The notes beneath the pieces are model-generated. The model was given only the letters and a program-made list of their open reading frames with translations. It had not been told where the DNA came from and did not search any database. Positions 1 through 64,000 of a DNA stretch of 64,000 nucleotides are shown in pieces. The position numbers were made by a program, and so were the translations under genes. Numbering within the stretch: the stretch's first letter is position 1; each line of letters opens with the position of its first letter. This stretch comes from an uncultured Lachnospiraceae bacterium (lineage in GTDB: Bacteria > Bacillota > Clostridia > Lachnospirales > Lachnospiraceae), in contig CATLGV010000013.1 of assembly GCA_949948735.1 (NCBI GenBank), forward strand, positions 1 through 64,000. The letters are read 5' to 3'.

Positions 1-121
1 CTCCTCGGGACTCACCAACTTTAGCTTTTGCAATATCAGTAATACAGATATAATCATCAAAATTTTCCTCTGAAACAGTAACGTTAATGTTTTGCACCAC
101 AATTACTTTATTTTTTCCCAT
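1..121 (-). CDS. KilA-N domain protein, N-terminal fragment
   Basis: Absent from the ORF track because it runs off the window edge. The reverse strand reads ATG at 121, then about 40 codons beginning MGKNKVIVVQNINVT and continuing DDYICITDIAKAKVGESRG. The DYICITDIAK segment matches the start of KilA-N domains, which bind DNA and occur in phage, plasmid and chromosomal proteins. A GGGAGAAGAAGG ribosome binding site precedes the start, and a good promoter lies about 50 bp upstream. The C-terminal part is not visible, so its role (phage remnant, regulator or defence-associated protein) cannot be decided. Confidence 0.7.
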   Translation of the reverse strand, partial: MGKNKVIVVQNINVTVSEENFDDYICITDIAKAKVGESRG

Positions 122-169
122 CCTTCTTCTCCCATATGGCACTGATTAAAATCTTATTACTCATGTATA

Positions 170-198
170 AGTATAGCATACCATCTTTACTTTTTCAA
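170..198 (-). promoter_or_regulatory. Sigma-A type promoter for the KilA-N gene
   Basis: On the minus strand TTGAAA (193-198) and TATACT (170-175) are separated by exactly 17 bp, close to the housekeeping consensus. The predicted transcript would have a leader of roughly 40 bases before the ATG at 121. It points away from the S8 peptidase gene, whose 3' end lies at 240. Confidence 0.65.
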
Positions 199-239
199 TT
201 AGTTTTCGAACATAAGTTCTGTTTCTATTCTCCCCCGCC

Positions 240-1757
240 TCACCCCGGCAGGCTCCCCGCCACGCACAGCGCGCCCCAGCCAGCCTGGGTATTGGGGACC
301 TCCCGCTCTCCGCGCAGCGGCTTTGCCCCCCGTATCAGATAGGCCTTGAGCTTTTGTCCGAACAGAAACGGGTCGTTCCCCTTCACGATGCCCCACTCCA
401 TCAGCAGCGCGGCGCTCCCGGCGGCAAAGGGCGCCGCAAAGGACGTGCCCGACACCCGCTCATAGCCGCCGCCCACCGTCGGCGCCGCGATACCCACGCC
501 CGGCGCGACCAGATCCGGCTTTGCCTCCGCAACCCCGAAAAGCCCGCCCGTGGTATCGGGACGTCCCTGTGCATAGCGGTACACATAGCCCCTGCCTGAG
601 AAATCCGCATAGCTGCCGAGATTAGCATCGTAAGCGCCCACCGTCACCGCACGGTGCGCGGTGGACGGTATCGTTATCGTCATCTCCGGCGTGGGCAGGA
701 AGAACCCGGTTCCGTTATTGCGGATAGCGTAGCTTGGCAGATAAAACCGGTACTCGCCCGTAACCGTGCGCACCGGCTCCAGCTCAAAGCGCCACACGCC
801 GCTGTTGATGTAGCTGCGCCGCCCGCTGCCCGTGGGAAGCATATCGATAAAAACCTCCTGGCTTGCACTGTAGGGCAGCGGCTCGCCCAGATAACACAGA
901 AGCTCCGTCTGCTCCAGCGTGCGCCGTTCCGTCCCCGCCGCGTTCCGGTTCGATAGCTGCAGCAGCGCGCGGTCTCCCCCGGGCGACACGACCGTCATGT
1001 TGTAGACATCCTGATAATGCTTCCACAGCTGCACGCTCAGCCCCGTCTCGTAATCGGCCACCGCAAGCTCCACGGCCGTATTCGTCCTGGCTATACCCGC
1101 CGTATGCCCGCCCGAGCTTCCCTCGTTTCCGCTCCCTATGATAATCGCCGTCCGTCCGATTTCCGAAGCATTATCGATAAAGCGCTCCAGTAGGGAGTTG
1201 CCCAGATGATCCCCGTAGGTATTGCCAAAGCTGATATTGACCACCACCGGCCGGTTCAGCTCTATCCCCAGCTTGACCGCATAGTCAATACCGCGCATCA
1301 GCTGTGTCGTTCTGGGAAAAGAGTCCGGCATCGGATTGCCAAGCTTAATCACCAGAAGCTCGGCCTCCGGCGCAACGCCGATACCGCTCCCCGCTGCGAC
1401 CCCGGCCACCGCCGTGCCGTGGCCCGACAAATCCAAAACAGGCACTATCCGCTGTCCGTTCTCACGGCCCAGCGAAAGTGCCTCGTCAATCATTTCCCGT
1501 GTGTATAATACCCCTTCCTGATAGCCCGGGGGCGGCAGCAGTCCGTTCTGCGCGTCCGCTCCTGCCGTCTGGTCCCATATCGCAATCAGTCTCGTCTTTC
1601 CGTTCCTGTCCGTAAACTCCGGCAAAAAGTAATCTATCCCGCTGTCCAGCACCGCGATAATCACACCGCGGCCGGTCAGATACGGCTCCCGCTGCGTCAC
1701 CTGCGGTATACAGGACACCTCTTTTGCGTAATCGTTGTTCAGAAAATCCATCCGCAA
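240..1757 (-). CDS. S8 family serine peptidase (subtilase) lacking a prodomain
   Basis: A 505-residue subtilisin-family protease. The catalytic triad is readable: Asp38 in AVLDSGIDY, His113 in LSGHGTAVAG and Ser439 in SGTSFAAPFAAG; Asn211 in GSGNEG would form the oxyanion hole. A long insertion (about 230-360) sits between the Asn and Ser regions, as in the clostridial Csp-like subtilases. There is no signal peptide, so it may be cytosolic or exported in another way. Related clostridial S8 enzymes usually start with a 90-100 residue prodomain ending in an EKPKRLFF-like motif. Here the catalytic domain begins within about 30 residues of the start, and such a prodomain is encoded alone at 23877-24167. 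Role and substrate are not known from sequence. Confidence 0.9.
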   Translation of the reverse strand: MRMDFLNNDYAKEVSCIPQVTQREPYLTGRGVIIAVLDSGIDYFLPEFTDRNGKTRLIAIWDQTAGADAQNGLLPPPGYQEGVLYTREMIDEALSLGRENGQRIVPVLDLSGHGTAVAGVAAGSGIGVAPEAELLVIKLGNPMPDSFPRTTQLMRGIDYAVKLGIELNRPVVVNISFGNTYGDHLGNSLLERFIDNASEIGRTAIIIGSGNEGSSGGHTAGIARTNTAVELAVADYETGLSVQLWKHYQDVYNMTVVSPGGDRALLQLSNRNAAGTERRTLEQTELLCYLGEPLPYSASQEVFIDMLPTGSGRRSYINSGVWRFELEPVRTVTGEYRFYLPSYAIRNNGTGFFLPTPEMTITIPSTAHRAVTVGAYDANLGSYADFSGRGYVYRYAQGRPDTTGGLFGVAEAKPDLVAPGVGIAAPTVGGGYERVSGTSFAAPFAAGSAALLMEWGIVKGNDPFLFGQKLKAYLIRGAKPLRGEREVPNTQAGWGALCVAGSLPG

Positions 1758-1844
1758 ACTCCTGCCGTTTGTTCCTATATCATATGAGCAAATTCCGGCA
1801 AGGTTCCATTTCTTTAGAGAAGCGATAATTTCATCAGCGCTTCC

Positions 1845-4181
1845 TTAAAAAATCATATACGTCAGCCATCCGGCAAGCCACGCGACAGCGCACTGTCCGA
1901 GGATGACGCCCGCGGCCCATCTGCCGCCAAGCTCCCTCTTGATCGCCGCAATTGCCGCGACACAGGGCGTATAGAGCAGACTAAACACCAGCAGGGCCGC
2001 CGCACCCGCCGTCGTAACCGCACCCAGCAGCACATCCGTGGAGCCCATCAGCACCGATAAGGTCGCCACAACGCTCTCCTTGGCCATAAAGCCCGTCAAA
2101 AGCGCCGTCGAAATCCGCCAGTCCCCAAAGCCAAGCGGACCAAAAACCGGCGCAATCACTCCGGCCAGCGACGCAAGCATGCTGTCCTGGGAATCCGCCA
2201 CCACATTGAGCCGGATATCAAAGGTCTGCAAAAACCAAATCACAATCGTCGCAATAAAAATCACCGTAAACGCGCGCTGCAAAAAGTCCTTCGCTTTATC
2301 CCACAGCAGCTGCCCTACATTCTTTGCCCCGGGCATCCGGTAATTGGGAAGCTCCATGACAAAGGGCACCGCCTCGCCCCGGAACATCGTGCGCTTCATC
2401 AAAAGCGCGACCAGAATGCCGGCCGCAATCCCCACAAAATAAAGCCCGATCATCACAAGCGCCCCGTATTTCGGAAAGAAGGCCGCCGTGAAAAACGCGT
2501 AGATGGGAAGCTTCGCGGAGCAGCTCATAAACGGCGTCAGCAGTATCGTCATCTTTCTGTCCCGCTCCGAGGAAAGCGTCCTGCTCGCCATCACCCCGGG
2601 AACCGTGCAGCCAAAGCCGATCAGCATCGGGACAATGCTCCGCCCCGACAGGCCGATTTTGCGCAGAAGCTTATCCATCACGAAGGCCACGCGCGCCATA
2701 TAGCCGCTGTCCTCCAGCATCGAAAGAAAGAAGAACAGCGTCACGATAATCGGCAGAAAGCTCAAAACGCTGCCGACGCCGTTAAATATGCCGTCAATCA
2801 CAAGCGAATGCAGAACGGGATTCACCTTCACCGCCGTCAGCGCGGCATCCGCAGCGCCCGTCAGCCAGGTAATCCCCATGTCCAGCAGATTCGCAAGCCC
2901 TGCGCCGATCACATGGAAGGTCAGCCAGAACACAACGCCCATAATCAGGATAAACATCGGTATTGCCGTATATTTTCCGGTCAGCACACTGTCCATCTTC
3001 CTGCTTCTGGCATGCTCCCTGCTCTCTCCGGGCTTTATCACCGTCGCGTCGCACATCCGGCGTATGAAGCGGAAACGCATGTCCGCAATCGCCGCCGCGC
3101 GGTCGAGTCCGCGCTCCTCCTCCATCTGCAGTATAATATGCTCCAGCATCTCCTTTTCGTTCTGGTCAAGCTGCAGACTGTCCAGAATCAGTAAATCCCC
3201 TTCTACAAGCTTGCTCGCCGCAAACCTTACCGGAATCCCGGCCTCCCTGGCATGATCCTCAATCAGGTGCATAATGCCGTGCATACAGCGGTGCACCGCG
3301 CCGCCCTCGTCGTCCTGCGCGCTGCACAGGTCGATGCGCTCCGGTCGCTCCTGGTATTTCGCCACATGTATCGCATGATCCACCACCTCGTGGATGCCTT
3401 CGTTCCTGGCCGCCGCAATCGGAATCACCGGCACCCCCAGCATTTCTTCCATCTTGTTAATCAGGATAGAGCCGCCGTTTTCCCGCACCTCGTCCATCAT
3501 ATTCAGCGCAACCACCATCGGCACATCCATCTCCAGAAGCTGCATTGTCAGGTACAGATTGCGCTCGATATTGGATGCGTCCACGATATTAATGATGCCC
3601 AGCGGCTTATCCCTGAGCAGAAACTCCCGCGTCACAAGCTCCTCGCTGCTGTAGGGCGACATCGAATAAATCCCCGGCAAATCCGTAATCAGCGTATCGT
3701 CATGCCCCTTAATCACGCCGTCCTTCCGGTCGACGGTGACCCCCGGGAAGTTTCCGACATGCTGGTTCGAGCCGGTAAGACGGTTAAACAGCGTTGTCTT
3801 CCCGCAGTTCTGATTGCCGACCAGCGCATACGTCAGCGTCTGTCCCTTGGGCAGCGGATGCTCCTGCGCTTTCTCATGGTATTTGCCGCCCTCGCCCAGA
3901 CCGGGATGCGGCACGTTCTTGTATTGCGGCGATACCGGCTCCTGCGCTTTGCTCTCCCGCACATGCTCTACTTCGATTTTGTCCGCGTCCGCGACCCGCA
4001 GTGTCAGCTCATAGCCCTGTATCCGCACCTCCAGCGGATCGCCCATCGGCGCGAATTTTACCATTGTAACCTCCGCGCCGGGAATCAGTCCCATATCCAG
4101 AAAATGCTGCCGCAGGCCGCCCTCTCCTCCGACAAAGCGGATATCCGCGGTTTTTCCGATTGCCAGTTCTTTCAGTGTCAT
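1845..4181 (-). CDS. feoB: Ferrous iron transporter, FeoA-FeoB fusion
   Basis: A 778-residue GTP-dependent Fe(II) transporter of the inner membrane. Residues 1-75 are an SH3-like FeoA domain (LKELAIGKTADIRFVGGE, DMGLIPGAEV), which is a separate small protein in many bacteria. A short linker leads to the G domain, with G1 GNQNCGKT, switch region GNFPGVTVDRK, G3 DLPG and G4 NMMD. The C-terminal half holds the membrane core with the GFGCTVPG and SCSAKLPIYAFF segments typical of FeoB, ending YTPCVAAIAA near the C-terminus. It starts 18 bp after the upstream kinase gene, so the two are probably co-transcribed. No FeoC-like ORF follows. Confidence 0.95.
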   Translation of the reverse strand: MTLKELAIGKTADIRFVGGEGGLRQHFLDMGLIPGAEVTMVKFAPMGDPLEVRIQGYELTLRVADADKIEVEHVRESKAQEPVSPQYKNVPHPGLGEGGKYHEKAQEHPLPKGQTLTYALVGNQNCGKTTLFNRLTGSNQHVGNFPGVTVDRKDGVIKGHDDTLITDLPGIYSMSPYSSEELVTREFLLRDKPLGIINIVDASNIERNLYLTMQLLEMDVPMVVALNMMDEVRENGGSILINKMEEMLGVPVIPIAAARNEGIHEVVDHAIHVAKYQERPERIDLCSAQDDEGGAVHRCMHGIMHLIEDHAREAGIPVRFAASKLVEGDLLILDSLQLDQNEKEMLEHIILQMEEERGLDRAAAIADMRFRFIRRMCDATVIKPGESREHARSRKMDSVLTGKYTAIPMFILIMGVVFWLTFHVIGAGLANLLDMGITWLTGAADAALTAVKVNPVLHSLVIDGIFNGVGSVLSFLPIIVTLFFFLSMLEDSGYMARVAFVMDKLLRKIGLSGRSIVPMLIGFGCTVPGVMASRTLSSERDRKMTILLTPFMSCSAKLPIYAFFTAAFFPKYGALVMIGLYFVGIAAGILVALLMKRTMFRGEAVPFVMELPNYRMPGAKNVGQLLWDKAKDFLQRAFTVIFIATIVIWFLQTFDIRLNVVADSQDSMLASLAGVIAPVFGPLGFGDWRISTALLTGFMAKESVVATLSVLMGSTDVLLGAVTTAGAAALLVFSLLYTPCVAAIAAIKRELGGRWAAGVILGQCAVAWLAGWLTYMIF

Positions 4182-4199
4182 ACCTTATGCCTTTCTTGT

Positions 4200-6272
4200 C
4201 TATCTTAAAACGCTTCGTATCGTATCCTGCAGCTCATCCATGTTAATCGGCTTGGGAAAATGTGCGTTCATGCCCGCCTCAATCGACTTCTGATAATCCT
4301 CCGCGAATGTATTTGCGGACAACGCAATAATCGGAATCCCCGCCAGCTCCTTGTTGTCCAGCGCCCGGATTGCCCTGGCCGCCTCATATCCGTTCATAAC
4401 AGGCATCTGTATATCCATCAAAATCAGGGCATAATACCCCGGAGGTGTGCTGCGCATCCGTTCCAACGCCACGCTGCCGTCATTTGCAGTGTCTACGATG
4501 TACCCTCTCGCACTCAACAGCTCCTCGGCAATCTCGCAATTGATTTCATTGTCCTCCACAAGCAGTATCCTGCTGCCTCTCAGGGTATCCTCATCCGGAA
4601 GCTCCTCTTCCTTCTCCGGCTCCTCCTGATCCTCCTGAAGCTTCAGCAGAAGACTCACCGTAAATCTGCTGCCCTCCCCGACCCTGCTCTCCACGGAGGT
4701 GCTCCCTTCCATCATATCGACAAGGTTTTTCACCACCGCCAGCCCTAAGCCGGTTCCAAACACGCCGCTCTTTGTCGTATTCTGCTCCCGCTTAAAGGGG
4801 TTGAACAGATCCGCCATAAAGTCCTCCGAGATCCCGTTGCCGTTATCCGCAACAATAAACTCGTATTTCCCGTAATCCCTGCGTTTCATGTCCGTTTCCC
4901 TGACCGAAAGGCTGATTGCTCCGCCCGAAGGCGTATACTTGACGGCATTGTCCAGCAGCTGGTTTAAAACCTCCTTGATACGGATATAGTCCGCAATCAC
5001 CGCGAAATGACGTACCGCCGCTTTGTCGACCGCAAACTGTATCGACTTGGCGTTCATCTGCGGCAGCATTTCCCTCTCTATGTCCTCCAGCAGCTCCTCC
5101 AGGCTGCACGGAACCTCCACCAGCTTGGCCTTGCCGGACTCCATCCGGGTAATCTCCAGCGATTCGTTTACAATGGCCAGAAGCTGCTCCCCCGACATCT
5201 GAATCTTATCCATATACTCCGTCAGCTTCTCTTCATCCGCCGTGCGGCTTTTGGCAAGCTCCGCATAACCGATAATAGCGTTTAGCGGCGTCCTGATGTC
5301 GTGCGACATATGGAAAAGAAAGGTATTTCTGGCAATGCCTGCGGTCTGCGCCTGATGCAGTGCGGACTGCAGCAGCGTCTGACGCTCCGACTGCTCCGTG
5401 ATGTCCTTTACGATTGCCAGCGCCGCCACATCCTTTGTATGGCCCGCGCTGCCAAGGAGAAATATATAATGACACAGGCGCTTGCGCCCCGTCGAATCGA
5501 TCATCCAGCTGTCATACGACTGCTCCAGCGCCCCCTTCTCATAGCAGCGAATCAACCGCCCGGCGCTGCAGAACCGTCCGAATGCCTCCGCGTCTCCCAG
5601 AATCATATTTTTCTGACAAAGAGACAGATAATCCGAGTATTTCCCGTACGTGGGAAGGCCCATCAGCTGCAGCAAATCGCTTATCTGCTCGTCCGCAGTC
5701 TGCGCGGATGCGCAGATAAAGGTATCCTTTGTCAGATTGACCTCGAGAAAATAAAGCGTATCCTGCAAAATCGCCTTCTTATACTGCCGTTCGCGCGCAT
5801 AAGCCGCGCGCAGCTCCCGGTTGACCTCCTCCAGCTCCGCAATACGCTTTTTCATCCGGTCTGTCGCATCGTCAATAAAGACATAAAAAATATCCCCATG
5901 CCGCTGCGTATGTACGAAATGGCCGTAATCCTCTACCCACCGGACGGATCCGTCCCGCTGGATAATACGATATTCCACATAGTCCAGATCATAGACATTG
6001 TCCGCAATCTGCCTTCGAATACTCTTCTCGACCTCCTCCAGATCCTCCGGATAAACCATTCCCTTGAATGTAAAGCCCGTCAGCTGCCGGAATTCCTCCT
6101 CCGTATCACAGCCAAAGATACGCAGAATCGCGCTGTTGATATAAATCAGCTCCTCGTCTCCGTCCGCACGGTAAATAAAGAACCCGCCCGGCATCCCCTC
6201 CGCCATCTGTTCAATCGCCTTTATCGTACCGTCATCCATCGCCGTTCCAAACTCGTCCTTCATCCCACTCAT
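4200..6272 (-). CDS. Soluble PAS hybrid histidine kinase / response regulator
   Basis: A 690-residue hybrid sensor kinase with no transmembrane segments. A PAS domain (about 25-140) and a second PAS-like region (about 165-300) precede the dimerisation domain with the phospho-acceptor His324 in HMSHDIRTPLNA. The HATPase domain shows the N box (LLDNAVKYT), DNGNGIS and GTGLGLAVVK. A C-terminal receiver domain (about 567-690) carries the acceptor Asp620 in LILMDIQMP. A good Shine-Dalgarno (GGAGGAG) supports the first ATG. The feoAB gene follows within 18 bp. The kinase might respond to a redox or metal signal, but that is inference from position only. Confidence 0.93.
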   Translation of the reverse strand: MSGMKDEFGTAMDDGTIKAIEQMAEGMPGGFFIYRADGDEELIYINSAILRIFGCDTEEEFRQLTGFTFKGMVYPEDLEEVEKSIRRQIADNVYDLDYVEYRIIQRDGSVRWVEDYGHFVHTQRHGDIFYVFIDDATDRMKKRIAELEEVNRELRAAYARERQYKKAILQDTLYFLEVNLTKDTFICASAQTADEQISDLLQLMGLPTYGKYSDYLSLCQKNMILGDAEAFGRFCSAGRLIRCYEKGALEQSYDSWMIDSTGRKRLCHYIFLLGSAGHTKDVAALAIVKDITEQSERQTLLQSALHQAQTAGIARNTFLFHMSHDIRTPLNAIIGYAELAKSRTADEEKLTEYMDKIQMSGEQLLAIVNESLEITRMESGKAKLVEVPCSLEELLEDIEREMLPQMNAKSIQFAVDKAAVRHFAVIADYIRIKEVLNQLLDNAVKYTPSGGAISLSVRETDMKRRDYGKYEFIVADNGNGISEDFMADLFNPFKREQNTTKSGVFGTGLGLAVVKNLVDMMEGSTSVESRVGEGSRFTVSLLLKLQEDQEEPEKEEELPDEDTLRGSRILLVEDNEINCEIAEELLSARGYIVDTANDGSVALERMRSTPPGYYALILMDIQMPVMNGYEAARAIRALDNKELAGIPIIALSANTFAEDYQKSIEAGMNAHFPKPINMDELQDTIRSVLR

Positions 6273-6318
6273 GGAACTCCTCCACTCTTATGCGCCGCCG
6301 TTTTCTAAACATATCTTT

Positions 6319-6346
6319 ATTATACATTTTTTTACACAAAAATCAA
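6319..6346 (-). promoter_or_regulatory. Promoter for the hybrid kinase-feoAB transcript
   Basis: The minus strand shows TTGATT (6341-6346), a 16-bp spacer and a perfect TATAAT (6319-6324), about 45 bp ahead of the kinase start at 6272. No Fur box was clearly recognised. This is the nearest strong promoter to feoAB. Confidence 0.6.
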
Positions 6347-6364
6347 ATACTGCATCTGAAATTG

Positions 6365-6400
6365 AAAAAAAGCGGCAGATTCCAAAAAGAATCTGCCGCC
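6365..6400 (-). terminator. Intrinsic terminator of the mannan operon
   Basis: A perfect 11-bp stem (GCGGCAGATTC / GAATCTGCCGC) with a 6-base loop is followed on the minus strand by seven T residues. It lies just beyond the stop of the solute-binding protein at 6436, so it closes the long minus-strand glycan operon and insulates the kinase promoter. Confidence 0.9.
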
Positions 6401-6435
6401 CTGCCATTTCCCGGAGAAGGGAAATGCGTCTCATT

Positions 6436-7854
6436 TTATTTAAAGAATGCGTCCAATCCGGTCTGGAACTCCTGCTTTGCCTGCTCCTGAAGCTGCGCAG
6501 GCGTCACCTCGCCGGCAAGCATACCGATTACGTTGAAGTTCTCTACCGAAATAGTCTGCCAGAGGTCAAACTGCTCTCTCTGCCCCATTTCAAGCAGGTA
6601 ATTGTAATTGCGCTCGGATACCATCTGATTCTCAAACCATTCCACGTCGTCGCGAAGCTCCGTATCGCCCTCAAACCAGTTGTTCCAATCCTCAAATACC
6701 TGATATACATATGCCGGATCCGCAACGCCGTTCGCGATCAGATATGCGTTGCCCGCCAATGCCATACCGTTGTTGGTATCCTTGTTTCCGCTGGGCCCTA
6801 CCGGCCAGGGAACCACGCCAAACTCAAAGTTCAGCTCATCCGGCGTGATCGTCCATGCCGGCGCGATAAAGAAGCAGGTCTCGCCGGTCTTATAGCATGC
6901 GTTGTTGCTGTCCCAGTCGTCCGGATTCCAGGGTCTTGCGCACTTGTCGACATTGTAAAGCGTATTGATGAAGTTCAGCACTTCACCGGTCTCCGGGCTG
7001 CTCAGCGTCTCCGTCTCGCCGGCCGCGATCGTCGCGCCGTTGGACATCAGCAGATTGGCTACCATATTCGTCCACCATCCGCTGTAGCCGTAAACATCCG
7101 TTACGCCGTCGCCGTCCGTATCCTTGGTCAGCGCCACGCAGTACTCCTCGAACTTATCCCAGGTCCACTCGCCTCTGTCCCACAGGTCCTGCGGATTCTC
7201 AAGGCCTGCCTCGTTAATCATATCCATGTTGAAGCCCAGCGGGTAGCCGCCAAGCTGATCGCCCTTCGTCACCGGCTTAAACAGATACGTCTTCTCGGTG
7301 CCGATGTCCAGCGGCTTTAAAATCTCGTGATTTGTCAGAACGTCCGCGTCCGCCGGAACAACATCCTCCAGCGCGGCGGCATAGCCGTTAAATGCCGCCG
7401 GAACGCCAAACTGAATGTCGACCTCATAGATATCGCAGTCCGGCTGCCCCGCCATAATAGAGGTATTGATGGACTCGATGGTACCGTCCCATGTTAAGTT
7501 GACAAAGCGCAGCTCACAGTTATATTTCTCTTCGATGGCGCGTATATTGTCCAGCTGCATCTGGGCCGCATCCAAATCCGTCACGCTCGGATTGTCGTCA
7601 ATGCTTGTATGATCCGACGTATAATAGTGGTCATACCACGTACCGATTGTGATAACCCGCTTCTCGGTGGGTATCGTCACCGTACTGCTGCTGTTACTGT
7701 CGCTGTTATTATCTGCCGCCGCAGTCGCGCTGTTTGTACCTGCACTGCTGTCTGACGTGTTATTGGCCGGTGTGTCGGAGCCGCCGCACGCGGTCAGCCC
7801 CAGAACCATTGCCGCGCTCAGTCCCAATGCCATAAGCTTTTTTGATTTTCTCAT
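6436..7854 (-). CDS. Sugar ABC transporter substrate-binding lipoprotein
   Basis: Family 1 extracellular solute-binding protein of about 472 residues. The N-terminus is a lipoprotein signal (MALGLSAAMVLGLTACGG) followed by a Ser/Thr/Asn-rich linker. The mature protein has the usual features of glycan-binding proteins: ITIGTWYDHYYT, DCDIYEVDIQFGVPAAFNGYA, DTDGDGVTDVYGYSGWW and EFGVVPWPVGPSG. The ORF track starts three codons earlier, but that ATG sits almost on the AAAGGAG site. The ATG at 7854 has about 10 bp spacing and is preferred. As the last gene before the terminator it most likely serves the permease pair at 9816-11694. No ATPase gene is nearby. Confidence 0.93.
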   Translation of the reverse strand: MRKSKKLMALGLSAAMVLGLTACGGSDTPANNTSDSSAGTNSATAAADNNSDSNSSSTVTIPTEKRVITIGTWYDHYYTSDHTSIDDNPSVTDLDAAQMQLDNIRAIEEKYNCELRFVNLTWDGTIESINTSIMAGQPDCDIYEVDIQFGVPAAFNGYAAALEDVVPADADVLTNHEILKPLDIGTEKTYLFKPVTKGDQLGGYPLGFNMDMINEAGLENPQDLWDRGEWTWDKFEEYCVALTKDTDGDGVTDVYGYSGWWTNMVANLLMSNGATIAAGETETLSSPETGEVLNFINTLYNVDKCARPWNPDDWDSNNACYKTGETCFFIAPAWTITPDELNFEFGVVPWPVGPSGNKDTNNGMALAGNAYLIANGVADPAYVYQVFEDWNNWFEGDTELRDDVEWFENQMVSERNYNYLLEMGQREQFDLWQTISVENFNVIGMLAGEVTPAQLQEQAKQEFQTGLDAFFK

Positions 7855-7892
7855 TTTTAACATACTCCTTTCAGTCTTTACTCCTGTTTTCT

Positions 7893-9779
7893 TTATTCCG
7901 CTGCCGGAACGCCTACCGCAACACTAAAAACCTCCCAAGCGCCGCTTGCCTCGCACTGCATCCGCGCGCCCCAGGTCGATACGTCGTCGCCGCACAGCGA
8001 CGCAATCTGCTCATAGGTCAGCTGGCAGACGCTCCCGGTGCAGGACGCGAACACATCACCGTCTCCGTTGCCGACACGCATCCAGCCTGCCGCCGCGTCG
8101 GGAATCACAAGCCACATATCGCCGTTGTCGCTCTTGTAGGTAATCTGTACGACCGCCCCCGGTACCAGCGCATCCAGGATTTCCTGCGGCATGTCAAAGC
8201 CGTTCTGCGCCCAGCCGTCTCCGCTGCACGCAAAGCCCTCAAACGGGGTGTACCTGTTCAGCGCATACATCTCCTGTGCCTTTCCGACCTTTACGCCGTA
8301 AACCTCCCAAGCGCCGCTTGCCTCGCACTGCATCCGCGCGCCCCAGGTCGACACATCGTCGCCGCACAGCGATGCGATCTGCTCATAGGTCAGATAACAT
8401 TTGCTACCGTCGCAGACTGCAAACACATCGCCGTCGCCGTTGCCGACACGCATCCAGCCCGCCGCCGCGTCCGGTATGACAAGCCACATGTCGCCGTTAT
8501 CGCTCTTATACGAGATTTCTACCACAGAGCCCGGCACCAGCGCGTCCAGAATCTCCTGCGGCATGTCAAAGCCGTTCTGCGCCCAGCCGTCTCCGCTGCA
8601 CGTAAAGCCCTCAAAGGCTACCGCGCCCGCTGCCGCAATCGGATTGCTCTTCATGCCGACCTTTACGGAGCTGACCTCCCATGCGCCGCTCGCCTCGCAC
8701 TGCATCCGTGTGCCCCAGGTCGATACGTCGTCGCCGCACAGCGACGCAATCTGCTCATAGGTAATCTGCGCGGTATTTCCCGCGTTGTTGAGATACGCGA
8801 ATACGTCGCTGTCGCCGTTGCCGACGCGCATCCAGCCCGCCGCCGCATCCGGTATGACAAGCCACATGTCGCCGTTATCGCTCTTGTACGAGATTTCTAC
8901 CACGGAGCCCGGTACCAGCGCGTCCAGAATCTCCTGCGGCATATCAAAGCCGTTCTGCGCCCAGCCGTCTCCGCTGCACGTAAAGCCCTCAAAGGTTACC
9001 GCCTTTGTCACCGCATACAGGTTGGAGCGGTCCACATCGGTGCCTGCGGATACATATTCCGCAGAGGTATCTACGGGAAGCACGTTGCCGTCCGCATCCT
9101 TAAAAACGATATTGTCAATGTACAGATTGGCCTGTGCCGCGCCCTTATCCTTGCCGTTGTCCGTTTCCAGAGACACAACGATAAAGTTGCCCGCACCAAA
9201 GGACTGATTATCCGGAACCGTATAGCTTGCAGTCTTTGGATTGCCGTTTTCCAGATAAACCGACCACGCTTCGTTTGTCTTCTTATTCTCCTCGCCTACA
9301 AACCCGTAAATATTGCCGGAGCAGGCAAAGAACTGTCCATCAGGGTTCTCCGTCCCAATCGTCATTTCAACCGTCTTAAGCTTCGCCGCATTCTCTCCCA
9401 GAAGGACATCCGCCTGGATACCGACGAACGGGAGCCTGCCCTGCGTCGTCACCTTCAATGCCTTGGAACCGTTGTAATCCTCCAGAGAAAACACCGAATC
9501 GTCCGCGCCGCCGCTCGCCGTCTTGTCGTTCCCGACAAATCCGAACAGGCCGTCCTCGAAATCAATGCTCACCTCTCCCGGGGCCGCCTGCGCCTCGGGC
9601 GCTTTTTCCTCATTTGCCTCTGTCTGTGCCGTCGCGGTGCTCACCTCCGATGCCTGCTGTGTTTCAGGCGTATCGACGCTCGCGTCCTGCGCGTCCTTCC
9701 CCCCGCATGCGCAGAGAGAAACACTCATTGCCGCGGATAATAAAAGCGCTGCCATTTTTTTTGTCTTCAACCTTCTCAT
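7893..9779 (-). CDS. Surface lipoprotein with three near-identical ~125-residue repeats
   Basis: A 628-residue predicted lipoprotein (AMSVSLCACGG lipobox, then a Glu/Ala/Thr-rich linker). Residues about 68-235 look like a beta-sandwich carbohydrate-binding module (IDFEDGLFGFVG, ending in NLYIDNIVFKDADG). Three tandem copies of an unrecognised domain follow, each with FEGFxCSGDGWAQNGFDMP, YKSDNGDMWLVIPDA, TYEQIASLCGDDVSTWG and RMQCEASGAWEV. Three Cys per copy are conserved. The copies differ mainly in a short loop before TYEQIA and in the linkers. It sits between a permease pair and a binding protein and probably helps capture glycan at the cell surface (inference). GGAGG abuts the ATG at 9779; a TTG at 9770 with 9-bp spacing is a plausible true start. 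Confidence 0.85.
   Translation of the reverse strand: MRRLKTKKMAALLLSAAMSVSLCACGGKDAQDASVDTPETQQASEVSTATAQTEANEEKAPEAQAAPGEVSIDFEDGLFGFVGNDKTASGGADDSVFSLEDYNGSKALKVTTQGRLPFVGIQADVLLGENAAKLKTVEMTIGTENPDGQFFACSGNIYGFVGEENKKTNEAWSVYLENGNPKTASYTVPDNQSFGAGNFIVVSLETDNGKDKGAAQANLYIDNIVFKDADGNVLPVDTSAEYVSAGTDVDRSNLYAVTKAVTFEGFTCSGDGWAQNGFDMPQEILDALVPGSVVEISYKSDNGDMWLVIPDAAAGWMRVGNGDSDVFAYLNNAGNTAQITYEQIASLCGDDVSTWGTRMQCEASGAWEVSSVKVGMKSNPIAAAGAVAFEGFTCSGDGWAQNGFDMPQEILDALVPGSVVEISYKSDNGDMWLVIPDAAAGWMRVGNGDGDVFAVCDGSKCYLTYEQIASLCGDDVSTWGARMQCEASGAWEVYGVKVGKAQEMYALNRYTPFEGFACSGDGWAQNGFDMPQEILDALVPGAVVQITYKSDNGDMWLVIPDAAAGWMRVGNGDGDVFASCTGSVCQLTYEQIASLCGDDVSTWGARMQCEASGAWEVFSVAVGVPAAE
7911..8993 (-). 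repeat. Three long tandem repeats inside the lipoprotein gene
   Basis: The motif encoding FEGF recurs at 8243, 8615 and 8993, giving periods of 372 and 378 bp. Long stretches are identical or nearly so between copies, for example the DNA encoding the CSGDGWAQNGFDMPQ segment. The high nucleotide identity suggests recent duplication or ongoing gene conversion. Copy number could vary between strains. Confidence 0.9.
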
Positions 9780-9815
9780 CCTCCTTTTTCCTTCGGAAGT
9801 CCTTCACTTCCGGTG

Positions 9816-10769
9816 TTATCCAACAATGCCGCTTCGCTCAACGCCTTCGATAAAGTACTTCTGCAGCGCGACGTAAACAATCAATATCGGCAGAATGACC
9901 AGCACAATGCCCGCATACACATAGAGCTGCGATATCGTCGGATCCAGAACCTTATCGAGATTGGAAATCGTCGCCTGCAGGGAGGTAATCCGCTTGCTGA
10001 TGACAATATCCTGGTTGATGAGAAACAGCTTGGAATAAAATGTATCGTTATACTGCCAGACCATAGAAAAGATGGCCACAGTGATAACCGATGGAATCGC
10101 GTTCACCAGCATGATACGAAAATAGGTGTACCAGGTGCCGGCGCCGTCCACAAAGGCCGCTTCCTCAATCTCTTTGGGAAGCCCTCTGAAAAACTGATTA
10201 AAAATATAAATATACAGACCGGAACGAAGCCCGCAGCCAAGCGCCGTCATAATATACATCGGCGCGGGCGACGACAGCAGGTTCTTCGCCGAACCGGTAA
10301 ACATCGTGCAAAGCCCCAGCGGATCAAATTTCGCAAAGGTCACGTAAATCGGGAGCATAATGGTGTGTGCCGGAATGACAATCATTACAACCACACAGCC
10401 AAACAGCAGCTTCTTGAGCGGGAAGCTGTACCGCGCAAACCCGTATCCGACCATGGAACAGATAATGACCTGTACCGCCATCAGCGACAGGGAGTACAGC
10501 AGGGTCTTTCCCACCGTCCGCCAATAGTCCAGACGCATGATTGCCCGCGTGTACCGCTCCAGCGTCGGCGCCTGCGGAATCAGGTATACCATCGGATTGT
10601 ACACATCCGCGTTGGAAAAGAAGGAGCTCGAGACAATACCGATGATCGGGCTTAAAATCACATAAGAGATTCCGACAATAACAATAAACCTGAAAAGAGA
10701 AAGCAGGAAATTTTTTATTGCGGATATTATCTTTTTTCTGTCGTTCTCCAGTATCAATTCTTTTTTCAC
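9816..10769 (-). CDS. Carbohydrate ABC transporter permease (MalG type)
   Basis: A 317-residue inner-membrane permease with about six hydrophobic segments. The cytoplasmic EAA loop reads EIEEAAFVDGAGTWYTYFRIMLVNAIP, which contacts the ATPase in MalFGK-type importers. Translation starts with GTG at 10769 behind a GGAGAAAGGA site. It lies 16 bp downstream of its partner permease at 10786-11694. Together with the lipoprotein and the binding protein downstream it forms an importer without its own ATPase, so a shared MsmK/MsiK-type ATPase is expected elsewhere in the genome. Confidence 0.92.
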   Translation of the reverse strand: MKKELILENDRKKIISAIKNFLLSLFRFIVIVGISYVILSPIIGIVSSSFFSNADVYNPMVYLIPQAPTLERYTRAIMRLDYWRTVGKTLLYSLSLMAVQVIICSMVGYGFARYSFPLKKLLFGCVVVMIVIPAHTIMLPIYVTFAKFDPLGLCTMFTGSAKNLLSSPAPMYIMTALGCGLRSGLYIYIFNQFFRGLPKEIEEAAFVDGAGTWYTYFRIMLVNAIPSVITVAIFSMVWQYNDTFYSKLFLINQDIVISKRITSLQATISNLDKVLDPTISQLYVYAGIVLVILPILIVYVALQKYFIEGVERSGIVG

Positions 10770-10785
10770 TGTCCTTTCTCCTTTC

Positions 10786-11694
10786 CTAGTTATAATAGAA
10801 GGTCCGCTTCTGGATAAAGCCGCAAACCAGAACCAAAATCGCGCATACGATCACGGTACTCACAAGGCTCATCGCCGAGCTCAGCCCGTAATTGATTTCC
10901 GTAAAGGCCGTGTCATACGCCATCTCGACGATGTCGGATTCCGCGAAATTGTCAACCACCGTATACACCACGTTTGTGATAATATGCGGCATTACCATCG
11001 GGAAGGTTACCTTCCAGAAAGTCTCGTACGCCGTCGCGCCCTCAATCTTGGCTACCTCATACATGGAGCCGGGAATAGACTGCAGCGCCGCGATAAAGAT
11101 GATAATCTGTACGCCGGACGCGCTGATAATATCGTTGATTCGTGCGACCGCCGCCACGATATATTCCAGGATTGCCTCAGGAATGCCGAGATTGCCGAAC
11201 ATCTGCACGTAGTACGCCATACCCATCCCGCTTGACGCGCTCGCCATCTCCGCGCTGCTGGCGCTTAACCCGCCTGCCAGCATCTGCCGGCTCATCTCGA
11301 TTGCCGCGGTAATTGCCGCCGAATTCATAATCACCGGCAGGAAGAAAATCGCTCTTACCAGCGTCCTTCCCTTAAACTTCTTGTTGAGCAGCATCGCCAT
11401 CAGCAGGCTGAAAAACGTAATCAACGGCACGTCAATCAGCATATTGCCGACGGAGGTCGTCAGCACCTGTTTAAAGCTTCCGTGCGCGCGGAATGCAAAG
11501 AGATAATTCTGCAGGCCGACAAATTCGCTGTTATAGCCGCCGCCGACAGCCACTGAGATTTCCGAGAGGGAAAAATTCGCGGTCATAATCAGGCTTCGCA
11601 GATAAAATATGAGAAAACCTGCAAGCCACGGCAGGATAAACAGGTATCCTGTGATACTGCGTTTTGCCATGAGGGACATTTTCTTCTTTTTCAT
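10786..11694 (-). CDS. Carbohydrate ABC transporter permease (MalF type)
   Basis: A 302-residue permease with an N-terminal SITGYLFILPWLAGFLIFYL segment and the EAA loop SMYEVAKIEGATAYETFWKVTFPMVMP. The ORF track extends to 11715, but that overlaps the DUF5696 stop. The ATG at 11694 has a strong GGAGGG about 10 bp upstream inside the end of the previous gene and lies one base after its TAA, so it is taken as the start. It is the membrane partner of the permease at 9816-10769. Confidence 0.92.
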   Translation of the reverse strand: MKKKKMSLMAKRSITGYLFILPWLAGFLIFYLRSLIMTANFSLSEISVAVGGGYNSEFVGLQNYLFAFRAHGSFKQVLTTSVGNMLIDVPLITFFSLLMAMLLNKKFKGRTLVRAIFFLPVIMNSAAITAAIEMSRQMLAGGLSASSAEMASASSGMGMAYYVQMFGNLGIPEAILEYIVAAVARINDIISASGVQIIIFIAALQSIPGSMYEVAKIEGATAYETFWKVTFPMVMPHIITNVVYTVVDNFAESDIVEMAYDTAFTEINYGLSSAMSLVSTVIVCAILVLVCGFIQKRTFYYN

Positions 11695-11695
11695 A

Positions 11696-14278
11696 TTACA
11701 TTCCCTCCATTTCATAGCTTCTTGCCGGAATAACCTTTCCGTCCACCCTCACATCAATGCCGGAGGTGTTGATATAATAAGTTACGCCGTTGCTGTAAGT
11801 GATTTTTCTGACACCGCCGTCACAAATCTGATGATTCGTAATGGTCGCTCCGTTTACATATTTCAGCGCTTCGTTTACTTCACTGTAAATAGCGGCCGCA
11901 TCCTCACACCAGTTTGCGTAGGTCGTCGCGTAATACCGGTTGAGCCCGGAATACTTCATCTGATTGGACTCCTCCCATGTGAAGGTAAAGTGGGGAGACG
12001 CCCCGTTCTCTATCAGCTGCAGGACAATGTCGGTCCTGTCGTACACGTCGCTGAGGTTAATCGGCTTTCCGGTGTAGCTGATGCACCCGTGCACCAGTAT
12101 CTCATAAAACGGGACTTCTTCATCGCAGATAAAATAATCGTTGTGGCTGATCGGCGCATTGATGATATCCTCCGCATAAGCAAAGGTATAGTCGTTCCCG
12201 CCGCTCACCATCATATTCCGGCCAAGCCCGTCAATTTTTTCAAGCTGCGCCTCCACAATGTGCATCGCCTGATTCCGGTCGATGACCTCCGTCCGCTTCT
12301 TATCCGAATACAGGCTGTCGCCCATATCCCGCAGCGAGATGCCCACATTGTCAATCTTCCTCATCTCGTCGACAAAATCATCCACATAGCGCACCAGAAA
12401 CTTCGGGGACATCAGGTCATACAGCGTCTCGACGTAGCCCAAAGAAGATGTCTGGCGCAGGCTGATCGGACTGAGCTGCCCGAAGCTGGCAATATACCCG
12501 CCGCCGTAATACCGGGCGCTCTCGTAATTATCCTTGTACCGCCGGGAAATCCATGTCACCTTCTGCATCGCGTTGTCCACATAGAGCTTCCCGCCGTTTG
12601 CCGTCAGCGTATCGTTGAGCTTTTGCAGCCCCTTCTTCCCGCCGAGCTTGCCGATCACCCTAATCTTATCCGGCACGTCGTGGTAGTAGCCGCCGTTGCT
12701 CCAGCCCTGGAAATTCATCACCTGGTTTTGGATGCCCCGCGCCGTCAGATCCTCGCTGATTTTCCCTGCCTCCTCAAAGGTCGTCATCGGCTCCACGCTC
12801 AGATACTGCGCGCCGAGGAAATATTTCGTCAGCTTCACGCCGCCGATAATATCATAGTAGAACGGAATATCCCCCTGCGCCCCGTTCAGCGCCAGCTTTC
12901 CTTCCTCAATCAGGCGGCTGCGGTAATAATTCGCCATCGCCGCATAGGACGCGTTCTCCTCGGTCAGGAATGTGTAGCGCACCGTACAGTCCGTCTTGTA
13001 ATAGTCGGTCTCCAAAATCGGCAGCTCCGCTTCATTTCCGGTCGCGCCAAACATCGACAATCTGTCCGTTCCCCGCAGGGAAAAGGTCGGGTACACGAAA
13101 TTGTATTCATTTACCCTGCCTGCGACCGACGCTGAGACAGAAGCAAGCGACTGTCCGTCCTCAATCGTCACAAGAATACCGCTGTCAGGTCTGCTGATGC
13201 CAAACAGGGGCATCCGGATATCCTCGCCGATATCGATGACCGTGTACGCCATGGAGAGCGCGTCAATCCCGTAGATAAACTGACTGTACTCCTCCGTGGC
13301 GGTCTTGCCGTTGTTAAAGTATATCAGGGAGCCGGAGCCGTTGGGCACCAGCATATAGCCTTCCTCCTGCGCACCGCCCGCCCCCATATAGCGCAGCAGC
13401 TGCACACGGTAAATGTAACCGCCGCCGCGCTCTTCGATGGAAGCCGTCGGCAGTGTCACGACAAGGCTGTCTTCCTCCAGCCGGTATTCCAGCGCCAGCT
13501 TAAAGGAGACATTCATCGCGCCCTCCACGCCGGATTCCGCCATGTCCTGCTCGAAGTCCGCCTGCGTGTAGCCCGCCTCTTCAAAGTAGCCGGTCAGCCT
13601 TCGCAGCGTTCCCGCGCCCTTCTGTGCAGACTCCATCAGCTCCATCCAGCCGTCCCCGATTGAGCTTTCCACGTAATTGTTCATCGCCTTTCTCGCGTCC
13701 CGCTCCTCCAGCTTTGACATGAACTGCTCCAGACGCTCCTGCCGGATGTATACCGGAACGATTCCGGTCGGACTGGTCGTATCGCCGATTTCATAGATAT
13801 AGCGGATGCCGTTCTCCATCGCCTGCGCCTGTACCTGCCCGTTGGCTGCGCCCACGGAATAAGAGTCGTAGGTGGAGGAGGTTCTGCCTGAATTAAAGTA
13901 ATCCACCACCAGCTGGGATTTCAGGTAATTCTTGTGCACCTGGTTTGCCACCGCGTCCTCGTCCGGATTCTGCGGATTGGAGTAGACGGTCTTGCCGTTT
14001 CGCTTGTCATACACGGCCACCTCGGCAGTCTGTGTATTCGTATACAGCTTCAGATTCTCGTTCTCACAGACAAGCGCCATCCCCGGCACATCGCTTTTGC
14101 TCTCCGCAGCCGGCGTAAAGGCCGGCGCGTCCTCCTCGTATGCAAACGCGTAATCCCTTGTATAATCCTTGTAATCATCATAGAACTGATACCGTATCAG
14201 ATAATTCGCGACCCATGCCAATGCCGCCGCCAGCGCTACGGAAAGCGCTGCAATGATTATTTTTGTTTTTCGTTTCAT
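11696..14278 (-). CDS. DUF5696 family membrane-anchored extracytoplasmic protein
   Basis: An 860-residue protein with one N-terminal membrane anchor (IIIAALSVALAAALAWVANYLI) and a large predicted outside domain. It matches my recollection of the DUF5696 family, which accompanies sugar ABC permeases in Paenibacillus and Lachnospiraceae and has no defined function. Visible segments include LVCENENLKLYTNTQTAEVAVYDK, GYMLVPNGSGSLIYFNNGKT and MNFQGWSNGGYYHD. The C-terminal half has a TIM-barrel-like feel (short sheet-helix units, many Tyr/Trp/Asp), which would fit an unusual glycoside hydrolase, but no catalytic pair is proven. It is translationally linked to the next permease (1-bp gap) and follows the Yip1 gene by 17 bp. 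Confidence 0.8.
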   Translation of the reverse strand: MKRKTKIIIAALSVALAAALAWVANYLIRYQFYDDYKDYTRDYAFAYEEDAPAFTPAAESKSDVPGMALVCENENLKLYTNTQTAEVAVYDKRNGKTVYSNPQNPDEDAVANQVHKNYLKSQLVVDYFNSGRTSSTYDSYSVGAANGQVQAQAMENGIRYIYEIGDTTSPTGIVPVYIRQERLEQFMSKLEERDARKAMNNYVESSIGDGWMELMESAQKGAGTLRRLTGYFEEAGYTQADFEQDMAESGVEGAMNVSFKLALEYRLEEDSLVVTLPTASIEERGGGYIYRVQLLRYMGAGGAQEEGYMLVPNGSGSLIYFNNGKTATEEYSQFIYGIDALSMAYTVIDIGEDIRMPLFGISRPDSGILVTIEDGQSLASVSASVAGRVNEYNFVYPTFSLRGTDRLSMFGATGNEAELPILETDYYKTDCTVRYTFLTEENASYAAMANYYRSRLIEEGKLALNGAQGDIPFYYDIIGGVKLTKYFLGAQYLSVEPMTTFEEAGKISEDLTARGIQNQVMNFQGWSNGGYYHDVPDKIRVIGKLGGKKGLQKLNDTLTANGGKLYVDNAMQKVTWISRRYKDNYESARYYGGGYIASFGQLSPISLRQTSSLGYVETLYDLMSPKFLVRYVDDFVDEMRKIDNVGISLRDMGDSLYSDKKRTEVIDRNQAMHIVEAQLEKIDGLGRNMMVSGGNDYTFAYAEDIINAPISHNDYFICDEEVPFYEILVHGCISYTGKPINLSDVYDRTDIVLQLIENGASPHFTFTWEESNQMKYSGLNRYYATTYANWCEDAAAIYSEVNEALKYVNGATITNHQICDGGVRKITYSNGVTYYINTSGIDVRVDGKVIPARSYEMEGM

Positions 14279-14295
14279 CGTCCGCTTTCCCCTTT

Positions 14296-14928
14296 CTAGT
14301 TACGGAATATAATTTCCGTATACAGGCTGTAAAAGAAATTGTAAATCTGGGTCACCAGATCCGCCAGCAGGAGGCATACGAAAATAATAATGAACATTGC
14401 TATAAACGTCAGGAACAATACGATAATGGTCTTCCCCAGCGTGTAATTATGTATTTGCATAATGCCGATCAGCGCGATAATCACCGAGTAACCGATTCCG
14501 GCCACCAGCAGCATGGTATAAAAAACCTCTTCGTTATCCGCAATGCCTTGGCTTAAAATCGTCGCCGGCACCATGGTCACAATCATCGGCACCAGGGAAT
14601 AGCCTATCACCGTGGCAATATCCTTCAGCCGTCCTTCGCCCTCCATCAGGCAGGTGATCGACCAGTTGCCCACGCAGAACAGCAGGTACAGCAGCAGCAC
14701 CGCCGTCAGCTCCCGCAGACTGTCCACCGCTCTGGGATCCACATCGTTTACCACAAAGCTCGCCAGCATTCTGTTCATCGAGAAGCAGATGGAAAACAAT
14801 ACAACCATCGCAACCGCTATCGGAACGCTTCCCTGCCCCCGATGCCGGATTTCGTAAAAACCGTCCGCCGGATGTGTCATGGTATAAAACAAAAACCGCC
14901 ACTTATCCCTGGAAAAATATTCTTTCAT
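14296..14928 (-). CDS. Yip1 family integral membrane protein
   Basis: A 210-residue protein with a short cytosolic N-terminus (FSRDKWRFLFYTMTHPADGFYEIRHRG) and about five hydrophobic segments. This layout is typical of bacterial YIP1-domain proteins found next to ABC sugar operons. The start ATG directly follows the NHL gene's TAA, with GGAGGG inside that gene's end. Its exact role is not established. Position between the NHL-TPR and DUF5696 genes suggests a membrane scaffold or assembly role (inference). Confidence 0.8.
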   Translation of the reverse strand: MKEYFSRDKWRFLFYTMTHPADGFYEIRHRGQGSVPIAVAMVVLFSICFSMNRMLASFVVNDVDPRAVDSLRELTAVLLLYLLFCVGNWSITCLMEGEGRLKDIATVIGYSLVPMIVTMVPATILSQGIADNEEVFYTMLLVAGIGYSVIIALIGIMQIHNYTLGKTIIVLFLTFIAMFIIIFVCLLLADLVTQIYNFFYSLYTEIIFRN

Positions 14929-16419
14929 TTACAAAATCCCTCCTTCCGCCGTCTTTCCCTTCCGCCTGCGCCGGACCCTGCCAAACACATAACCGCCCAC
15001 GCACAGCACAACGATTCCGGTCAAAAGGAAGCTCATGTTGTCCTTGAGCATCTCGTTGCGGTACCGTTTAAACGCGATGGAATAGTATTCCCGGTTCATG
15101 CCCAGCTTCAGATACTTCATCGCGCTTTTGTTGTCTCCTGCGGTCAGATACGCCTTGCCGATGCCGGTATTGGCAAGCTCGTTGTTCTCATCCAGCTTCA
15201 AAACCTCCTGCCACTTGGCCACCGCCAGCGTCTCGTCGCCGTCATAGCGCAGCGCCACTGCCTCGTTGATCAGGCTGCCGTAGCGCGTCTCCAGGAAGGT
15301 GATGATTTCCCCCCTGTAGGCGTCAAGCACCATCATGCGCTCTCCGCTCGACTCCACCGCTACCGGCGTTGTGAAGGTTCCCGCCTGCGAGCCAAGTCCT
15401 CCAAAGATATACAGCAGGTTTCCTTCCCTGTCATATGTAAAGACTCTTCCCCGCCTGCTGTCGAGAATGGAATAAATGCCGCTCCCCCGGTAGACCACAT
15501 CCACGATCGTCGAGGGGCCGCTGTATATGCCCGACATCGAAATTGCAACGTCCCCGCCGAGATTTCCGCTGATTCCTTTCTTAATAACGTCCTCGCCCTT
15601 GGGATTGAGCCGCCGGACTGCCTGCACGCCCTCCGGGTCTATATTGGATGCATACACAAACCCCGCGCCGTCCACGTCGATTCCGGTAAACTCCGTCGGG
15701 ATAAAAAGCTGCTGCCTGGAGCGCTCCTCCTTGGTCGCAAGCTTCCGCCAGAACTTTTCCCAGAGCGTAATCTGTACCTCAATGGTGCCGAAAAATCCGG
15801 TGAAATCCCCTTTTTCGTCAAACACCATAATGCCTTCAAACATGTTCCGCCCGATACAGTAGATACGGTTTGCGTAGTCCACGCTGACCTTGAGCGGCGT
15901 AAACACATAGCCGTCCTCCAAAATCTCCGACGTCGGATTGTCTACAATTTTGACAAAGCCGCCGTTCTCATCCAGCACCACGATTCTCTTGTTCTCGGAG
16001 TCCGCGATATACAGCTCGTTCTTCTCCGAAACCGCCACGCCGTAGGGCGAACTGAAGGTATCCGCCTGACCGTCATGCTCAAATCCGTCGATAACCCGCA
16101 GCACGTTCTTCATATCCTGATCCAGCACGACGATCCGGTTGTTGCCGGTATCCGCCACATAGACCTTTCCGTCCTGCGCCACGCACAGATCCTGCGGCGA
16201 CGAAAACGCGCCCACCCCCAGATTCACGCCGGAGATACTCGTGTCCGGCACATACGCGGACGGCGTAAACACAATATCTTCCCTGTAATCATAATTATAC
16301 GCGTCGTACGGAAGAGACGACGCCCGCACCGTTTCCCCTGCGCCGGCTCCCAATACCAGAGCCGCGCACAGCAGCGCCGCAAGCCGCTTTCCCGTTTTTG
16401 TTTTTTTCCCGTTCTTCAT
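14929..16419 (-). CDS. NHL-repeat / TPR protein with signal peptide and C-terminal membrane anchor
   Basis: A 496-residue protein. A signal peptide (AALLCAALVLGAGAGETVRA) precedes a beta-propeller of NHL type: repeats such as SSPQDLCVAQDGKVYVADTGNNRIVVLD and SSPYGVAVSEKNELYIADSENKRIVVLD are obvious. A TPR-like stretch (AVAKWQEVLKLDENNELANTGIGKAYLTAG) follows, then one membrane helix (MSFLLTGIVVLCVGGYVFG) and a basic tail. The propeller should therefore face outside, tethered at its C-terminus. It heads the second half of the operon after a 127-bp gap. The function is unknown; sugar binding or scaffolding of the importer is inference. Confidence 0.85.
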   Translation of the reverse strand: MKNGKKTKTGKRLAALLCAALVLGAGAGETVRASSLPYDAYNYDYREDIVFTPSAYVPDTSISGVNLGVGAFSSPQDLCVAQDGKVYVADTGNNRIVVLDQDMKNVLRVIDGFEHDGQADTFSSPYGVAVSEKNELYIADSENKRIVVLDENGGFVKIVDNPTSEILEDGYVFTPLKVSVDYANRIYCIGRNMFEGIMVFDEKGDFTGFFGTIEVQITLWEKFWRKLATKEERSRQQLFIPTEFTGIDVDGAGFVYASNIDPEGVQAVRRLNPKGEDVIKKGISGNLGGDVAISMSGIYSGPSTIVDVVYRGSGIYSILDSRRGRVFTYDREGNLLYIFGGLGSQAGTFTTPVAVESSGERMMVLDAYRGEIITFLETRYGSLINEAVALRYDGDETLAVAKWQEVLKLDENNELANTGIGKAYLTAGDNKSAMKYLKLGMNREYYSIAFKRYRNEMLKDNMSFLLTGIVVLCVGGYVFGRVRRRRKGKTAEGGIL

Positions 16420-16467
16420 ATTCTCACACCCTCTCCTCTACCTTGCTTTTTTACCATCCCGCCAAAG

Positions 16468-16526
16468 AATGCCGAAGGCATTGCTTAAACAAAACTTAGC
16501 TTTTCTTGGCAGCGTTCTTTGCTGCC
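16468..16526 (-). other. Two intra-operon hairpins between permease and NHL genes
   Basis: The 127-bp gap holds two perfect short stems: GGCAGC/GCTGCC (16508-16526) and AATGCC/GGCATT (16468-16482), the latter closed by a TTC loop on the minus strand. Neither is followed by a convincing T run on the minus strand. They look more like RNA processing, stability or partial attenuation sites than a full terminator, and may set different expression of the two halves of the operon. Confidence 0.45.
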
Positions 16527-16546
16527 TTAGAAAAATTTTTTGTTTT

Positions 16547-17419
16547 CTAGTCCTTCATACCGGATGTTGTCATGGTCTCAATGACATTGCTCTGACATAC
16601 AAGGAAGAAGATAATCGGAATCGCCGCGATGATAAAGGTCACCGCCGCGCTCGCGCCCGCTCTTGCCGTTCCGCCGCCCGTTATCTGCTGCAGCGCAAAC
16701 TGCATCGGCTTGAGCTGCTCGTCGCGCAGATACATGCTTCCGGTGTTTGCCCACATCTGCTGGAACTGGAAAATCGCAAGCGTCAGCCACGCCGGCTTTA
16801 CATTGGGCATGACTATCTTCCAGAAAATCTGAAACTCCGTCGCCCCGTCAAGCCGCGCCGACTCCATCAGCGAATCCGGCAGCTGCTCCATAAACTGCTT
16901 CATCAGATAAAGTCCCATACCAAACTGCCATGCCGGCAGTATCAGCGCCAGGAAATTGTTATTAATATGCAGCCACGAAACAATCATATAAGTCGGAATC
17001 TGCGTGACCGTCCACGAGAACATCATGGACAGCACCACCATGCCAAACAAGAGGTTTTTCCCCGGAAAATTATGCTTTGCAAGCGGGTACGCCGCAAGCG
17101 AGGCCAGAATAACATGGCCCAGCGTGCCAAAGCCCGTGATAATCACCGTATTGAGAATATACCTTGAAAACGGCACCCAGGAGTCGTTCATCACGACAAA
17201 CAAATCCGAGAAATTCTCAAATGTAGGGTTGCGCACAAAAATCTTGGGCGGGAACTGGAACAATTCGTCCAGCGGCTTCAACGCGTTGTTCACAATCATC
17301 ACAATCGGGAGCGCCATAAATACGCCGCAGATTGCCATCAGAATAAACAACAGCGTATTCCCCGCCATGGAGCGGTTGAGTTTTTTCTGCTTTGGTTTGA
17401 ATAACCGTATCGTCTTCAT
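16547..17419 (-). CDS. Carbohydrate ABC transporter permease (MalG type)
   Basis: A 290-residue permease with the conserved N-terminal helix (NTLLFILMAICGVFMALPIVMIVNNALKP) and the EAA loop DSLMESARLDGATEFQIFWKIVMPNVKP. Its ATG shares an A with the TAA of the upstream permease, so the pair is translationally coupled. It belongs with the large CBM/solute-binding fusion at 18369-21374 as the first importer of the mannan operon. Confidence 0.93.
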   Translation of the reverse strand: MKTIRLFKPKQKKLNRSMAGNTLLFILMAICGVFMALPIVMIVNNALKPLDELFQFPPKIFVRNPTFENFSDLFVVMNDSWVPFSRYILNTVIITGFGTLGHVILASLAAYPLAKHNFPGKNLLFGMVVLSMMFSWTVTQIPTYMIVSWLHINNNFLALILPAWQFGMGLYLMKQFMEQLPDSLMESARLDGATEFQIFWKIVMPNVKPAWLTLAIFQFQQMWANTGSMYLRDEQLKPMQFALQQITGGGTARAGASAAVTFIIAAIPIIFFLVCQSNVIETMTTSGMKD

Positions 17420-18351
17420 TATTCACCCACCCTTCTGAGTACCTTCTGTACCAATTTGTTGGTTCCTACCATCAGCAGGAACAGCACTGTCGCGATGGCG
17501 GAAGCATAGCCCATGTCGAACCGGGTGGAGCCGTAATCCAGCAAATGCGTTACCACCGTCGCGCCCGCGTAGTTGATGGACGGGTTTCCTGCAAGCTGTA
17601 TCGAGATATCCGCCACCGCAAAGGACTGCGTGATCTGCATAACCGCGCCAAACATCAGCTGCGGCTTCATTGAAGGAAGCGTCACATACCAAAGCTCCTG
17701 CCAGCGGTTCTTCACGCCGTCCAGCGCCGCCGCCTCATAGAGGCTCTTGTCGACCGTCTGCAGACCGGCGATAAAGGAAAGGAAGCCGGTTCCCAGAGAC
17801 AGCCACAGCTGTACGACAATCAGCATCGGCAGAATGTATTTCTCCGTCTGCATCCACAATATCTGCTCATTGATAATGCCGAGCTTTAACAGGATACCGT
17901 TCAGATAACCGTAGCGGTCGCCCGATAAAATCAGGCTCCACACCATGTACGCGTTGCCGCAGATGCTCGGCGCGTAAAATATCAGCGTGAGAAACGCCCG
18001 GAATTTTCCGGAAAACTCGTTGATAATCCACGCAAACAGCAGACAGAGCATATAGCTGACCGGCCCGGTGATCACGGCGAACAATAAGGTGTTTTTCAGC
18101 GCAATCAGGAAGATGTCATCCTCCAGAAACAGCCGGATATAGTTGGCCCAGCCCGTAAACCGCGGCATCTCCAGCATGTTAAAGTAGGTAAACGACAGCC
18201 CCACCGAGATTAGAACCGGAAGCACCGTAAACACAAAGAACAGTATAAAATAGGGCGCCAGCATCAGATAGCAGGAGCGGTTCTTCTTAATCTGATAGCC
18301 TAATTTTTTCTGTCTTTTTGCGATTTCCGACAGATTTTCACTTGTTGCCAT
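17419..18351 (-). CDS. Sugar ABC transporter permease (MalF type)
   Basis: About 310 residues, with hydrophobic segments starting SCYLMLAPYFILFFVFTVLP and the EAA loop KSLYEAAALDGVKNRWQELWYVTLP. The ORF track begins at 18372, overlapping the previous stop. The ATG at 18351 (MATSENLSEI) has an AGGAGGGG site at good distance and is preferred. It forms the membrane channel with the next gene; the ATPase is not encoded here. Confidence 0.93.
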   Translation of the reverse strand: MATSENLSEIAKRQKKLGYQIKKNRSCYLMLAPYFILFFVFTVLPVLISVGLSFTYFNMLEMPRFTGWANYIRLFLEDDIFLIALKNTLLFAVITGPVSYMLCLLFAWIINEFSGKFRAFLTLIFYAPSICGNAYMVWSLILSGDRYGYLNGILLKLGIINEQILWMQTEKYILPMLIVVQLWLSLGTGFLSFIAGLQTVDKSLYEAAALDGVKNRWQELWYVTLPSMKPQLMFGAVMQITQSFAVADISIQLAGNPSINYAGATVVTHLLDYGSTRFDMGYASAIATVLFLLMVGTNKLVQKVLRRVGE

Positions 18352-18368
18352 TCCTTCCCCTCCTATCT

Positions 18369-21300
18369 TCAATCTTCCGCAAGAGGCAGTCCGAACTCTT
18401 TCCTCTTGTAATTGATCTCATCGTTAATATAGATGACCTTATCCATCAGCTCCTCACGCGGCGTCGCGGTATCGGTATCCGTTGTCACCGTGTAGAACGC
18501 GTTGTTGACGTTACGCCAGGAGTAATATCCGCCCGGCACCTGCGGGATGCCCTTCACCCACTGGAACTGCTCGGAAAGCACCTCATAGGTCTCCACCGGC
18601 CAGGGCAGGCTCTCAAACGCCTCCTTATTCGCCGTAGCGACACGCGCCGCCGACCCCATCAGGCTCTCCAGCTCCCTGTCAAACAGGACCTGTACCTCCG
18701 CCGAGGTCCACCATTTGAGGAATTCCCAGCACTCCTGCGGATATTCCGTATCGGACATGATAATGCTGGCAAGGCCGGTACAGCCTACGGAACGGTCGAT
18801 CGTCCCGTCCTCTTTCCTGACGCCCGGCACCGGCGCGAAATCCCATACGCCCTTGATATCCGGCGCCGAAACCTGCAGATTGTTGTATACCGTATAATCC
18901 GCAATCATAATCGGCGCTTCGCCTGTACGGAACCGTTCCTCCGCGCTGGTCACCTTATCCAGGCCGTAATCCGTATAGTACTCGCAGTATTCCCGGAAGG
19001 TGCTGACCGCGATATCCGAGTCCAGCGCGGACGCCATACCGCCCTCCGTGTAGTACTCGCCGCCGTTCTGGTACAGCATCATCGCAAAAATCTGCTCGCT
19101 GGGCAGCATTGCAAACTCCATCTGATTCTTTGCCAGCACGGTCATCGCCACCTTCACCTCGTCCCATGTCTGCGGCAGCTCCAGGCCAAGCTCGGCCAGA
19201 ATATCCTTGCGGTAGAACATCACCGGGAAGGTCTCCGTCTCCGGCAGCGCATACAGCGCGCCGTCAAAGGTAAATGCCGTCAGGGCGCTGTCGTAAAATC
19301 TTGAGGTCACCTCCTGCCAGTCGTCAAACTGCGTCAGATCCAGCACCGCGTTTCGAAGCCCATAATTGACAGGTGTGTCGTTTCCGGTGTTTAATACCGC
19401 GCCTGCGATACCGTTCGTATTTGCGACCTGAATTGCCACATCCGGTCCTTCTCCCGCAAGCTCCGCCCGCAGCAGCGTATTCATATCCACAAGCTGTACA
19501 TTGACGTTAATCCCCGTCTGGCTCGTAAAGGTCTCGTCTATCAGCGTCTTGATAACATTTGCCTGATCCCGTCCGGTGCCGATCCAGAGCGTGATCGTGG
19601 GGTTTTCATCCCCCTCCTCGGCAACATTGCCGACCTGGTTATAATCGATGACAAAGGAATAGAACAGTCTGCCAAACTCGTATTTTGTCTTGTCAAAAAA
19701 CGACGCCTTTGCGATATCCGCTTTGGTGTCCGGCGAAGTGACATAAATCCGGTCCAGCTGCAGCGGCTGCTCGATAACCTGCGTAATCCAGGTACCCGTC
19801 GCACGAATATTGATACGGAACGTGGAAATCACCTTTACAAAATATTCCGGATCCGCAATCAAATCATCCAGCTGGTCGCGCATCGTAATCAGCACCGTCT
19901 CCTTGTCGCTGCTTCTGCCGGCTGCCGCGCGCAGGCTTTCGATGGCATGATTGAGCTTATCGCGCACCGCTGCCATCTCTCCCGAAAGCTCCGGAAGGCT
20001 CGCCTCGATTTCATAATCGCGGTAGCTGTCCGGGCTCACGCCGGTAATACGGATTACCTTGCGGTATATCGCGTTCAGCTCCTCGACGCAGCTTTGTACC
20101 TCGCTGACAATCTCGGAGAACTCGCCAAGCACCACCTGCATGCGCAGCGTATGGCTGCCCTGCTCCAGATATATCCGGTAGGGATTGCCCGCCTCATCCG
20201 AAAGAACGTCCTCCCGCCAGCTCTGCTCGTATGTAAAACCGTAATCGTTAAACTCCTCAAAGGGCACCGTCCCGTCGATAAATATCTTTCTGGAAACGTA
20301 AATACCTCTCGTGAAATTCTGCTTTGCATGTAAAGAAATGTTGTAATAGCCGCTCTCGGGCACATCAAACGCCCACTCCATCCACTGCCCGGAAAGCTTC
20401 CATGAATTGCCGCCGATGCTGTTGTTGAGCAGCTCCTTTGTGCTCGACGGATATACCGCGGGCGAGGACTGATCCTGCTGCGGATAAAGCATCTGCGACG
20501 ACGTCTTCGCCGCGTTCTCCGCCTCCACGCGAATCACATGGCCGCTGGTATCCTGCGCCCCCTGCGCATCCCATGCCGCCTTTACGTCCTGATAAGGCAC
20601 CACCGGCTGCATATTGCCCAGCACCAGCTTGCGAAACAGCATCGGCTCTTTTCTGGAAATAATGGAAATCGTATGCTCGCCCTGCTCCAGATACAGCGCA
20701 AGGTTCTCCAGCACATACCCGTCGCTGTCGTAAAGCGGCGTCGTCACCCACTCGGGAACCTCTACCATGGACGGCTTCATATCGTTTCCCTGATTGTCCT
20801 TTTCCCACGCCTTTACCGCAATGCCCTTTTCATCCGTAACGCTGTCTTCTATGCTTATCTTCCATATTCTGGAGAACTCCACGTCCGCAAGCTCCCTGTA
20901 CGGAAGCGCGCCGTCCACAAAAAATCCCCTCTGGATTTCCGAGCTTTTCCCCTCAATCGGATAATATACCATCGACAGGTCATACCATCCGCTCTCGGGA
21001 ACCGTAACATCATATTCGACGATGGCGTTCTCCGCCGTCACAATACTCGTGCCCGCCATGCCCTCATAATTCTCATAGGCAGCGGGCGTCATGCCGATTC
21101 CGTTTTCCTCATAGCGGCTGTAGCTGCCGGCGTCCACCTCAATCACCCTGCTAGGCCTGTTGTCCCCCTTACCGGCAGCATACTCCTTGTAAAGAGGAAC
21201 CGCACCGCCGATCGAGTATGTACTCAAAAGCTCTTTGAACGCCTCCTCCGACATAACCGTTTTTGCCTCCGATTTCGGAAGGCAAAACGGGCACGCCCCC

Positions 21301-21374
21301 ACTGCCAGAACCGCCGCCAGGACGGCTGCCAGGGTTCTTTTTCCTGCTTTTTTCTTCTTCATCATTTTCTCCAT
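18369..21374 (-). CDS. Giant solute-binding protein with two N-terminal CBM35-like domains
   Basis: About 1001 residues, roughly twice a normal family 1 binding protein. A signal sequence with a possible lipobox (AVLAVGAC) is followed by two beta-sandwich regions resembling CBM35, each with the pattern SGWYDLSMVYYP / FVDGALPYREL / YLEQGEHTISI. A helical linker with SPDSYRDYEIEASLPELSGE comes next, and the C-terminal 420 residues are a typical binding fold (ITLWIGTGRDQANVIKTLIDE, GPDVAIQVANTNG, DGALYALPETETFPVMFYRKD). The ORF track start at 21428 lacks a good site; the ATG at 21374 follows GGGGAGG. It likely binds mannan at the surface and hands oligosaccharide to the permeases downstream. Confidence 0.9.
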   Translation of the reverse strand: MEKMMKKKKAGKRTLAAVLAAVLAVGACPFCLPKSEAKTVMSEEAFKELLSTYSIGGAVPLYKEYAAGKGDNRPSRVIEVDAGSYSRYEENGIGMTPAAYENYEGMAGTSIVTAENAIVEYDVTVPESGWYDLSMVYYPIEGKSSEIQRGFFVDGALPYRELADVEFSRIWKISIEDSVTDEKGIAVKAWEKDNQGNDMKPSMVEVPEWVTTPLYDSDGYVLENLALYLEQGEHTISIISRKEPMLFRKLVLGNMQPVVPYQDVKAAWDAQGAQDTSGHVIRVEAENAAKTSSQMLYPQQDQSSPAVYPSSTKELLNNSIGGNSWKLSGQWMEWAFDVPESGYYNISLHAKQNFTRGIYVSRKIFIDGTVPFEEFNDYGFTYEQSWREDVLSDEAGNPYRIYLEQGSHTLRMQVVLGEFSEIVSEVQSCVEELNAIYRKVIRITGVSPDSYRDYEIEASLPELSGEMAAVRDKLNHAIESLRAAAGRSSDKETVLITMRDQLDDLIADPEYFVKVISTFRINIRATGTWITQVIEQPLQLDRIYVTSPDTKADIAKASFFDKTKYEFGRLFYSFVIDYNQVGNVAEEGDENPTITLWIGTGRDQANVIKTLIDETFTSQTGINVNVQLVDMNTLLRAELAGEGPDVAIQVANTNGIAGAVLNTGNDTPVNYGLRNAVLDLTQFDDWQEVTSRFYDSALTAFTFDGALYALPETETFPVMFYRKDILAELGLELPQTWDEVKVAMTVLAKNQMEFAMLPSEQIFAMMLYQNGGEYYTEGGMASALDSDIAVSTFREYCEYYTDYGLDKVTSAEERFRTGEAPIMIADYTVYNNLQVSAPDIKGVWDFAPVPGVRKEDGTIDRSVGCTGLASIIMSDTEYPQECWEFLKWWTSAEVQVLFDRELESLMGSAARVATANKEAFESLPWPVETYEVLSEQFQWVKGIPQVPGGYYSWRNVNNAFYTVTTDTDTATPREELMDKVIYINDEINYKRKEFGLPLAED

Positions 21375-21443
21375 TTCTGCGCCTCCCCACTCCTGTCTGC
21401 CCGCTTCCGCATACGCGTATCGTTTCAAAAATCCTTCCCATGC

Positions 21444-22085
21444 TCACATATAGTACCAGCTCATTTCCCCCGCCTCCGGCTTTGGCATATACTTTAACAG
21501 CGCCTTCTCCATATGGAAGGATACCGCATAGTACCAGGCCGCCGGCAGCACCAGTATCAACGGAACCGGAAGGCAGTACGCCCACACGGCAAAAAGAAGC
21601 GCCGTTCCCGCGGCTACAAGCACCGTAGCCGGAAGATACCGCACCGCCATTACAAAGGACAGCTTAAATCCGTCCCTGAGCCGGAAAGAAAATCTCGACA
21701 GTACCGGGAACAGATATACCGCAATCCCCGCAAGCGCCGCAAAAATCCCGTCATATACCAGGACGCCGGTGATACCCGCCGCATTGCCCGCGTTTGCCGC
21801 GATTTCCCGATTCAGATACAAAACCGCCATCAGCGCCATGATGATCAGCGTCGCCGCCGTCCCCCGTTTCAGATTCCGCTTATACGCGCGAAGAAACTCC
21901 CCGACGGGGTATCCGGTATCCCTGCGCACACTCTTCACAACGGCATAGTAAAGCGCCGTTGTGGATGTTCCGATTGTAACAATGGGGATACAGCCGAGCA
22001 GCCAGCAGATATCCAGCAGTATCAGCTCTCCCGTCTTATTCAGGAATGTCATAACCGGACTGTCCATCTGAAATATTTTCCCCAT
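21444..22085 (-). CDS. YesL family (DUF624) membrane protein
   Basis: About 213 residues with several membrane segments. The hallmark N-terminus MGKIFQMDSPVMTFLNKTGELILLDICWLLGCIPIVTIGTSTTAL is that of YesL/DUF624 proteins, which travel with sugar ABC importers in Firmicutes and have no settled function. The ATG at 22085 has an AAAGGAGGCGGAG site; the ORF-track start at 22133 lies further upstream with no comparable site. It sits between the mannanase and the giant binding protein. Confidence 0.88.
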   Translation of the reverse strand: MGKIFQMDSPVMTFLNKTGELILLDICWLLGCIPIVTIGTSTTALYYAVVKSVRRDTGYPVGEFLRAYKRNLKRGTAATLIIMALMAVLYLNREIAANAGNAAGITGVLVYDGIFAALAGIAVYLFPVLSRFSFRLRDGFKLSFVMAVRYLPATVLVAAGTALLFAVWAYCLPVPLILVLPAAWYYAVSFHMEKALLKYMPKPEAGEMSWYYM

Positions 22086-22156
22086 GCTCCGCCTCCTTTC
22101 CTGTTTAAAAGATTCTTTCATAGCTGTCGTCATATCGTCTGCCGCGCCGCGCGCCG

Positions 22157-23656
22157 CTATTGCCCGCTTCTGAGCGGATAGCTTTTCAAATCCGGCAGCT
22201 CATCCCTTGTAATGACATGCTCGTGACTGTAGACCTTCTTGAGCATATCCTCCTCCGTATACTTCTCGGATAACACGTTCATGCTGATATTCTCCGCGAC
22301 AAACTCGCCGCCCCAGGTGCCGAAATACCCCCACATCGCCCCATCCCGAATCGCGAGATCCGGATCAAACAGGCAGCCGTTTTCCGACAGGACAATCATC
22401 TTCCTGGCGGAGGTATAGTCCAGCACCTCCAGATATTTTGCGGTCTGCGGCGTGTATACCCGCTCACCCGGGTAAATGTCCTCGCCGATAATATCCACAT
22501 ATTCGTCTCCCGGATACCAGTCCGCGGACTGTCCGTTCCACACCCAAATCAGGTTATTGATACCGTATTCGTTCGTGAGCTTATCATACAGAAGCCGATA
22601 CAGCTGCTTATAAGCGTCTGCCCCCGCATTCCCCCACCAGAACCAGCCGCCGCTTGCCTCGTGGAGCGGCCGCCACAAAACCGGCACATCCGCCTCCTGA
22701 AGCCGCTTCATCTGCTGCGCTATCGCGTCTATATCCTCCATGAGGAGCCGATAGCCCTCCTCATCCTCTCCGCTCATTATCTTCCCGAGGTCGATATTCG
22801 TATGCTCGGTATAAAATCCCGAAAACCAGTCTCCGGTAAGGTATTTATCCGGCGCGTTCCAGTGCCAGCAGAAGGTGACGATGCCGCCCGCGTCCCAATA
22901 CTCGATGGCGTATTCCACTGCCTGCGACGTGCTGCCGCGCGCCGCCCGCGAGGGGCTGTATTCAATAAAGTCCAGTCCCAGCATAGCCGGATATTTACCG
23001 CCCGTCGCCTTCCAGATAACGGCGTTCTCCTTGCCGTACATGCCCATATCGCAATACTGTCCGGAAATAATATCCTTCCCGTAAACATCGCACAGATAGG
23101 TCATCAGCCGCCTTGTGTTCTCCGTCGCATTCGGATTTACCAGCACCGGCTCGATCTCAAACCGTGCTTCGTCCAGCGGCGCCGACTGCGATACCTGTAT
23201 CTTATCCACCTGTATCCACCCCCAATGCTTCATAATGGAAACCGTGTGCTGCCCGGATTCCAGATAAACGCGCCTTATCGGCGAATCGCAAAACGTCTTC
23301 CCCTCAACCGAAAAACTTCCCATGCTGTCCCCGTCCACCAGCAGGTAATTTTCCTTGTAGCCGCCGTCCGCGCTCCTGTTTATGACATGTATGTCATAAA
23401 AGCCTTCCGCGTCAATCTGAATGTCCAGCTCCATGCCGTCGGCGTCCTCCCGAAAGCCGTCCACATATTCCGCGCCGTTTTCCTCCTGAATACTTGTACC
23501 GCCCAGCAGTCTCGCCGTCTCGGCCTCGTAATCTACCGTCTCGGCCGCAATGTCCGTTTGAACCGCCCCGGCGCTGTTTTCCGGCTTATCTGCCCCGCAG
23601 CCCGCAAGCAGCAGCAGAGTCAGGGCAGGAAGCATTACCTTTTTACTCCTTTTCAC
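22157..23656 (-). CDS. GH26 endo-beta-1,4-mannanase lipoprotein with CBM35-like domain
   Basis: A 499-residue surface lipoprotein (LLLLAGC20). Residues about 40-160 form a CBM35-like module (AEGFYDIHVINRSADGGYKENYLLVDG, YLESGQHTVSIMKHWGW). The GH26 domain follows, with the acid/base Glu333 in WRPLHEASGGWFWWG and the nucleophile Glu425 in IVLSENG, plus VTFCWHWNAP. The enzyme should cut beta-mannan outside the cell by a retaining mechanism. Translation begins with GTG at 23656, seven bases after AAGGAGTG. As first gene of the operon it gives the best clue that beta-mannan or a manno-oligosaccharide is the substrate. Confidence 0.94.
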   Translation of the reverse strand: MKRSKKVMLPALTLLLLAGCGADKPENSAGAVQTDIAAETVDYEAETARLLGGTSIQEENGAEYVDGFREDADGMELDIQIDAEGFYDIHVINRSADGGYKENYLLVDGDSMGSFSVEGKTFCDSPIRRVYLESGQHTVSIMKHWGWIQVDKIQVSQSAPLDEARFEIEPVLVNPNATENTRRLMTYLCDVYGKDIISGQYCDMGMYGKENAVIWKATGGKYPAMLGLDFIEYSPSRAARGSTSQAVEYAIEYWDAGGIVTFCWHWNAPDKYLTGDWFSGFYTEHTNIDLGKIMSGEDEEGYRLLMEDIDAIAQQMKRLQEADVPVLWRPLHEASGGWFWWGNAGADAYKQLYRLLYDKLTNEYGINNLIWVWNGQSADWYPGDEYVDIIGEDIYPGERVYTPQTAKYLEVLDYTSARKMIVLSENGCLFDPDLAIRDGAMWGYFGTWGGEFVAENISMNVLSEKYTEEDMLKKVYSHEHVITRDELPDLKSYPLRSGQ

Positions 23657-23717
23657 TTAAACACTCCTTAATCATTAAAGTTATTTTATACTTTATTTTA
23701 GTTTAACTATTTCTTTT

Positions 23718-23746
23718 AATTTAACATATTTTTAAGAGTAGTACAA
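23718..23746 (-). promoter_or_regulatory. Candidate promoter of the mannan operon
   Basis: In the AT-rich 220-bp gap the minus strand shows TTGTAC (23741-23746), 17 bp, then TAAATT (23718-23723), about 60 bp before the GTG start. Other AT-rich boxes nearby are possible. No cre box or clear operator was recognised, and no regulator gene is adjacent. Confidence 0.45.
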
Positions 23747-23876
23747 TAATAAATATACACTTTTTCCATATTGCACGATTTTTCCCTTTTTTAATTAGGC
23801 AATAGTTCCAAAAGCCCCTTGCCGCACCCTTTTTAACCCACCGCCATATATTAGTAAAAAGGCCTTTGGAGGCCCC

Positions 23877-24167
23877 ATGCCCAATGCCAAGCTTGAAAAT
23901 CTCTTAAATCTTGCCCTGTCCGCCACTGCCGAAGAATTAGAAAAATCCCAGCTTCTGATGACCGGCTACACGCCCGCCGCCAGAAGCTGGGAATTAATTG
24001 TCAAATACCATGGCCCGCTCGAAAAGCTTGAGTCCGAGGTTATTCACATCGAACCGCTTATCAACAGCTATGCCATCGCAACTGTCCGCGAAGACTTTAT
24101 TGACGCCTTCGCCGACCTGGATGAAGTTGAATACGTCGAAAAGCCCAAACGGCTCTTCTTTTATTAA
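23877..24167 (+). CDS. Stand-alone subtilase prodomain (orphan I9-like propeptide)
   Basis: A 96-residue protein starting MPNAKLENLLNLALSATAEE, with SWELIVKYHGPLEKLE, INSYAIATVREDFIDAFADL and ending VEYVEKPKRLFFY. This pattern, as I know it, forms the N-terminal prodomain of Lachnospiraceae S8 peptidases, where EKPKRLFF leads straight into the catalytic domain. Here a stop follows two codons after the Phe pair, so no protease is attached. TTGGAGG precedes the ATG. One of few plus-strand genes here, it stands alone between GH26 and araA. It may act in trans as a folding helper or inhibitor, possibly for the prodomain-less protease at 240-1757. A decayed protease gene is the alternative, but no catalytic remnant follows. 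Confidence 0.75.
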   Translation: MPNAKLENLLNLALSATAEELEKSQLLMTGYTPAARSWELIVKYHGPLEKLESEVIHIEPLINSYAIATVREDFIDAFADLDEVEYVEKPKRLFFY

Positions 24168-24191
24168 GGAAACGCCGATGAAAGCGTTTCC
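24168..24191. terminator. Hairpin between convergent prodomain and araA genes
   Basis: GGAAACGC and GCGTTTCC form a perfect 8-bp stem with an 8-base loop in the 30-bp gap between the two stops. Neither flank has a strong T run, though the minus-strand flank (TTAATAAAAG) is AU-rich. It probably acts as a weak bidirectional terminator. The right arm also resembles a cre box (see rejected items). Confidence 0.45.
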
Positions 24192-24197
24192 GGCGCT

Positions 24198-25694
24198 CTA
24201 TCTGTATACGGCCGCATTCCAGCGCAGCTCGTTCTTGAAGGCCCGAATGTCCGTATCCTTGTCAATAACGACGGCCTCAATACCCATTGCGTCCGCCCAG
24301 TCGACCATCTGCTCCACCGTAAGGTCGTAGGAGAATGCCGTATGGTGCGCGCCTCCTGCCAGAATCCAGGCTTCCGCGCCGACCGCAAGATTCGGCTCCG
24401 GCGTCCAGAAGGCTGTTGCAACCGGGAGCTTGGGCATCGGCTTCTCCACCTTTTTGCAGTTTACCGCGTTGATAATCAGCCGGAACCGGCTGCCCAGATC
24501 CACCAGCGAAGCCGCCACTGCCGGGCCTGTCTTGGCGGTAAATACCAGCCGCGCCGGATCCTCGCGGTTCCCCATGGAAAGCGGGCATACCTTGATGGAT
24601 ACCGGGCCTTCCGCAATCGAAGGACATACCTCCAGCATATGCGCCTGCAAAATGCCTTCCCGTCCCGGCACAAAATTGTAGGTGTAGTCCTCCATAAAGG
24701 AAGTACCCTTCGCATCCTTCACGTTGGCGGCCATAATCTTCATCAGCCGGACCATCGCCGCCGTCTTCCAGTCGCCCTCGCCGCCAAAGCCGTAGCCCTT
24801 CTCCATCAGCCGCTGAATCGCAAGCCCGGGGAGCTGCTTTAATCCGCCAAGCATCCCGAAATGCGTGACAATCGCGTGATAGTCGCCTTCCTCCAGAAAC
24901 TTCTCCATACCAAGCTCAATGCCTGCCTGAACCTCCACATGCCTGCGGAACTGTGCCGCATCCCTGCCCTCTGTCAAAATCTCGTACTTACTGTAATACT
25001 CATCTGTCAGCGCGCTGACATCGCCCGCCGCAACGGCGTTCACATACTCAACCAGATCATTGACATTGTAGTGGTCAATCTCCCAGCCGAACTTTATCTG
25101 CGCCTCTACCTTGTCGCCCTCTGTCACGGCAACATTATTCATATTGTCGCCAAAGCGGCACACACGGATATGCGAGGACTCCATAATACCGACCGCCGTC
25201 ACCATCCACTGCGCAAGCTTCCGGATGACCTCCGGATTCCTCCAGTGTCCGACAACAATCTTGCGCTCAATGCCCATACGGCTCACAATATGACCGTACT
25301 CACGGTCCCCGTGCGCCGACTGGTTTTCGTTCATAAAGTCCATGTCAATCGTATCGTACGGGATTTCCTCGTTAAACTGCGTATGGAAATGCATCAGCGG
25401 CTTTCTGTACTCCTGCAGCCCCAGTATCCATGACTTTGCCGGCGAAAAGGTGTGCATCCAGGTGATAACGCCCGCGCACTCCGCATCCGCATTCGCCTCG
25501 TTAAAGGTCTTTCTGATAACCGCGTTCGTAATCAGCGTGGGCTTCCAAACCACCTCATACGGCAATAAGCCGGACTGGTTCAAGCCGTCCACGATCGTCC
25601 TTGAATGCTCCGCAACGTTCCTCAGGCATTCGTCGCCGTACAAATCCTGTGAACCCGTCGCAAACCAAAACTTGTAATTCTTTCCTGTTTTCAT
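24198..25694 (-). CDS. araA: L-arabinose isomerase
   Basis: A 498-residue enzyme converting L-arabinose to L-ribulose in the cytoplasm, the first step of arabinose use. The N-terminus FWFATGSQDLYGDE and the segments WMHTFSPAKSWILGL, HFHTQFNEEIPYDTIDMDFMNENQSAHGDRE and GHWRNPEV are diagnostic. Further on, GFGGEGDWKTAAMVRLMKIM and SFMEDYTYNF carry conserved acidic metal ligands. Full length for the family. No araB or araD lies nearby, so it is a single-gene unit behind a short AT-rich leader (25695-25838). Confidence 0.97.
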   Translation of the reverse strand: MKTGKNYKFWFATGSQDLYGDECLRNVAEHSRTIVDGLNQSGLLPYEVVWKPTLITNAVIRKTFNEANADAECAGVITWMHTFSPAKSWILGLQEYRKPLMHFHTQFNEEIPYDTIDMDFMNENQSAHGDREYGHIVSRMGIERKIVVGHWRNPEVIRKLAQWMVTAVGIMESSHIRVCRFGDNMNNVAVTEGDKVEAQIKFGWEIDHYNVNDLVEYVNAVAAGDVSALTDEYYSKYEILTEGRDAAQFRRHVEVQAGIELGMEKFLEEGDYHAIVTHFGMLGGLKQLPGLAIQRLMEKGYGFGGEGDWKTAAMVRLMKIMAANVKDAKGTSFMEDYTYNFVPGREGILQAHMLEVCPSIAEGPVSIKVCPLSMGNREDPARLVFTAKTGPAVAASLVDLGSRFRLIINAVNCKKVEKPMPKLPVATAFWTPEPNLAVGAEAWILAGGAHHTAFSYDLTVEQMVDWADAMGIEAVVIDKDTDIRAFKNELRWNAAVYR

Positions 25695-25838
25695 CCCAAT
25701 ACCCCATCCTTTCCATCTTTATAACAGCTTCTTTGCGAAAAAGAAATCATCGCTATAAGATATTTTTATCATAAAACAGGGGGGATTACAACATTTATTT
25801 TAGTGCATTTTAAAACATTTTATTTTTTATTTAATATT

Positions 25839-27140
25839 TTATCTGGTGGTAAGCGCCTCCAAAATCTCAAAATAATCCTCGAAGGTCTTGCGGCAGCACT
25901 CCGGATTGGCAATCTCGATGCCATCCGTCCGAAGTCCGATCAGCGAAAAGGCCATTGCCATCCGGTGATCATCGTAGGTCTCAACCACGCCCGCCGACGG
26001 CTGCCCCGGAACAACAGTGACCGCGTCCTCCTCCTCCCTGCACGATATTCCCAGGCGGCGCAGCTCTGTAACAATCGCGTGAATGCGGTCCGACTCCTGC
26101 CCTCTGATATGGCCGACATTCTCAATCCGTACCGGCCCGTCCGCAAAGGGCGCAAGCGCCGCGAGCGTCATCGCCTGATCCGAAAAGTCCTTCATGTCCA
26201 CCGTAACGCCCTTCAGCCGCCCCCCGGCAGGCCCCTGTACCTCGATGCCGTCGGACAGCTCGTTCACCCGGCAGCCCATCCCTGCGAGCACCTCCAGAAA
26301 CTGCAGATCCCCCTGCATGCATGCCCGGGTAACATTTTTGACCAACGCCCTTCCTCCGGTCAGCGCGGCCGCCGCATAGAAATAACATGCCGCCGACACA
26401 TCCGGTTCAATCCGGCCGGTGCCGGCCCTGTAAGAAATGCCGGGCGCCGTATCATAGCAGCAGCCGTCAAAGCCGACTGCGGCCCCCAGCCGCTCCATCA
26501 TCCTGCGCGTGATGCGGATATAGGAGCCGTCCTTGCGCTCGCTTGTAATCTCTATATGCAGTCCCTGCTTTATCATCGGGGAAATCAACAGCAGCGCGCT
26601 CAGAAACTGGGTGCTTTTGCTGATGTCAAGCCGGACGCCGCAGGCGCTGTCCAAGGCAGCGCGCCCTCCGATACCCGTGATCCGAATCGGCAGGCAGCCC
26701 TCCTGCTCCAGACAGACGATTCCGGCCCCCATATCCGTCAGCACGTCAAACAACGGCTTCATAGGACGCCGTTTCATCTGCTCCGACGCCTGTATCGTAA
26801 AGACGCCCTCGGCCATACCCAGCATCGCCGTAAGAAAACGCGCCGCCGTACCGGCGCTGCCGACATCAATCTCCCCCGTCGTCACCGGAAGCCGCCCGTT
26901 CAGCCCCGTGACCGTGACACGCTTTTGCGCCTCATCTATCTCCAGCTTAAAGCCCAGCGCCGTCAAACACGCCAGGAAATGCCGGGAATCGTCGCTAAAC
27001 AGCACCCCGTCCAGCGTCGTTTCCCCATCCGCCAGCGCCGCCATCAAAAGCGCGCGGTTTGTCATGCTCTTTGACCCGGGCACCTCCACCGTCCAGTCTA
27101 TCGGCCCGGGTACCCTGTGCACCTTATAATTTTCTCCCAT
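25839..27140 (-). CDS. aroA: 3-phosphoshikimate 1-carboxyvinyltransferase (EPSP synthase)
   Basis: A 433-residue enzyme of the shikimate pathway that joins phosphoenolpyruvate to shikimate 3-phosphate. VPGSKSMTNRALLMAALADG, DVGSAGTAARFLTAML, and the C-terminal VETYDDHRMAMAFSLIGLR are family signatures. In the segment SAGTAARF the Ala in place of the usual Gly-Thr-Ala-Met/Arg arrangement may matter for inhibitor sensitivity, but class cannot be assigned by eye. AAAGGGAGG precedes the ATG. The gene is monocistronic here, away from other aro genes. Confidence 0.95.
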   Translation of the reverse strand: MGENYKVHRVPGPIDWTVEVPGSKSMTNRALLMAALADGETTLDGVLFSDDSRHFLACLTALGFKLEIDEAQKRVTVTGLNGRLPVTTGEIDVGSAGTAARFLTAMLGMAEGVFTIQASEQMKRRPMKPLFDVLTDMGAGIVCLEQEGCLPIRITGIGGRAALDSACGVRLDISKSTQFLSALLLISPMIKQGLHIEITSERKDGSYIRITRRMMERLGAAVGFDGCCYDTAPGISYRAGTGRIEPDVSAACYFYAAAALTGGRALVKNVTRACMQGDLQFLEVLAGMGCRVNELSDGIEVQGPAGGRLKGVTVDMKDFSDQAMTLAALAPFADGPVRIENVGHIRGQESDRIHAIVTELRRLGISCREEEDAVTVVPGQPSAGVVETYDDHRMAMAFSLIGLRTDGIEIANPECCRKTFEDYFEILEALTTR

Positions 27141-27240
27141 TGCAGTCCTCCCTTTTGCAGTATCGGCAAATCCGTACCGGTTGTCATTTCACCGCATACT
27201 CCGAGTCTACCACATTTGCGCCCTTTTCTCAATGCGCAGC

Positions 27241-29313
27241 CTATGACAGCACCAAAAGCTCGTGCAGCGCCCGCGTAGCGGCTACATATAAGAGCTTGGC
27301 AAGCTTGGGATTATCGCGGTACCCCTTCAAGTCCGGCTTCCACAATATCACGCAGTCGAACTCAAGGCCCTTTGTCTCCGCCACCGTCAGCACGACCACA
27401 CCCTTGCTAAATCCGCTCTTTTGCGTGTCCGTAAGCGCCACCAGCTTCCCAAGCCGTTTGGACACCTCCTCCTTCTGTTCCCCGGAAAAGCAAATCACCG
27501 CAATGGTCTCGTAGCCCTTCTCCTGCATTTCGGCAATCATCTCCGCACTGCTTCCAACAGCCTCCTCTGTGGAAATGCTCTCCACGAAGCGCACCGGCTC
27601 CCCGTGCCGGATAACCGGCTCTATTTTGTACGCGCCCCGCGACGCGCTGCCCAGTATTTCCCCGGCAAACTCTGAAATCTCAATCGTATTGCGGTAGCTC
27701 TTAGCCAGAATCCGGAAGGAATCCCTGCCGCCGCAAAAAATCTTCTGCGTCATGTCGTTCCATTCATTCATACCGCACTCGTAATTCACATTCTGGGACA
27801 CATCCCCCATAATGGTGAAAAAGCAGTCCGGCAGCACAGTGCGCAGCGCATAATAGACAATCGGCCCAAAGTCCTGCGCCTCGTCAATAAAAATCTGCCC
27901 GAACTCGTCGTCCGGCTTTTTCTGCAGCACCCGGTAGTAAATGAGCAGGACCGCCGCCACATCGTATACGTCGAAGACGCCGCGGCGGATTCTTTCCGAC
28001 ACCCGCGTCACATCTATATAGTACGTTTTCCCGTAGATTTCAAGAAACTCCAGATACAGCCCGACCGCGCTCCCCTGATAGCAGTGCGCGCTGAAATAAT
28101 TCTTGTACTGCTGCAGCTTCCTCCTGCAAATGCCGATCTCCTCGCGCCCCTGGCATTTGAGCCGAATGCGGCTGCGGAGCCGCTCGTCCAGCGTCACCAG
28201 CAGCCGGTTGATGGAGTACTGCGGCGCGTCATTGACAAAGTCCTCATTATTTTTGCGCGACAGCAGCATCCCGAGGTCCTCGTCGGCAACCTCACATCCC
28301 CCAAGAATCCTGCTGCGCAGCCTGGCCAGATGGCTTTCCAGCTCATTTGCAAACAGCATCTTGCTCTTCCACGCATAATCGGGAGAAGCCGCCTCAATTC
28401 TGTATTTTTTGCGCCATTCCCGGTGCAGCAGATGCGCCAGAAGCTCATCCATACGCATATGCTTCACATCATATACGTCCAGCTCCGGCAGTCCGCCCGT
28501 AATATAATCAATCAGAATATCGCTCCCGCCCACGATACAGAACTCGTTGGAGGTAAAGCGCTCTTTATAGTTGTACATAATATACGAAATGCGGTGAATG
28601 GCAACCGTCGTCTTCCCGCTGCCCGCCACGCCCTGCACAATCACATTGTGAAACGGGCTTTCGCGGATAATCTCGTTCTGCTCCTTCTGTATGGTGGCGA
28701 TAATATCTCCGAGCACCGCATCCCTGTTTTTGCTGAGGTATTTCACCAGAAGCTCGTCATTTGCCGCCACATCGCTGTCATAAAAGCCCTGCAGAACACC
28801 GTTCTCAATGTCGTAGGTACGCTTCAGCGTGAGGTCTATGCGGTATTCCCTGCCCTTCTCCGGCTCGTCCGCGCCGCTGTCCGGAATCTCATAGCTTCCC
28901 TCGCCAAGCTCGTTCTCATAATAAACCGTTGCAATCGGCGCGCGCCAGTCCACGACCTCCACATTGATTTTGTCCCGAAGAACGCCATGCTTACCGATAT
29001 AAATAGACTCAAAAAGCCGCTCGTCCAGATTCCTGTAGTCGATTCTGCCAAAAAAGGGTCTTTCATAAGCCGCCTGGTTTTTCGCCAGCTGGTTAAAGCT
29101 GTGCTCTTCCAGACTTTTGGAGGTCATCATCTGATCGTACAGCTCCACATTGCCGCTCTGCACCGCGTCAAATAACGCCTTGGTTTCCCTGCGGCGCTCC
29201 TCGAGCTGAAGCTCGTATTCGCCGATATTCTTCGCAATCAGCGACCGGCATTCCCGCAGATGCGCCTCCTCCTGCTGCCACTCCTTCGTCCTCTTCCGGT
29301 TGTTTTCTTCCAT
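27241..29313 (-). CDS. helD: HelD-like RNA polymerase recycling ATPase (UvrD/Rep superfamily)
   Basis: A 690-residue protein. It begins with a coiled N-terminal arm (KRTKEWQQEEAHLRECRSLIAKNIGEYELQLEERRRET), followed by the FFGRIDY region shared with HelD proteins. The Walker A motif is IVQGVAGSGKTTVAIHRISYIMYNY, Walker B is FIDEAQDFGPIVYYAL, and C-terminal motifs ETKGLEFDCVILW and LYVAATRALHEL follow. HelD enters the secondary channel of RNA polymerase and releases stalled core enzyme and nucleic acid. Length is a little under that of Bacillus HelD (774). The upstream region carries an unusual CATATGC repeat cluster. Confidence 0.9.
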   Translation of the reverse strand: MEENNRKRTKEWQQEEAHLRECRSLIAKNIGEYELQLEERRRETKALFDAVQSGNVELYDQMMTSKSLEEHSFNQLAKNQAAYERPFFGRIDYRNLDERLFESIYIGKHGVLRDKINVEVVDWRAPIATVYYENELGEGSYEIPDSGADEPEKGREYRIDLTLKRTYDIENGVLQGFYDSDVAANDELLVKYLSKNRDAVLGDIIATIQKEQNEIIRESPFHNVIVQGVAGSGKTTVAIHRISYIMYNYKERFTSNEFCIVGGSDILIDYITGGLPELDVYDVKHMRMDELLAHLLHREWRKKYRIEAASPDYAWKSKMLFANELESHLARLRSRILGGCEVADEDLGMLLSRKNNEDFVNDAPQYSINRLLVTLDERLRSRIRLKCQGREEIGICRRKLQQYKNYFSAHCYQGSAVGLYLEFLEIYGKTYYIDVTRVSERIRRGVFDVYDVAAVLLIYYRVLQKKPDDEFGQIFIDEAQDFGPIVYYALRTVLPDCFFTIMGDVSQNVNYECGMNEWNDMTQKIFCGGRDSFRILAKSYRNTIEISEFAGEILGSASRGAYKIEPVIRHGEPVRFVESISTEEAVGSSAEMIAEMQEKGYETIAVICFSGEQKEEVSKRLGKLVALTDTQKSGFSKGVVVLTVAETKGLEFDCVILWKPDLKGYRDNPKLAKLLYVAATRALHELLVLS

Positions 29314-29636
29314 ATAATACCTTCCCTTTCCTTACCCGTATACACGGATTTCCATACGTACTTCTCCAACGGGCGCATGTTTGCATATGTTTGCAGGCAT
29401 ATGTATTCACCTGTTTGCATATGCGCATATCTGCCTCCGGAGGTTGCGTATTATGAACAGTTACAGCGGCCGGCTGCTGCCGGGCCGCTTTTCAGTACCG
29501 GTATCAGTATAATATTTGGGGATAAAAAATACTAGACTTATATTTTGATTTGTGATATAGTGATATATAGAGTCGTGCCTTAAAGGTACTTTAGCCTGCT
29601 AAAGTACCTTTTTTATGTGCAGAGCCGCAGCCTGCC
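29314..29636. other. 323-bp intergenic region: CATATGC repeats, short ORF and hairpins
   Basis: No long gene. Contents: (1) 29374-29432, a cluster with several CATATG(C) copies, including GCAAACATATGCAAACA on the minus strand and the 12-bp palindrome ATATGCGCATAT; (2) 29453-29512 plus strand, a 19-codon ORF (MNSYSGRLLPGRFSVPVSV) with GGAGG nine bases upstream; (3) a GC-rich hairpin AGCGGCC/GGCCGCT near 29463-29489 followed by TTTT; (4) the strong hairpin at 29582-29614. The repeats lie upstream of helD and could be an operator. Confidence 0.5.
29582..29614. terminator. Strong hairpin terminator downstream of the EAL gene
   Basis: AAAGGTACTTTA and TAAAGTACCTTT form a 12-bp stem around GCCTGC. 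On the plus strand six T residues follow directly; on the minus strand only the T residues of the stem itself do. It may end the minus-strand EAL transcript and also stop any plus-strand transcript from the short ORF region. Confidence 0.6.
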
Positions 29637-31550
29637 CTACCCGATTTGATTCTTTGCCTTCAAAAACTCAAGAAATGCCGCCGCTTCCACCGGCTTTGAA
29701 AAATAATATCCCTGTATGTAATCGATTCCCAGCTGCTCAAGCGTCTCCAGCTGCCGCGCGGTCTCCACACCCTCGGAAACCACCTTCAGGTGCATGTCAT
29801 GCACCATGTTCATCGTCGCCTGCAATACGAACTGCGCCTTTTCATTCTCGAAATACGCCTGCGTCATATCGCGGTCAAATTTGACAATCTGAACCGGCAG
29901 ATCCACAATATAATTCAGATTGGACTGACCGTTGCCAAAGTCGTCAAGCGAAAAGGACACGCCGTAATCCAGCAGCATCTGCATGTTTTCCAGCAGGGTC
30001 TTTTTTACAATAACCGACGCCGACTCCGTAATCTCAAGATTGATATACCGGGGATCCAGCTTATGCTTCTCCATAATATCGATATACATCCGCGCAAGAG
30101 ACGTATCCTCGCACTGCACGACGGAAAGATTGACCTCGATATATTCAATACCGTACTGCGCGACATTATTTTCTTTGATAAAGCGGCAGGTCTTATCAAA
30201 AACGATCTCCCCCAGCCGGGAAATCAGTCCTGTCTCCTCGGCAATCGGAATAAACAATCCCGGCGGAATAATGCTGCCGTCCTCCCGCCGGATACGCACC
30301 AGCGCCTCTGCAGACACAAACTTCTTCTCATGCGTCGAATAAATCGGCTGGAAGAATACCTCGACGTGATCCTCCTTTATTGCCCAGCTGAGCGTCTCGA
30401 GCATCTCCTCCCTTGCGCGCTTTTTCTCTACGCTGGCCTTGTCCACCGTCACCGCATAAACCTCCGGCACATCCGCGCAGCGCGCCCGGAAATATTTCAG
30501 AAAGCCCAGCATCTCCTCCGGACTGTTTGCCACGTCCCCGGAGGGAAGCAGGACATAACGCGGCTGCAAAAAGAGCGCCTCCTCCTTATCCGCAAGCCAT
30601 GCGCCGCGAAACCGGTCGCAAATCATATGATAAGCGCGATCCAGCGCCTCGTTGTTTTCAAAGGCTAACGTAAATTCCCGTTCCTCCGTACTGAAAACCC
30701 GCGCCTCCGGCACGCGCCGCATAAACCGCGCAATCTCTATCATTGCGGCCTCAATCAGATCCGGGGGTACATCCTTGGCATGCGCCGCCTCCAGCGACAC
30801 CAGCATACCGCAGTTGTTAAGCCCCGCCCGATACCGCTGGCGTACAAATTCGACAAATGCGTAACGGTTGAAAAATCCCGTCTTTCTGTCAATATTCCCT
30901 TCCGGATTCTCCAGCTCAAAGAACAGGATAACCATACCCACAACGCTCGCAAAGCCAACCAGCAGCAGATTGCTGTTCAAAAACTGTGTCAGGGCAGCCG
31001 CGATCCATATCACCAGCCACAGCAGAATCGCGCTGCGGCGTTTGGGGTTCATCATGTTTCCCTGCACCTTAATCTTGACTATTGTAGTCACTATCAATAT
31101 CAGCGCGCCCACATACGTTGCCATGCAGGCCATGCCGTATGTATAGACCACCTTATCCCCATCATAAAAAAGCGATATCGGCAGCACATATACCAGCACG
31201 CTCACCGCCGCGGTCAGCACACCGGCTCCGCGCACGAACTTGTCCGCCTTTGTGAGCTGATGAATGTCCGCACTGGCATACACAAGCGCCATATAGCCGT
31301 TGAGCATCAGCGAGACCAGATAGGTCTTACATTCGAAGCGCACCAGCCACAGCGGATATTTGTCCTGGTTGACAATCAACACGACCGACACAATATCCAG
31401 TATCAGGCATCCGACGGTAATATACATCGCCCGCCGGAAAAGCTTTTCGGTATACAGCCCCAGCGTCTCCTGACGCCCATAAAAATAGAGCAGAAGAAAC
31501 ATGATAAACAATCCGCCCATCTGCATTTGAATATTCATATTGTTCCCCAT
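29637..31550 (-). CDS. Membrane EAL protein with degenerate GGDEF domain
   Basis: A 637-residue protein. Residues 1-210 contain about seven or eight membrane helices. A GGDEF-like domain starts at DRKTGFFNRYAFVEF, but the signature position reads FSTEEREFTLAF instead of GG(D/E)EF, so cyclase activity is unlikely. The EAL domain follows, with SAEALVRI, a conserved EITESASVIVK, LDDFGNGQSN and the loop ending KVVSEGVET; these support c-di-GMP phosphodiesterase activity. Start is uncertain: the first ATG has a weak site, the ATG four codons later has GGGGAA. Preceded by a consensus promoter and a hairpin leader. Confidence 0.88.
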   Translation of the reverse strand: MGNNMNIQMQMGGLFIMFLLLYFYGRQETLGLYTEKLFRRAMYITVGCLILDIVSVVLIVNQDKYPLWLVRFECKTYLVSLMLNGYMALVYASADIHQLTKADKFVRGAGVLTAAVSVLVYVLPISLFYDGDKVVYTYGMACMATYVGALILIVTTIVKIKVQGNMMNPKRRSAILLWLVIWIAAALTQFLNSNLLLVGFASVVGMVILFFELENPEGNIDRKTGFFNRYAFVEFVRQRYRAGLNNCGMLVSLEAAHAKDVPPDLIEAAMIEIARFMRRVPEARVFSTEEREFTLAFENNEALDRAYHMICDRFRGAWLADKEEALFLQPRYVLLPSGDVANSPEEMLGFLKYFRARCADVPEVYAVTVDKASVEKKRAREEMLETLSWAIKEDHVEVFFQPIYSTHEKKFVSAEALVRIRREDGSIIPPGLFIPIAEETGLISRLGEIVFDKTCRFIKENNVAQYGIEYIEVNLSVVQCEDTSLARMYIDIMEKHKLDPRYINLEITESASVIVKKTLLENMQMLLDYGVSFSLDDFGNGQSNLNYIVDLPVQIVKFDRDMTQAYFENEKAQFVLQATMNMVHDMHLKVVSEGVETARQLETLEQLGIDYIQGYYFSKPVEAAAFLEFLKAKNQIG

Positions 31551-31647
31551 TTCCGCGCCCGGAGCATTTTATCCCCAGGCCCTGCGCTTTTATTTCCTTT
31601 CATCCGTGTCCGCCGGACACGTCCTGTCATTTAAAATGTTGATAAAC

Positions 31648-31676
31648 ATTATACCACAGCCGTCCGCCTTTTGCAA
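31648..31676 (-). promoter_or_regulatory. Promoter of the EAL gene
   Basis: TTGCAA (31671-31676), 17 bp, then a perfect TATAAT (31648-31653) on the minus strand. The leader of about 90 bases contains a CGTGTCC/GGACACG hairpin (31607-31623). The -35 region abuts the 3' end of the alarmone synthetase gene. Confidence 0.7.
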
Positions 31677-31697
31677 ACCTGTCGCGGCTGCCATGCG

Positions 31698-32396
31698 CTA
31701 TCCGAGGTTGGTCGGCAGTATGCCTGTCTGCGAGTAGGTCTCGTTATTGTCGATTCGGTTGCGAATCTGCTCCATGCGCCGGTCGAGCTGGCTGATAATG
31801 TCGGAGCAGTATTTGAGCTCCTCCGAAATGCTCTCGGCGTTCTCGATATCCTTTTTATATTTGAGCTTGTGCTCGAGACTTGCCCAGAAGTCCATCGCGA
31901 TTGTCCGAAACTGCACTTCCACCCGCATATGCTTCTTCTCGTCGGTCAAAAAAATCGGGATATCCAATATCAGATGCAGGCTGCGGTAGCCGTTGGGTTT
32001 CGGGCTGGATATATAGTCCTTCTTCTTGACCAGAATAATATCGTCCTGTGCCAGCAGGCAGTCCACCAGCATGTAAATATCCTCCATAAACGCACAGATT
32101 ACCCGGATTCCCGCAATATCGTTCAAGTGGTTTTCAATATTTTCCACCGTGTAATCCAGCCCGTTGCGCTCGAGCTTGCCAAAGATGCTCTCCGGCGATT
32201 TGAGCCTGCTCTTGATCGTCTCAATCGGGTTGCGGCTGTGCTGAAGGGAAAGCTCCTTATTAAGCACGTCGAGCTTCGTCCCGACCTCCAGCATGGCGCA
32301 CTCGTACTGCATCATCAGCTTGCGAAACGCCACCGCCATTCCCTCAAACTTCTCCATCTGCTCTTTATTTAATGTGTATTCCGCTCTGTTATCCAT
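31698..32396 (-). CDS. Small alarmone synthetase (RelA/SpoT domain GTP pyrophosphokinase)
   Basis: A 232-residue protein that makes (p)ppGpp from GTP or GDP and ATP. The synthetase core is visible: TIKSRLKSPESIFGKLERNG, DIAGIRVICAFMEDIY, KDYISSPKPNGYRSLHLIL and VEVQFRTIAMDFWASLEHKLKYK. There is no HD hydrolase, TGS or ACT domain, so it is a stand-alone synthetase of the RelQ/YjbM kind. GGAGGAAAA precedes the ATG. It ends 302 bp from the CRISPR gene csm6's side (transcribed after the gap 32397-32493); any link between alarmone and CRISPR cyclic nucleotide signalling would be speculation. Confidence 0.93.
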   Translation of the reverse strand: MDNRAEYTLNKEQMEKFEGMAVAFRKLMMQYECAMLEVGTKLDVLNKELSLQHSRNPIETIKSRLKSPESIFGKLERNGLDYTVENIENHLNDIAGIRVICAFMEDIYMLVDCLLAQDDIILVKKKDYISSPKPNGYRSLHLILDIPIFLTDEKKHMRVEVQFRTIAMDFWASLEHKLKYKKDIENAESISEELKYCSDIISQLDRRMEQIRNRIDNNETYSQTGILPTNLG

Positions 32397-32493
32397 TTTT
32401 CCTCCGTTTTCACCCTTTCAAAACGTAAGCTTCCGTTTATTTTACCATGTAACAGATGATTTTCCCACCAATAAACCCAAAATTCTCTTTGTT

Positions 32494-33813
32494 TTATCCT
32501 AAACGCGATGCAATCCCTTCATTCAGCCTGTCATAGGATTCCCAATATTCCTTTTTAACAGGAATCCCTGCTTCTTTTATCAGTTCCTTAATGACTGCAA
32601 AAATTCCCTGTGCCGATTTGCCTGTTTTTTGCAAAAACCATTCGTCCGTAACCGCCACAATATCGTGCGCAGCCACATTACGCACCGCGCCTTCTATCTC
32701 AACAATCTCACAAACCTTCTGCTTTAATGCGGAATCGCTGATTTTACCGCCAATTATCTGCGCAATGTGATGGGAATAAACCGGTCCCTCCCGAAAACCC
32801 CCGCTATACGCCTTATCCAAAACCGTAAGCAGCCCTGCCTGATCAAGCTTTTTTCTGCTCCACCTCATAAGCCCCTTCGAATCCTCTGTACAGCAATCCC
32901 GCAGGGCAATGCCACATTTGTTCTGCAGAATATTTTCCATTAAATCGACCACCAACGGCGTAATGCCCCTGATAAAATCCGCATACTCCTGTTTTTCTAT
33001 TTTCATTTGCAGGACAAGCGCATACTCGAATATCTTCTGCTTATTGCCTTCCTTTATCGGATAAATATCCTGCGACGTCCCTGCTGTTAATTGGCTGATT
33101 TTTGAACGATTGAGCTTCACTCTCGCATCTGCAATCTGCAAAAGCCGATATGCCTCCTGCGATATATCTTCCCGGATTTCTTCGGCAACGGATAGCGCGG
33201 CCGTATAATCATAAGCCCTGATATGCTTTTTAATCGCATCTATCTTCAGCATCCTGATCAGATGCAAACAATGCACCTCGCTGCATCGGCTTGGCGCATC
33301 TTCATTATTGTCCTCATTTAATTCCCAGTTCAGCTCACAGTCGTATTCTTCCCTGTCCTCATACTGGTTGTTCATTCTACCCTGCGGCGTCGCTACCTGT
33401 ATCGGCTTAAACCGGTACTCCGCCAATGTCGCGATAATCAGCAACGCGCTCTTCATCGCAGGCGTTCCGGACGCCATATTCAGCAGCAATTCATCCTCTT
33501 TTTCCATTTCGCATTCGATTTTGTGAAGCTCTTCCCTGAAATCCTGATAGAATACGTCATATTGCTGTACATTCACCAGCTCGTTCCGCTCAATACATCT
33601 CACCTCAAAAAAATGCCCTAAAAACGCCCCCAGTCGTTGAAGCGCATCTATATAACGATTGTCTTTTTGATGATATGCCATCATCTCATGTGATAAGTAT
33701 AAATATACGATATCCGGCCGGTAATGGCGACAAACATGAAGCATGGATCCATCCCTCAGATATTTTATCGGATCCGTACCCCCTACAGGACTAAACAATA
33801 TTTTCCTGCCCAT
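32494..33813 (-). CDS. csm6: Csm6, CARF-HEPN ribonuclease of the type III-A CRISPR system
   Basis: A 439-residue protein. The N-terminal CARF domain (MGRKILFSPVGGTDPI; LLNMASGTPAMKSALLII at about 110-127) should bind cyclic oligoadenylate made by Cas10. The C-terminal HEPN domain carries the R-x4-H ribonuclease motif Arg378-Asn-Val-Ala-Ala-His383 in GAVRNVAAHDI. On activation it degrades RNA without sequence choice and slows the cell during infection. It is the last gene after cas1-cas2, 11 bp after the cas2 stop. AGAGGAGAG precedes the ATG. Confidence 0.92.
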   Translation of the reverse strand: MGRKILFSPVGGTDPIKYLRDGSMLHVCRHYRPDIVYLYLSHEMMAYHQKDNRYIDALQRLGAFLGHFFEVRCIERNELVNVQQYDVFYQDFREELHKIECEMEKEDELLLNMASGTPAMKSALLIIATLAEYRFKPIQVATPQGRMNNQYEDREEYDCELNWELNEDNNEDAPSRCSEVHCLHLIRMLKIDAIKKHIRAYDYTAALSVAEEIREDISQEAYRLLQIADARVKLNRSKISQLTAGTSQDIYPIKEGNKQKIFEYALVLQMKIEKQEYADFIRGITPLVVDLMENILQNKCGIALRDCCTEDSKGLMRWSRKKLDQAGLLTVLDKAYSGGFREGPVYSHHIAQIIGGKISDSALKQKVCEIVEIEGAVRNVAAHDIVAVTDEWFLQKTGKSAQGIFAVIKELIKEAGIPVKKEYWESYDRLNEGIASRLG

Positions 33814-33824
33814 CTGGCTCTCCT

Positions 33825-34154
33825 CTAAATTACAATAATGTCTTCTCTTTCATTTTCGGCAGGTCTGCCAAAATTCGTAACCTGCCCCTTGCCAATAATT
33901 TTATAAACTCTAATACTATCCTGCGTTGATGTATAGGCCGGCAGACGTTCCAATAATTCATTATACTTTTTCCTTGGTATCACCGCTTCGAAAGCGGACT
34001 TTTGTATCCGAAAACCATACCCTAATAACAATTTTGACAATCGCAGACGTTTCCTGTTATCGGCAATATCATAAATAATCAACACAAATACCCTGTCGTT
34101 TTCAGGATTATCGTCTATTTCAAAAAAATAACTTTCTTTTTCCAATCTGCTCAC
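33825..34154 (-). CDS. cas2: CRISPR-associated endonuclease Cas2
   Basis: A 109-residue protein with the Cas2 ferredoxin fold signature VFVLIIYDIADNRKRLRLSKLLLGYGFRIQKSAFEAVI. The Asp in YDIADN is the usual metal-site residue. Translation starts with GTG, overlapping the cas1 stop by four bases (GTGA). This gives a 21-residue extension before the core; similar extensions occur in other type III Cas2 proteins. It partners Cas1 in spacer capture, but cas1 is frameshifted here. Confidence 0.93.
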   Translation of the reverse strand: MSRLEKESYFFEIDDNPENDRVFVLIIYDIADNRKRLRLSKLLLGYGFRIQKSAFEAVIPRKKYNELLERLPAYTSTQDSIRVYKIIGKGQVTNFGRPAENEREDIIVI

Positions 34155-35151
34155 CTGATTTCTATCGGTTTGTATATTGAAAAATCCTCCTCCTCAATCG
34201 CTTTTACCAATGTATCCATCTGCAAAACAATTGCTCTGCGGAAGCTTACCGGATAATCAATATAACTTAAATATCTTACATCGGTCTGCAACTTTTTCTC
34301 CAGCTTCGACAAATACTTTTTAATCCCATTTTTCGTCAAATAACATCCCGGGACGTCCAAATCTGTCACAAAGTCCTCCTTTTGAATTTCATGCCCGTTT
34401 ATCATACTCATAACGGTAGAATCCACAATCACAGCACGCCATTCTTCCATCATATCACTCGCCAGCGTGGGGTGCTTCTCTTTATCCCTATGCATAAAAC
34501 CAAAATACGGATTTAATCCTTTCGCTTCTATTGCGCCATACAATTCATTCATCAAAACAGAATACCCAAGGCTGAGCATAGAATTAAATTCATCCCGCGG
34601 TGGTCTTTTGTTGCGCCCCCGAAATGTAAATTTCGGTTCCACCAGCACAGACAGTCCTTCAAAATATGCCTTCGCGGCCTGCCCCTCATACCCCATCAGC
34701 TCCGGTATTGCTTCGCAAAAAGAAATTTTCTCCCTGCATATCTGTATCATTTTCACGGATTCGTCTACGATAGCATTTCTCCCCCTTTCATACCTTCTGA
34801 GCACTACCATTTGATTCTTTAGCTTTGCACGCAGAATATTCCGGGAAAGTTTCAGAGAAAAGTCCGTTTCGTATAAAGCGCATTGCCGCCTCTGTCTCCT
34901 TGTATTGACATGCCCCGTAGATTGCAACCGGCCAAAATAACTGCCGCCCTTCGAAAAATAAGCTATAGATATGCCGCGATTAAAGCATTCCACAATGCAT
35001 TGCGTCGTAACCTGGGCCTTCCCCATAATAGTAATACCTTCAGCGTCTCTATGGGAACCGCTTTCCTCATCCCATCTGCGTATTTCACCACACATTGGTT
35101 GGACTCAATGCCTACCGTAGCATTGTTTTCATTTATATACAGCAGACTCAT
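34151..35151 (-). pseudogene. cas1: cas1, disrupted by a one-base frameshift near residue 37
   Basis: Frame one starts at 35151 (GAGGAGGGAGAGAA ribosome site) and reads MSLLYINENNATVGIES to RKAVPIETL. Frame two picks up at EGITIMGKAQVTTQC and runs to 34151. Intact Cas1 proteins read straight through VP-ETLEGI, so one base is missing after the Leu37 codon, at 35040/35041. The repaired protein would have 333 residues, normal for Cas1. The catalytic half is intact: Glu in MNELYGAI, His in FGFMHRDKEKHP and Asp in LASDMMEEWR. No slippery heptamer is present, so programmed frameshifting is unlikely. Either adaptation is lost or this is a sequencing error. The downstream frame could still start at an internal ATG. 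Confidence 0.88.
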
Positions 35152-35212
35152 TTCTCTCCCTCCTCAAACTTATTCACCGATTGCGACAAACGCTGTATCG
35201 CCAGATTAAGCA

Positions 35213-35246
35213 GTTTTCATCCCCTACAAGAGCTTATTTCTCAAAT
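35213..35246 (-). repeat. Fossil CRISPR repeat upstream of cas1
   Basis: The plus strand reads GTTTTCATCCCC then TACAAGAGCTTATTTCTCAAAT. Aligned to the array repeat (GTTTCCGTCCCC...GCTTATTTTCCAAAT), it keeps both flanks and loses the GGGG half of the stem. It lies 62 bp from the cas1 start and about 710 bp from the last recognised repeat. It is probably the remnant of a once longer or second array. Confidence 0.7.
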
Positions 35247-35330
35247 CTTCGCAGCTTTCTCAATCGTGAAAAGGGAAGCTTAATTTTACAGTACATTCAC
35301 CCCTATTTGATTGCTATATGGTCGCTATCA

Positions 35331-35360
35331 ACTCAAATTATCTTGAATTAACTCGAATTA
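35331..35360. repeat. Triple 10-bp direct repeat upstream of cas1
   Basis: Three head-to-tail 10-mers: ACTCAAATTA, TCTTGAATTA and ACTCGAATTA. The exact 10-bp period puts them on the same face of the helix. They lie 180 bp before cas1. A regulator-binding array is one reading. Confidence 0.6.
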
Positions 35361-35419
35361 TTTCATAACCAACTGAATTTTCTGTCTTCCATGTTATATA
35401 TATTATAAACATAAAAGGG

Positions 35420-35494
35420 AGTACTCGCCCACAAAGTGGTCAGCCTCCTGAAGACCTAAAGTCTACCTGTACTGGCCAAGTGACAAGGCAGGCT
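35420..35494. other. Candidate structured RNA or mobile-element end
   Basis: Nested complementarity in 75 bp: AGTAC (35420) with GTACT (35469), CCAC/GTGG, AGAC/GTCT and AGCCT (35442) with AGGCT (35490). The AGTAC and AGCCT pairings cross, which would make a pseudoknot. The stretch is more GC-rich than its flanks. I do not recognise it as a known RNA family. Strand of transcription is unknown. Confidence 0.35.
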
Positions 35495-35774
35495 TATTTA
35501 TTTTCGCTTGTTGTTCCTATCAGTATAACATGGGCGCTTCTATACGACAAGATATTCTAAATTTCTTGCTTTATCAGGTTTTATCACAGGCTTCCCTGTT
35601 CTCTTAAATTGTGTCATTATTTTTAACTACGAACTCAAAAATAGACCTCTGTCGCACCAACCAACATTTTTCAGCAAAAACACACCAATACTGCACTTAA
35701 AAGCGCCACAATTTATAAGAATAATGGCCCTTTTGCAGTTTTTAACGCTGCTCAATCAAAATTTGCCCACTTTG

Positions 35775-35939
35775 CTAGTGTACCGACCCGTTCATTTTCA
35801 GCTAGATGACGCAGAATAAATTTTCAGTCTGCAAGGCGGCTGAATGAGGCGATGCGGTAGCATCGTCGATTGAAGCCAACGTGACAGATGGAAATTCAGG
35901 CAAGTCATTTGGTGAAATATGAACAGGTCAGTACACTGG
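35775..35939. mobile_element. MITE-like 165-bp imperfect hairpin element
   Basis: The left end CTAGTGTACCGACCCGTTCA matches the inverted right end CCAGTGTACTGACCTGTTCA with few changes, and the match continues for about 36 bp per arm. Inside, the arms go on pairing (CAGTCTG with CAGATGG region) to the apex GGCGATGC-GGTA-GCATCGTC. The whole unit could fold into one long stem. It has no ORF. It stops about 20 bp before the degenerate end repeat of the CRISPR array. A non-autonomous transposable or palindromic repeat element is the best reading; target duplications were not clear. Confidence 0.7.
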
Positions 35940-35958
35940 TCTTCTCTACAGAAACTGT

Positions 35959-36632
35959 ACTTCTGTCCCCTTACGGGGGCTTATTTCCCAAATAGGCGGA
36001 AAAGCACTTAAAGAACGGAACGATAGTATTGTTTCCGTCCCCTTCCAGGGGCTTATTTTCCAAACAGCAATATCTATTGGCATTATGTTGACAGATGGTG
36101 GTTTCCGTCCCCTTACGGGGGCTTATTTTCCAAATAAGACGGTGAAACATTTTACGGCGCATATAATTGTTTCCGTCCCCTTACGGGGTTCTTATTTTCC
36201 AAATACGTGACGGCCTTTCGCCTGAACTGGAAAATAAATTTCCGTCCCCTTACGGGGTTCTTATTTTCCAAATTTGCGGGAAAGGATATTTTTTACATCT
36301 CCGCGGATCTGATTTCCGTCCCCTTCCGGGGTTCTTATTTTCCAAATACTACCAGCCTACTCATGCTGTGATAAGCAACCCATTTCCGTCCCCTTCCGGG
36401 GTTCTTATTTTCCAAATTACCACGATTTTTCGCAAACAGCTTGATGTGGCATTGTTTCCGTCCCCTTACGGGGGCTTATTTTCCAAATCAGGGCCCCGGC
36501 TCCATCATGGAAACCTCGTCCCTGGTTTCCGTCCCCTTCCGGGGTTCTTATTTTCCAAATGCGGATGGAAGACATGGAAAAAGTTACAGTAAACCGGTTT
36601 CCGTCCCCTTCCGGGGTTCTTATTTTCCAAAT
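35959..36632 (-). CRISPR. Type III-A CRISPR array, 10 repeats and 9 spacers
   Basis: Repeats (plus-strand positions): 35959-35993, 36031-36065, 36101-36135, 36169-36204, 36238-36273, 36312-36347, 36382-36417, 36454-36488, 36525-36560, 36597-36632. They are 35 or 36 bp; spacers are 33-38 bp. The transcribed strand is minus: read that way repeats end ACGGAAAC, the usual type III 5' tag, and contain a CCCC-loop-GGGG hairpin. The repeat at 35959 is the most degenerate, so it is the trailer end, and the leader is at the 36633 side. Two repeat versions are mixed along the array: 35-mers with GGGGGCTT and 36-mers with GGGGTTCTT. The loop is GTAA or GGAA on the minus strand. Confidence 0.97.
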
Positions 36633-36770
36633 CCTCTCCCCTATATCCTAGCATTTATGCGTTGTCCAAACGCCATTCGCGGGGGAAAATCCGTTTTGAC
36701 ACAATCTGTATGTCTTTATTCTTTAGGAAACCATTCAAATCCAATGTTTTCAAGGTGCGTGGCAAATCTA
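36633..36770 (-). promoter_or_regulatory. CRISPR leader with candidate promoter
   Basis: The 138 bp between the csm5 stop and the first repeat is the expected leader. On the minus strand TTGGAC (36664-36669) and TATAGG (36640-36645), 18 bp apart, would start transcription at about the first repeat. The array could also be read through from the csm operon, since no terminator follows csm5. Confidence 0.45.
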
Positions 36771-37889
36771 CTATACAGATTTTATCTTTTCAATCCTGCA
36801 CAGCCCCATCTGGTACCGCTTCCCCTGATATCTTGTACATTTCAGGATATGCGGTGAAGCGCCATAGCTTCCGTCCCTATCATGTTTATGTACTCTGGGA
36901 ACATTCGTCTTACCAAATATCCTTGGGATTATATCCAGACCTTCCTTTTTCCCATACATCGGATAAACGATGGTCTTTGATACGAAACCGCACCCTCCGC
37001 CACATAGGACATAATTCATTTTCGGGGGCTCCACACCTGTAAATGCCATCGCAAAGTTTTTATAATAACTTTCCATAAAAGTCTTTACCGCTTCCATCAG
37101 GGACTTCCCTGTCACATTGCAGATACTCATATCCACAGCAACAGAAAACCTTATCTCTGTGTCGGGCCTGATGCATTCTCTTAATAAAGGAAGCTTTGTC
37201 TCCGTTCCGTCCGTATGCAGCTCGATCTTCTGACATAGCACCAGTTCATCCACGGACAGGGGGGCACTGTCACTGACAATGAAACCCTGCAAAAAGTCAT
37301 TCACCGCATCGCCATGTCTTGTACCTTCACGCCTTAATATTCGGTAAGCATGGTTTTCAATATCCAAAACGTCCTTCTTCAAATACCGGTTTCTGCTCGT
37401 ATTGATATCCGCGTTTCTTTTCAGCGCTGCCTTTTCCTGCTGGTACTTCTCCGGCCGTTTCAAAATATCCTCACCCAGCAGTATTGTCCGGAACATTCCC
37501 TTTAACGAACTCCCGGGAATATAAGGGTTACCATAAGCGTCCTTTATACACGCCATAACCTGCAGCCTGTTTGTCGTATCCTCGTCAATGGAATCACCAC
37601 AGTCCAGACTGTATTTCAGAAAAGGCTGTATCTCCTCCAGCCTGATATTCTGCCTTTTAAGCCATACCGCAAGCCCCATGCGGTTCGGCCCCAATAAGTA
37701 CTCCTCGAAAGCCGCCTGTTTTTGCCTTTCGGACAATTCCCTGTATAATCTCTGAATGTCGGGAATCCCAACCTGCTTTCGATCTAAAAATACATATTCC
37801 TTTTTCCCGATTTCCTTGCCGCTTCCCACAAATACAGGGCCGACTGTACGCATAACCACCTGATAGCTTTTCAAATATTGATTATTCAT
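36771..37889 (-). CDS. csm5: Csm5, type III-A effector RAMP subunit
   Basis: A 372-residue RAMP protein that caps the crRNA 3' end in the Csm complex and helps crRNA trimming. VMRTVGPVFVGSGKEIGKKEYVFLD and PYIPGSSLKGMFRTILL are Csm5/RAMP signatures; FVSKTIVYPMYGKKEGLDI lies near the C-terminus. The ATG overlaps the csm4 stop (ATGA) with GGAGGTAGG inside csm4. It is the last cas gene before the leader. Confidence 0.93.
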   Translation of the reverse strand: MNNQYLKSYQVVMRTVGPVFVGSGKEIGKKEYVFLDRKQVGIPDIQRLYRELSERQKQAAFEEYLLGPNRMGLAVWLKRQNIRLEEIQPFLKYSLDCGDSIDEDTTNRLQVMACIKDAYGNPYIPGSSLKGMFRTILLGEDILKRPEKYQQEKAALKRNADINTSRNRYLKKDVLDIENHAYRILRREGTRHGDAVNDFLQGFIVSDSAPLSVDELVLCQKIELHTDGTETKLPLLRECIRPDTEIRFSVAVDMSICNVTGKSLMEAVKTFMESYYKNFAMAFTGVEPPKMNYVLCGGGCGFVSKTIVYPMYGKKEGLDIIPRIFGKTNVPRVHKHDRDGSYGASPHILKCTRYQGKRYQMGLCRIEKIKSV

Positions 37890-38821
37890 ATGCCTACCTC
37901 CATCAGCATTGGTTTTGCATAACGATAAACCGGGTGTCCGCCGTCCCCGCCTGAAACATCATAGATATCGCCCTGATATCTGGCCGCGACGCAAGCGCCG
38001 GCCTTCAACACATACAAATCCCTTTTCCGCATTTGCTTTGACGCATATTGTCCAGACGCAACAAAACCGCTTCTTTTACAAAGCATATATTCTGCTCCCG
38101 CCAATACCGCTTCCAGCTCGTCAGCCCTTGGCAGAGACACGGACAACGACATATAACACGCGCCCATCCTCTCAAGACGCTGCCAAATCTCTCTGGGCAG
38201 ACGCTCCGAGCGCACTTCAAACCGCCCTAACCCCGACGCCCGCTTTCCGCCTATTCCGCTGAAGGATAAACTCTCCATCAGCTTGTCCATCAATTCCAGC
38301 TGTGCCTGATTCTGATATCCCGCAATAATATACACCCCGTTGCCCTTATTATAATAATAAGTTCCTATCCGGTAAGGCTTTGTCTCCTCTTCCCCACGAA
38401 TCGAAGCCACTGCCTTCATTTCAAAATATCCCAACCGGTCAATATCCTTTGATTGGACGCCACATATATCATAGCTGCCTGACAAATAAGCCTCCATTGC
38501 TTCCAGCGGGATATACCTTAATTTTTTATAGGCCTTTTTTACCGCAGAATCGCCCTTGTTGTTTACAGCCTCTATACGTTTCATCGGTTTTGGGAGATAA
38601 TATGTACCGCCGATATAGGGAAACGCATCCGATAATAGCAGAGACCCGTTTAGCGCATCCTGATAAAATCGCTGCAGCACATCCTCTCCCTGTTTTAATG
38701 CCTCCTGGCACAATGCGGAAAAGAGCGTATCCGCACAAAACGTATATTCCCCATCCTCCAGACTTCGCCCGCCAAAATGAACTGCTCCCAGAAAACTTAA
38801 CTTATACACCTTATAGTTCAT
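37886..38821 (-). CDS. csm4: Csm4, type III-A effector RAMP subunit (Cas5-like)
   Basis: A 311-residue protein that binds the crRNA 5' tag and docks Cas10. The N-terminus YKVYKLSFLGAVHFGGRSLEDGEYTFCADTLFSALCQEAL is characteristic of Csm4, and the glycine-rich SFSGIGGKRASGLGRFEV is the RAMP loop. It overlaps csm5 by four bases and starts 5 bp after csm3 with GGAGGGAG ahead of it. Confidence 0.93.
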   Translation of the reverse strand: MNYKVYKLSFLGAVHFGGRSLEDGEYTFCADTLFSALCQEALKQGEDVLQRFYQDALNGSLLLSDAFPYIGGTYYLPKPMKRIEAVNNKGDSAVKKAYKKLRYIPLEAMEAYLSGSYDICGVQSKDIDRLGYFEMKAVASIRGEEETKPYRIGTYYYNKGNGVYIIAGYQNQAQLELMDKLMESLSFSGIGGKRASGLGRFEVRSERLPREIWQRLERMGACYMSLSVSLPRADELEAVLAGAEYMLCKRSGFVASGQYASKQMRKRDLYVLKAGACVAARYQGDIYDVSGGDGGHPVYRYAKPMLMEVGI

Positions 38822-38826
38822 GCCTA

Positions 38827-39504
38827 TTACTCCCTCCAGGCTTCGGCCGCACTTTGCAGCACATGGTTACATTCCGCAATAATTTCATCCGCCACGGTTC
38901 CCACAACTGCCCTTGCACACATATCCCGAAACACAATTTTGCCATATCCTCTGGAGCCGTTTCCTCCCAGATAGTCATACTGCATCAGCCTTATCCCCTC
39001 CGCAAGAACAGTCATATCTTCGATTGCCTCATCCTCCTCTTCCATCTCATACATGATGTCTACCCCAAAGAGCGAGCCTCGAATCACACGCTCAATTTGT
39101 CTGGGATTCGCAACCGCCGTCACCCTGTTAATCGTATTTTCAAACTTAATTTCCGTCAATCCCTGCAGACCTTTTTCTCTTAATTCTGTTTCATTTAGCA
39201 AGAACATGTCCGATATCAGTACCCTGCTTCTTTTTACCTGCTTCTCCTTTGCGCAGCCAAACAGCCGTGTTAAGCACGGCGCATCTTCATCCGGTTTTTT
39301 TGCTGCCTCTGTATTATATTCTTTAGCCAGCAGCGAGCGCATTTTCCCCTTCAAGGAGCTTCCCGGTATCATCGGCTGATTCGTCCGGGCGTCCTTGATT
39401 ACGGGGGAATCCACGGCCCCGATCGCAGCAAAAGCAGATGAGCCGCCAATATGTATACCTGTTTTTATTTCTATTGTTCCCGTTATCTGAATCTTTGCGT
39501 ACAT
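38827..39504 (-). CDS. csm3: Csm3, backbone RAMP and target RNA nuclease
   Basis: 225 residues. Csm3 subunits line the crRNA and cut target RNA at 6-nt intervals. IQITGTIEIKTGIHIGGSS, GAVDSPVIKDARTNQPMIPGSSLKGKMRSLL (including the catalytic-type Asp in VIKDA) and YDYLGGNGSRGYGKIVF are typical. The ORF track begins at 39537 inside csm2; ATG 39504 follows AGGAGGGAAAAGC and matches the family start MYAKI. Confidence 0.95.
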   Translation of the reverse strand: MYAKIQITGTIEIKTGIHIGGSSAFAAIGAVDSPVIKDARTNQPMIPGSSLKGKMRSLLAKEYNTEAAKKPDEDAPCLTRLFGCAKEKQVKRSRVLISDMFLLNETELREKGLQGLTEIKFENTINRVTAVANPRQIERVIRGSLFGVDIMYEMEEEDEAIEDMTVLAEGIRLMQYDYLGGNGSRGYGKIVFRDMCARAVVGTVADEIIAECNHVLQSAAEAWRE

Positions 39505-39517
39505 AAGCTTTTCCCTC

Positions 39518-39910
39518 CTAATTTTCCCTACCGCCATGGAATTTATGAAACGCTACCAATGCTTCCATATATCGGTTAAATAATATGTAATTATGCTTAC
39601 TGCCTTTTATGGTTTTCAACACGCCAAGAATATCCGCCTTCTCGACCAAGCTTTTCACCGACGGCTCCCTGCCTGCCTCATACAGAAACCTTACCCGCAA
39701 ATACTCAATTCTTGAACAAACCTCTTCACTTAACTTATCCCCGCTTTGATTCATTATTTCGTTATAAATATCCGCCGTAAGCGCCAGCAGGTTTCGCAGC
39801 TTTGATGTCGTCACCATCGGAATCGTGCGTCCATTCTTATCCTTCATATTCTTTAGGTTTATAATAACCTTTTCTGCTTCATCCACATAATTCTGATCAT
39901 TTATCTGCAT
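39518..39910 (-). CDS. csm2: Csm2, small subunit of the type III-A complex
   Basis: A 130-residue, mostly helical protein. VTTSKLRNLLALTADIYNEI and YLRVRFLYEAGREPSVKSLVEKADI are the known Csm2 features. Csm2 subunits form the inner filament contacting target RNA. The ATG overlaps the cas10 end by 14 bp, with GGAGAAGGAGG in cas10. Confidence 0.93.
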   Translation of the reverse strand: MQINDQNYVDEAEKVIINLKNMKDKNGRTIPMVTTSKLRNLLALTADIYNEIMNQSGDKLSEEVCSRIEYLRVRFLYEAGREPSVKSLVEKADILGVLKTIKGSKHNYILFNRYMEALVAFHKFHGGREN

Positions 39911-42281
39911 GCTCTGTTTCCTCCTTCTCCCTCGTCAAATATGCGTACAAATTAATCGCCGTCTTGAGCTGCCTGCAATCCGCTTCGTTTTTTATCCATT
40001 GGTACATCTTTAAGGAAAATTCCCTATAGGCCGCCTTTTGCTCCGGCGGTGCCGCTTTCTCCGGCTCCAACCGTGACAAAAGATATACATACCTCGCAAA
40101 ATTGACCTTCTCTTTCCGGCCGCAAATCAGCTTCAAAAGATGATACAGGAAATTCTTTCCTCTCTCCTCCGATACCGTAAAGAAATGCCGAATCACCTCA
40201 TACTTTTCGCCCAATACAGACTGTTCAAATTCCTGCCAGCAATATGTTCCGTCACTTATACTGCTTTCCGTCCCATCTTCACTTACAACGATATGGCGCT
40301 GCCCATCCTCAAATAATGTCACCGCGTTTTTCCCCGGCAGAGATTTTGACGCATCCTCCAAAAGCGCGACCTCCCGGGCAATGGCACTGATAGGGTATCC
40401 GGATGCATAGACGCCAATGCTGGCCGACAGGGTCAGGGTTCCCTGCGTATACCGTTCGAAGGCTCTTCGTATATCAACCGCAAGCTCTATCACCTCATTC
40501 CATGCGCCCACAATAAACAAATCATCTCCGCCAGAATAACAAATCGTCACATTTCGCGCCCCGACAGATTTTCCATCCAGGGAATAAGCACCTTCCTGCA
40601 ATATTTGATTGATGTGCAGTTTAAAGAACAGTGAAAGCTGTCGTGATAATACCGCCGTCCTTGACAGGGTCACATACCGATTATGGTTGGCGGGATTCTC
40701 AAAGCCCGAAACAAATGCCTGCCCCAAATTATCTACGTCCGCACGGATAACCCCTATCCGGTCAATCCCCTCCGCCTCTGCGGCATAGGCCTCAAAGGTT
40801 TTCTTGCTGCTGTAATCGCCCACCCACAGCTTGGTAGCGATATGCCTGCCGGTAAACATCCTGTTTTTGCTATATGCCCGAACAAAGCAATCGTCCCGCT
40901 GCATCTTTTCTTTTAAGGAATTGCCATCGTCAGACACAAGGTAATATCCCTCGGGGAGCGGCAGCGCATTTTCCGATTTCTCCAACGTAACCGTAAAAAA
41001 TCCATCTTCCAAAATATTCCTTGAAAATCGTTCTATAGCCTTACAAAGCGGACATATACCGTCTTCGTTTACCTTTGCTATTCTTTTGCAAACCTTACAC
41101 TCTCTTGTATAATCCATGTGCACTCTGGCGTTGAACGCCACAATATCAGCACTCGTATATCTGCGGCTTTTTCTTTGGGATATTTCATCCCCTGCCTGTC
41201 GAAATATTTGGGCGTAACTCCCTTCCGGTACATTTTTAAGCGAATCTGTGCTGCATGGAGCGCATCCCCATGCTACGTACAGGGATATATCAAACCACTC
41301 TGCCAGCCAGTGATTCAGCCGGTTCATATACTGATTTGCCGCCGCTTGGGCGCTCCTTGTATTTGGTATTAAAATATAGCAATGCCCTCCTCCCGAATAA
41401 ATCAGATTTGCCCTTGAAAGCTGCAGCTTTGACAGCAGGCTGTCTATAATATGCTCCATCATAATCTCCAGATAAAAGGAACGGGCACGCAGCGTCTTTA
41501 ACGCATTCTTACTTATAATCGTATAGATAAAATCCTGTATCCCCGATATGTCCGCTGAAAATAACAAAAACGCCTTTTCTTTGTAAAAATCGCTTCCTTT
41601 CTCAAGCAGCCTTGTTTTGTAATCCTTTTCCCCCTGCTCCTGTAAATACGCATAAATGCAGCTTGCTACCGCCGCCGTAAGCTTCACATGGTCAAACAAC
41701 GAAATATCCGCCGTCTCGCTCTTTGCAGTGGAAGCCGGCACATAAGAAAGATTTGCCTCCAACACCTCCAGTAAAGAATTGACATATTCGTTCGTCCACT
41801 CCATCCCCCTGAGATTATCCGTTAAATGAAGCTTTACCTCTGTATAAAACGGTTCGTCATATTTTTCTCTCTTTTCATCCGGATAAGGGATCCTGCCTTG
41901 GACATCCAGCATTCCCGGATCATAACAGTATTCTCCCCTGTTTCCGTTCAGAATATTGAACACGCTTTGCAATGGCATGGACAATTCAAATCCTACATCC
42001 TCCGAATCATTTTGCCGTCTGTCCGCAGCCGATGAAATATTGTCCGCAATATAAATAATGTATGCCAACGAATCCCTGTCAATTTTTGCTCCCTTTATCG
42101 CGTCAGCATGGTGGTATCTCACGCAGTCCAATACCCCGGTATCAGAAATATGTATCTCATCCTTTAAAAACTCATACCCGCTTAAACTATGTTTCCGCTT
42201 ATCTGTGCCCTCACGGTAGATCACTTTCCCAATATCATGCAGCAACCCGCCCAAAACAAGCGCAATCTCCCTGTCCGTCAT
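39897..42281 (-). CDS. cas10: Cas10/Csm1, cyclic oligoadenylate synthase and DNase
   Basis: A 794-residue large subunit with all expected active motifs. The HD nuclease motif is at His15-Asp16 (GGLLHDIGKV). A Palm-1 region carries FSADISGIQDFIYTI. The zinc finger is Cys395-x2-Cys398 with Cys410-x2-Cys413. The cyclase motif Gly-Gly-Asp-Asp at 584-587 (CYSGGDDLFI) should convert ATP to cyclic oligoadenylate when target RNA is bound. Csm6 downstream is the likely receiver. It overlaps cas6 by ATGA. Nothing suggests inactivation. Confidence 0.96.
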   Translation of the reverse strand: MTDREIALVLGGLLHDIGKVIYREGTDKRKHSLSGYEFLKDEIHISDTGVLDCVRYHHADAIKGAKIDRDSLAYIIYIADNISSAADRRQNDSEDVGFELSMPLQSVFNILNGNRGEYCYDPGMLDVQGRIPYPDEKREKYDEPFYTEVKLHLTDNLRGMEWTNEYVNSLLEVLEANLSYVPASTAKSETADISLFDHVKLTAAVASCIYAYLQEQGEKDYKTRLLEKGSDFYKEKAFLLFSADISGIQDFIYTIISKNALKTLRARSFYLEIMMEHIIDSLLSKLQLSRANLIYSGGGHCYILIPNTRSAQAAANQYMNRLNHWLAEWFDISLYVAWGCAPCSTDSLKNVPEGSYAQIFRQAGDEISQRKSRRYTSADIVAFNARVHMDYTRECKVCKRIAKVNEDGICPLCKAIERFSRNILEDGFFTVTLEKSENALPLPEGYYLVSDDGNSLKEKMQRDDCFVRAYSKNRMFTGRHIATKLWVGDYSSKKTFEAYAAEAEGIDRIGVIRADVDNLGQAFVSGFENPANHNRYVTLSRTAVLSRQLSLFFKLHINQILQEGAYSLDGKSVGARNVTICYSGGDDLFIVGAWNEVIELAVDIRRAFERYTQGTLTLSASIGVYASGYPISAIAREVALLEDASKSLPGKNAVTLFEDGQRHIVVSEDGTESSISDGTYCWQEFEQSVLGEKYEVIRHFFTVSEERGKNFLYHLLKLICGRKEKVNFARYVYLLSRLEPEKAAPPEQKAAYREFSLKMYQWIKNEADCRQLKTAINLYAYLTREKEETEHADK

Positions 42282-43078
42282 TCAAGCCGCCCCCCTTTTT
42301 CTTTTGCAAATGTACCCTTAACAGGATTACCCTGTCCCTGCGCGGGACTCTTTATCCGCAGCGCCCCCATCCCAATCGCCGTTTTAATTCCTATGCCGGA
42401 ATATTCCCCAAATCTCGCCAGCAGCTTTGCGTATTTTGCCATGGTCTCTGTCCCTGTTATTTTTATACCGATTTCTCCTTTGAACGAGGGTATCTTAATC
42501 CCCTCCATCGGAAAGAAAGCGCTTCTTAACCTGTATTGTACAATACGGCTATTATTTACCAATTGCTCCAGCGTCTCCTCGTCATACATTTCCATGTCCG
42601 AGGAGGCCGCGCTGTACTTATTCATAAGACTTTGATAGATATACCGCGTATCCGGCATAATGATATATTGGCCATTGCTTTTAAACGCGGTCGGCGTTAT
42701 AAACTCCAAATTCAAATACCGGCTGAATTGTGCCGCATAAAACTCATTCATCAGCTCCTGTCTGCTCGTCGTCCTAAGCTCTTTCGAACAAACCGTTATA
42801 TTTGCGCCGCCCTTTTCCAAAGTCATCTGACAAAAGCTTTCGTCCAGAAGCGGCAGTATTATTTTGTGATATGCCTCCAGCGTATAGGTATTTACCACCC
42901 ATTCATACGATTCTCCTGATACAATATACTGACTATACGGCTTCAATCCCTGCTGGTGCAGCTGTTGCGCGTATTCGCTGTCAAGCTGTTCCATCAAAAT
43001 CCCCTGCATATTCGACGACTGATAATAGCCAAACTCTTTTTTATTGATTTCCAGTCTCATTTTAAGCCTTGCCAGCAT
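42278..43078 (-). CDS. cas6: Cas6 CRISPR RNA endoribonuclease
   Basis: A 266-residue protein that cuts the repeat transcript to leave the 8-nt 5' tag. The C-terminal glycine-rich loop GIGIKTAIGMGALRI is the Cas6 signature, preceded by KITGTETMAKYAKLLARFGEYSG. The N-terminal half is less conserved and has no obvious catalytic His; catalytic residues in Cas6 vary. First gene of the operon, behind a consensus promoter and GGATGGAGG. Confidence 0.9.
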   Translation of the reverse strand: MLARLKMRLEINKKEFGYYQSSNMQGILMEQLDSEYAQQLHQQGLKPYSQYIVSGESYEWVVNTYTLEAYHKIILPLLDESFCQMTLEKGGANITVCSKELRTTSRQELMNEFYAAQFSRYLNLEFITPTAFKSNGQYIIMPDTRYIYQSLMNKYSAASSDMEMYDEETLEQLVNNSRIVQYRLRSAFFPMEGIKIPSFKGEIGIKITGTETMAKYAKLLARFGEYSGIGIKTAIGMGALRIKSPAQGQGNPVKGTFAKEKGGRLE

Positions 43079-43105
43079 ATAACCTCCATCCTTTCATACC
43101 TGCGC

Positions 43106-43134
43106 ATTATAGAGAGCTTCAAGCCCAAAAACAA
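43106..43134 (-). promoter_or_regulatory. Promoter of the cas6-csm operon
   Basis: On the minus strand TTGTTT (43129-43134), 17 bp, and a perfect TATAAT (43106-43111) lie about 28 bp before the cas6 ATG. This should drive cas6 through csm5 and perhaps the array. Confidence 0.75.
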
Positions 43135-43337
43135 CTATAATAATCATAGCAGACTATATTTGCTTTTTCTACATATTTCATCTATATTTTCCATAATTAT
43201 ACACGAAGGCGTATATATCGCCACGCCGCATCATATCCAAAAAAATTGCCAGCTCATCCCCTCATTTCTCCCATACGCAGTGGACCCGAGGGACTACATA
43301 TCCGCACGCACACTGTAAAAAGCGACATGCTGTAACG

Positions 43338-43380
43338 CCAAAAGGACAGCGTCGGTATGCCCCGACACTGTCCTTTTTGG
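43338..43380 (-). terminator. Terminator of the cotF-like gene
   Basis: Long stem CCAAAAGGACAG-GTCGG paired with CCGAC-CTGTCCTTTTTGG around a short loop. The A-rich left flank gives U-rich RNA on the minus strand. It separates the coat gene from the CRISPR operon. Confidence 0.8.
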
Positions 43381-43404
43381 GTAAATTCTTTTCGCCGCGC
43401 TTCC

Positions 43405-43863
43405 TTATGCCATTCCGTTGACAGTCTTGTACTTGTAGAGCATCTCCGCATGGTTCTGCTCCTCAATCTGAATATCCGCCAGCAGCTTTCTCACGTCAGA
43501 GCTGCCAAAGCGGAACACGTCGGAATTGTACTCCGAGGATACGAGCTTCTCCGTGGCAATACAGTCTGTCGCAAGGAAGCAGTCCGCCTTCTTGTCCGGC
43601 GTATCGCCCGTCTTGTCGTAAGTTGCCGCCGGATTATAATTCCTTCCGTCGCTGTCATTGCAGTTGCAGGAGGGCACCGTGCCGCCCAGCATCTGTCCCA
43701 GCGAATCGTAGTGCTGCTGCTCCTTTTGCTGCAATTCCTTAAACAAATCCTTTAAGACCGTATCCTTCGCCTCATTCGCATACTTCCCGTACTTGTCGAT
43801 GCAGGTCTGCTCCTGCGTCTGCAGGTCCTTGATTGCCGCCGTCTCTTTTTCCGTCAAAATCAT
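43405..43863 (-). CDS. CotF-like spore coat / ferritin-like protein
   Basis: A 152-residue protein. The N-terminal helix MILTEKETAAIKDLQTQEQTCIDKYGKYANEAKD and the C-terminal ATDCIATEKLVSSEYNSDVFRFGSSDVRKLLADIQIEEQNHAEMLYKY match Coat_F-type proteins with a four-helix, ferritin-like layout. Several Glu/His positions could bind metal. AGGAGGGAAAC precedes the ATG. It supports a spore-forming Clostridia host. Confidence 0.8.
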   Translation of the reverse strand: MILTEKETAAIKDLQTQEQTCIDKYGKYANEAKDTVLKDLFKELQQKEQQHYDSLGQMLGGTVPSCNCNDSDGRNYNPAATYDKTGDTPDKKADCFLATDCIATEKLVSSEYNSDVFRFGSSDVRKLLADIQIEEQNHAEMLYKYKTVNGMA

Positions 43864-43976
43864 ACTGTTTCCCTCCTGATAACATGAAGCGCGCGCAAGC
43901 CGCCCGCCTTATTTTGGTACTCGTTACCAGCATTGGATAAAACAGCGTTTTTTATACATCACGCCGGGATGCAGTC

Positions 43977-44510
43977 TTATTCCTGCAGCACGATATCAAC
44001 CTCGTACGAATCCTCAATCAGAATATACGCCGCGCCGTGGCGGATACACCGTTCCAGCATCCGCGCATTATCCCTGCGCACCGTTTCAAGCGTACACCCC
44101 TCGTCCTCACCGCGGTCTTCGATGACGCCTGCGTACCGCTTGATGCTGTCGAAATGATCGACAATATATTTATCGCTCATAACCAGACAATAGAACCGGA
44201 TTTCTTTGCGGTACTCCGCTTCAAAATCATCCGCCCATTCAAAAGGAATATAGCAGCCCTCCACAATAAGGCTCTGTCCGTTTTCAATGGCAGTCTTGAT
44301 CATTTCCCGCACCACCGGCCATAAATAGGCGGTCAGCGCCGCCTCGTCGCTCACAGGCGTAAGAAGCGTATATCCGCTGCGAATCAGTCCCATTTTCAGA
44401 TGATCTATCGAAAGATACGGATACTTGTATGTTTCAAGAAGCTTTTGCGCAAGCGCTGTCTTGCCTGTATGGGAGGCGCCCGTTATCAAAACAATCATTT
44501 TTATAACCAT
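43977..44510 (-). CDS. Small P-loop kinase (AAA/zeta-toxin-like)
   Basis: A 177-residue protein with Walker A GASHTGKTALAQKLL, then YLSIDHLKMGLIRSG and LIVEGCYIPFEW, the order seen in zeta toxin and nucleoside/phosphoglycerate kinase-like proteins. No adjacent antitoxin is seen, so a toxin role is unlikely. Substrate unknown. GGAAAGGAGC supports the start MVIKMIV. Confidence 0.75.
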   Translation of the reverse strand: MVIKMIVLITGASHTGKTALAQKLLETYKYPYLSIDHLKMGLIRSGYTLLTPVSDEAALTAYLWPVVREMIKTAIENGQSLIVEGCYIPFEWADDFEAEYRKEIRFYCLVMSDKYIVDHFDSIKRYAGVIEDRGEDEGCTLETVRRDNARMLERCIRHGAAYILIEDSYEVDIVLQE

Positions 44511-44542
44511 GCTCCTTTCCTGACACGCTCCGACAGCATGCT

Positions 44543-45160
44543 TTACAGAGCTGCCTTCTCAAAATCGGACGCCGGATGCTTGCACAGCGGACAAACAAAA
44601 TCCGCGGGAAGCTCCTCGCCCTCGTAAACGTAACCGCAGACCGTACAGCGCCATACCGTTTTTCCTCCGGCAGTCTCCTGCGCGGGCTTAGGCTTGATTG
44701 AAGACTGATAATACGCGTATGTGGCGGAGGGCGCTCCCGACAAAACCTCCATATCATCCACAGCGGCAATAAACATCGTATGACTCCCTAAATCGACTGT
44801 CTGCTCCACCGTCGCGCTGATATAGCCGTTTGTCCCCGCCGTGACGTAGTACAGGCCGTTGGCGCTGCGCTCACAGTCCTTATAACCGGAAAACTTATCC
44901 ACGTCGCGCCCCGACTGAAAACCGAAATGCCGGAACACTTCAAAGCCGGCCTCCTCGCTGAGAATGGATATGTTGAACCTGCCGCTTGACTGCACCAGAT
45001 CATGCGTAAGGTTCGCCTTATTAACCGTGATGCTGATGCGGTTAGGCTCCCCTGTTACCTGCCCCGCCGTGTTGATGATACACCCGCTGTCTCTTCCCTC
45101 AAACGCAGCTGTGAGCACGAACAGCCCGTATGTGAGCTTGTACATCGTTTTCTTGTCCAT
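44543..45160 (-). CDS. hrb: High-molecular-weight rubredoxin (flavin reductase-rubredoxin fusion)
   Basis: A 205-residue electron carrier. Residues 1-150 are a flavin reductase-like FMN-binding domain (KLTYGLFVLTAAFEGRDSGCIINTAGQVT, NRISITVNKANLTHDL). After a Pro/Lys linker comes a rubredoxin domain with paired Cys motifs WRCTVCGYVYEG and DFVCPLCKHPASDFE. In Moorella, Hrb passes electrons from NADH to the flavoprotein FprA in oxygen and NO detoxification; the same role is likely here. No fprA is adjacent. GAAAGGAGG precedes the start. Confidence 0.92.
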   Translation of the reverse strand: MDKKTMYKLTYGLFVLTAAFEGRDSGCIINTAGQVTGEPNRISITVNKANLTHDLVQSSGRFNISILSEEAGFEVFRHFGFQSGRDVDKFSGYKDCERSANGLYYVTAGTNGYISATVEQTVDLGSHTMFIAAVDDMEVLSGAPSATYAYYQSSIKPKPAQETAGGKTVWRCTVCGYVYEGEELPADFVCPLCKHPASDFEKAAL

Positions 45161-45199
45161 TACAGACGCCTCCTTTCAAGCATTTATGCCAAACACCGT

Positions 45200-46276
45200 T
45201 TAATTCTGATTCATTTTCGCAAGCTTTGCCGCCTGGTCGGCCGCGATACAGGCGTCGATAATCTCCTGTATATCCCCGTTCATCACCTTATCCAGCTTAT
45301 ACAGCGTCAGGTTGATTCGGTGGTCGGTCACGCGCCCCTGCGGGAAATTGTAGGTTCGTATCTTCTCGGAACGGTCTCCCGTACCAATCTGGCTGCGCCG
45401 CATTTCCGCCTCCGCGTCGTGGCGCTGCTGCTGCTCCATGTCGTACAGCTTAGCCCGCAGCAGCGCGAAAGCCTTGGCCTTATTCTGCAGCTGCGATTTC
45501 TCCGTCTGGCTGTACACCACGATTCCCGTCGGATAATGCGTCAGGCGCACTGCGGAATCCGTCGTGTTGACGCACTGCCCGCCGTTGCCCGACGCGCGCA
45601 TAACGTCAATACGGATATCCTTATCCTCGATGACAATATCAATATCGTCGTCTACCTCCGGCATCACCGCCACGCTGATAGTGGAGGTGTGTATCCGTCC
45701 GCCCGACTCCGTCTCCGGCACGCGCTGTACACGGTGTACGCCGGATTCATATTTCATAACGGAATACGCCCCCTGTCCCGAAATCGTAAACGTAACGCTT
45801 TTCATGCCGCCGATGCCGATTTCCTCGCATTCCGCAAGCTCCACCCTCCACCGTCTGCCCTCCGCGTAATGCACATACATCCGGTAAATCTCCGCCGCAA
45901 ACAGCGCGGCCTCATCGCCGCCCGCACCCGCGCGAATCTCCACAATAACGTTCTTATCGTCGTTGGGATCCTTGGGCAGCAGCAAGATTTTCAGCTCCGT
46001 CTCCAGCTCCTCGATGCGCTTCTTTGCATCGCCAAGCTCTTCCTTGAGCATCTCCCGCATTTCCTCGTCGTTCTCCGCCTCCAAAAGCGCCAGCGAATCC
46101 GAGACGGTCTCATTGCATTTCTTATACTCCTTATATGCCTCGACAAGCGGCGTCAAATCGCTCTGCTCCTTCATTAATGCCCGAAATCTCGCCTGATTCT
46201 CCGTCACCGTCGGCTCGTTGAGCTCGTTCATAATTTCCTCAAAACGGGCAATCAAATCCTCTAATCTGTCAAACAT
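45200..46276 (-). CDS. prfA: Peptide chain release factor 1
   Basis: A 358-residue factor that ends translation at UAA and UAG. The catalytic GGQ is in [42 protein letters not shown] is the RF1 type of domain 2 sequence. GGQ is followed by Cys where many RF1 proteins have His. It follows prmC, the enzyme that methylates this Gln, in the standard order. GGAGGATTGAA precedes the ATG. Confidence 0.97.
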
Positions 46277-46330
46277 TTCAATCCTCCAAATCTAATCCCT
46301 GCTTCCATATCCCGCGGCCCCGTCCGCCGC

Positions 46331-47194
46331 TTACCCCGCGCTGCGCGCCATCGCAATCCGGTCAAGGCCTGCATAGTCCTGCACAATCGCGGCATCCGCA
46401 AATCCGCTCTCCTCCAATAAAGCACACACCGCATTGCCCTGATTGCAGCCGATTTCAAAAAAGATCCACCCGCCTTTGCGCATATAATCCCCGGCCTGTT
46501 TCAGAATCGCGCGGTAAAAGAACAATCCGTCCTCTCTGCCGTCCAGGGCCTGCAGCGGTTCATACGCCCGCACCTCGGGCATCAGCGTCCCGATAACTGC
46601 CGTCTCAATATACGGCGGATTCGAAATAATTATGTCAAAAAGCCTGTCCTCCTCCGCCGCACCGGAGAAATATTCCTCCAGCGGCGCAAACAGATCTCCC
46701 TCCAGAAATGCAGCCTCCAGCCCAAGCCGTGCGGCATTTTCCTTTGCCACCGCCAGCGCGCCCGGCGAAATATCAATCCCAACGCCCGTACAGCGGTTGC
46801 TGTAACGCAGCAGGCTCAGCAGAATACATCCGGAGCCGGTGCACAAATCAAGAATCCGCATACCGTCGCTCAGATAGCGCATCGCCTCCTCCACAAGCAC
46901 CTCCGTGTCCTGCCTGGGTATCAGCGTATGCGCGTTCACCCGGAAGGAAAGCCCCATAAATTCCTGTTCTCCCGTAATATACTGCAGCGGCATGCGTGCG
47001 GCGCGCCGCGCGATAACCTCACGGTAAAACTGCTCCTCCAGACTGCTGCGCTCGCCGTCCCCATATAGCAGAAGCGTATTCCGGTCCGTATGGCAGATAT
47101 ACTCCAGAAGAAGCCGCGCATCCAGCCCGGCCTCGGCAATCCCCGCCTGCGCCAGCGCCTGCGCGCCAAATTCATACAACTGCCGGTATGTCAT
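46331..47194 (-). CDS. prmC: Release factor N5-glutamine methyltransferase
   Basis: A 287-residue SAM-dependent enzyme that methylates the GGQ glutamine of release factors. The SAM loop is RILDLCTGSGCILLSLL and the glutamine-binding motif is IIISNPPYIE. The N-terminal helical domain (YRQLYEFGAQALAQAGI...DARLLLEYI) is typical. It lies 54 bp upstream of prfA. Confidence 0.95.
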   Translation of the reverse strand: MTYRQLYEFGAQALAQAGIAEAGLDARLLLEYICHTDRNTLLLYGDGERSSLEEQFYREVIARRAARMPLQYITGEQEFMGLSFRVNAHTLIPRQDTEVLVEEAMRYLSDGMRILDLCTGSGCILLSLLRYSNRCTGVGIDISPGALAVAKENAARLGLEAAFLEGDLFAPLEEYFSGAAEEDRLFDIIISNPPYIETAVIGTLMPEVRAYEPLQALDGREDGLFFYRAILKQAGDYMRKGGWIFFEIGCNQGNAVCALLEESGFADAAIVQDYAGLDRIAMARSAG

Positions 47195-47239
47195 AAAAAT
47201 CTCCCATTCTTACCAAAATCTGCATATTTGCGGCTGCTC

Positions 47240-48208
47240 TCAGCTTAGCCAGGAATCGTTTATCTCATAGCCAAAGGTCTCCGCCAGATAAGCCTTCCAG
47301 TCAAAGACCGCTTCCACGGAGGCAATCGCGACCCTGACCATCTCCTCGTCCGGCTCTCTGGTCGTAAGCCGCTGCATCAGCATGCCCGGCGCGGAAATAA
47401 TCCGGACAAAAAGATTGTCGCTTCTCCCCGCAAGCCGGATAATCTCATATGAAATCCCCGCTATCACCGGTATCAGGGCAACGCGCAGCAAAAGCTTCAC
47501 CGCAAAATTGTCCACGCGGATAAAAAAGAACACAATCACACTCACCAGAACCACAAACAGCAGGAAGCTTGTCCCGCAGCGCTTGTGCTGTCTCGAGCTT
47601 CGCATCACGTCCTTCACCGTCAGCGGCCTCCCCCGCTCGATACAGTTGATGCACTTATGCTCCGCCCCATGGTACATATAAAGCCGCCGGATATCCTTCA
47701 TCAGCGAAATCGCCGCAATATACCCGATAAAAATCGCAATGCGCACAACGCCCTCCAGAATAGCAATCAGGCTGTCGTTCCGGATATAGCCCGCCAGCAA
47801 ATCCGAGACCAGAAACGGCAGCAGCATAAATAATGAAACCGCAATTATAACCGAAATCGCAACCGTCAGCCCCATCATAATATCATCCGCCTTGCTGCCA
47901 AGCGCCTTTTCCAGCCGCCCGCCGCCCGCCGCCGGATCCTCTTCCTCCTCATAAAAGGAAGCCGAATGCATGGTAACCCGCATACCGAGCACCAGCGAAT
48001 CCGCAAATGCAAAAATGCCCCTGATAAAAGGGACCTTCGTTATCCTGTATTGACTGCATATCCCCTTGTATTCCTCGACCTGTACATCGATCTCCCCGTC
48101 GGGCTTCCTTACCGCCACGGCGTATCTGTCGTTATTTTTCATCATAACGCCTTCCAGCACCGCCTGTCCGCCGATGCCGGAGTACACAGCCTTCCTTCTC
48201 TTCGCCAT
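47240..48208 (-). CDS. DUF1385 membrane protein
   Basis: About 322 residues. KAVYSGIGGQAVLEGVMMKNNDRYAVAVRKPDGEI is the DUF1385 signature. Several membrane segments follow (IMMGLTVAISVIIAVSLFMLLPFLVSDLL), then the conserved YHGAEHKCINCIERG...RCGTSFLLFV. Its function is not firmly known, though the gene is nearly always between rpmE and prmC in Clostridia. The ATG at 48208 follows GGAGG and is preferred over the ORF-track start at 48256. Confidence 0.9.
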   Translation of the reverse strand: MAKRRKAVYSGIGGQAVLEGVMMKNNDRYAVAVRKPDGEIDVQVEEYKGICSQYRITKVPFIRGIFAFADSLVLGMRVTMHSASFYEEEEDPAAGGGRLEKALGSKADDIMMGLTVAISVIIAVSLFMLLPFLVSDLLAGYIRNDSLIAILEGVVRIAIFIGYIAAISLMKDIRRLYMYHGAEHKCINCIERGRPLTVKDVMRSSRQHKRCGTSFLLFVVLVSVIVFFFIRVDNFAVKLLLRVALIPVIAGISYEIIRLAGRSDNLFVRIISAPGMLMQRLTTREPDEEMVRVAIASVEAVFDWKAYLAETFGYEINDSWLS

Positions 48209-48270
48209 ACCGAACCTCCACTTCGGTGAATCTGCTCCACCTGCAAGCTGCCGCAATCTCCCATCGTATG

Positions 48271-48305
48271 AAAAAACAGGTTGAGATAAATATTTACCTC
48301 AACCC
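48271..48305 (-). terminator. Terminator of rpmE
   Basis: GGGTTGAGGTAAA and TTTATCTCAACC pair on the minus strand, followed by TGTTTTTT. It lies 14 bp after the rpmE stop. Confidence 0.8.
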
Positions 48306-48318
48306 TTTTCAACGCTGC

Positions 48319-48525
48319 TTATTTGCTTTCTACGCCGTACTTCTTATTGAACTTATCAATACGTCCACGAGCTGCCGCCGTCTTCTGCTGTCCCGTATAG
48401 AATGAATGGCATTTGGAACAAACTTCCACGTGGATTTCAGGCTTTGTCGAACCCGTTACAAATGTGTTCCCGCAGTTGCAGGTAACGTTTGCCTGGTAGT
48501 AATTCGGATGTATTCCTTCTCTCAT
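48319..48525 (-). CDS. rpmE: 50S ribosomal protein L31 (zinc form)
   Basis: 68 residues: [26 protein letters not shown], then [13 protein letters not shown]. The Cys pairs mark the zinc-binding type, the version replaced by the Cys-less paralog under zinc limitation. The ORF track adds 13 residues; ATG 48525 has GAGAGGTGAGAACG and fits the family start. Confidence 0.97.
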
Positions 48526-48588
48526 CGTTCTCACCTCTCTATAATAAAATATCTGGTTAATCATTATGTTTACACAAACAGCTTACTT

Positions 48589-48617
48589 AGCATATCATAA
48601 AAATACCCTCTACGCAA
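48589..48617 (-). promoter_or_regulatory. Promoter of rpmE
   Basis: TTGCGT (48612-48617), 17 bp, TATGCT (48589-48594) with an extended TGA upstream of the -10. It lies about 63 bp before the start, in the gap after rho. Confidence 0.6.
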
Positions 48618-48666
48618 GTCCTTTTTCACGCTTTCTTGCAGAAATTTCGTTTTCAGCGGAATTTAT

Positions 48667-50022
48667 TTAAAGAAACTTCATTTTCTTAATGGTCGCTACA
48701 AATTCGTTATTGTCCCGGGTGCGTGCAAAAATATCCAGTATCTTGTCCACAGCCTCCTCCGGCTTCATTCCGTTGAGCGCCTTGCGCATAATGTTCATCG
48801 CCTCCAGCTCATCGCCGCTCAGCAGCAAATCCTCGCGGCGCGTTCCGGACTTGGGAATGTCTATCGCCGGGAACACTCTTTTCTCCGAAAGCTTTCTGTC
48901 CAGCACCATCTCCATATTGCCCGTGCCCTTAAATTCCTCGTACACCACATCGTCCATCTTGGAACCGGTCTCAACAAGCGCGGTCGCCAGAATGGTAAGG
49001 CTGCCGCCCTCCCGCATGTTTCTCGCCGCACCGAAAAACCGCTTGGGCATATGCAGCGCCGCCGGATCCAGACCGCCGGAGAGCGTCCTGCCGCTGGGCG
49101 GAACGGTGAGGTTATATGCCCGCGTCAGACGCGTAATGCTGTCCAGCAGAATACAGACATCACGTTTATGCTCTACCAGACGCTTTGCCCGCTCAATCAC
49201 CATCTCGGACACCCGCTTATGATGATCCGGAAGCTCGTCGAAGGTAGAATAAATCACCTCGACATTCGGCCCCTCAATCGCCTCCCGGATATCCGTGACC
49301 TCCTCCGGACGCTCGTCAATCAGCAGAATGATCATATGCATATTCGGCGCAGTCTTCAGGATGGACTTTGCGACCTCTTTTAATAAGGTAGTCTTTCCGG
49401 CCTTGGGCGGCGATACGATCATCCCGCGCTGTCCCTTTCCCACAGGGCTCATCAAGTCCATAATGCGCATTGCCACACTGGCGCGCGGCGTCTCAAGCCG
49501 AATCCGCTCGTTGGGGAAAATCGGTGTCATATCTTCGAAATTGGTCCGCCTGACCGCAAGCTCCGGCGGATACCCGTTGATCTTTTTCACATAAAGAAGC
49601 GCGCTGAACTTCTCATTCTGCGTCTTGACGCGCGTATTACCCTCGATAATATCGCCTGTCTTGAGATTGAAACGACGAATCTGGCTGGGCGCCACATACA
49701 CGTCGTTCTCGCCCGGCAGATAATTCTCACAGCGGATAAATCCGAAGCCGTCCGCCATAACCTCGAGAATGCCGTTTGCCGCAACGCCGCTGTCAAGCTC
49801 CGCCGGGAACTTCTCCTCCGGCTTCTCCGTTCTGGGCTCTCTGGGGCCGCGCAGTACGGGCTTGGGCTCCACGTCCTTTCCCGCCGCCTTGTCCTTCTCA
49901 TCCTCGGCAAGCATCAGCTCTATCAAATCGGCCTTCTTCAAGCCGGTAACTGCCTTCAGGCCGCGGGACTTGGCGATCTCCCTCAGATCCGCAAGCGCAA
50001 GAGACTCGTATTTTTCTCTCAT
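48667..50022 (-). CDS. rho: Transcription termination factor Rho
   Basis: About 451 residues. The N-terminal SAP-like helices (ALADLREIAKSRGLKAVTGLKKADLIELML) are followed by a short charged insert, the cold-shock RNA-binding domain (EVMADGFGFIRCENYLPGENDVYV) and the ATPase core with Walker A SPPKAGKTTLLKEVA, Walker B VCILLDSITRLTRAYN, the Q loop GRTLSGGLDPAALHMPKRFFGAAR and the C-terminal TRRED region. The ATG at 50022 follows GTGGAGGAAAAT and is preferred over 50034. Confidence 0.97.
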   Translation of the reverse strand: MREKYESLALADLREIAKSRGLKAVTGLKKADLIELMLAEDEKDKAAGKDVEPKPVLRGPREPRTEKPEEKFPAELDSGVAANGILEVMADGFGFIRCENYLPGENDVYVAPSQIRRFNLKTGDIIEGNTRVKTQNEKFSALLYVKKINGYPPELAVRRTNFEDMTPIFPNERIRLETPRASVAMRIMDLMSPVGKGQRGMIVSPPKAGKTTLLKEVAKSILKTAPNMHMIILLIDERPEEVTDIREAIEGPNVEVIYSTFDELPDHHKRVSEMVIERAKRLVEHKRDVCILLDSITRLTRAYNLTVPPSGRTLSGGLDPAALHMPKRFFGAARNMREGGSLTILATALVETGSKMDDVVYEEFKGTGNMEMVLDRKLSEKRVFPAIDIPKSGTRREDLLLSGDELEAMNIMRKALNGMKPEEAVDKILDIFARTRDNNEFVATIKKMKFL

Positions 50023-50109
50023 ATTTTCCTCCACAAAGCTTTTTATTTAATCGGTAAATTACCCTCAACCAGCAAGGTAAGATCATAAAATGATGCGTTC
50101 TTATAAGAT

Positions 50110-50138
50110 GCAGTAGAATGTACTGCAAAGCTATTATA
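50110..50138 (-). promoter_or_regulatory. rho promoter -10 and leader hairpin
   Basis: A perfect TATAAT (50133-50138) with only a weak -35 is followed at once by the inverted repeat GCAGTA-CATTC-TACTGC (50110-50126). The hairpin would sit at the very 5' end of the rho mRNA. An operator or a stability stem-loop are both possible. Confidence 0.5.
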
Positions 50139-50171
50139 ACTCATTTTTCTGAAAATAGAAAGAAGAATTTA

Positions 50172-50200
50172 TTGCGAATTAAAAATAAATAGACTATGAT
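50172..50200 (+). promoter_or_regulatory. Promoter of the malic enzyme operon
   Basis: TTGCGA (50172-50177), 17 bp, TATGAT (50195-50200) on the plus strand, about 48 bp before the malic enzyme ATG. It is divergent from rho. Confidence 0.65.
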
Positions 50201-50248
50201 AGTGTGAAGAGAGCTTTCAATGCAGCAGCGCAGAAATGGGGGAAAATT

Positions 50249-51403
50249 ATGACTATTCAGGAAAAAGCATTAGCATTACATAAGGAATGGAACGGAAAGC
50301 TTGAGACCGTATCCAAAAGCCCGGTAAAGTCCCGCGAGGATTTGTCGCTTGCCTATACGCCCGGCGTGGCGGAGCCCTGCCGGGTTATCGCGGAGAATAA
50401 AGAGGCGGCCTACCAATACACCATGAAGGCCAACACCGTCGCCGTAATATCCGACGGAAGCGCGGTTCTGGGCCTTGGCAATATCGGCCCCTACGCGGCC
50501 ATGCCCGTCATGGAAGGAAAGGCCGTATTGTTCAAGGAATTTGGCGGCGTCAACGCGGTTCCGATTTGTCTGGATACGCAGGACACCGAGGAAATTATCA
50601 AGGCCGTAACATGGCTTGCCCCTGCCTACGGCGGCATCAATCTCGAGGACATCAGCGCGCCGCGCTGCTTCGAAATCGAGGAGCGGCTCAAGGCCGCGCT
50701 GGATATTCCCGTTTTCCATGACGACCAGCACGGCACCGCCATCGTGGTGCTCGCCGGCATCATCAACGCGCTCAAGGTAGTCGGCAAGGAAAAGGAAAAC
50801 TGCAAGGTCATTGTCAACGGCGCGGGCAGCGCAGGCATCGCCATCACAAAGCTGCTGCTCACCTACGGCTTTGTAAACGTTATCCTGTGCGACAAGGTCG
50901 GCATCGTATCCACCTCCACCGAAGGGCTGAACTGGATGCAGGAAAAGATGGCAGGGATTACCAATCCGAATCAGGAAACCGGTACGCTCGCGGACGCGTT
51001 AAAGGGCGCGGACATTTTCGTAGGCGTCTCCGCGCCTAATATCGTAACCCCCGAAATGGTATCCTCTATGGCAAAGGATGCGATTCTGTTCGCGATGGCA
51101 AATCCCGTTCCGGAAATTATGCCTGACGTCGCAAAAGCCGCCGGCGCGCGGATTGTCGGCACGGGCCGCAGTGATTTCCCGAATCAGGTGAACAATGTTG
51201 TCGCCTTCCCGGGTATCTTTAAAGGCGCCCTGGAGGGCCGCGCGACACAGATTACGGAGGAGATGAAGCTTGCCGCCGCAAACGCGATTGCGGGTCTGGT
51301 TCCCGCGGACAAGCTCAGCGAGGACAACATTATGCCGGAAGCGTTTGACCCGAGAGTGGCCGAGCTTGTCGCCGAGGCTGTAAAGTCCCATATCCACAGA
51401 TAA
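50249..51403 (+). CDS. NAD(P)-dependent malic enzyme
   Basis: 384 residues; decarboxylates malate to pyruvate with NAD(P) reduction. SLAYTPGVAEPCRVI, SDGSAVLGLGNIGPYAAMPVMEGKAVLFKEFGGV, FHDDQHGTAIVVLAGI (metal-site Asp pair) and the Rossmann motif VNGAGSAGIAITKLL are all diagnostic of the short bacterial type. The first ORF-track Met at 50204 has no site; ATG 50249 (MTIQEKALALH) follows GGGGGAAAA. The radical SAM gene starts one base after its stop. Confidence 0.96.
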   Translation: MTIQEKALALHKEWNGKLETVSKSPVKSREDLSLAYTPGVAEPCRVIAENKEAAYQYTMKANTVAVISDGSAVLGLGNIGPYAAMPVMEGKAVLFKEFGGVNAVPICLDTQDTEEIIKAVTWLAPAYGGINLEDISAPRCFEIEERLKAALDIPVFHDDQHGTAIVVLAGIINALKVVGKEKENCKVIVNGAGSAGIAITKLLLTYGFVNVILCDKVGIVSTSTEGLNWMQEKMAGITNPNQETGTLADALKGADIFVGVSAPNIVTPEMVSSMAKDAILFAMANPVPEIMPDVAKAAGARIVGTGRSDFPNQVNNVVAFPGIFKGALEGRATQITEEMKLAAANAIAGLVPADKLSEDNIMPEAFDPRVAELVAEAVKSHIHR

Positions 51404-51404
51404 A

Positions 51405-52346
51405 ATGGAGCGTCTGTTCTGGGGCGAAAAGCCTTACCATACCCTCGACTATGAGATGAAGACCCTCTACGGTGAGAAAATTTACAAGCTTGCCCTTGAC
51501 GCCGGGATGACCTGCCCCAACCGGGACGGGACACTCGGCGTCGGCGGCTGTATTTTCTGCAGCGCCGGCGGAAGCGGCGATTTTGCCGCCGGCGGTACGG
51601 ATATCCCGGCACAGATTTCCGCGGGCATCGCCGCCCTGCACAGAAAGCACACCGGGAACCGCTTTATTGCTTATTTTCAGGCGTTTACCAATACCTACGC
51701 GCCCGTCGCGCATCTGGGCAGGCTTTACCGCCTGGCGCTGGCACAGGAGCAAATCATCGGCATTTCCATCGCTACCCGGCCCGACTGCTTAGGCAGCGGC
51801 GTTCTCGCACTGCTTCAAACGCTCCGGCGTGAATTTCCTGGCAAATTTATCTGGATCGAGCTGGGGCTGCAGACTATTCATCCGGCCACTGCCGCCCTGA
51901 TTCGGCGCGGATACCCGCTTCCTGTCTTTGCGGACGCTGTGAGCCGGCTGCAGGCTGCAGGCATTCCCGTGATTGTCCATGTGATTCTGGGACTTCCCCA
52001 TGAGACAAAGGAAATGATGCTGGATACCTGCCGTTATTTGAACCGGCTGCACATCGACGGCATTAAGCTGCAGCTTCTTCATGTGCTCAGAGATACGGAT
52101 TTGTCTGTATTATACCGCGAAAATGCCTTTTCGCTGCTCACGCTCGAGGCGTATGTCGATATCGTGATTTCCTGTCTCGAGGTCCTTTCCCCCGACATTG
52201 TGATTCACAGGGTAACCGGCGACGGCCCGCGCTCCCTGCTGATCGCCCCGCTCTGGAGCCTCGACAAACGGCGGGTACTCAACACGCTTCACCGGGAAAT
52301 GAAAAAACGCGGCACGTTCCAGTCGGCCGCATTCTGCAAGAACTGA
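51405..52346 (+). CDS. TIGR01212 / YhcC-like radical SAM protein
   Basis: A 313-residue radical SAM enzyme. The cluster motif is spaced as in the YhcC family: CPNRDGTLGVGGCIFC. GSGDFA, IAYFQAFTNTYAPVAHL and IGISIATRPDCL are further family features. Function is unproven; a nucleic-acid or small-molecule role has been suggested for relatives. It is coupled to the malic enzyme gene with no own ribosome site beyond that gene's tail. Confidence 0.9.
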   Translation: MERLFWGEKPYHTLDYEMKTLYGEKIYKLALDAGMTCPNRDGTLGVGGCIFCSAGGSGDFAAGGTDIPAQISAGIAALHRKHTGNRFIAYFQAFTNTYAPVAHLGRLYRLALAQEQIIGISIATRPDCLGSGVLALLQTLRREFPGKFIWIELGLQTIHPATAALIRRGYPLPVFADAVSRLQAAGIPVIVHVILGLPHETKEMMLDTCRYLNRLHIDGIKLQLLHVLRDTDLSVLYRENAFSLLTLEAYVDIVISCLEVLSPDIVIHRVTGDGPRSLLIAPLWSLDKRRVLNTLHREMKKRGTFQSAAFCKN

Positions 52347-52366
52347 TTTGGGAGGATCACATTTTT

Positions 52367-52885
52367 ATGTCACAGGAGCTTTTCACACTGTACAAGCTAA
52401 TCGTTTTATATATGCTGGACAAAGTCCGGTTCAAAATGACCTACAGCCAGCTTTGCAGCTTTATTCTGGAGCGGGAATACACCAGCTTCATCACGCTGCA
52501 GCAAATTCTCTCCGACCTCAGGGACACGGAGCTGATTGAGGTGGATGAGTGCCATACAAACCGTACTTACCTGTCCATCACCGCAGAGGGGCGAAAGACG
52601 CTGTCCTATTTCAAGGACCGCATCGGCAAAGCAATTACCGCCGATATCGACAGCTACCTTGCGGAAAACAATCTGGAGCTGAAAAGCGAAGCCTCTGTCA
52701 CCGCGGACTACCTGCGCACAGCCGGCGGCGACTACACGGTTTCTCTCTCCGTCCGGGAGCGTGAGGAAGCGCTCGTAAGCGTTACGCTCTCCGTCCCGAC
52801 AGAGCAGCTTGCGGAGAACGTCTGCGAAAGCTGGTATCGCAAAAATCAGCAAATCTACAAATATCTGGTGGAAGAGCTTTTTTAA
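52367..52885 (+). CDS. DUF4364 protein (winged-helix-like)
   Basis: A 172-residue protein common in Clostridia. The N-terminal 80 residues look like a winged helix (FTLYKLIVLYMLDKVRFKMTYSQLCSFILEREYTSFITLQQILSDLRDTELIEV) ending YLSITAEGRKTLSYF. The rest is a small beta-rich domain. GGGAGGATCAC precedes the ATG. Its 3' end overlaps the convergent rarA gene by four bases. Confidence 0.85.
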   Translation: MSQELFTLYKLIVLYMLDKVRFKMTYSQLCSFILEREYTSFITLQQILSDLRDTELIEVDECHTNRTYLSITAEGRKTLSYFKDRIGKAITADIDSYLAENNLELKSEASVTADYLRTAGGDYTVSLSVREREEALVSVTLSVPTEQLAENVCESWYRKNQQIYKYLVEELF

Positions 52886-54222
52886 TCCCCCGCCTCCTGC
52901 TGCGCCTCCTTGCGGATACGCTGCATGTGCTCCCTGATTTTCACCTCGTATCCGTTCCATGACGGCTCGTAAAATTTCTTCCCGGCCAGCTCATACGGAA
53001 GATACTGCTGCTCAACATAGTGATTGCGGTAATCGTGCGCATATTTATACCCGGTGCCGCGCCCGAGCTTTGCCGCTCCCTTATAATGCGCATCCTGCAG
53101 GTGGGACGGTATGGGCAGATTCCCGCTTGCCTTAATCTCCTCATTTGCCGCAAAAATCGCATTGCACGCGGCATTGCTCTTGGGCGCGCAGGCGACATAG
53201 GCTGCCGCCTGTGCAAGAATAATCTGGGCCTCCGGCATTCCGATTCGCTCCACGGCAAGCGACGCGCTCACGGCAACGTTCAGCGCCATCGGATCCGCGT
53301 TGCCCACATCCTCGGCCGCACATATCATAATGCGTCTGGCAATAAACGCAACGGCCTCCCCCGCATAAAGCATCTTCGCGAGGTAGTATACCGCCGCGTC
53401 GGGATCTGAACCTCTCATGCTTTTGATAAATGCGGAAATCGTGTCATAATGGCTGTCGCCGCCTTTATCATAGCGCACGCGCCGCCTCTGTATACACTCC
53501 TGCGCTACCTCCAGCGTCAAGTGGATTTTGCCGTCCGCACTCCTGTCCGTCGTCATAATCCCAAGCTCCACGGCATTCAGCGCATGCCTGGCGTCCCCGC
53601 CAGATAAGTCGGCAAGAAATTCCAGCGCCTCCGCGTCGATTTCCGCGTCGAAGCTCCCCATTCCCTTCTCCTTATCGTACACAGCCCTGCGTATCAGCTC
53701 CTTGATATCCTCCCGCTCCAGCGGCTTGAGTTCAAAGATAATAGAACGCGAAATCAAGGCCCCGTTGACCTCAAAATACGGATTCTCGGTGGTCGCCCCT
53801 ATCAGGATAATCGTGCCGTCCTCCACAAAAGGAAGCAGGTAGTCCTGCTGTCCCTTATTAAACCGGTGAATCTCATCAATAAAAAGGATTGTGCGCTTCG
53901 CATACATGGCAAGCGTGTCCTTTGCCCGGCCAATCACCTCTTCCATATCCTTCTTCCCGGCAACGGTAGCGTTGATCTGCGTAAACGCTGCGCTCGTGGT
54001 ATTGGCGATCACCTTCGCAAGCGTCGTCTTCCCCGTTCCCGGCGGTCCGTAAAAAATAATGGAGCTGATTTTGTCCGCCTTGATCGCGCGGTAAAGCAGC
54101 TTGTCCCTGCCGATAATGTGGGACTGCCCCACTACCTCCTCCAGGCTGGTCGGCCGCAGCCTCGCCGCAAGAGGCGCTTCTTTTTCCCCGTTCGTTTCCC
54201 TCATATATTCAAATAAATCCAT
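52882..54222 (-). CDS. rarA: Replication-associated recombination protein RarA (MgsA) ATPase
   Basis: A 446-residue AAA+ protein acting at stalled replication forks. RLRPTSLEEVVGQSHIIG, Walker A FYGPPGTGKTTLAKVIA, Walker B ILFIDEIHRFNKGQQD, sensor GATTENPYFEVN and the C-terminal tetramer domain (HYDTISAFIKSMRGSDPDAAVYYLAKML) are clear. Full length. Confidence 0.96.
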   Translation of the reverse strand: MDLFEYMRETNGEKEAPLAARLRPTSLEEVVGQSHIIGRDKLLYRAIKADKISSIIFYGPPGTGKTTLAKVIANTTSAAFTQINATVAGKKDMEEVIGRAKDTLAMYAKRTILFIDEIHRFNKGQQDYLLPFVEDGTIILIGATTENPYFEVNGALISRSIIFELKPLEREDIKELIRRAVYDKEKGMGSFDAEIDAEALEFLADLSGGDARHALNAVELGIMTTDRSADGKIHLTLEVAQECIQRRRVRYDKGGDSHYDTISAFIKSMRGSDPDAAVYYLAKMLYAGEAVAFIARRIMICAAEDVGNADPMALNVAVSASLAVERIGMPEAQIILAQAAAYVACAPKSNAACNAIFAANEEIKASGNLPIPSHLQDAHYKGAAKLGRGTGYKYAHDYRNHYVEQQYLPYELAGKKFYEPSWNGYEVKIREHMQRIRKEAQQEAGD

Positions 54223-54343
54223 CTGCCACCACCCGTCCTCTACATTTATTTCCTGTTCACCATCATACGTGAAAGCCCCGCAACAGTCAACAGCCCTGTC
54301 GCGGGCATCCGGACAATTTTTTTAATTTTCTTTTATTTTAGGC

Positions 54344-54373
54344 TTCAACTACAAGAACAAAAGTTATATACTA
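54344..54373 (+). promoter_or_regulatory. Promoter for the 80-residue ORF
   Basis: TTCAAC (54344-54349), 18 bp, TATACT (54368-54373), about 60 bp before the ATG at 54433. Confidence 0.5.
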
Positions 54374-54432
54374 TAGCTATAGGACAACTAAACGTGTCAT
54401 TCAAAGTCAGAATACTACCGGAGGGTGAACGA

Positions 54433-54675
54433 ATGCTGCTCGTACGATTATCATTAAAAATTGGCAAAACAATCCTTGGCACGCTGTGGTGGCCAATTCA
54501 CAAAATCATATTCTGGTTCCGCCTGCGGCACATGGATTTCTGGTGGTACTACACCATGCAGAATTGCTACAGCTTTTATCCCCCTTCCTTTTATTATACG
54601 CATACAAGGGAGGAAATCGCACGTATCCGTGAGGAGGATCTCAAGCTTGTTCGGGAGCTTATCGATCAGATGTAG
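54433..54675 (+). CDS. Small aromatic-rich protein of unknown function
   Basis: About 80 residues, unrecognised. The first half is amphipathic and hydrophobic (LVRLSLKIGKTILGTLWWPIHKIIFWFRLRHMDFWWYYT) and may lie on the membrane. The C-terminus is charged (TREEIARIREEDLKLVRELIDQM). ATG 54433 has a GGAGGGTGAACGA site, far better than the ORF-track start at 54394. Confidence 0.65.
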   Translation: MLLVRLSLKIGKTILGTLWWPIHKIIFWFRLRHMDFWWYYTMQNCYSFYPPSFYYTHTREEIARIREEDLKLVRELIDQM

Positions 54676-54763
54676 CTTCCGGGCATTTCCGCGCTCCCTC
54701 TTTCCTATTTTCCGAAAATGTGCTAGAATATCTCTAAAACGTAAAGGAATATCTATATGGATT

Positions 54764-55642
54764 ATGGTCAATAAAGTAAACGGAAACAATTATTATACCT
54801 ATAACAGACAGAAAAACATCAATGTGTCCGATACGGGGGAACAGTTCAGTCTGGATTACAGGCAGCGCCCGCTTCAGCCGCAGAACGGACAGCGCAAAAA
54901 GGAAACGGATGAGGAGGACGGCGTCCGTCTGGAGCTCTCCGGGACCTCACAGAGCGCCTCCAAAACCGACAGCCCCGTAAAAGCCGCGCCCCGTTCCGAC
55001 AAAGCCGCGGGCGCCGCTCAGGCTGCGGACGTCCGGGGGCAGACTTCCCTGTTTGAATCGCTGCGGGCAGCCGCATCTTCTTTTTTTGCGGCGATTGGGC
55101 GCTTTTTTCAAATGCTGTGGCGCGAGCCGGATACCGCAACGACGGACGTGGATGCCGCCGCGTCTTCATCGGAGCAGGAAGCCTCCGATACGGACACTGT
55201 GGAGGCAGAGCAGGCGGCAGACGACGACACCGGCCTTATCGCAACGGCGGCAGACGACGCCGGCCCTATTCCGACGGCGGCAGACGACGACGGCCCTATT
55301 CCGACGGCGGCAGACGACGCCAGCCTTATCGCAACGGCGGCAGACGACGCATATACCGCAGCGGACGCGGACAGCCTCATCCCGGCAGCGACAGACGACG
55401 CAGCGGACACGCCCGACGCATACCTGATGACCAGAGAACGGCTCGAGGAGGAGATTCGGCCGTATCTGCATACCAAGGACATGCAGCAGGTGCTGAAGCT
55501 TTTGACGGATAACGGCAGACGGACGGTTGCCAAAAACTCCTCGCTCCTGACCTACTATGACAAGAAAGGCCGCATCACGCAGCCAACCGCCTCGGATCGG
55601 GAACGAATCCTGTACGGGGATCAAAATGCAAGAAATCTGTGA
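54764..55642 (+). CDS. Ala/Asp-repeat protein of unknown function
   Basis: About 292 residues, starting MVNKVNGNNYYTYNRQKNINVSD. A polar N-terminal part, a short hydrophobic segment (SLRAAASSFFAAIGRFFQMLW), an acidic repeat (TAADDAGPIPTAADDDGPIP), then a conserved-looking C-terminal domain (YLMTRERLEEEIRPYLHTKDMQQVLKLLTDNGRRTVAKNSSLLTYYDKKGRI). The ORF track extends far upstream over the previous gene; that is not supported. The ATG is preceded by AAAGGA at 16 bp and by a five-codon ORF (ATGGATTATGGTCAATAA) overlapping it, so coupled translation is possible. Confidence 0.65.
   Translation: MVNKVNGNNYYTYNRQKNINVSDTGEQFSLDYRQRPLQPQNGQRKKETDEEDGVRLELSGTSQSASKTDSPVKAAPRSDKAAGAAQAADVRGQTSLFESLRAAASSFFAAIGRFFQMLWREPDTATTDVDAAASSSEQEASDTDTVEAEQAADDDTGLIATAADDAGPIPTAADDDGPIPTAADDASLIATAADDAYTAADADSLIPAATDDAADTPDAYLMTRERLEEEIRPYLHTKDMQQVLKLLTDNGRRTVAKNSSLLTYYDKKGRITQPTASDRERILYGDQNARNL
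55214..55350 (+). repeat. 30-33 bp tandem repeats encoding the TAADD stretch
   Basis: GCGGCAGACGAC recurs at 55214, 55247, 55277, 55307 and 55337. The in-frame units encode AADD plus a variable (G/S)(L/P)I(A/P)T segment. Copy-number change would not break the frame. Confidence 0.85.
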
Positions 55643-55650
55643 AAAAGCAA

Positions 55651-55676
55651 ACCGGGCGCACGAGCGCCCGGTTTTT
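55651..55676. terminator. Bidirectional terminator between convergent genes
   Basis: ACCGGGCGC-ACGA-GCGCCCGGT with TTTT on the plus strand and GTTTGCTTTTT on the minus strand. It serves both the repeat-protein gene and the diguanylate cyclase gene. Confidence 0.88.
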
Positions 55677-56778
55677 ACTGTGAATTATAAGGGGTTACAA
55701 CACGGTTTTTGCCATTCTGTTTCCCATAATACAATCTGCTGTCGGCATGCTTGATCGTGTCCTCGACCGCATTTCCCACGCGGTGCCCCGCAACGCCAAG
55801 TGTCAGCGAACAGTGCAGCTCCTTTCCACGACAGCGAAATACATGCTTCTCAACCTCCTGCCGGATATTTTCCGCAGTCTCACAGATATGATCCAGCCTG
55901 TCTGTGCTCATAATCAGGATTTCCTCCCCGCCCCAGCGGCAGACGTATCCGCGATCGCTCACCTTCTCCTTGGCAATATGCGCAATCTCCTTTAAGACCA
56001 CATCGCCAAAATCATGTCCGTAGGTGTCATTCACCCGCTTAAAATTATCGATATCGCACATGATCAGCCCGAAATCCTCTTCCGACTTCAGCGCGCGTTC
56101 AAGAAAATCCTGCATACTCCGACGATTATACAATCCGGTCAGCGGATCCACGCTTGCCATATTGTCCAGCGCAACATTCTGATTGCGCAGCTGGGCCGTT
56201 ATGCGCTGCATATCCCACACGAAAATCACGGTCACCATAAACAGAAAGACAAAATTGCATACGGAATTGAATATATAAATCAGCAGCTCCACAGCCACCG
56301 GCAGCTCTATCTGAAAAATGGCTCCCGCAAACAGGGACAGGCTGCGGCACGCAATAAAAGAAAGCGCCGCAATCAAGCCGAGCGCAGTCGCAATCACATA
56401 CCGCCGCCTTCCCTCAAGCAGCGTCGCGCACATATAATACCCAAACGGAATCAGCCCGATAATATACTGCGGAAAACCAAACGTCCAGCCGACGCAAATC
56501 GTAGCGACAAACGAATGGATAATAATCTCCCAATAGGTCATATAAAAGACCTTCATAATCTCGCTCTCGTACCCGCGCTTGATAATATCAATGCATTTTA
56601 TGTATACGGCCACACTCCCGACATTAAAAATGACCATCGGCCAAATGTGCAGTAAGTTGAAAAGCACAAACAACACTACATGCACCATCGTAATGGAATA
56701 GATTATCAGCTTATATTTAAACCGCTCTGTCGAGACCTGCTGCCGCAGCATCCGCCTGACGTCCTTCATATTCTTCAT
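55675..56778 (-). CDS. Membrane diguanylate cyclase (GGDEF)
   Basis: A 367-residue protein. About six membrane helices cover residues 20-200. The GGDEF domain starts MASVDPLTGLYNRRSMQDFL, keeps FGLIMCDIDNFKRVNDTYGHDFGD and carries the active loop RWGGEEILI. It should make c-di-GMP. No RxxD inhibitory site was clearly seen. A TATAAT promoter (56837-56842, -35 TTTACT at 17 bp) lies upstream. Confidence 0.9.
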   Translation of the reverse strand: MKNMKDVRRMLRQQVSTERFKYKLIIYSITMVHVVLFVLFNLLHIWPMVIFNVGSVAVYIKCIDIIKRGYESEIMKVFYMTYWEIIIHSFVATICVGWTFGFPQYIIGLIPFGYYMCATLLEGRRRYVIATALGLIAALSFIACRSLSLFAGAIFQIELPVAVELLIYIFNSVCNFVFLFMVTVIFVWDMQRITAQLRNQNVALDNMASVDPLTGLYNRRSMQDFLERALKSEEDFGLIMCDIDNFKRVNDTYGHDFGDVVLKEIAHIAKEKVSDRGYVCRWGGEEILIMSTDRLDHICETAENIRQEVEKHVFRCRGKELHCSLTLGVAGHRVGNAVEDTIKHADSRLYYGKQNGKNRVVTPYNSQ

Positions 56779-56901
56779 AGACCGCCTGTTCCCTCATCCG
56801 TCATAATAGTATCCGTTAAAACATACTCATTCGTAAATTATAGCGCATAATGGCGCCAAAGTAAATCCAATTTTTTGAATAAGAACAATTCCGTTTCCGG
56901 C

Positions 56902-56953
56902 AAAAAGGAGCCGCTGCTCCGGCAGACTATAACTCTGCCTTTGCAACAGCTCC
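56902..56953 (-). terminator. Terminator of the aldouronate operon
   Basis: On the minus strand GGAGCTG and CAGCGGCTCC enclose an inner GGCAGA/TCTGCC stem, followed by TTTTT. It lies about 35 bp past the LplA-like gene. Confidence 0.8.
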
Positions 56954-56988
56954 CTGAGATTTCTAACCTTTTTGCGCTTTACTTATGC

Positions 56989-58716
56989 TTAAGGAAGCAT
57001 ATCGGTATTGCCAAATACCGCCTCCCATTTTGCGGCACGCTCATCCATAATTGCCTGACCGCCTGAGCTTAAGTAATCTGCCAGCATACTATCCCAAACA
57101 CTGTCGAAATCAGCTTCCGATGCAATAACCGCATTGTCGTAAACCTGATCGCGCTTAGCGCTTAAGGTATCGCCGATATTTGCCTCTGCCTCAATGGCGC
57201 CTACATTGACATTCTTAGCGGGAACCGCATTCGTCTGTGCAATCTTGTCTGCCTCTGAAACAATATCCGGATCGATACCGCCATAATTATATGCCTGGGA
57301 AAGCTTTGTCAGTTCTTCTGTAGCCAAGTGCAGTCCGTTACAGGTAATTGTATAGTCGATATTCATACCGGAGTTCATAATCGGGTCACCGGTTGCCGCA
57401 ACCGTCTGGATTGCGCCGCTCTCTAATACATTGTGCGTTACGCCTTCATCACCAATCTGCAGATACTGAATGTGCTCCGGATCGCTGATCCAGTCAAGAT
57501 ACAGCATACAAGCCAGCGGCTCATCATTGGTGATCGGGAAAAAGATCTTGCGGTCTCCCGCAGTGCTGGATACATACTTTGTATGTGTTCCCTTGGAATC
57601 CTCAAAAGGATCGATTGCGATGTAGCATGCGTCTTCGCCTACGTTTCTCTGCAGGTTTACATTGATGCTGTCATCACCGTTACGGAACGGATAATCCCAG
57701 TTATGCGTGAAAGCGCCTACATAACCAGCCTTCATCATGTCGTCTTCCGTTGTGTCGCCGCTTCCGTACAGTGCAAAGTTATCCCACAGAAGGCCCTGGT
57801 TATACCATTTGTTCAAAAGCCTTATCGCTTCTTTTGTGCCGTTCTGGGTGAGCTTTCTGTCATCGTATCCGTTGATGTAGAATTCTTTATCGGTAATGTC
57901 CGGATCGATAAAGGACTCGATCAGCGTAGCTGCCCTCCAACCCACGTCGTAGCTTACCGAATAAGGAATCATCTTATCCGCATCTGCGCCGAGAAGCTTT
58001 TCTTTGTTTTCCTCAAACGCAATCAGCATTTTCTCAAACTCATCTTTTGTGGTAGGCACGCTCAGTCCCAAAGCGTCAAGCCAGTCCTTACGAACAAAGG
58101 TGTTAATACGGTTATTCACCGCCAGCTTACCTTCAATCGCCCAGATTGTGCCGTTTACAGGATCCTTGTCCCAATAAATATTGGTTTCGCCAAGCCAGTT
58201 CCACAGGTTCGGCAGCTCATCCTTGTAATCTTCCACATAACTGCTCAGATCAAGGACACCCCCCATATCCGCATATGTCAGAATGGTAGGATAGCTGTAC
58301 GTTACACAGATGTCAGGAGCCGTTCCCGCAGCAAGCAGATTGTTGACCTCCTCAACCTCTGTCCAACGGGGAACCTTTACAAATTCCACCTCGACATTAT
58401 GATCCTCGAGCATTCCCTTTTTGATGTACTCCGCATACATATTGCTCGTCGGATCCGTGCCGCCATCGTTTCCACGGTCATAAACCTCAACCGTAATATG
58501 TCTCGTTTCCGCAAACTTGCCGTCTACGAGCTCGCCGGCTGCAGCCGCTTCCGTACCTGCCTCCGTGCTTCCTGTCTCCTGCTTCTGCTGCGTATTTCCC
58601 GCAGAAGAATCGCCGGAAGAGCTGCCGGAAGAAGAGGGCTCTGAGCTGCTGCCGCCACATGCTGTCAGCGCAATCATAACGCCTGCGAGCAGAATGGAAA
58701 TTAGTTTTTTCTTCAT
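56989..58716 (-). CDS. LplA-like ABC substrate-binding lipoprotein (aldouronate)
   Basis: A 575-residue lipoprotein (ISILLAGVMIALTACGGSS, Ser-rich linker) of the large LplA/YtcQ class. Segments DRGNDGGTDPTSNMYAEYIKKGMLEDHNVEVEFVKVPRW, APDICVTYSYPTILTYADMGGVLDLS and NGTIWAIEGK are family-typical. Position after two permeases and GH67 implies binding of glucuronic-acid-substituted xylo-oligosaccharides. GGGAGG precedes the ATG. Confidence 0.92.
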   Translation of the reverse strand: MKKKLISILLAGVMIALTACGGSSSEPSSSGSSSGDSSAGNTQQKQETGSTEAGTEAAAAGELVDGKFAETRHITVEVYDRGNDGGTDPTSNMYAEYIKKGMLEDHNVEVEFVKVPRWTEVEEVNNLLAAGTAPDICVTYSYPTILTYADMGGVLDLSSYVEDYKDELPNLWNWLGETNIYWDKDPVNGTIWAIEGKLAVNNRINTFVRKDWLDALGLSVPTTKDEFEKMLIAFEENKEKLLGADADKMIPYSVSYDVGWRAATLIESFIDPDITDKEFYINGYDDRKLTQNGTKEAIRLLNKWYNQGLLWDNFALYGSGDTTEDDMMKAGYVGAFTHNWDYPFRNGDDSINVNLQRNVGEDACYIAIDPFEDSKGTHTKYVSSTAGDRKIFFPITNDEPLACMLYLDWISDPEHIQYLQIGDEGVTHNVLESGAIQTVAATGDPIMNSGMNIDYTITCNGLHLATEELTKLSQAYNYGGIDPDIVSEADKIAQTNAVPAKNVNVGAIEAEANIGDTLSAKRDQVYDNAVIASEADFDSVWDSMLADYLSSGGQAIMDERAAKWEAVFGNTDMLP

Positions 58717-58777
58717 TTTTTTACCTCCCTGTTAATAATATGTATTTGAATGAACGGATTCTGATAAAAAGACCCGC

Positions 58778-59650
58778 TTATTCCTTTACAGCTCCCATGG
58801 TCACGCCATGGATAAAATATTTCTGCAGCCATGGATATACGCACAGAATCGGCACCGTTGAAAACATAACAATCGCCGCTTTTAAGGACGCTGTAAGTCC
58901 CGGCGTGGAGAAGCCCTCCTGTGTCGCAACCTCTACGGAGTTAATATTGTTGATAATGTTATACAGCAACAGCTGTAACGGGTAAAACTCCGTTTTCTTC
59001 ATGTACAGCAGCGCATCCGAATAACCGTTCCAGCGCCCTACCGCATAGAACAATGCCAGGGTCGCCATAACCGGCTTGGACAGCGGCACATAAATCTTCC
59101 ACATAATCTGAATAAAGCTGGCTCCGTCTATTTCGGCCGATTCCCTCAGGCTTTCCGGGATGCCGTAGAAAAAGCTTCTCATAATAATCATGTTATAAAC
59201 GCTCAGACAGCTGGGAACGATGAGCACCAGCGGATTGTCCAAAAAGCCCAGCTTCTGCATCAGCAGGTAGTTCGGGATGGTACCGGCATTAAAAAACATG
59301 GTAATCGTGATAATAATGTTGATCACGTTGCGGCCCTTGAGCTTCTCAAAAATAAGCGGATAAGCGCAAAGGATTGTCATGGTTAAGGACACCAGTGTAC
59401 AAACCACCGTCAGAAACACCGTCCAAAAGAACGCACGGATATACTTGGGATCACTCAGTACGGTTTTATACGCATCTATGTTAAATCCCTTAGGCCAGAG
59501 CCAAACCGCATTTTTTACCAGATAATCGGTCGAGCTTAAGGATTTGGCAAGCAGGTTCAGCATTGGCACCACACAGATAATACTGATTACTACACAGATA
59601 ATCACAAAAATCCAATCGCCGGCCTTGGCGGACGCTGACTTTACTTTCAT
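58778..59650 (-). CDS. YtcP/LplC-like ABC permease
   Basis: A 290-residue permease with the EAA loop ESLRESAEIDGASFIQIMWKIYVPLSKP and the C-terminal LQKYFIHGVTMGAVKE typical of YtcP/LplC. Its ATG shares one base with the stop of the LplB-like gene. Confidence 0.93.
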   Translation of the reverse strand: MKVKSASAKAGDWIFVIICVVISIICVVPMLNLLAKSLSSTDYLVKNAVWLWPKGFNIDAYKTVLSDPKYIRAFFWTVFLTVVCTLVSLTMTILCAYPLIFEKLKGRNVINIIITITMFFNAGTIPNYLLMQKLGFLDNPLVLIVPSCLSVYNMIIMRSFFYGIPESLRESAEIDGASFIQIMWKIYVPLSKPVMATLALFYAVGRWNGYSDALLYMKKTEFYPLQLLLYNIINNINSVEVATQEGFSTPGLTASLKAAIVMFSTVPILCVYPWLQKYFIHGVTMGAVKE

Positions 59651-60603
59651 TACCAGATCCCCCTTTCTCCAAGCCTTCTGGACAGCCAGTTTGCTCCCAG
59701 CAGGAAGATGACGCCCACTACCGACTGGAACAGGCCAACCGCAGTCGTCAATGAGAATTGCAGTCCCTTAATACCCGTCCGGTATACATAGGTTGAAATT
59801 ACATCCGCCACATTCATAACCAGATTGTTCTGGAATGCAAACGGACGGTCAAAGTTGCTTCCCAAAATGTTGCCCAGATTCATAATCAGCAGGACCACGA
59901 TTGTAGGCTTAATCCCCGGAAGCGTAATATGCCACATCTTGCGGAAGCGCCCCGCGCCATCCACGGAGGCCGCCTCGTAAAGCTCCGAATTGATGCTGGC
60001 AATCGCCGCCAGATATACGATAGAGCCCCAGCCGAAATTCTGCCAGACGCCCATACCGATATAAGTCCCTATCCAGTGCGCCGCATCGTTCAAAAAAGGA
60101 ATGGATTTGCCGCCCATACGTTCAATGGCCATATTTACCAGACCCTCGCCGGGGGCAAAAAGCTGCAAAGCCAGACTGGCAATAATAACCCATGAAAGAA
60201 AGTGGGGCATATACGCAACCGTCTGCACAACCTTCTTAAAGCGCTTAAAGCACAATTCGTTCAAAATCAGCGCAAAAATAATCGGCGCCGGGAAGCCCAC
60301 TACCAGATCCAGCAGGTTCAACCCGATTGTATTGCGCAGCGCGCGGCGGAAATCATTGTTTCCAAACGCCTTGATAAAATATTCAAATCCGTAGTTTTTA
60401 GCCCACGGCATTTCCCATACGCTCTGCACAATGCTGTACTTTTTAAATGCGATTTGGATATATACCATCGGTATATACTTGAAGATCAACAGGTACAGCA
60501 TGGGCAGCGCAAGCAGGAAATAGAGCTGCCAGTATCTTTTCAGATACGAGCGGGTACTTGTTTTCTTTCCAACGGCCGGTTTACTTGTTTTCGCCTTAGC
60601 CAT
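59650..60603 (-). CDS. LplB-like ABC permease
   Basis: About 317 residues. YFLLALPMLYLLIFKYIPMVYIQIAFKKY and the EAA loop SELYEAASVDGAGRFRKMWHITLPGIKP match LplB. ATG 60603 follows GGGAGG and is preferred over 60621. No ATPase is encoded in the operon. Confidence 0.93.
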   Translation of the reverse strand: MAKAKTSKPAVGKKTSTRSYLKRYWQLYFLLALPMLYLLIFKYIPMVYIQIAFKKYSIVQSVWEMPWAKNYGFEYFIKAFGNNDFRRALRNTIGLNLLDLVVGFPAPIIFALILNELCFKRFKKVVQTVAYMPHFLSWVIIASLALQLFAPGEGLVNMAIERMGGKSIPFLNDAAHWIGTYIGMGVWQNFGWGSIVYLAAIASINSELYEAASVDGAGRFRKMWHITLPGIKPTIVVLLIMNLGNILGSNFDRPFAFQNNLVMNVADVISTYVYRTGIKGLQFSLTTAVGLFQSVVGVIFLLGANWLSRRLGERGIW

Positions 60604-60665
60604 TACTACAACACCTCCCATAATTTTTCTGTCTTTTTTGTTCCTTCGTGTGCGGAGATCCTCCG

Positions 60666-62654
60666 CTAATAAATCTTCCTGCCCTTTTCATCGGCAATAC
60701 CGCTCTTGCGGTAAAAATATGTATTAATCTGGTCTCTCCATTCCCTTGCGTGCTCCTTCTGATGACGGAACCGCTCCAGCATCCTCCGGTAGGCCTTCTC
60801 CGGAAGCCTTCCTTCCAGGCCCTCAAAGCGCTCCACCATCTCGTCTACCAGCTCCACCCCCTCAAAATGGGTGTCGTAAATATGCTGAATGACCGTCTTA
60901 CCGCTTTTGAGCCTGTGCGTATACGGCACATGATGGAAGAATAATAAAAGCTCGTCGGGACAGCTTTCCAGATTATCATACATAGAAGCGTTCGGTTCTC
61001 TGTAAAGTCCTGCATACCCCGTTCCGTTACGGCTTCTGTCAACGCCGATTCCCATATGGTCGGCGCGGTGATAGGTTCCCCACCGGTCATACTCATAACC
61101 GTCCACGTTCGGGCCGTAATGATAGTTCGGATTGACCATCCAGCCAATGCCAAGGGGCGCGTTATACATTTCGTACGCCTTCCATGAGTTCATCAATATA
61201 AACAGCAGAACCTCCAAAACCTCCTTATCCCCGCCGAAGGTTCTGATAATCCACTCCCGGGCCAGCTCCTCTGCCGATGCGGAAGGCTCAAAGGCCAGCC
61301 GTCCAAATCCGTAAAGATTGGCCGCCGCCAGATCATGCCCGGTCCAGTTTTCGTCATTCCCGGTATTGGCCACCGCCGCCATGCCGCATTTCGTCTGCCG
61401 GAATGTCCTGCCCGATACAATCTCCTCCACGGTATCGTCAGCTCCGGCCGCATAGGTGCAAAACGCCAAAACCTCTTTAAACATGGGAATAAGATAGCAG
61501 ACATGCCGCTGCTGCCCCGTATATTCCTGCGCAATCTGTACCTCCAGTATCTGATTGGAAGCCTTAAGCCCCCCAAACAGAGGATGTACCGGCTCTCTGA
61601 CCTGAAAATCCATTGGTCCGTTCTTGATTTGCAGAATAACGTTGTCATGGAACAATCCGTCAAGCCCTGTAAAATTGTCGTAACCGGACCGCGCGCGGTC
61701 CGTCTGATAATCTCTCCAGTCCTGCATGCAGTTGTATACAAAGCAGCGCCAGATAATCAGCCCCCCGTAAGGCTTTACCGCCTCCGCTATCATATTCGCG
61801 CCGTCTGCATGCGTCCTTCCATATGTAAAAGGCCCGGGACGCCCTTCCGAGTCCGCCTTAATCAAAAAGCCGCCCAGATTGGGCACCTGTTCAAAAACAA
61901 GCTTCATCCGCCGCTTCCACCATTCCCGTACCTCTTCAGACAAGGGATCCGCGCTGGTTAATTCGCCAAGCTCTATGGGCGCGGCATAATTCAGAGAGAG
62001 AAACAGCCGGATGCCATAATCCCCAAAAACCGCTGAAAGCTGCCGGAGCTTTTCAAAGTACCGGTCTGTGATCAGCCAGGTGGCGGCGTCCTTCACGTTT
62101 ACATTGTTAATCACCGCGCCGTTTATCCCCACCGAGGCCAGCAGCCTTGCATAGGTAACGGTCCTCTCGTCCACAAGAATCTCATTGTGGTCAAAGAAAA
62201 AAGATTCTCCCGAATACCCCCGCTCAATACTGCCGTCCATATTATCCCAGTGATTCAGCATTCGAAGCGGCATCACCGGATCCTTACAGATATCCATTCC
62301 GTCAAAAGCGCTCCCCAGCTGAAGCTGCTTAATCAGCTCAAAGGCGCCGTACAAAAGCCCCGCCTCGTCAGATGCTTCTATCCGCAGGTTCCCCTTCTCC
62401 TCATAAAGATGATACCCGCCTTCCCTCCGTCCATCCGCCAGCTTCAGCAGAATGCACCCGGTTTCTTCCGTTTCCGGCAGCCTGGAGCAAAGAATCAGCT
62501 CTTCGCCGGTTATTTGAGAGAACGCTGTCCGAAGCTCCGCTGCCGCATGCTCTGTAATTCGTCCCCTCTGCTCCGTGCAAATTGTGTGGACGCCCGCCCA
62601 CTGCGCGGAAACCTCTCTTTTCGCATAGACAAGCCACGCCTGTTCAAATCCCAT
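60666..62654 (-). CDS. aguA: GH67 alpha-glucuronidase
   Basis: A 662-residue intracellular enzyme that removes 4-O-methyl-glucuronic acid from the end of xylo-oligosaccharides. Family features: [72 protein letters not shown] and the acidic residues around RCFVYNC. No signal peptide. First gene of the operon with LplB, YtcP and LplA-like genes, as in known aldouronate clusters. AAAGGAGCGG precedes the ATG. Confidence 0.95.
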
Positions 62655-63029
62655 ACTGCCGCTCCTTTGCCGGTTAAAAAACGCACATTGCCATATGTAA
62701 GTATATAAGACAACCCGTCATTCCCTTTTGTCTCATTTATTACAAATTTTTATATCATTTTTCTGTCAAACGACATTTTGTCGGCAATTTGTACATATTT
62801 TCATTCATTATAGCTAAAGTATATTTCAATATGCACTGTCTTACTCCTCATATCTTGTTCTCCACCTATCAAATATTGCTAATTTTGCTTCTGTTTTTTA
62901 TCCTTTTTGCCTGTCGGTTCTTATTTTTACAATATTTCATACAACGCAGGCGCTTCCAAACTTCTTAATGCATCCGCCCGGATTTTATGATATACTGTAC
63001 ACGGAAAATCGAAATGGGAGGTACAAAGC
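62655..63029. other. 375-bp divergent intergenic region between aguA and GH13
   Basis: AT-rich control region. For aguA, an extended -10 (TGATATAAA on minus, 62749-62757) has the palindrome CGACA-TTT-TGTCG (62771-62783) over its -35 position, a good operator candidate. For GH13, TGATATACT (62988-62996) is an extended -10 about 34 bp from the ATG. No ORF is supported. Confidence 0.6.
62771..62783. promoter_or_regulatory. Operator-like palindrome in the aguA promoter
   Basis: CGACATTTTGTCG is a perfect 5-bp inverted repeat with a 3-base centre, placed where the aguA -35 box would be. It could bind a repressor. No regulator gene is next to the operon. Confidence 0.45.
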
Positions 63030-64000
63030 ATGGCTTGGTACGACGAAGCAGTATTTTATCATATTTATCCTTTAGGACTTACCGGCGCGCCGACGCAGAA
63101 CGACTACGGCCTGCCCGAGCACCGGTTAAACACGCTGATACCCTGGATTGACCACATCCGGGAAATCGGCTGCAACGCGCTCTATATCGGACCGCTTTTC
63201 GAATCTGTCGGACACGGCTACGAGACGACGGATTACAAAAAGCTCGACAGCCGCCTGGGCGACAACAAGGATCTGACGGATTTTGTTGCCGAATGCCACA
63301 GGCAGGGCATCCGGGTAATCCTCGACGGCGTCTTTAACCACACGGGGCGTGACTTCTTCGCCTTTAAGGACATTCGGGAAAAGCGCGAGAGCTCGCAGTA
63401 CCGCGACTGGTACTGCAATGTGAATTTCTACGGCAACAACGAATACAACGACGGCTTTTCCTATGACAACTGGGGCGGCTACAACCTTCTGGTGAAGCTC
63501 AATCAGCGCAATCCCGCCGTAAAAGATTATATCTGCGACGTGATTCGGTTTTGGGTAAGCGAATTTGATATTGACGGCATCCGGCTGGACGCCGCGGATG
63601 TGCTGGACTTTGACTTTATGAAGGCGCTGCGCCATACGGCGAATGAGGTCAAGCCGGACTTCTGGCTGATGGGCGAGGTTATCCACGGCGATTATTCGCG
63701 CTGGGTCAACGAAGGCACGCTGCACTCCGTGACCAACTACAACCTGCACAAGGCGCTTTATTCCGGCTGCAACGACCACAACTTTTTTGAAATCGCGCAC
63801 ACGGTAAAACGCCTCTACGATATGGGCGGCAGCCGCCCGGACGGCTTAAAGCTCTACAACTTCGCGGACAATCACGACGTGGAGCGCATTTATACAAAGC
63901 TGAACAACAAGGCGCATTTTGCGCCGGTTCATATTCTGATGTATACGCTGCCCGGCATCCCCTCCATCTATTACGGATCCGAATTCGGGATTGAAGGGAA
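63030..64000 (+). CDS. GH13 alpha-amylase family enzyme, 5' part
   Basis: Open at the window end, so not in the ORF track. About 323 residues are visible, starting MAWYDEAVFYHIYPLGLTG behind GGGAGG. GH13 motifs are in order: VILDGVFNHTG, the nucleophile Asp in GIRLDAADVL, the acid/base Glu in LMGEVIHGDY and the transition-state Asp in FADNHDVER, then LPGIPSIYYGSEFG. No signal peptide, so it is likely cytosolic, a maltodextrin glucosidase or cyclomaltodextrinase-like enzyme. Subfamily cannot be settled from the fragment. Confidence 0.92.
   Translation, partial: MAWYDEAVFYHIYPLGLTGAPTQNDYGLPEHRLNTLIPWIDHIREIGCNALYIGPLFESVGHGYETTDYKKLDSRLGDNKDLTDFVAECHRQGIRVILDGVFNHTGRDFFAFKDIREKRESSQYRDWYCNVNFYGNNEYNDGFSYDNWGGYNLLVKLNQRNPAVKDYICDVIRFWVSEFDIDGIRLDAADVLDFDFMKALRHTANEVKPDFWLMGEVIHGDYSRWVNEGTLHSVTNYNLHKALYSGCNDHNFFEIAHTVKRLYDMGGSRPDGLKLYNFADNHDVERIYTKLNNKAHFAPVHILMYTLPGIPSIYYGSEFGIEG

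Follow-up and report, generated by a model that had tools for sequence, protein, structure and literature searches.

The window analysed here, a stretch of 64,000 nucleotides of DNA from an uncultured Lachnospiraceae bacterium, carries a type III-A (Csm) CRISPR–Cas locus with the gene order cas6, cas10, csm2, csm3, csm4, csm5, array, cas1, cas2, and csm6. Its features, all on the minus strand, are as follows.

42278..43078, minus: cas6 (TIGR01877; 57.2 bits, just under the cut-off of 58.65)
39897..42281, minus: cas10/csm1, with HD and GGDD palm (TIGR02578, 7e-230)
39518..39910, minus: csm2 (TIGR01870)
38827..39537, minus: csm3 (TIGR02582)
37886..38821, minus: csm4 (TIGR01903)
36771..37889, minus: csm5 (TIGR01899)
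35959..36632, minus: CRISPR array, 10 heterogeneous repeats of 35/36 nt and 9 spacers
35213..35246, minus: degenerate repeat remnant between the array and cas1, found as a repeat match
34963..35151, minus: cas1 5' fragment, 37 Cas1 residues followed by an out-of-frame tail (62-aa ORF)
35040..35041, minus: site of the missing base in cas1, directly after codon 37 (CTG)
34151..35041, minus: cas1 3' fragment in the other frame, residues 38–333 with all catalytic residues
33825..34154, minus: cas2, intact (TIGR01573)
32494..33813, minus: csm6, with CARF and HEPN, intact (TIGR02672, 2e-149)

Every gene except cas1 is a single open frame matching its NCBIfam model, cas6 only slightly below the cut-off. 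The assignment to type III-A is supported by the palm GGDD and HD of Cas10/Csm1, the open csm2–csm5 genes, the CARF and HEPN domains of Csm6, and the associated array. Active-site motifs were also located in Cas10 (HD and GGDD), Csm3, and Csm6 (RxxxxH of HEPN), so that the view of the initial annotation that cas2, cas10, and csm6 are preserved is upheld by open frames and NCBIfam matches and, for Cas10 and Csm6, by motifs.

The cas1 gene runs from a start at 35151 to a stop at 34151 on the minus strand, and in the adaptation module cas2 is open and cas1 is not one open frame. Read from the ATG at 35151, the first frame gives MSLLYINENNATVGIESNQCVVKYADGMRKAVPIETL (37 aa), before it departs from the Cas1 frame and ends at 34963; the second frame, EGITIMGKAQV and onward, begins at 35041 and reaches the normal stop at 34151 after 296 residues with no other stop, and matches NCBIfam TIGR00287 (7.6e-78). 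As the intact reference we used cas1 of a congener (MAG JAMPFV010000022.1, Roseburia sp. NALB_7863_22; genome G009). The window gene has 1001 bp against 1002 bp in the congener, with 82% nucleotide identity over the whole gene, and blastn revealed a single 1-nt gap across 1002 columns (window CTG-AAGG, congener TTGGAAGG). With the intact congener Cas1 as the tblastn query, two segments were obtained in adjacent frames (residues 1–48 and 38–333), the second being 89.9% identical. The catalytic Glu, His, and Asp are all present (GYEGQ, FMHRDK, and ASDMMEEW). Thus, the frameshift proposed from the letters alone, with one base gone after Leu37, is borne out by the blastn gap and the split tblastn frames; its position (35038–35046, start 35151), the VPIETL and EGITIMGKAQV frames, and the preserved catalytic residues were likewise correct, and the alignment of the two frames to a III-A Cas1, suggested as a check, returned one Cas1 split over adjacent frames.

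Cas1 might still be made from the split gene, as a working or N-terminally truncated product, if ribosomes shifted frame or re-initiated at the internal ATG of residue 43 (MGKAQV): all catalytic residues lie in the second frame, which is open throughout, and a weak GAAGG precedes this ATG by about 10 nt. However, there is no slippery heptamer at the gap site (35041/35040), and the split is missing from all intact relatives and is therefore not a conserved recoding site; programmed ribosomal frameshifting was rejected on these two grounds. Loss of 37–42 residues would also take away part of the N-terminal beta domain of Cas1, which provides dimer and Cas2 contacts. Production of Cas1 by either route is thus very improbable, and, as judged from the sequence, Cas1 activity appears to have been lost.

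Alternatively, the missing base may be a sequencing or assembly error, with the III-A cas1 intact in the cell. The draft state of the assembly (68 contigs) leaves room for such an error, as does the lack of decay past the shift. There, dN is 0.06 and dS 1.3, and synonymous and nonsynonymous codon changes stand at 37:11 along the window branch and 38:14 along that of the congener; selection is therefore not relaxed downstream of the shift, which means that the III-A lesion is either very young or an error. As a control, 882 kb sampled from the genome were compared with 1.2 Mb from the congener; within the roughly 212 kb of coding sequence common to both samples (198 genes), no clean single-base frameshift was seen other than that in cas1, and a sequencing error at the gap is hence possible but unlikely. 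Two other multi-frame candidates, inspected fully, proved to be a conserved upstream region or extension and an antisense shadow ORF, neither a clean frameshift, and three more were judged by coordinates only as a csm6 start extension, a multiply decayed ORF, and a short low-coverage ORF. The lack of a homopolymer at the gap also speaks against an error, as do two observations described below, namely a net deletion of about 113 nt in the second cas1 of the genome, beyond what base-call error makes, and the distinct cas1 lesions carried by sister III-A loci.

In the III-A array, the 35- and 36-nt repeat variants alternate without steady decay from the leader. This heterogeneity was rejected as a sign of stalled acquisition, because the array of the congener with intact cas1 is heterogeneous too. 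The remnant at 35213–35246 is the best ungapped repeat match in 35152–35958 (22/35, reached by 0 of 300 shuffles) and is perhaps the trailer end of a formerly longer array. When searched against about 0.9 Mb of the genome itself and the other loci fetched, the nine spacers matched only themselves, and 24–25-nt cores from six of them had no exact match in viral contigs.

Only one more cas1 was recovered in the genome, in a type I-C locus on another contig (G000:C18:9322-17560; L081 3323-11561), and it is broken as well: a net deletion of about 113 nt has removed residues 168–211 and changed the frame. The I-C cas3, cas5, cas8c, cas7, cas4, and cas2 genes are all open. The I-C array consists of two repeats and one spacer, these being the only two copies of the I-C repeat in the whole assembly, whereas congeners with intact cas1 at the corresponding locus have 9–46 repeats; the low counts, obtained from fetched stretches with a fixed mismatch limit, may fall short of the true numbers. 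Among the I-C loci of the genus, Csd1 and Csd2 are each open in 12 of 12. The I-C count leaves out an I-C-like locus of genome G001 on contig C1, with cas5 and cas7 matches and no cas1 match in the 18 kb fetched, and the I-C contig of genome G005, which stops short of cas1. The initial annotation had described the III-A locus, should the frameshift be real, as locked against new spacers, and this description is strengthened by the finding that the only other recovered cas1 is broken and the I-C array is down to one spacer.

A further possibility is that acquisition proceeds in trans, with another cas1 lying on a plasmid or in the unassembled 16% of the genome. Some CRISPR–Cas loci without adaptation genes are described as borrowing them from another locus (PMC8092290), and type III subtypes without adaptation modules have newly been described (PMC12669027); moreover, a third cas1 could have been missed because the draft genome is only 84% complete. 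On the other hand, both cas1 genes found are broken, and an assembly-wide search gave no further III-A or I-C repeats beyond the two loci. We consider acquisition in trans improbable, and neither system is therefore expected to learn, unless a third cas1 resides in the absent 16%.

The comparison of cas1 among relatives, suggested at the outset for sister strains, found the gene intact in the congener and independently damaged in sister species. Among 13 related III-A loci, cas1 is intact in eight and broken in five, the window included, by five different lesions.

Window: one base missing
G005: stop codon, and nothing of Cas1 left beyond residue 81; cas2 lost, with csm6 directly adjoining
G006: reduced to residues 164–310 next to a Uma2 gene; C-terminus and cas2 gone
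L035: frame-changing internal deletion
L036: frameshift, stop, and truncation

Of the effector genes that could be scored in these loci, 0 of 52 were broken, against 5 of 13 for cas1 (Fisher p 1.6e-4, uncorrected for relatedness among loci that are phylogenetically non-independent, several of them MAG contigs). Apparent csm3 stops in two relatives fall at natural C-termini and were dismissed, and genome G037 was left out since its Cas10 belongs to a different, distant type III locus. Across 397 Lachnospiraceae genomes, about 14 cas1 genes adjoining csm6 are open and only the window copy is frameshifted, so that the pattern is local to the clade, not general; several csm6 loci in these genomes have no cas1 nearby.

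Other cas1 remnants were seen in passing. At L077 3059-4720 (G006:C92), a Uma2-family nuclease gene occupies the place of the N-terminal half of cas1. L013 has an intact cas1 and, at 8259-8457 between cas2 and csm6, a second, decayed cas1 remnant. L083 3732-4181 (G001:C72) holds a C-terminal cas1 piece (Pfam Cas_Cas1 positions 191–253) whose N-terminal half is apparently gone; the next feature is a short ORF, perhaps cas2. Two weak cas7-type matches occur in G016 (C14 and C39; L236 and L237), a genome in which no cas1 was found.

Collectively, these results are best explained, with a probability of about three in four, by a recent and real loss of cas1 in both CRISPR systems of one lineage, with interference kept, within a clade that is losing cas1 repeatedly. 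In this reading, the III-A cas1 was lost to a recent one-base deletion and, in the same genome, the I-C cas1 to a separate internal one, while the cell would continue to express crRNA from the nine III-A spacers together with Csm6 and the Cas10-containing Csm complex. New spacers would no longer be integrated in either array, and the immune memory of the genome is probably frozen. From its intact genes, the III-A locus is predicted still to interfere and signal. Presumably, these gut Lachnospiraceae can do without acquisition or pay a cost for it, and so lose cas1 repeatedly while retaining the effectors. Since repeated independent loss of cas1 accompanies constrained effectors, at least weak selection is favored; the stronger proposal, that spacer acquisition is selected against in this gut clade in favor of a fixed inherited repertoire, is made only tentatively. 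If acquisition is indeed lost repeatedly with interference kept, learning spacers can cost more than it gives in the gut, and the intact congener and the broken lineage offer natural pairs for testing the cost of acquisition, for example through self-targeting.

The III-A locus of the congener JAMPFV010000022.1 has the same gene order (cas6-cas10-csm2-5-array-cas1-cas2-csm6), and its other III-A genes share 73–89% protein identity with those of the window, but its cas1 is one open frame and the window cas1 is one base short. Type III loci without adaptation genes (PMC12669027) and degraded or truncated cas1, as in type I-B of Bacteroides fragilis (PMC5704556), are already known, and the broken window cas1 is therefore a new case of a known kind. 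Like the type III-G and III-H loci (PMC12669027), the window retains interference genes and has no working acquisition genes; unlike these loci, which are of a different subtype, its adaptation genes are present and only just broken, as in a snapshot of the transition. The truncated I-B loci of B. fragilis (PMC5704556) resemble it in their truncated cas1, although most effector genes are also lost there and only cas1 is affected here. The unusual features here are the double hit on cas1 within a single genome and the different fates of cas1 and the effector genes.
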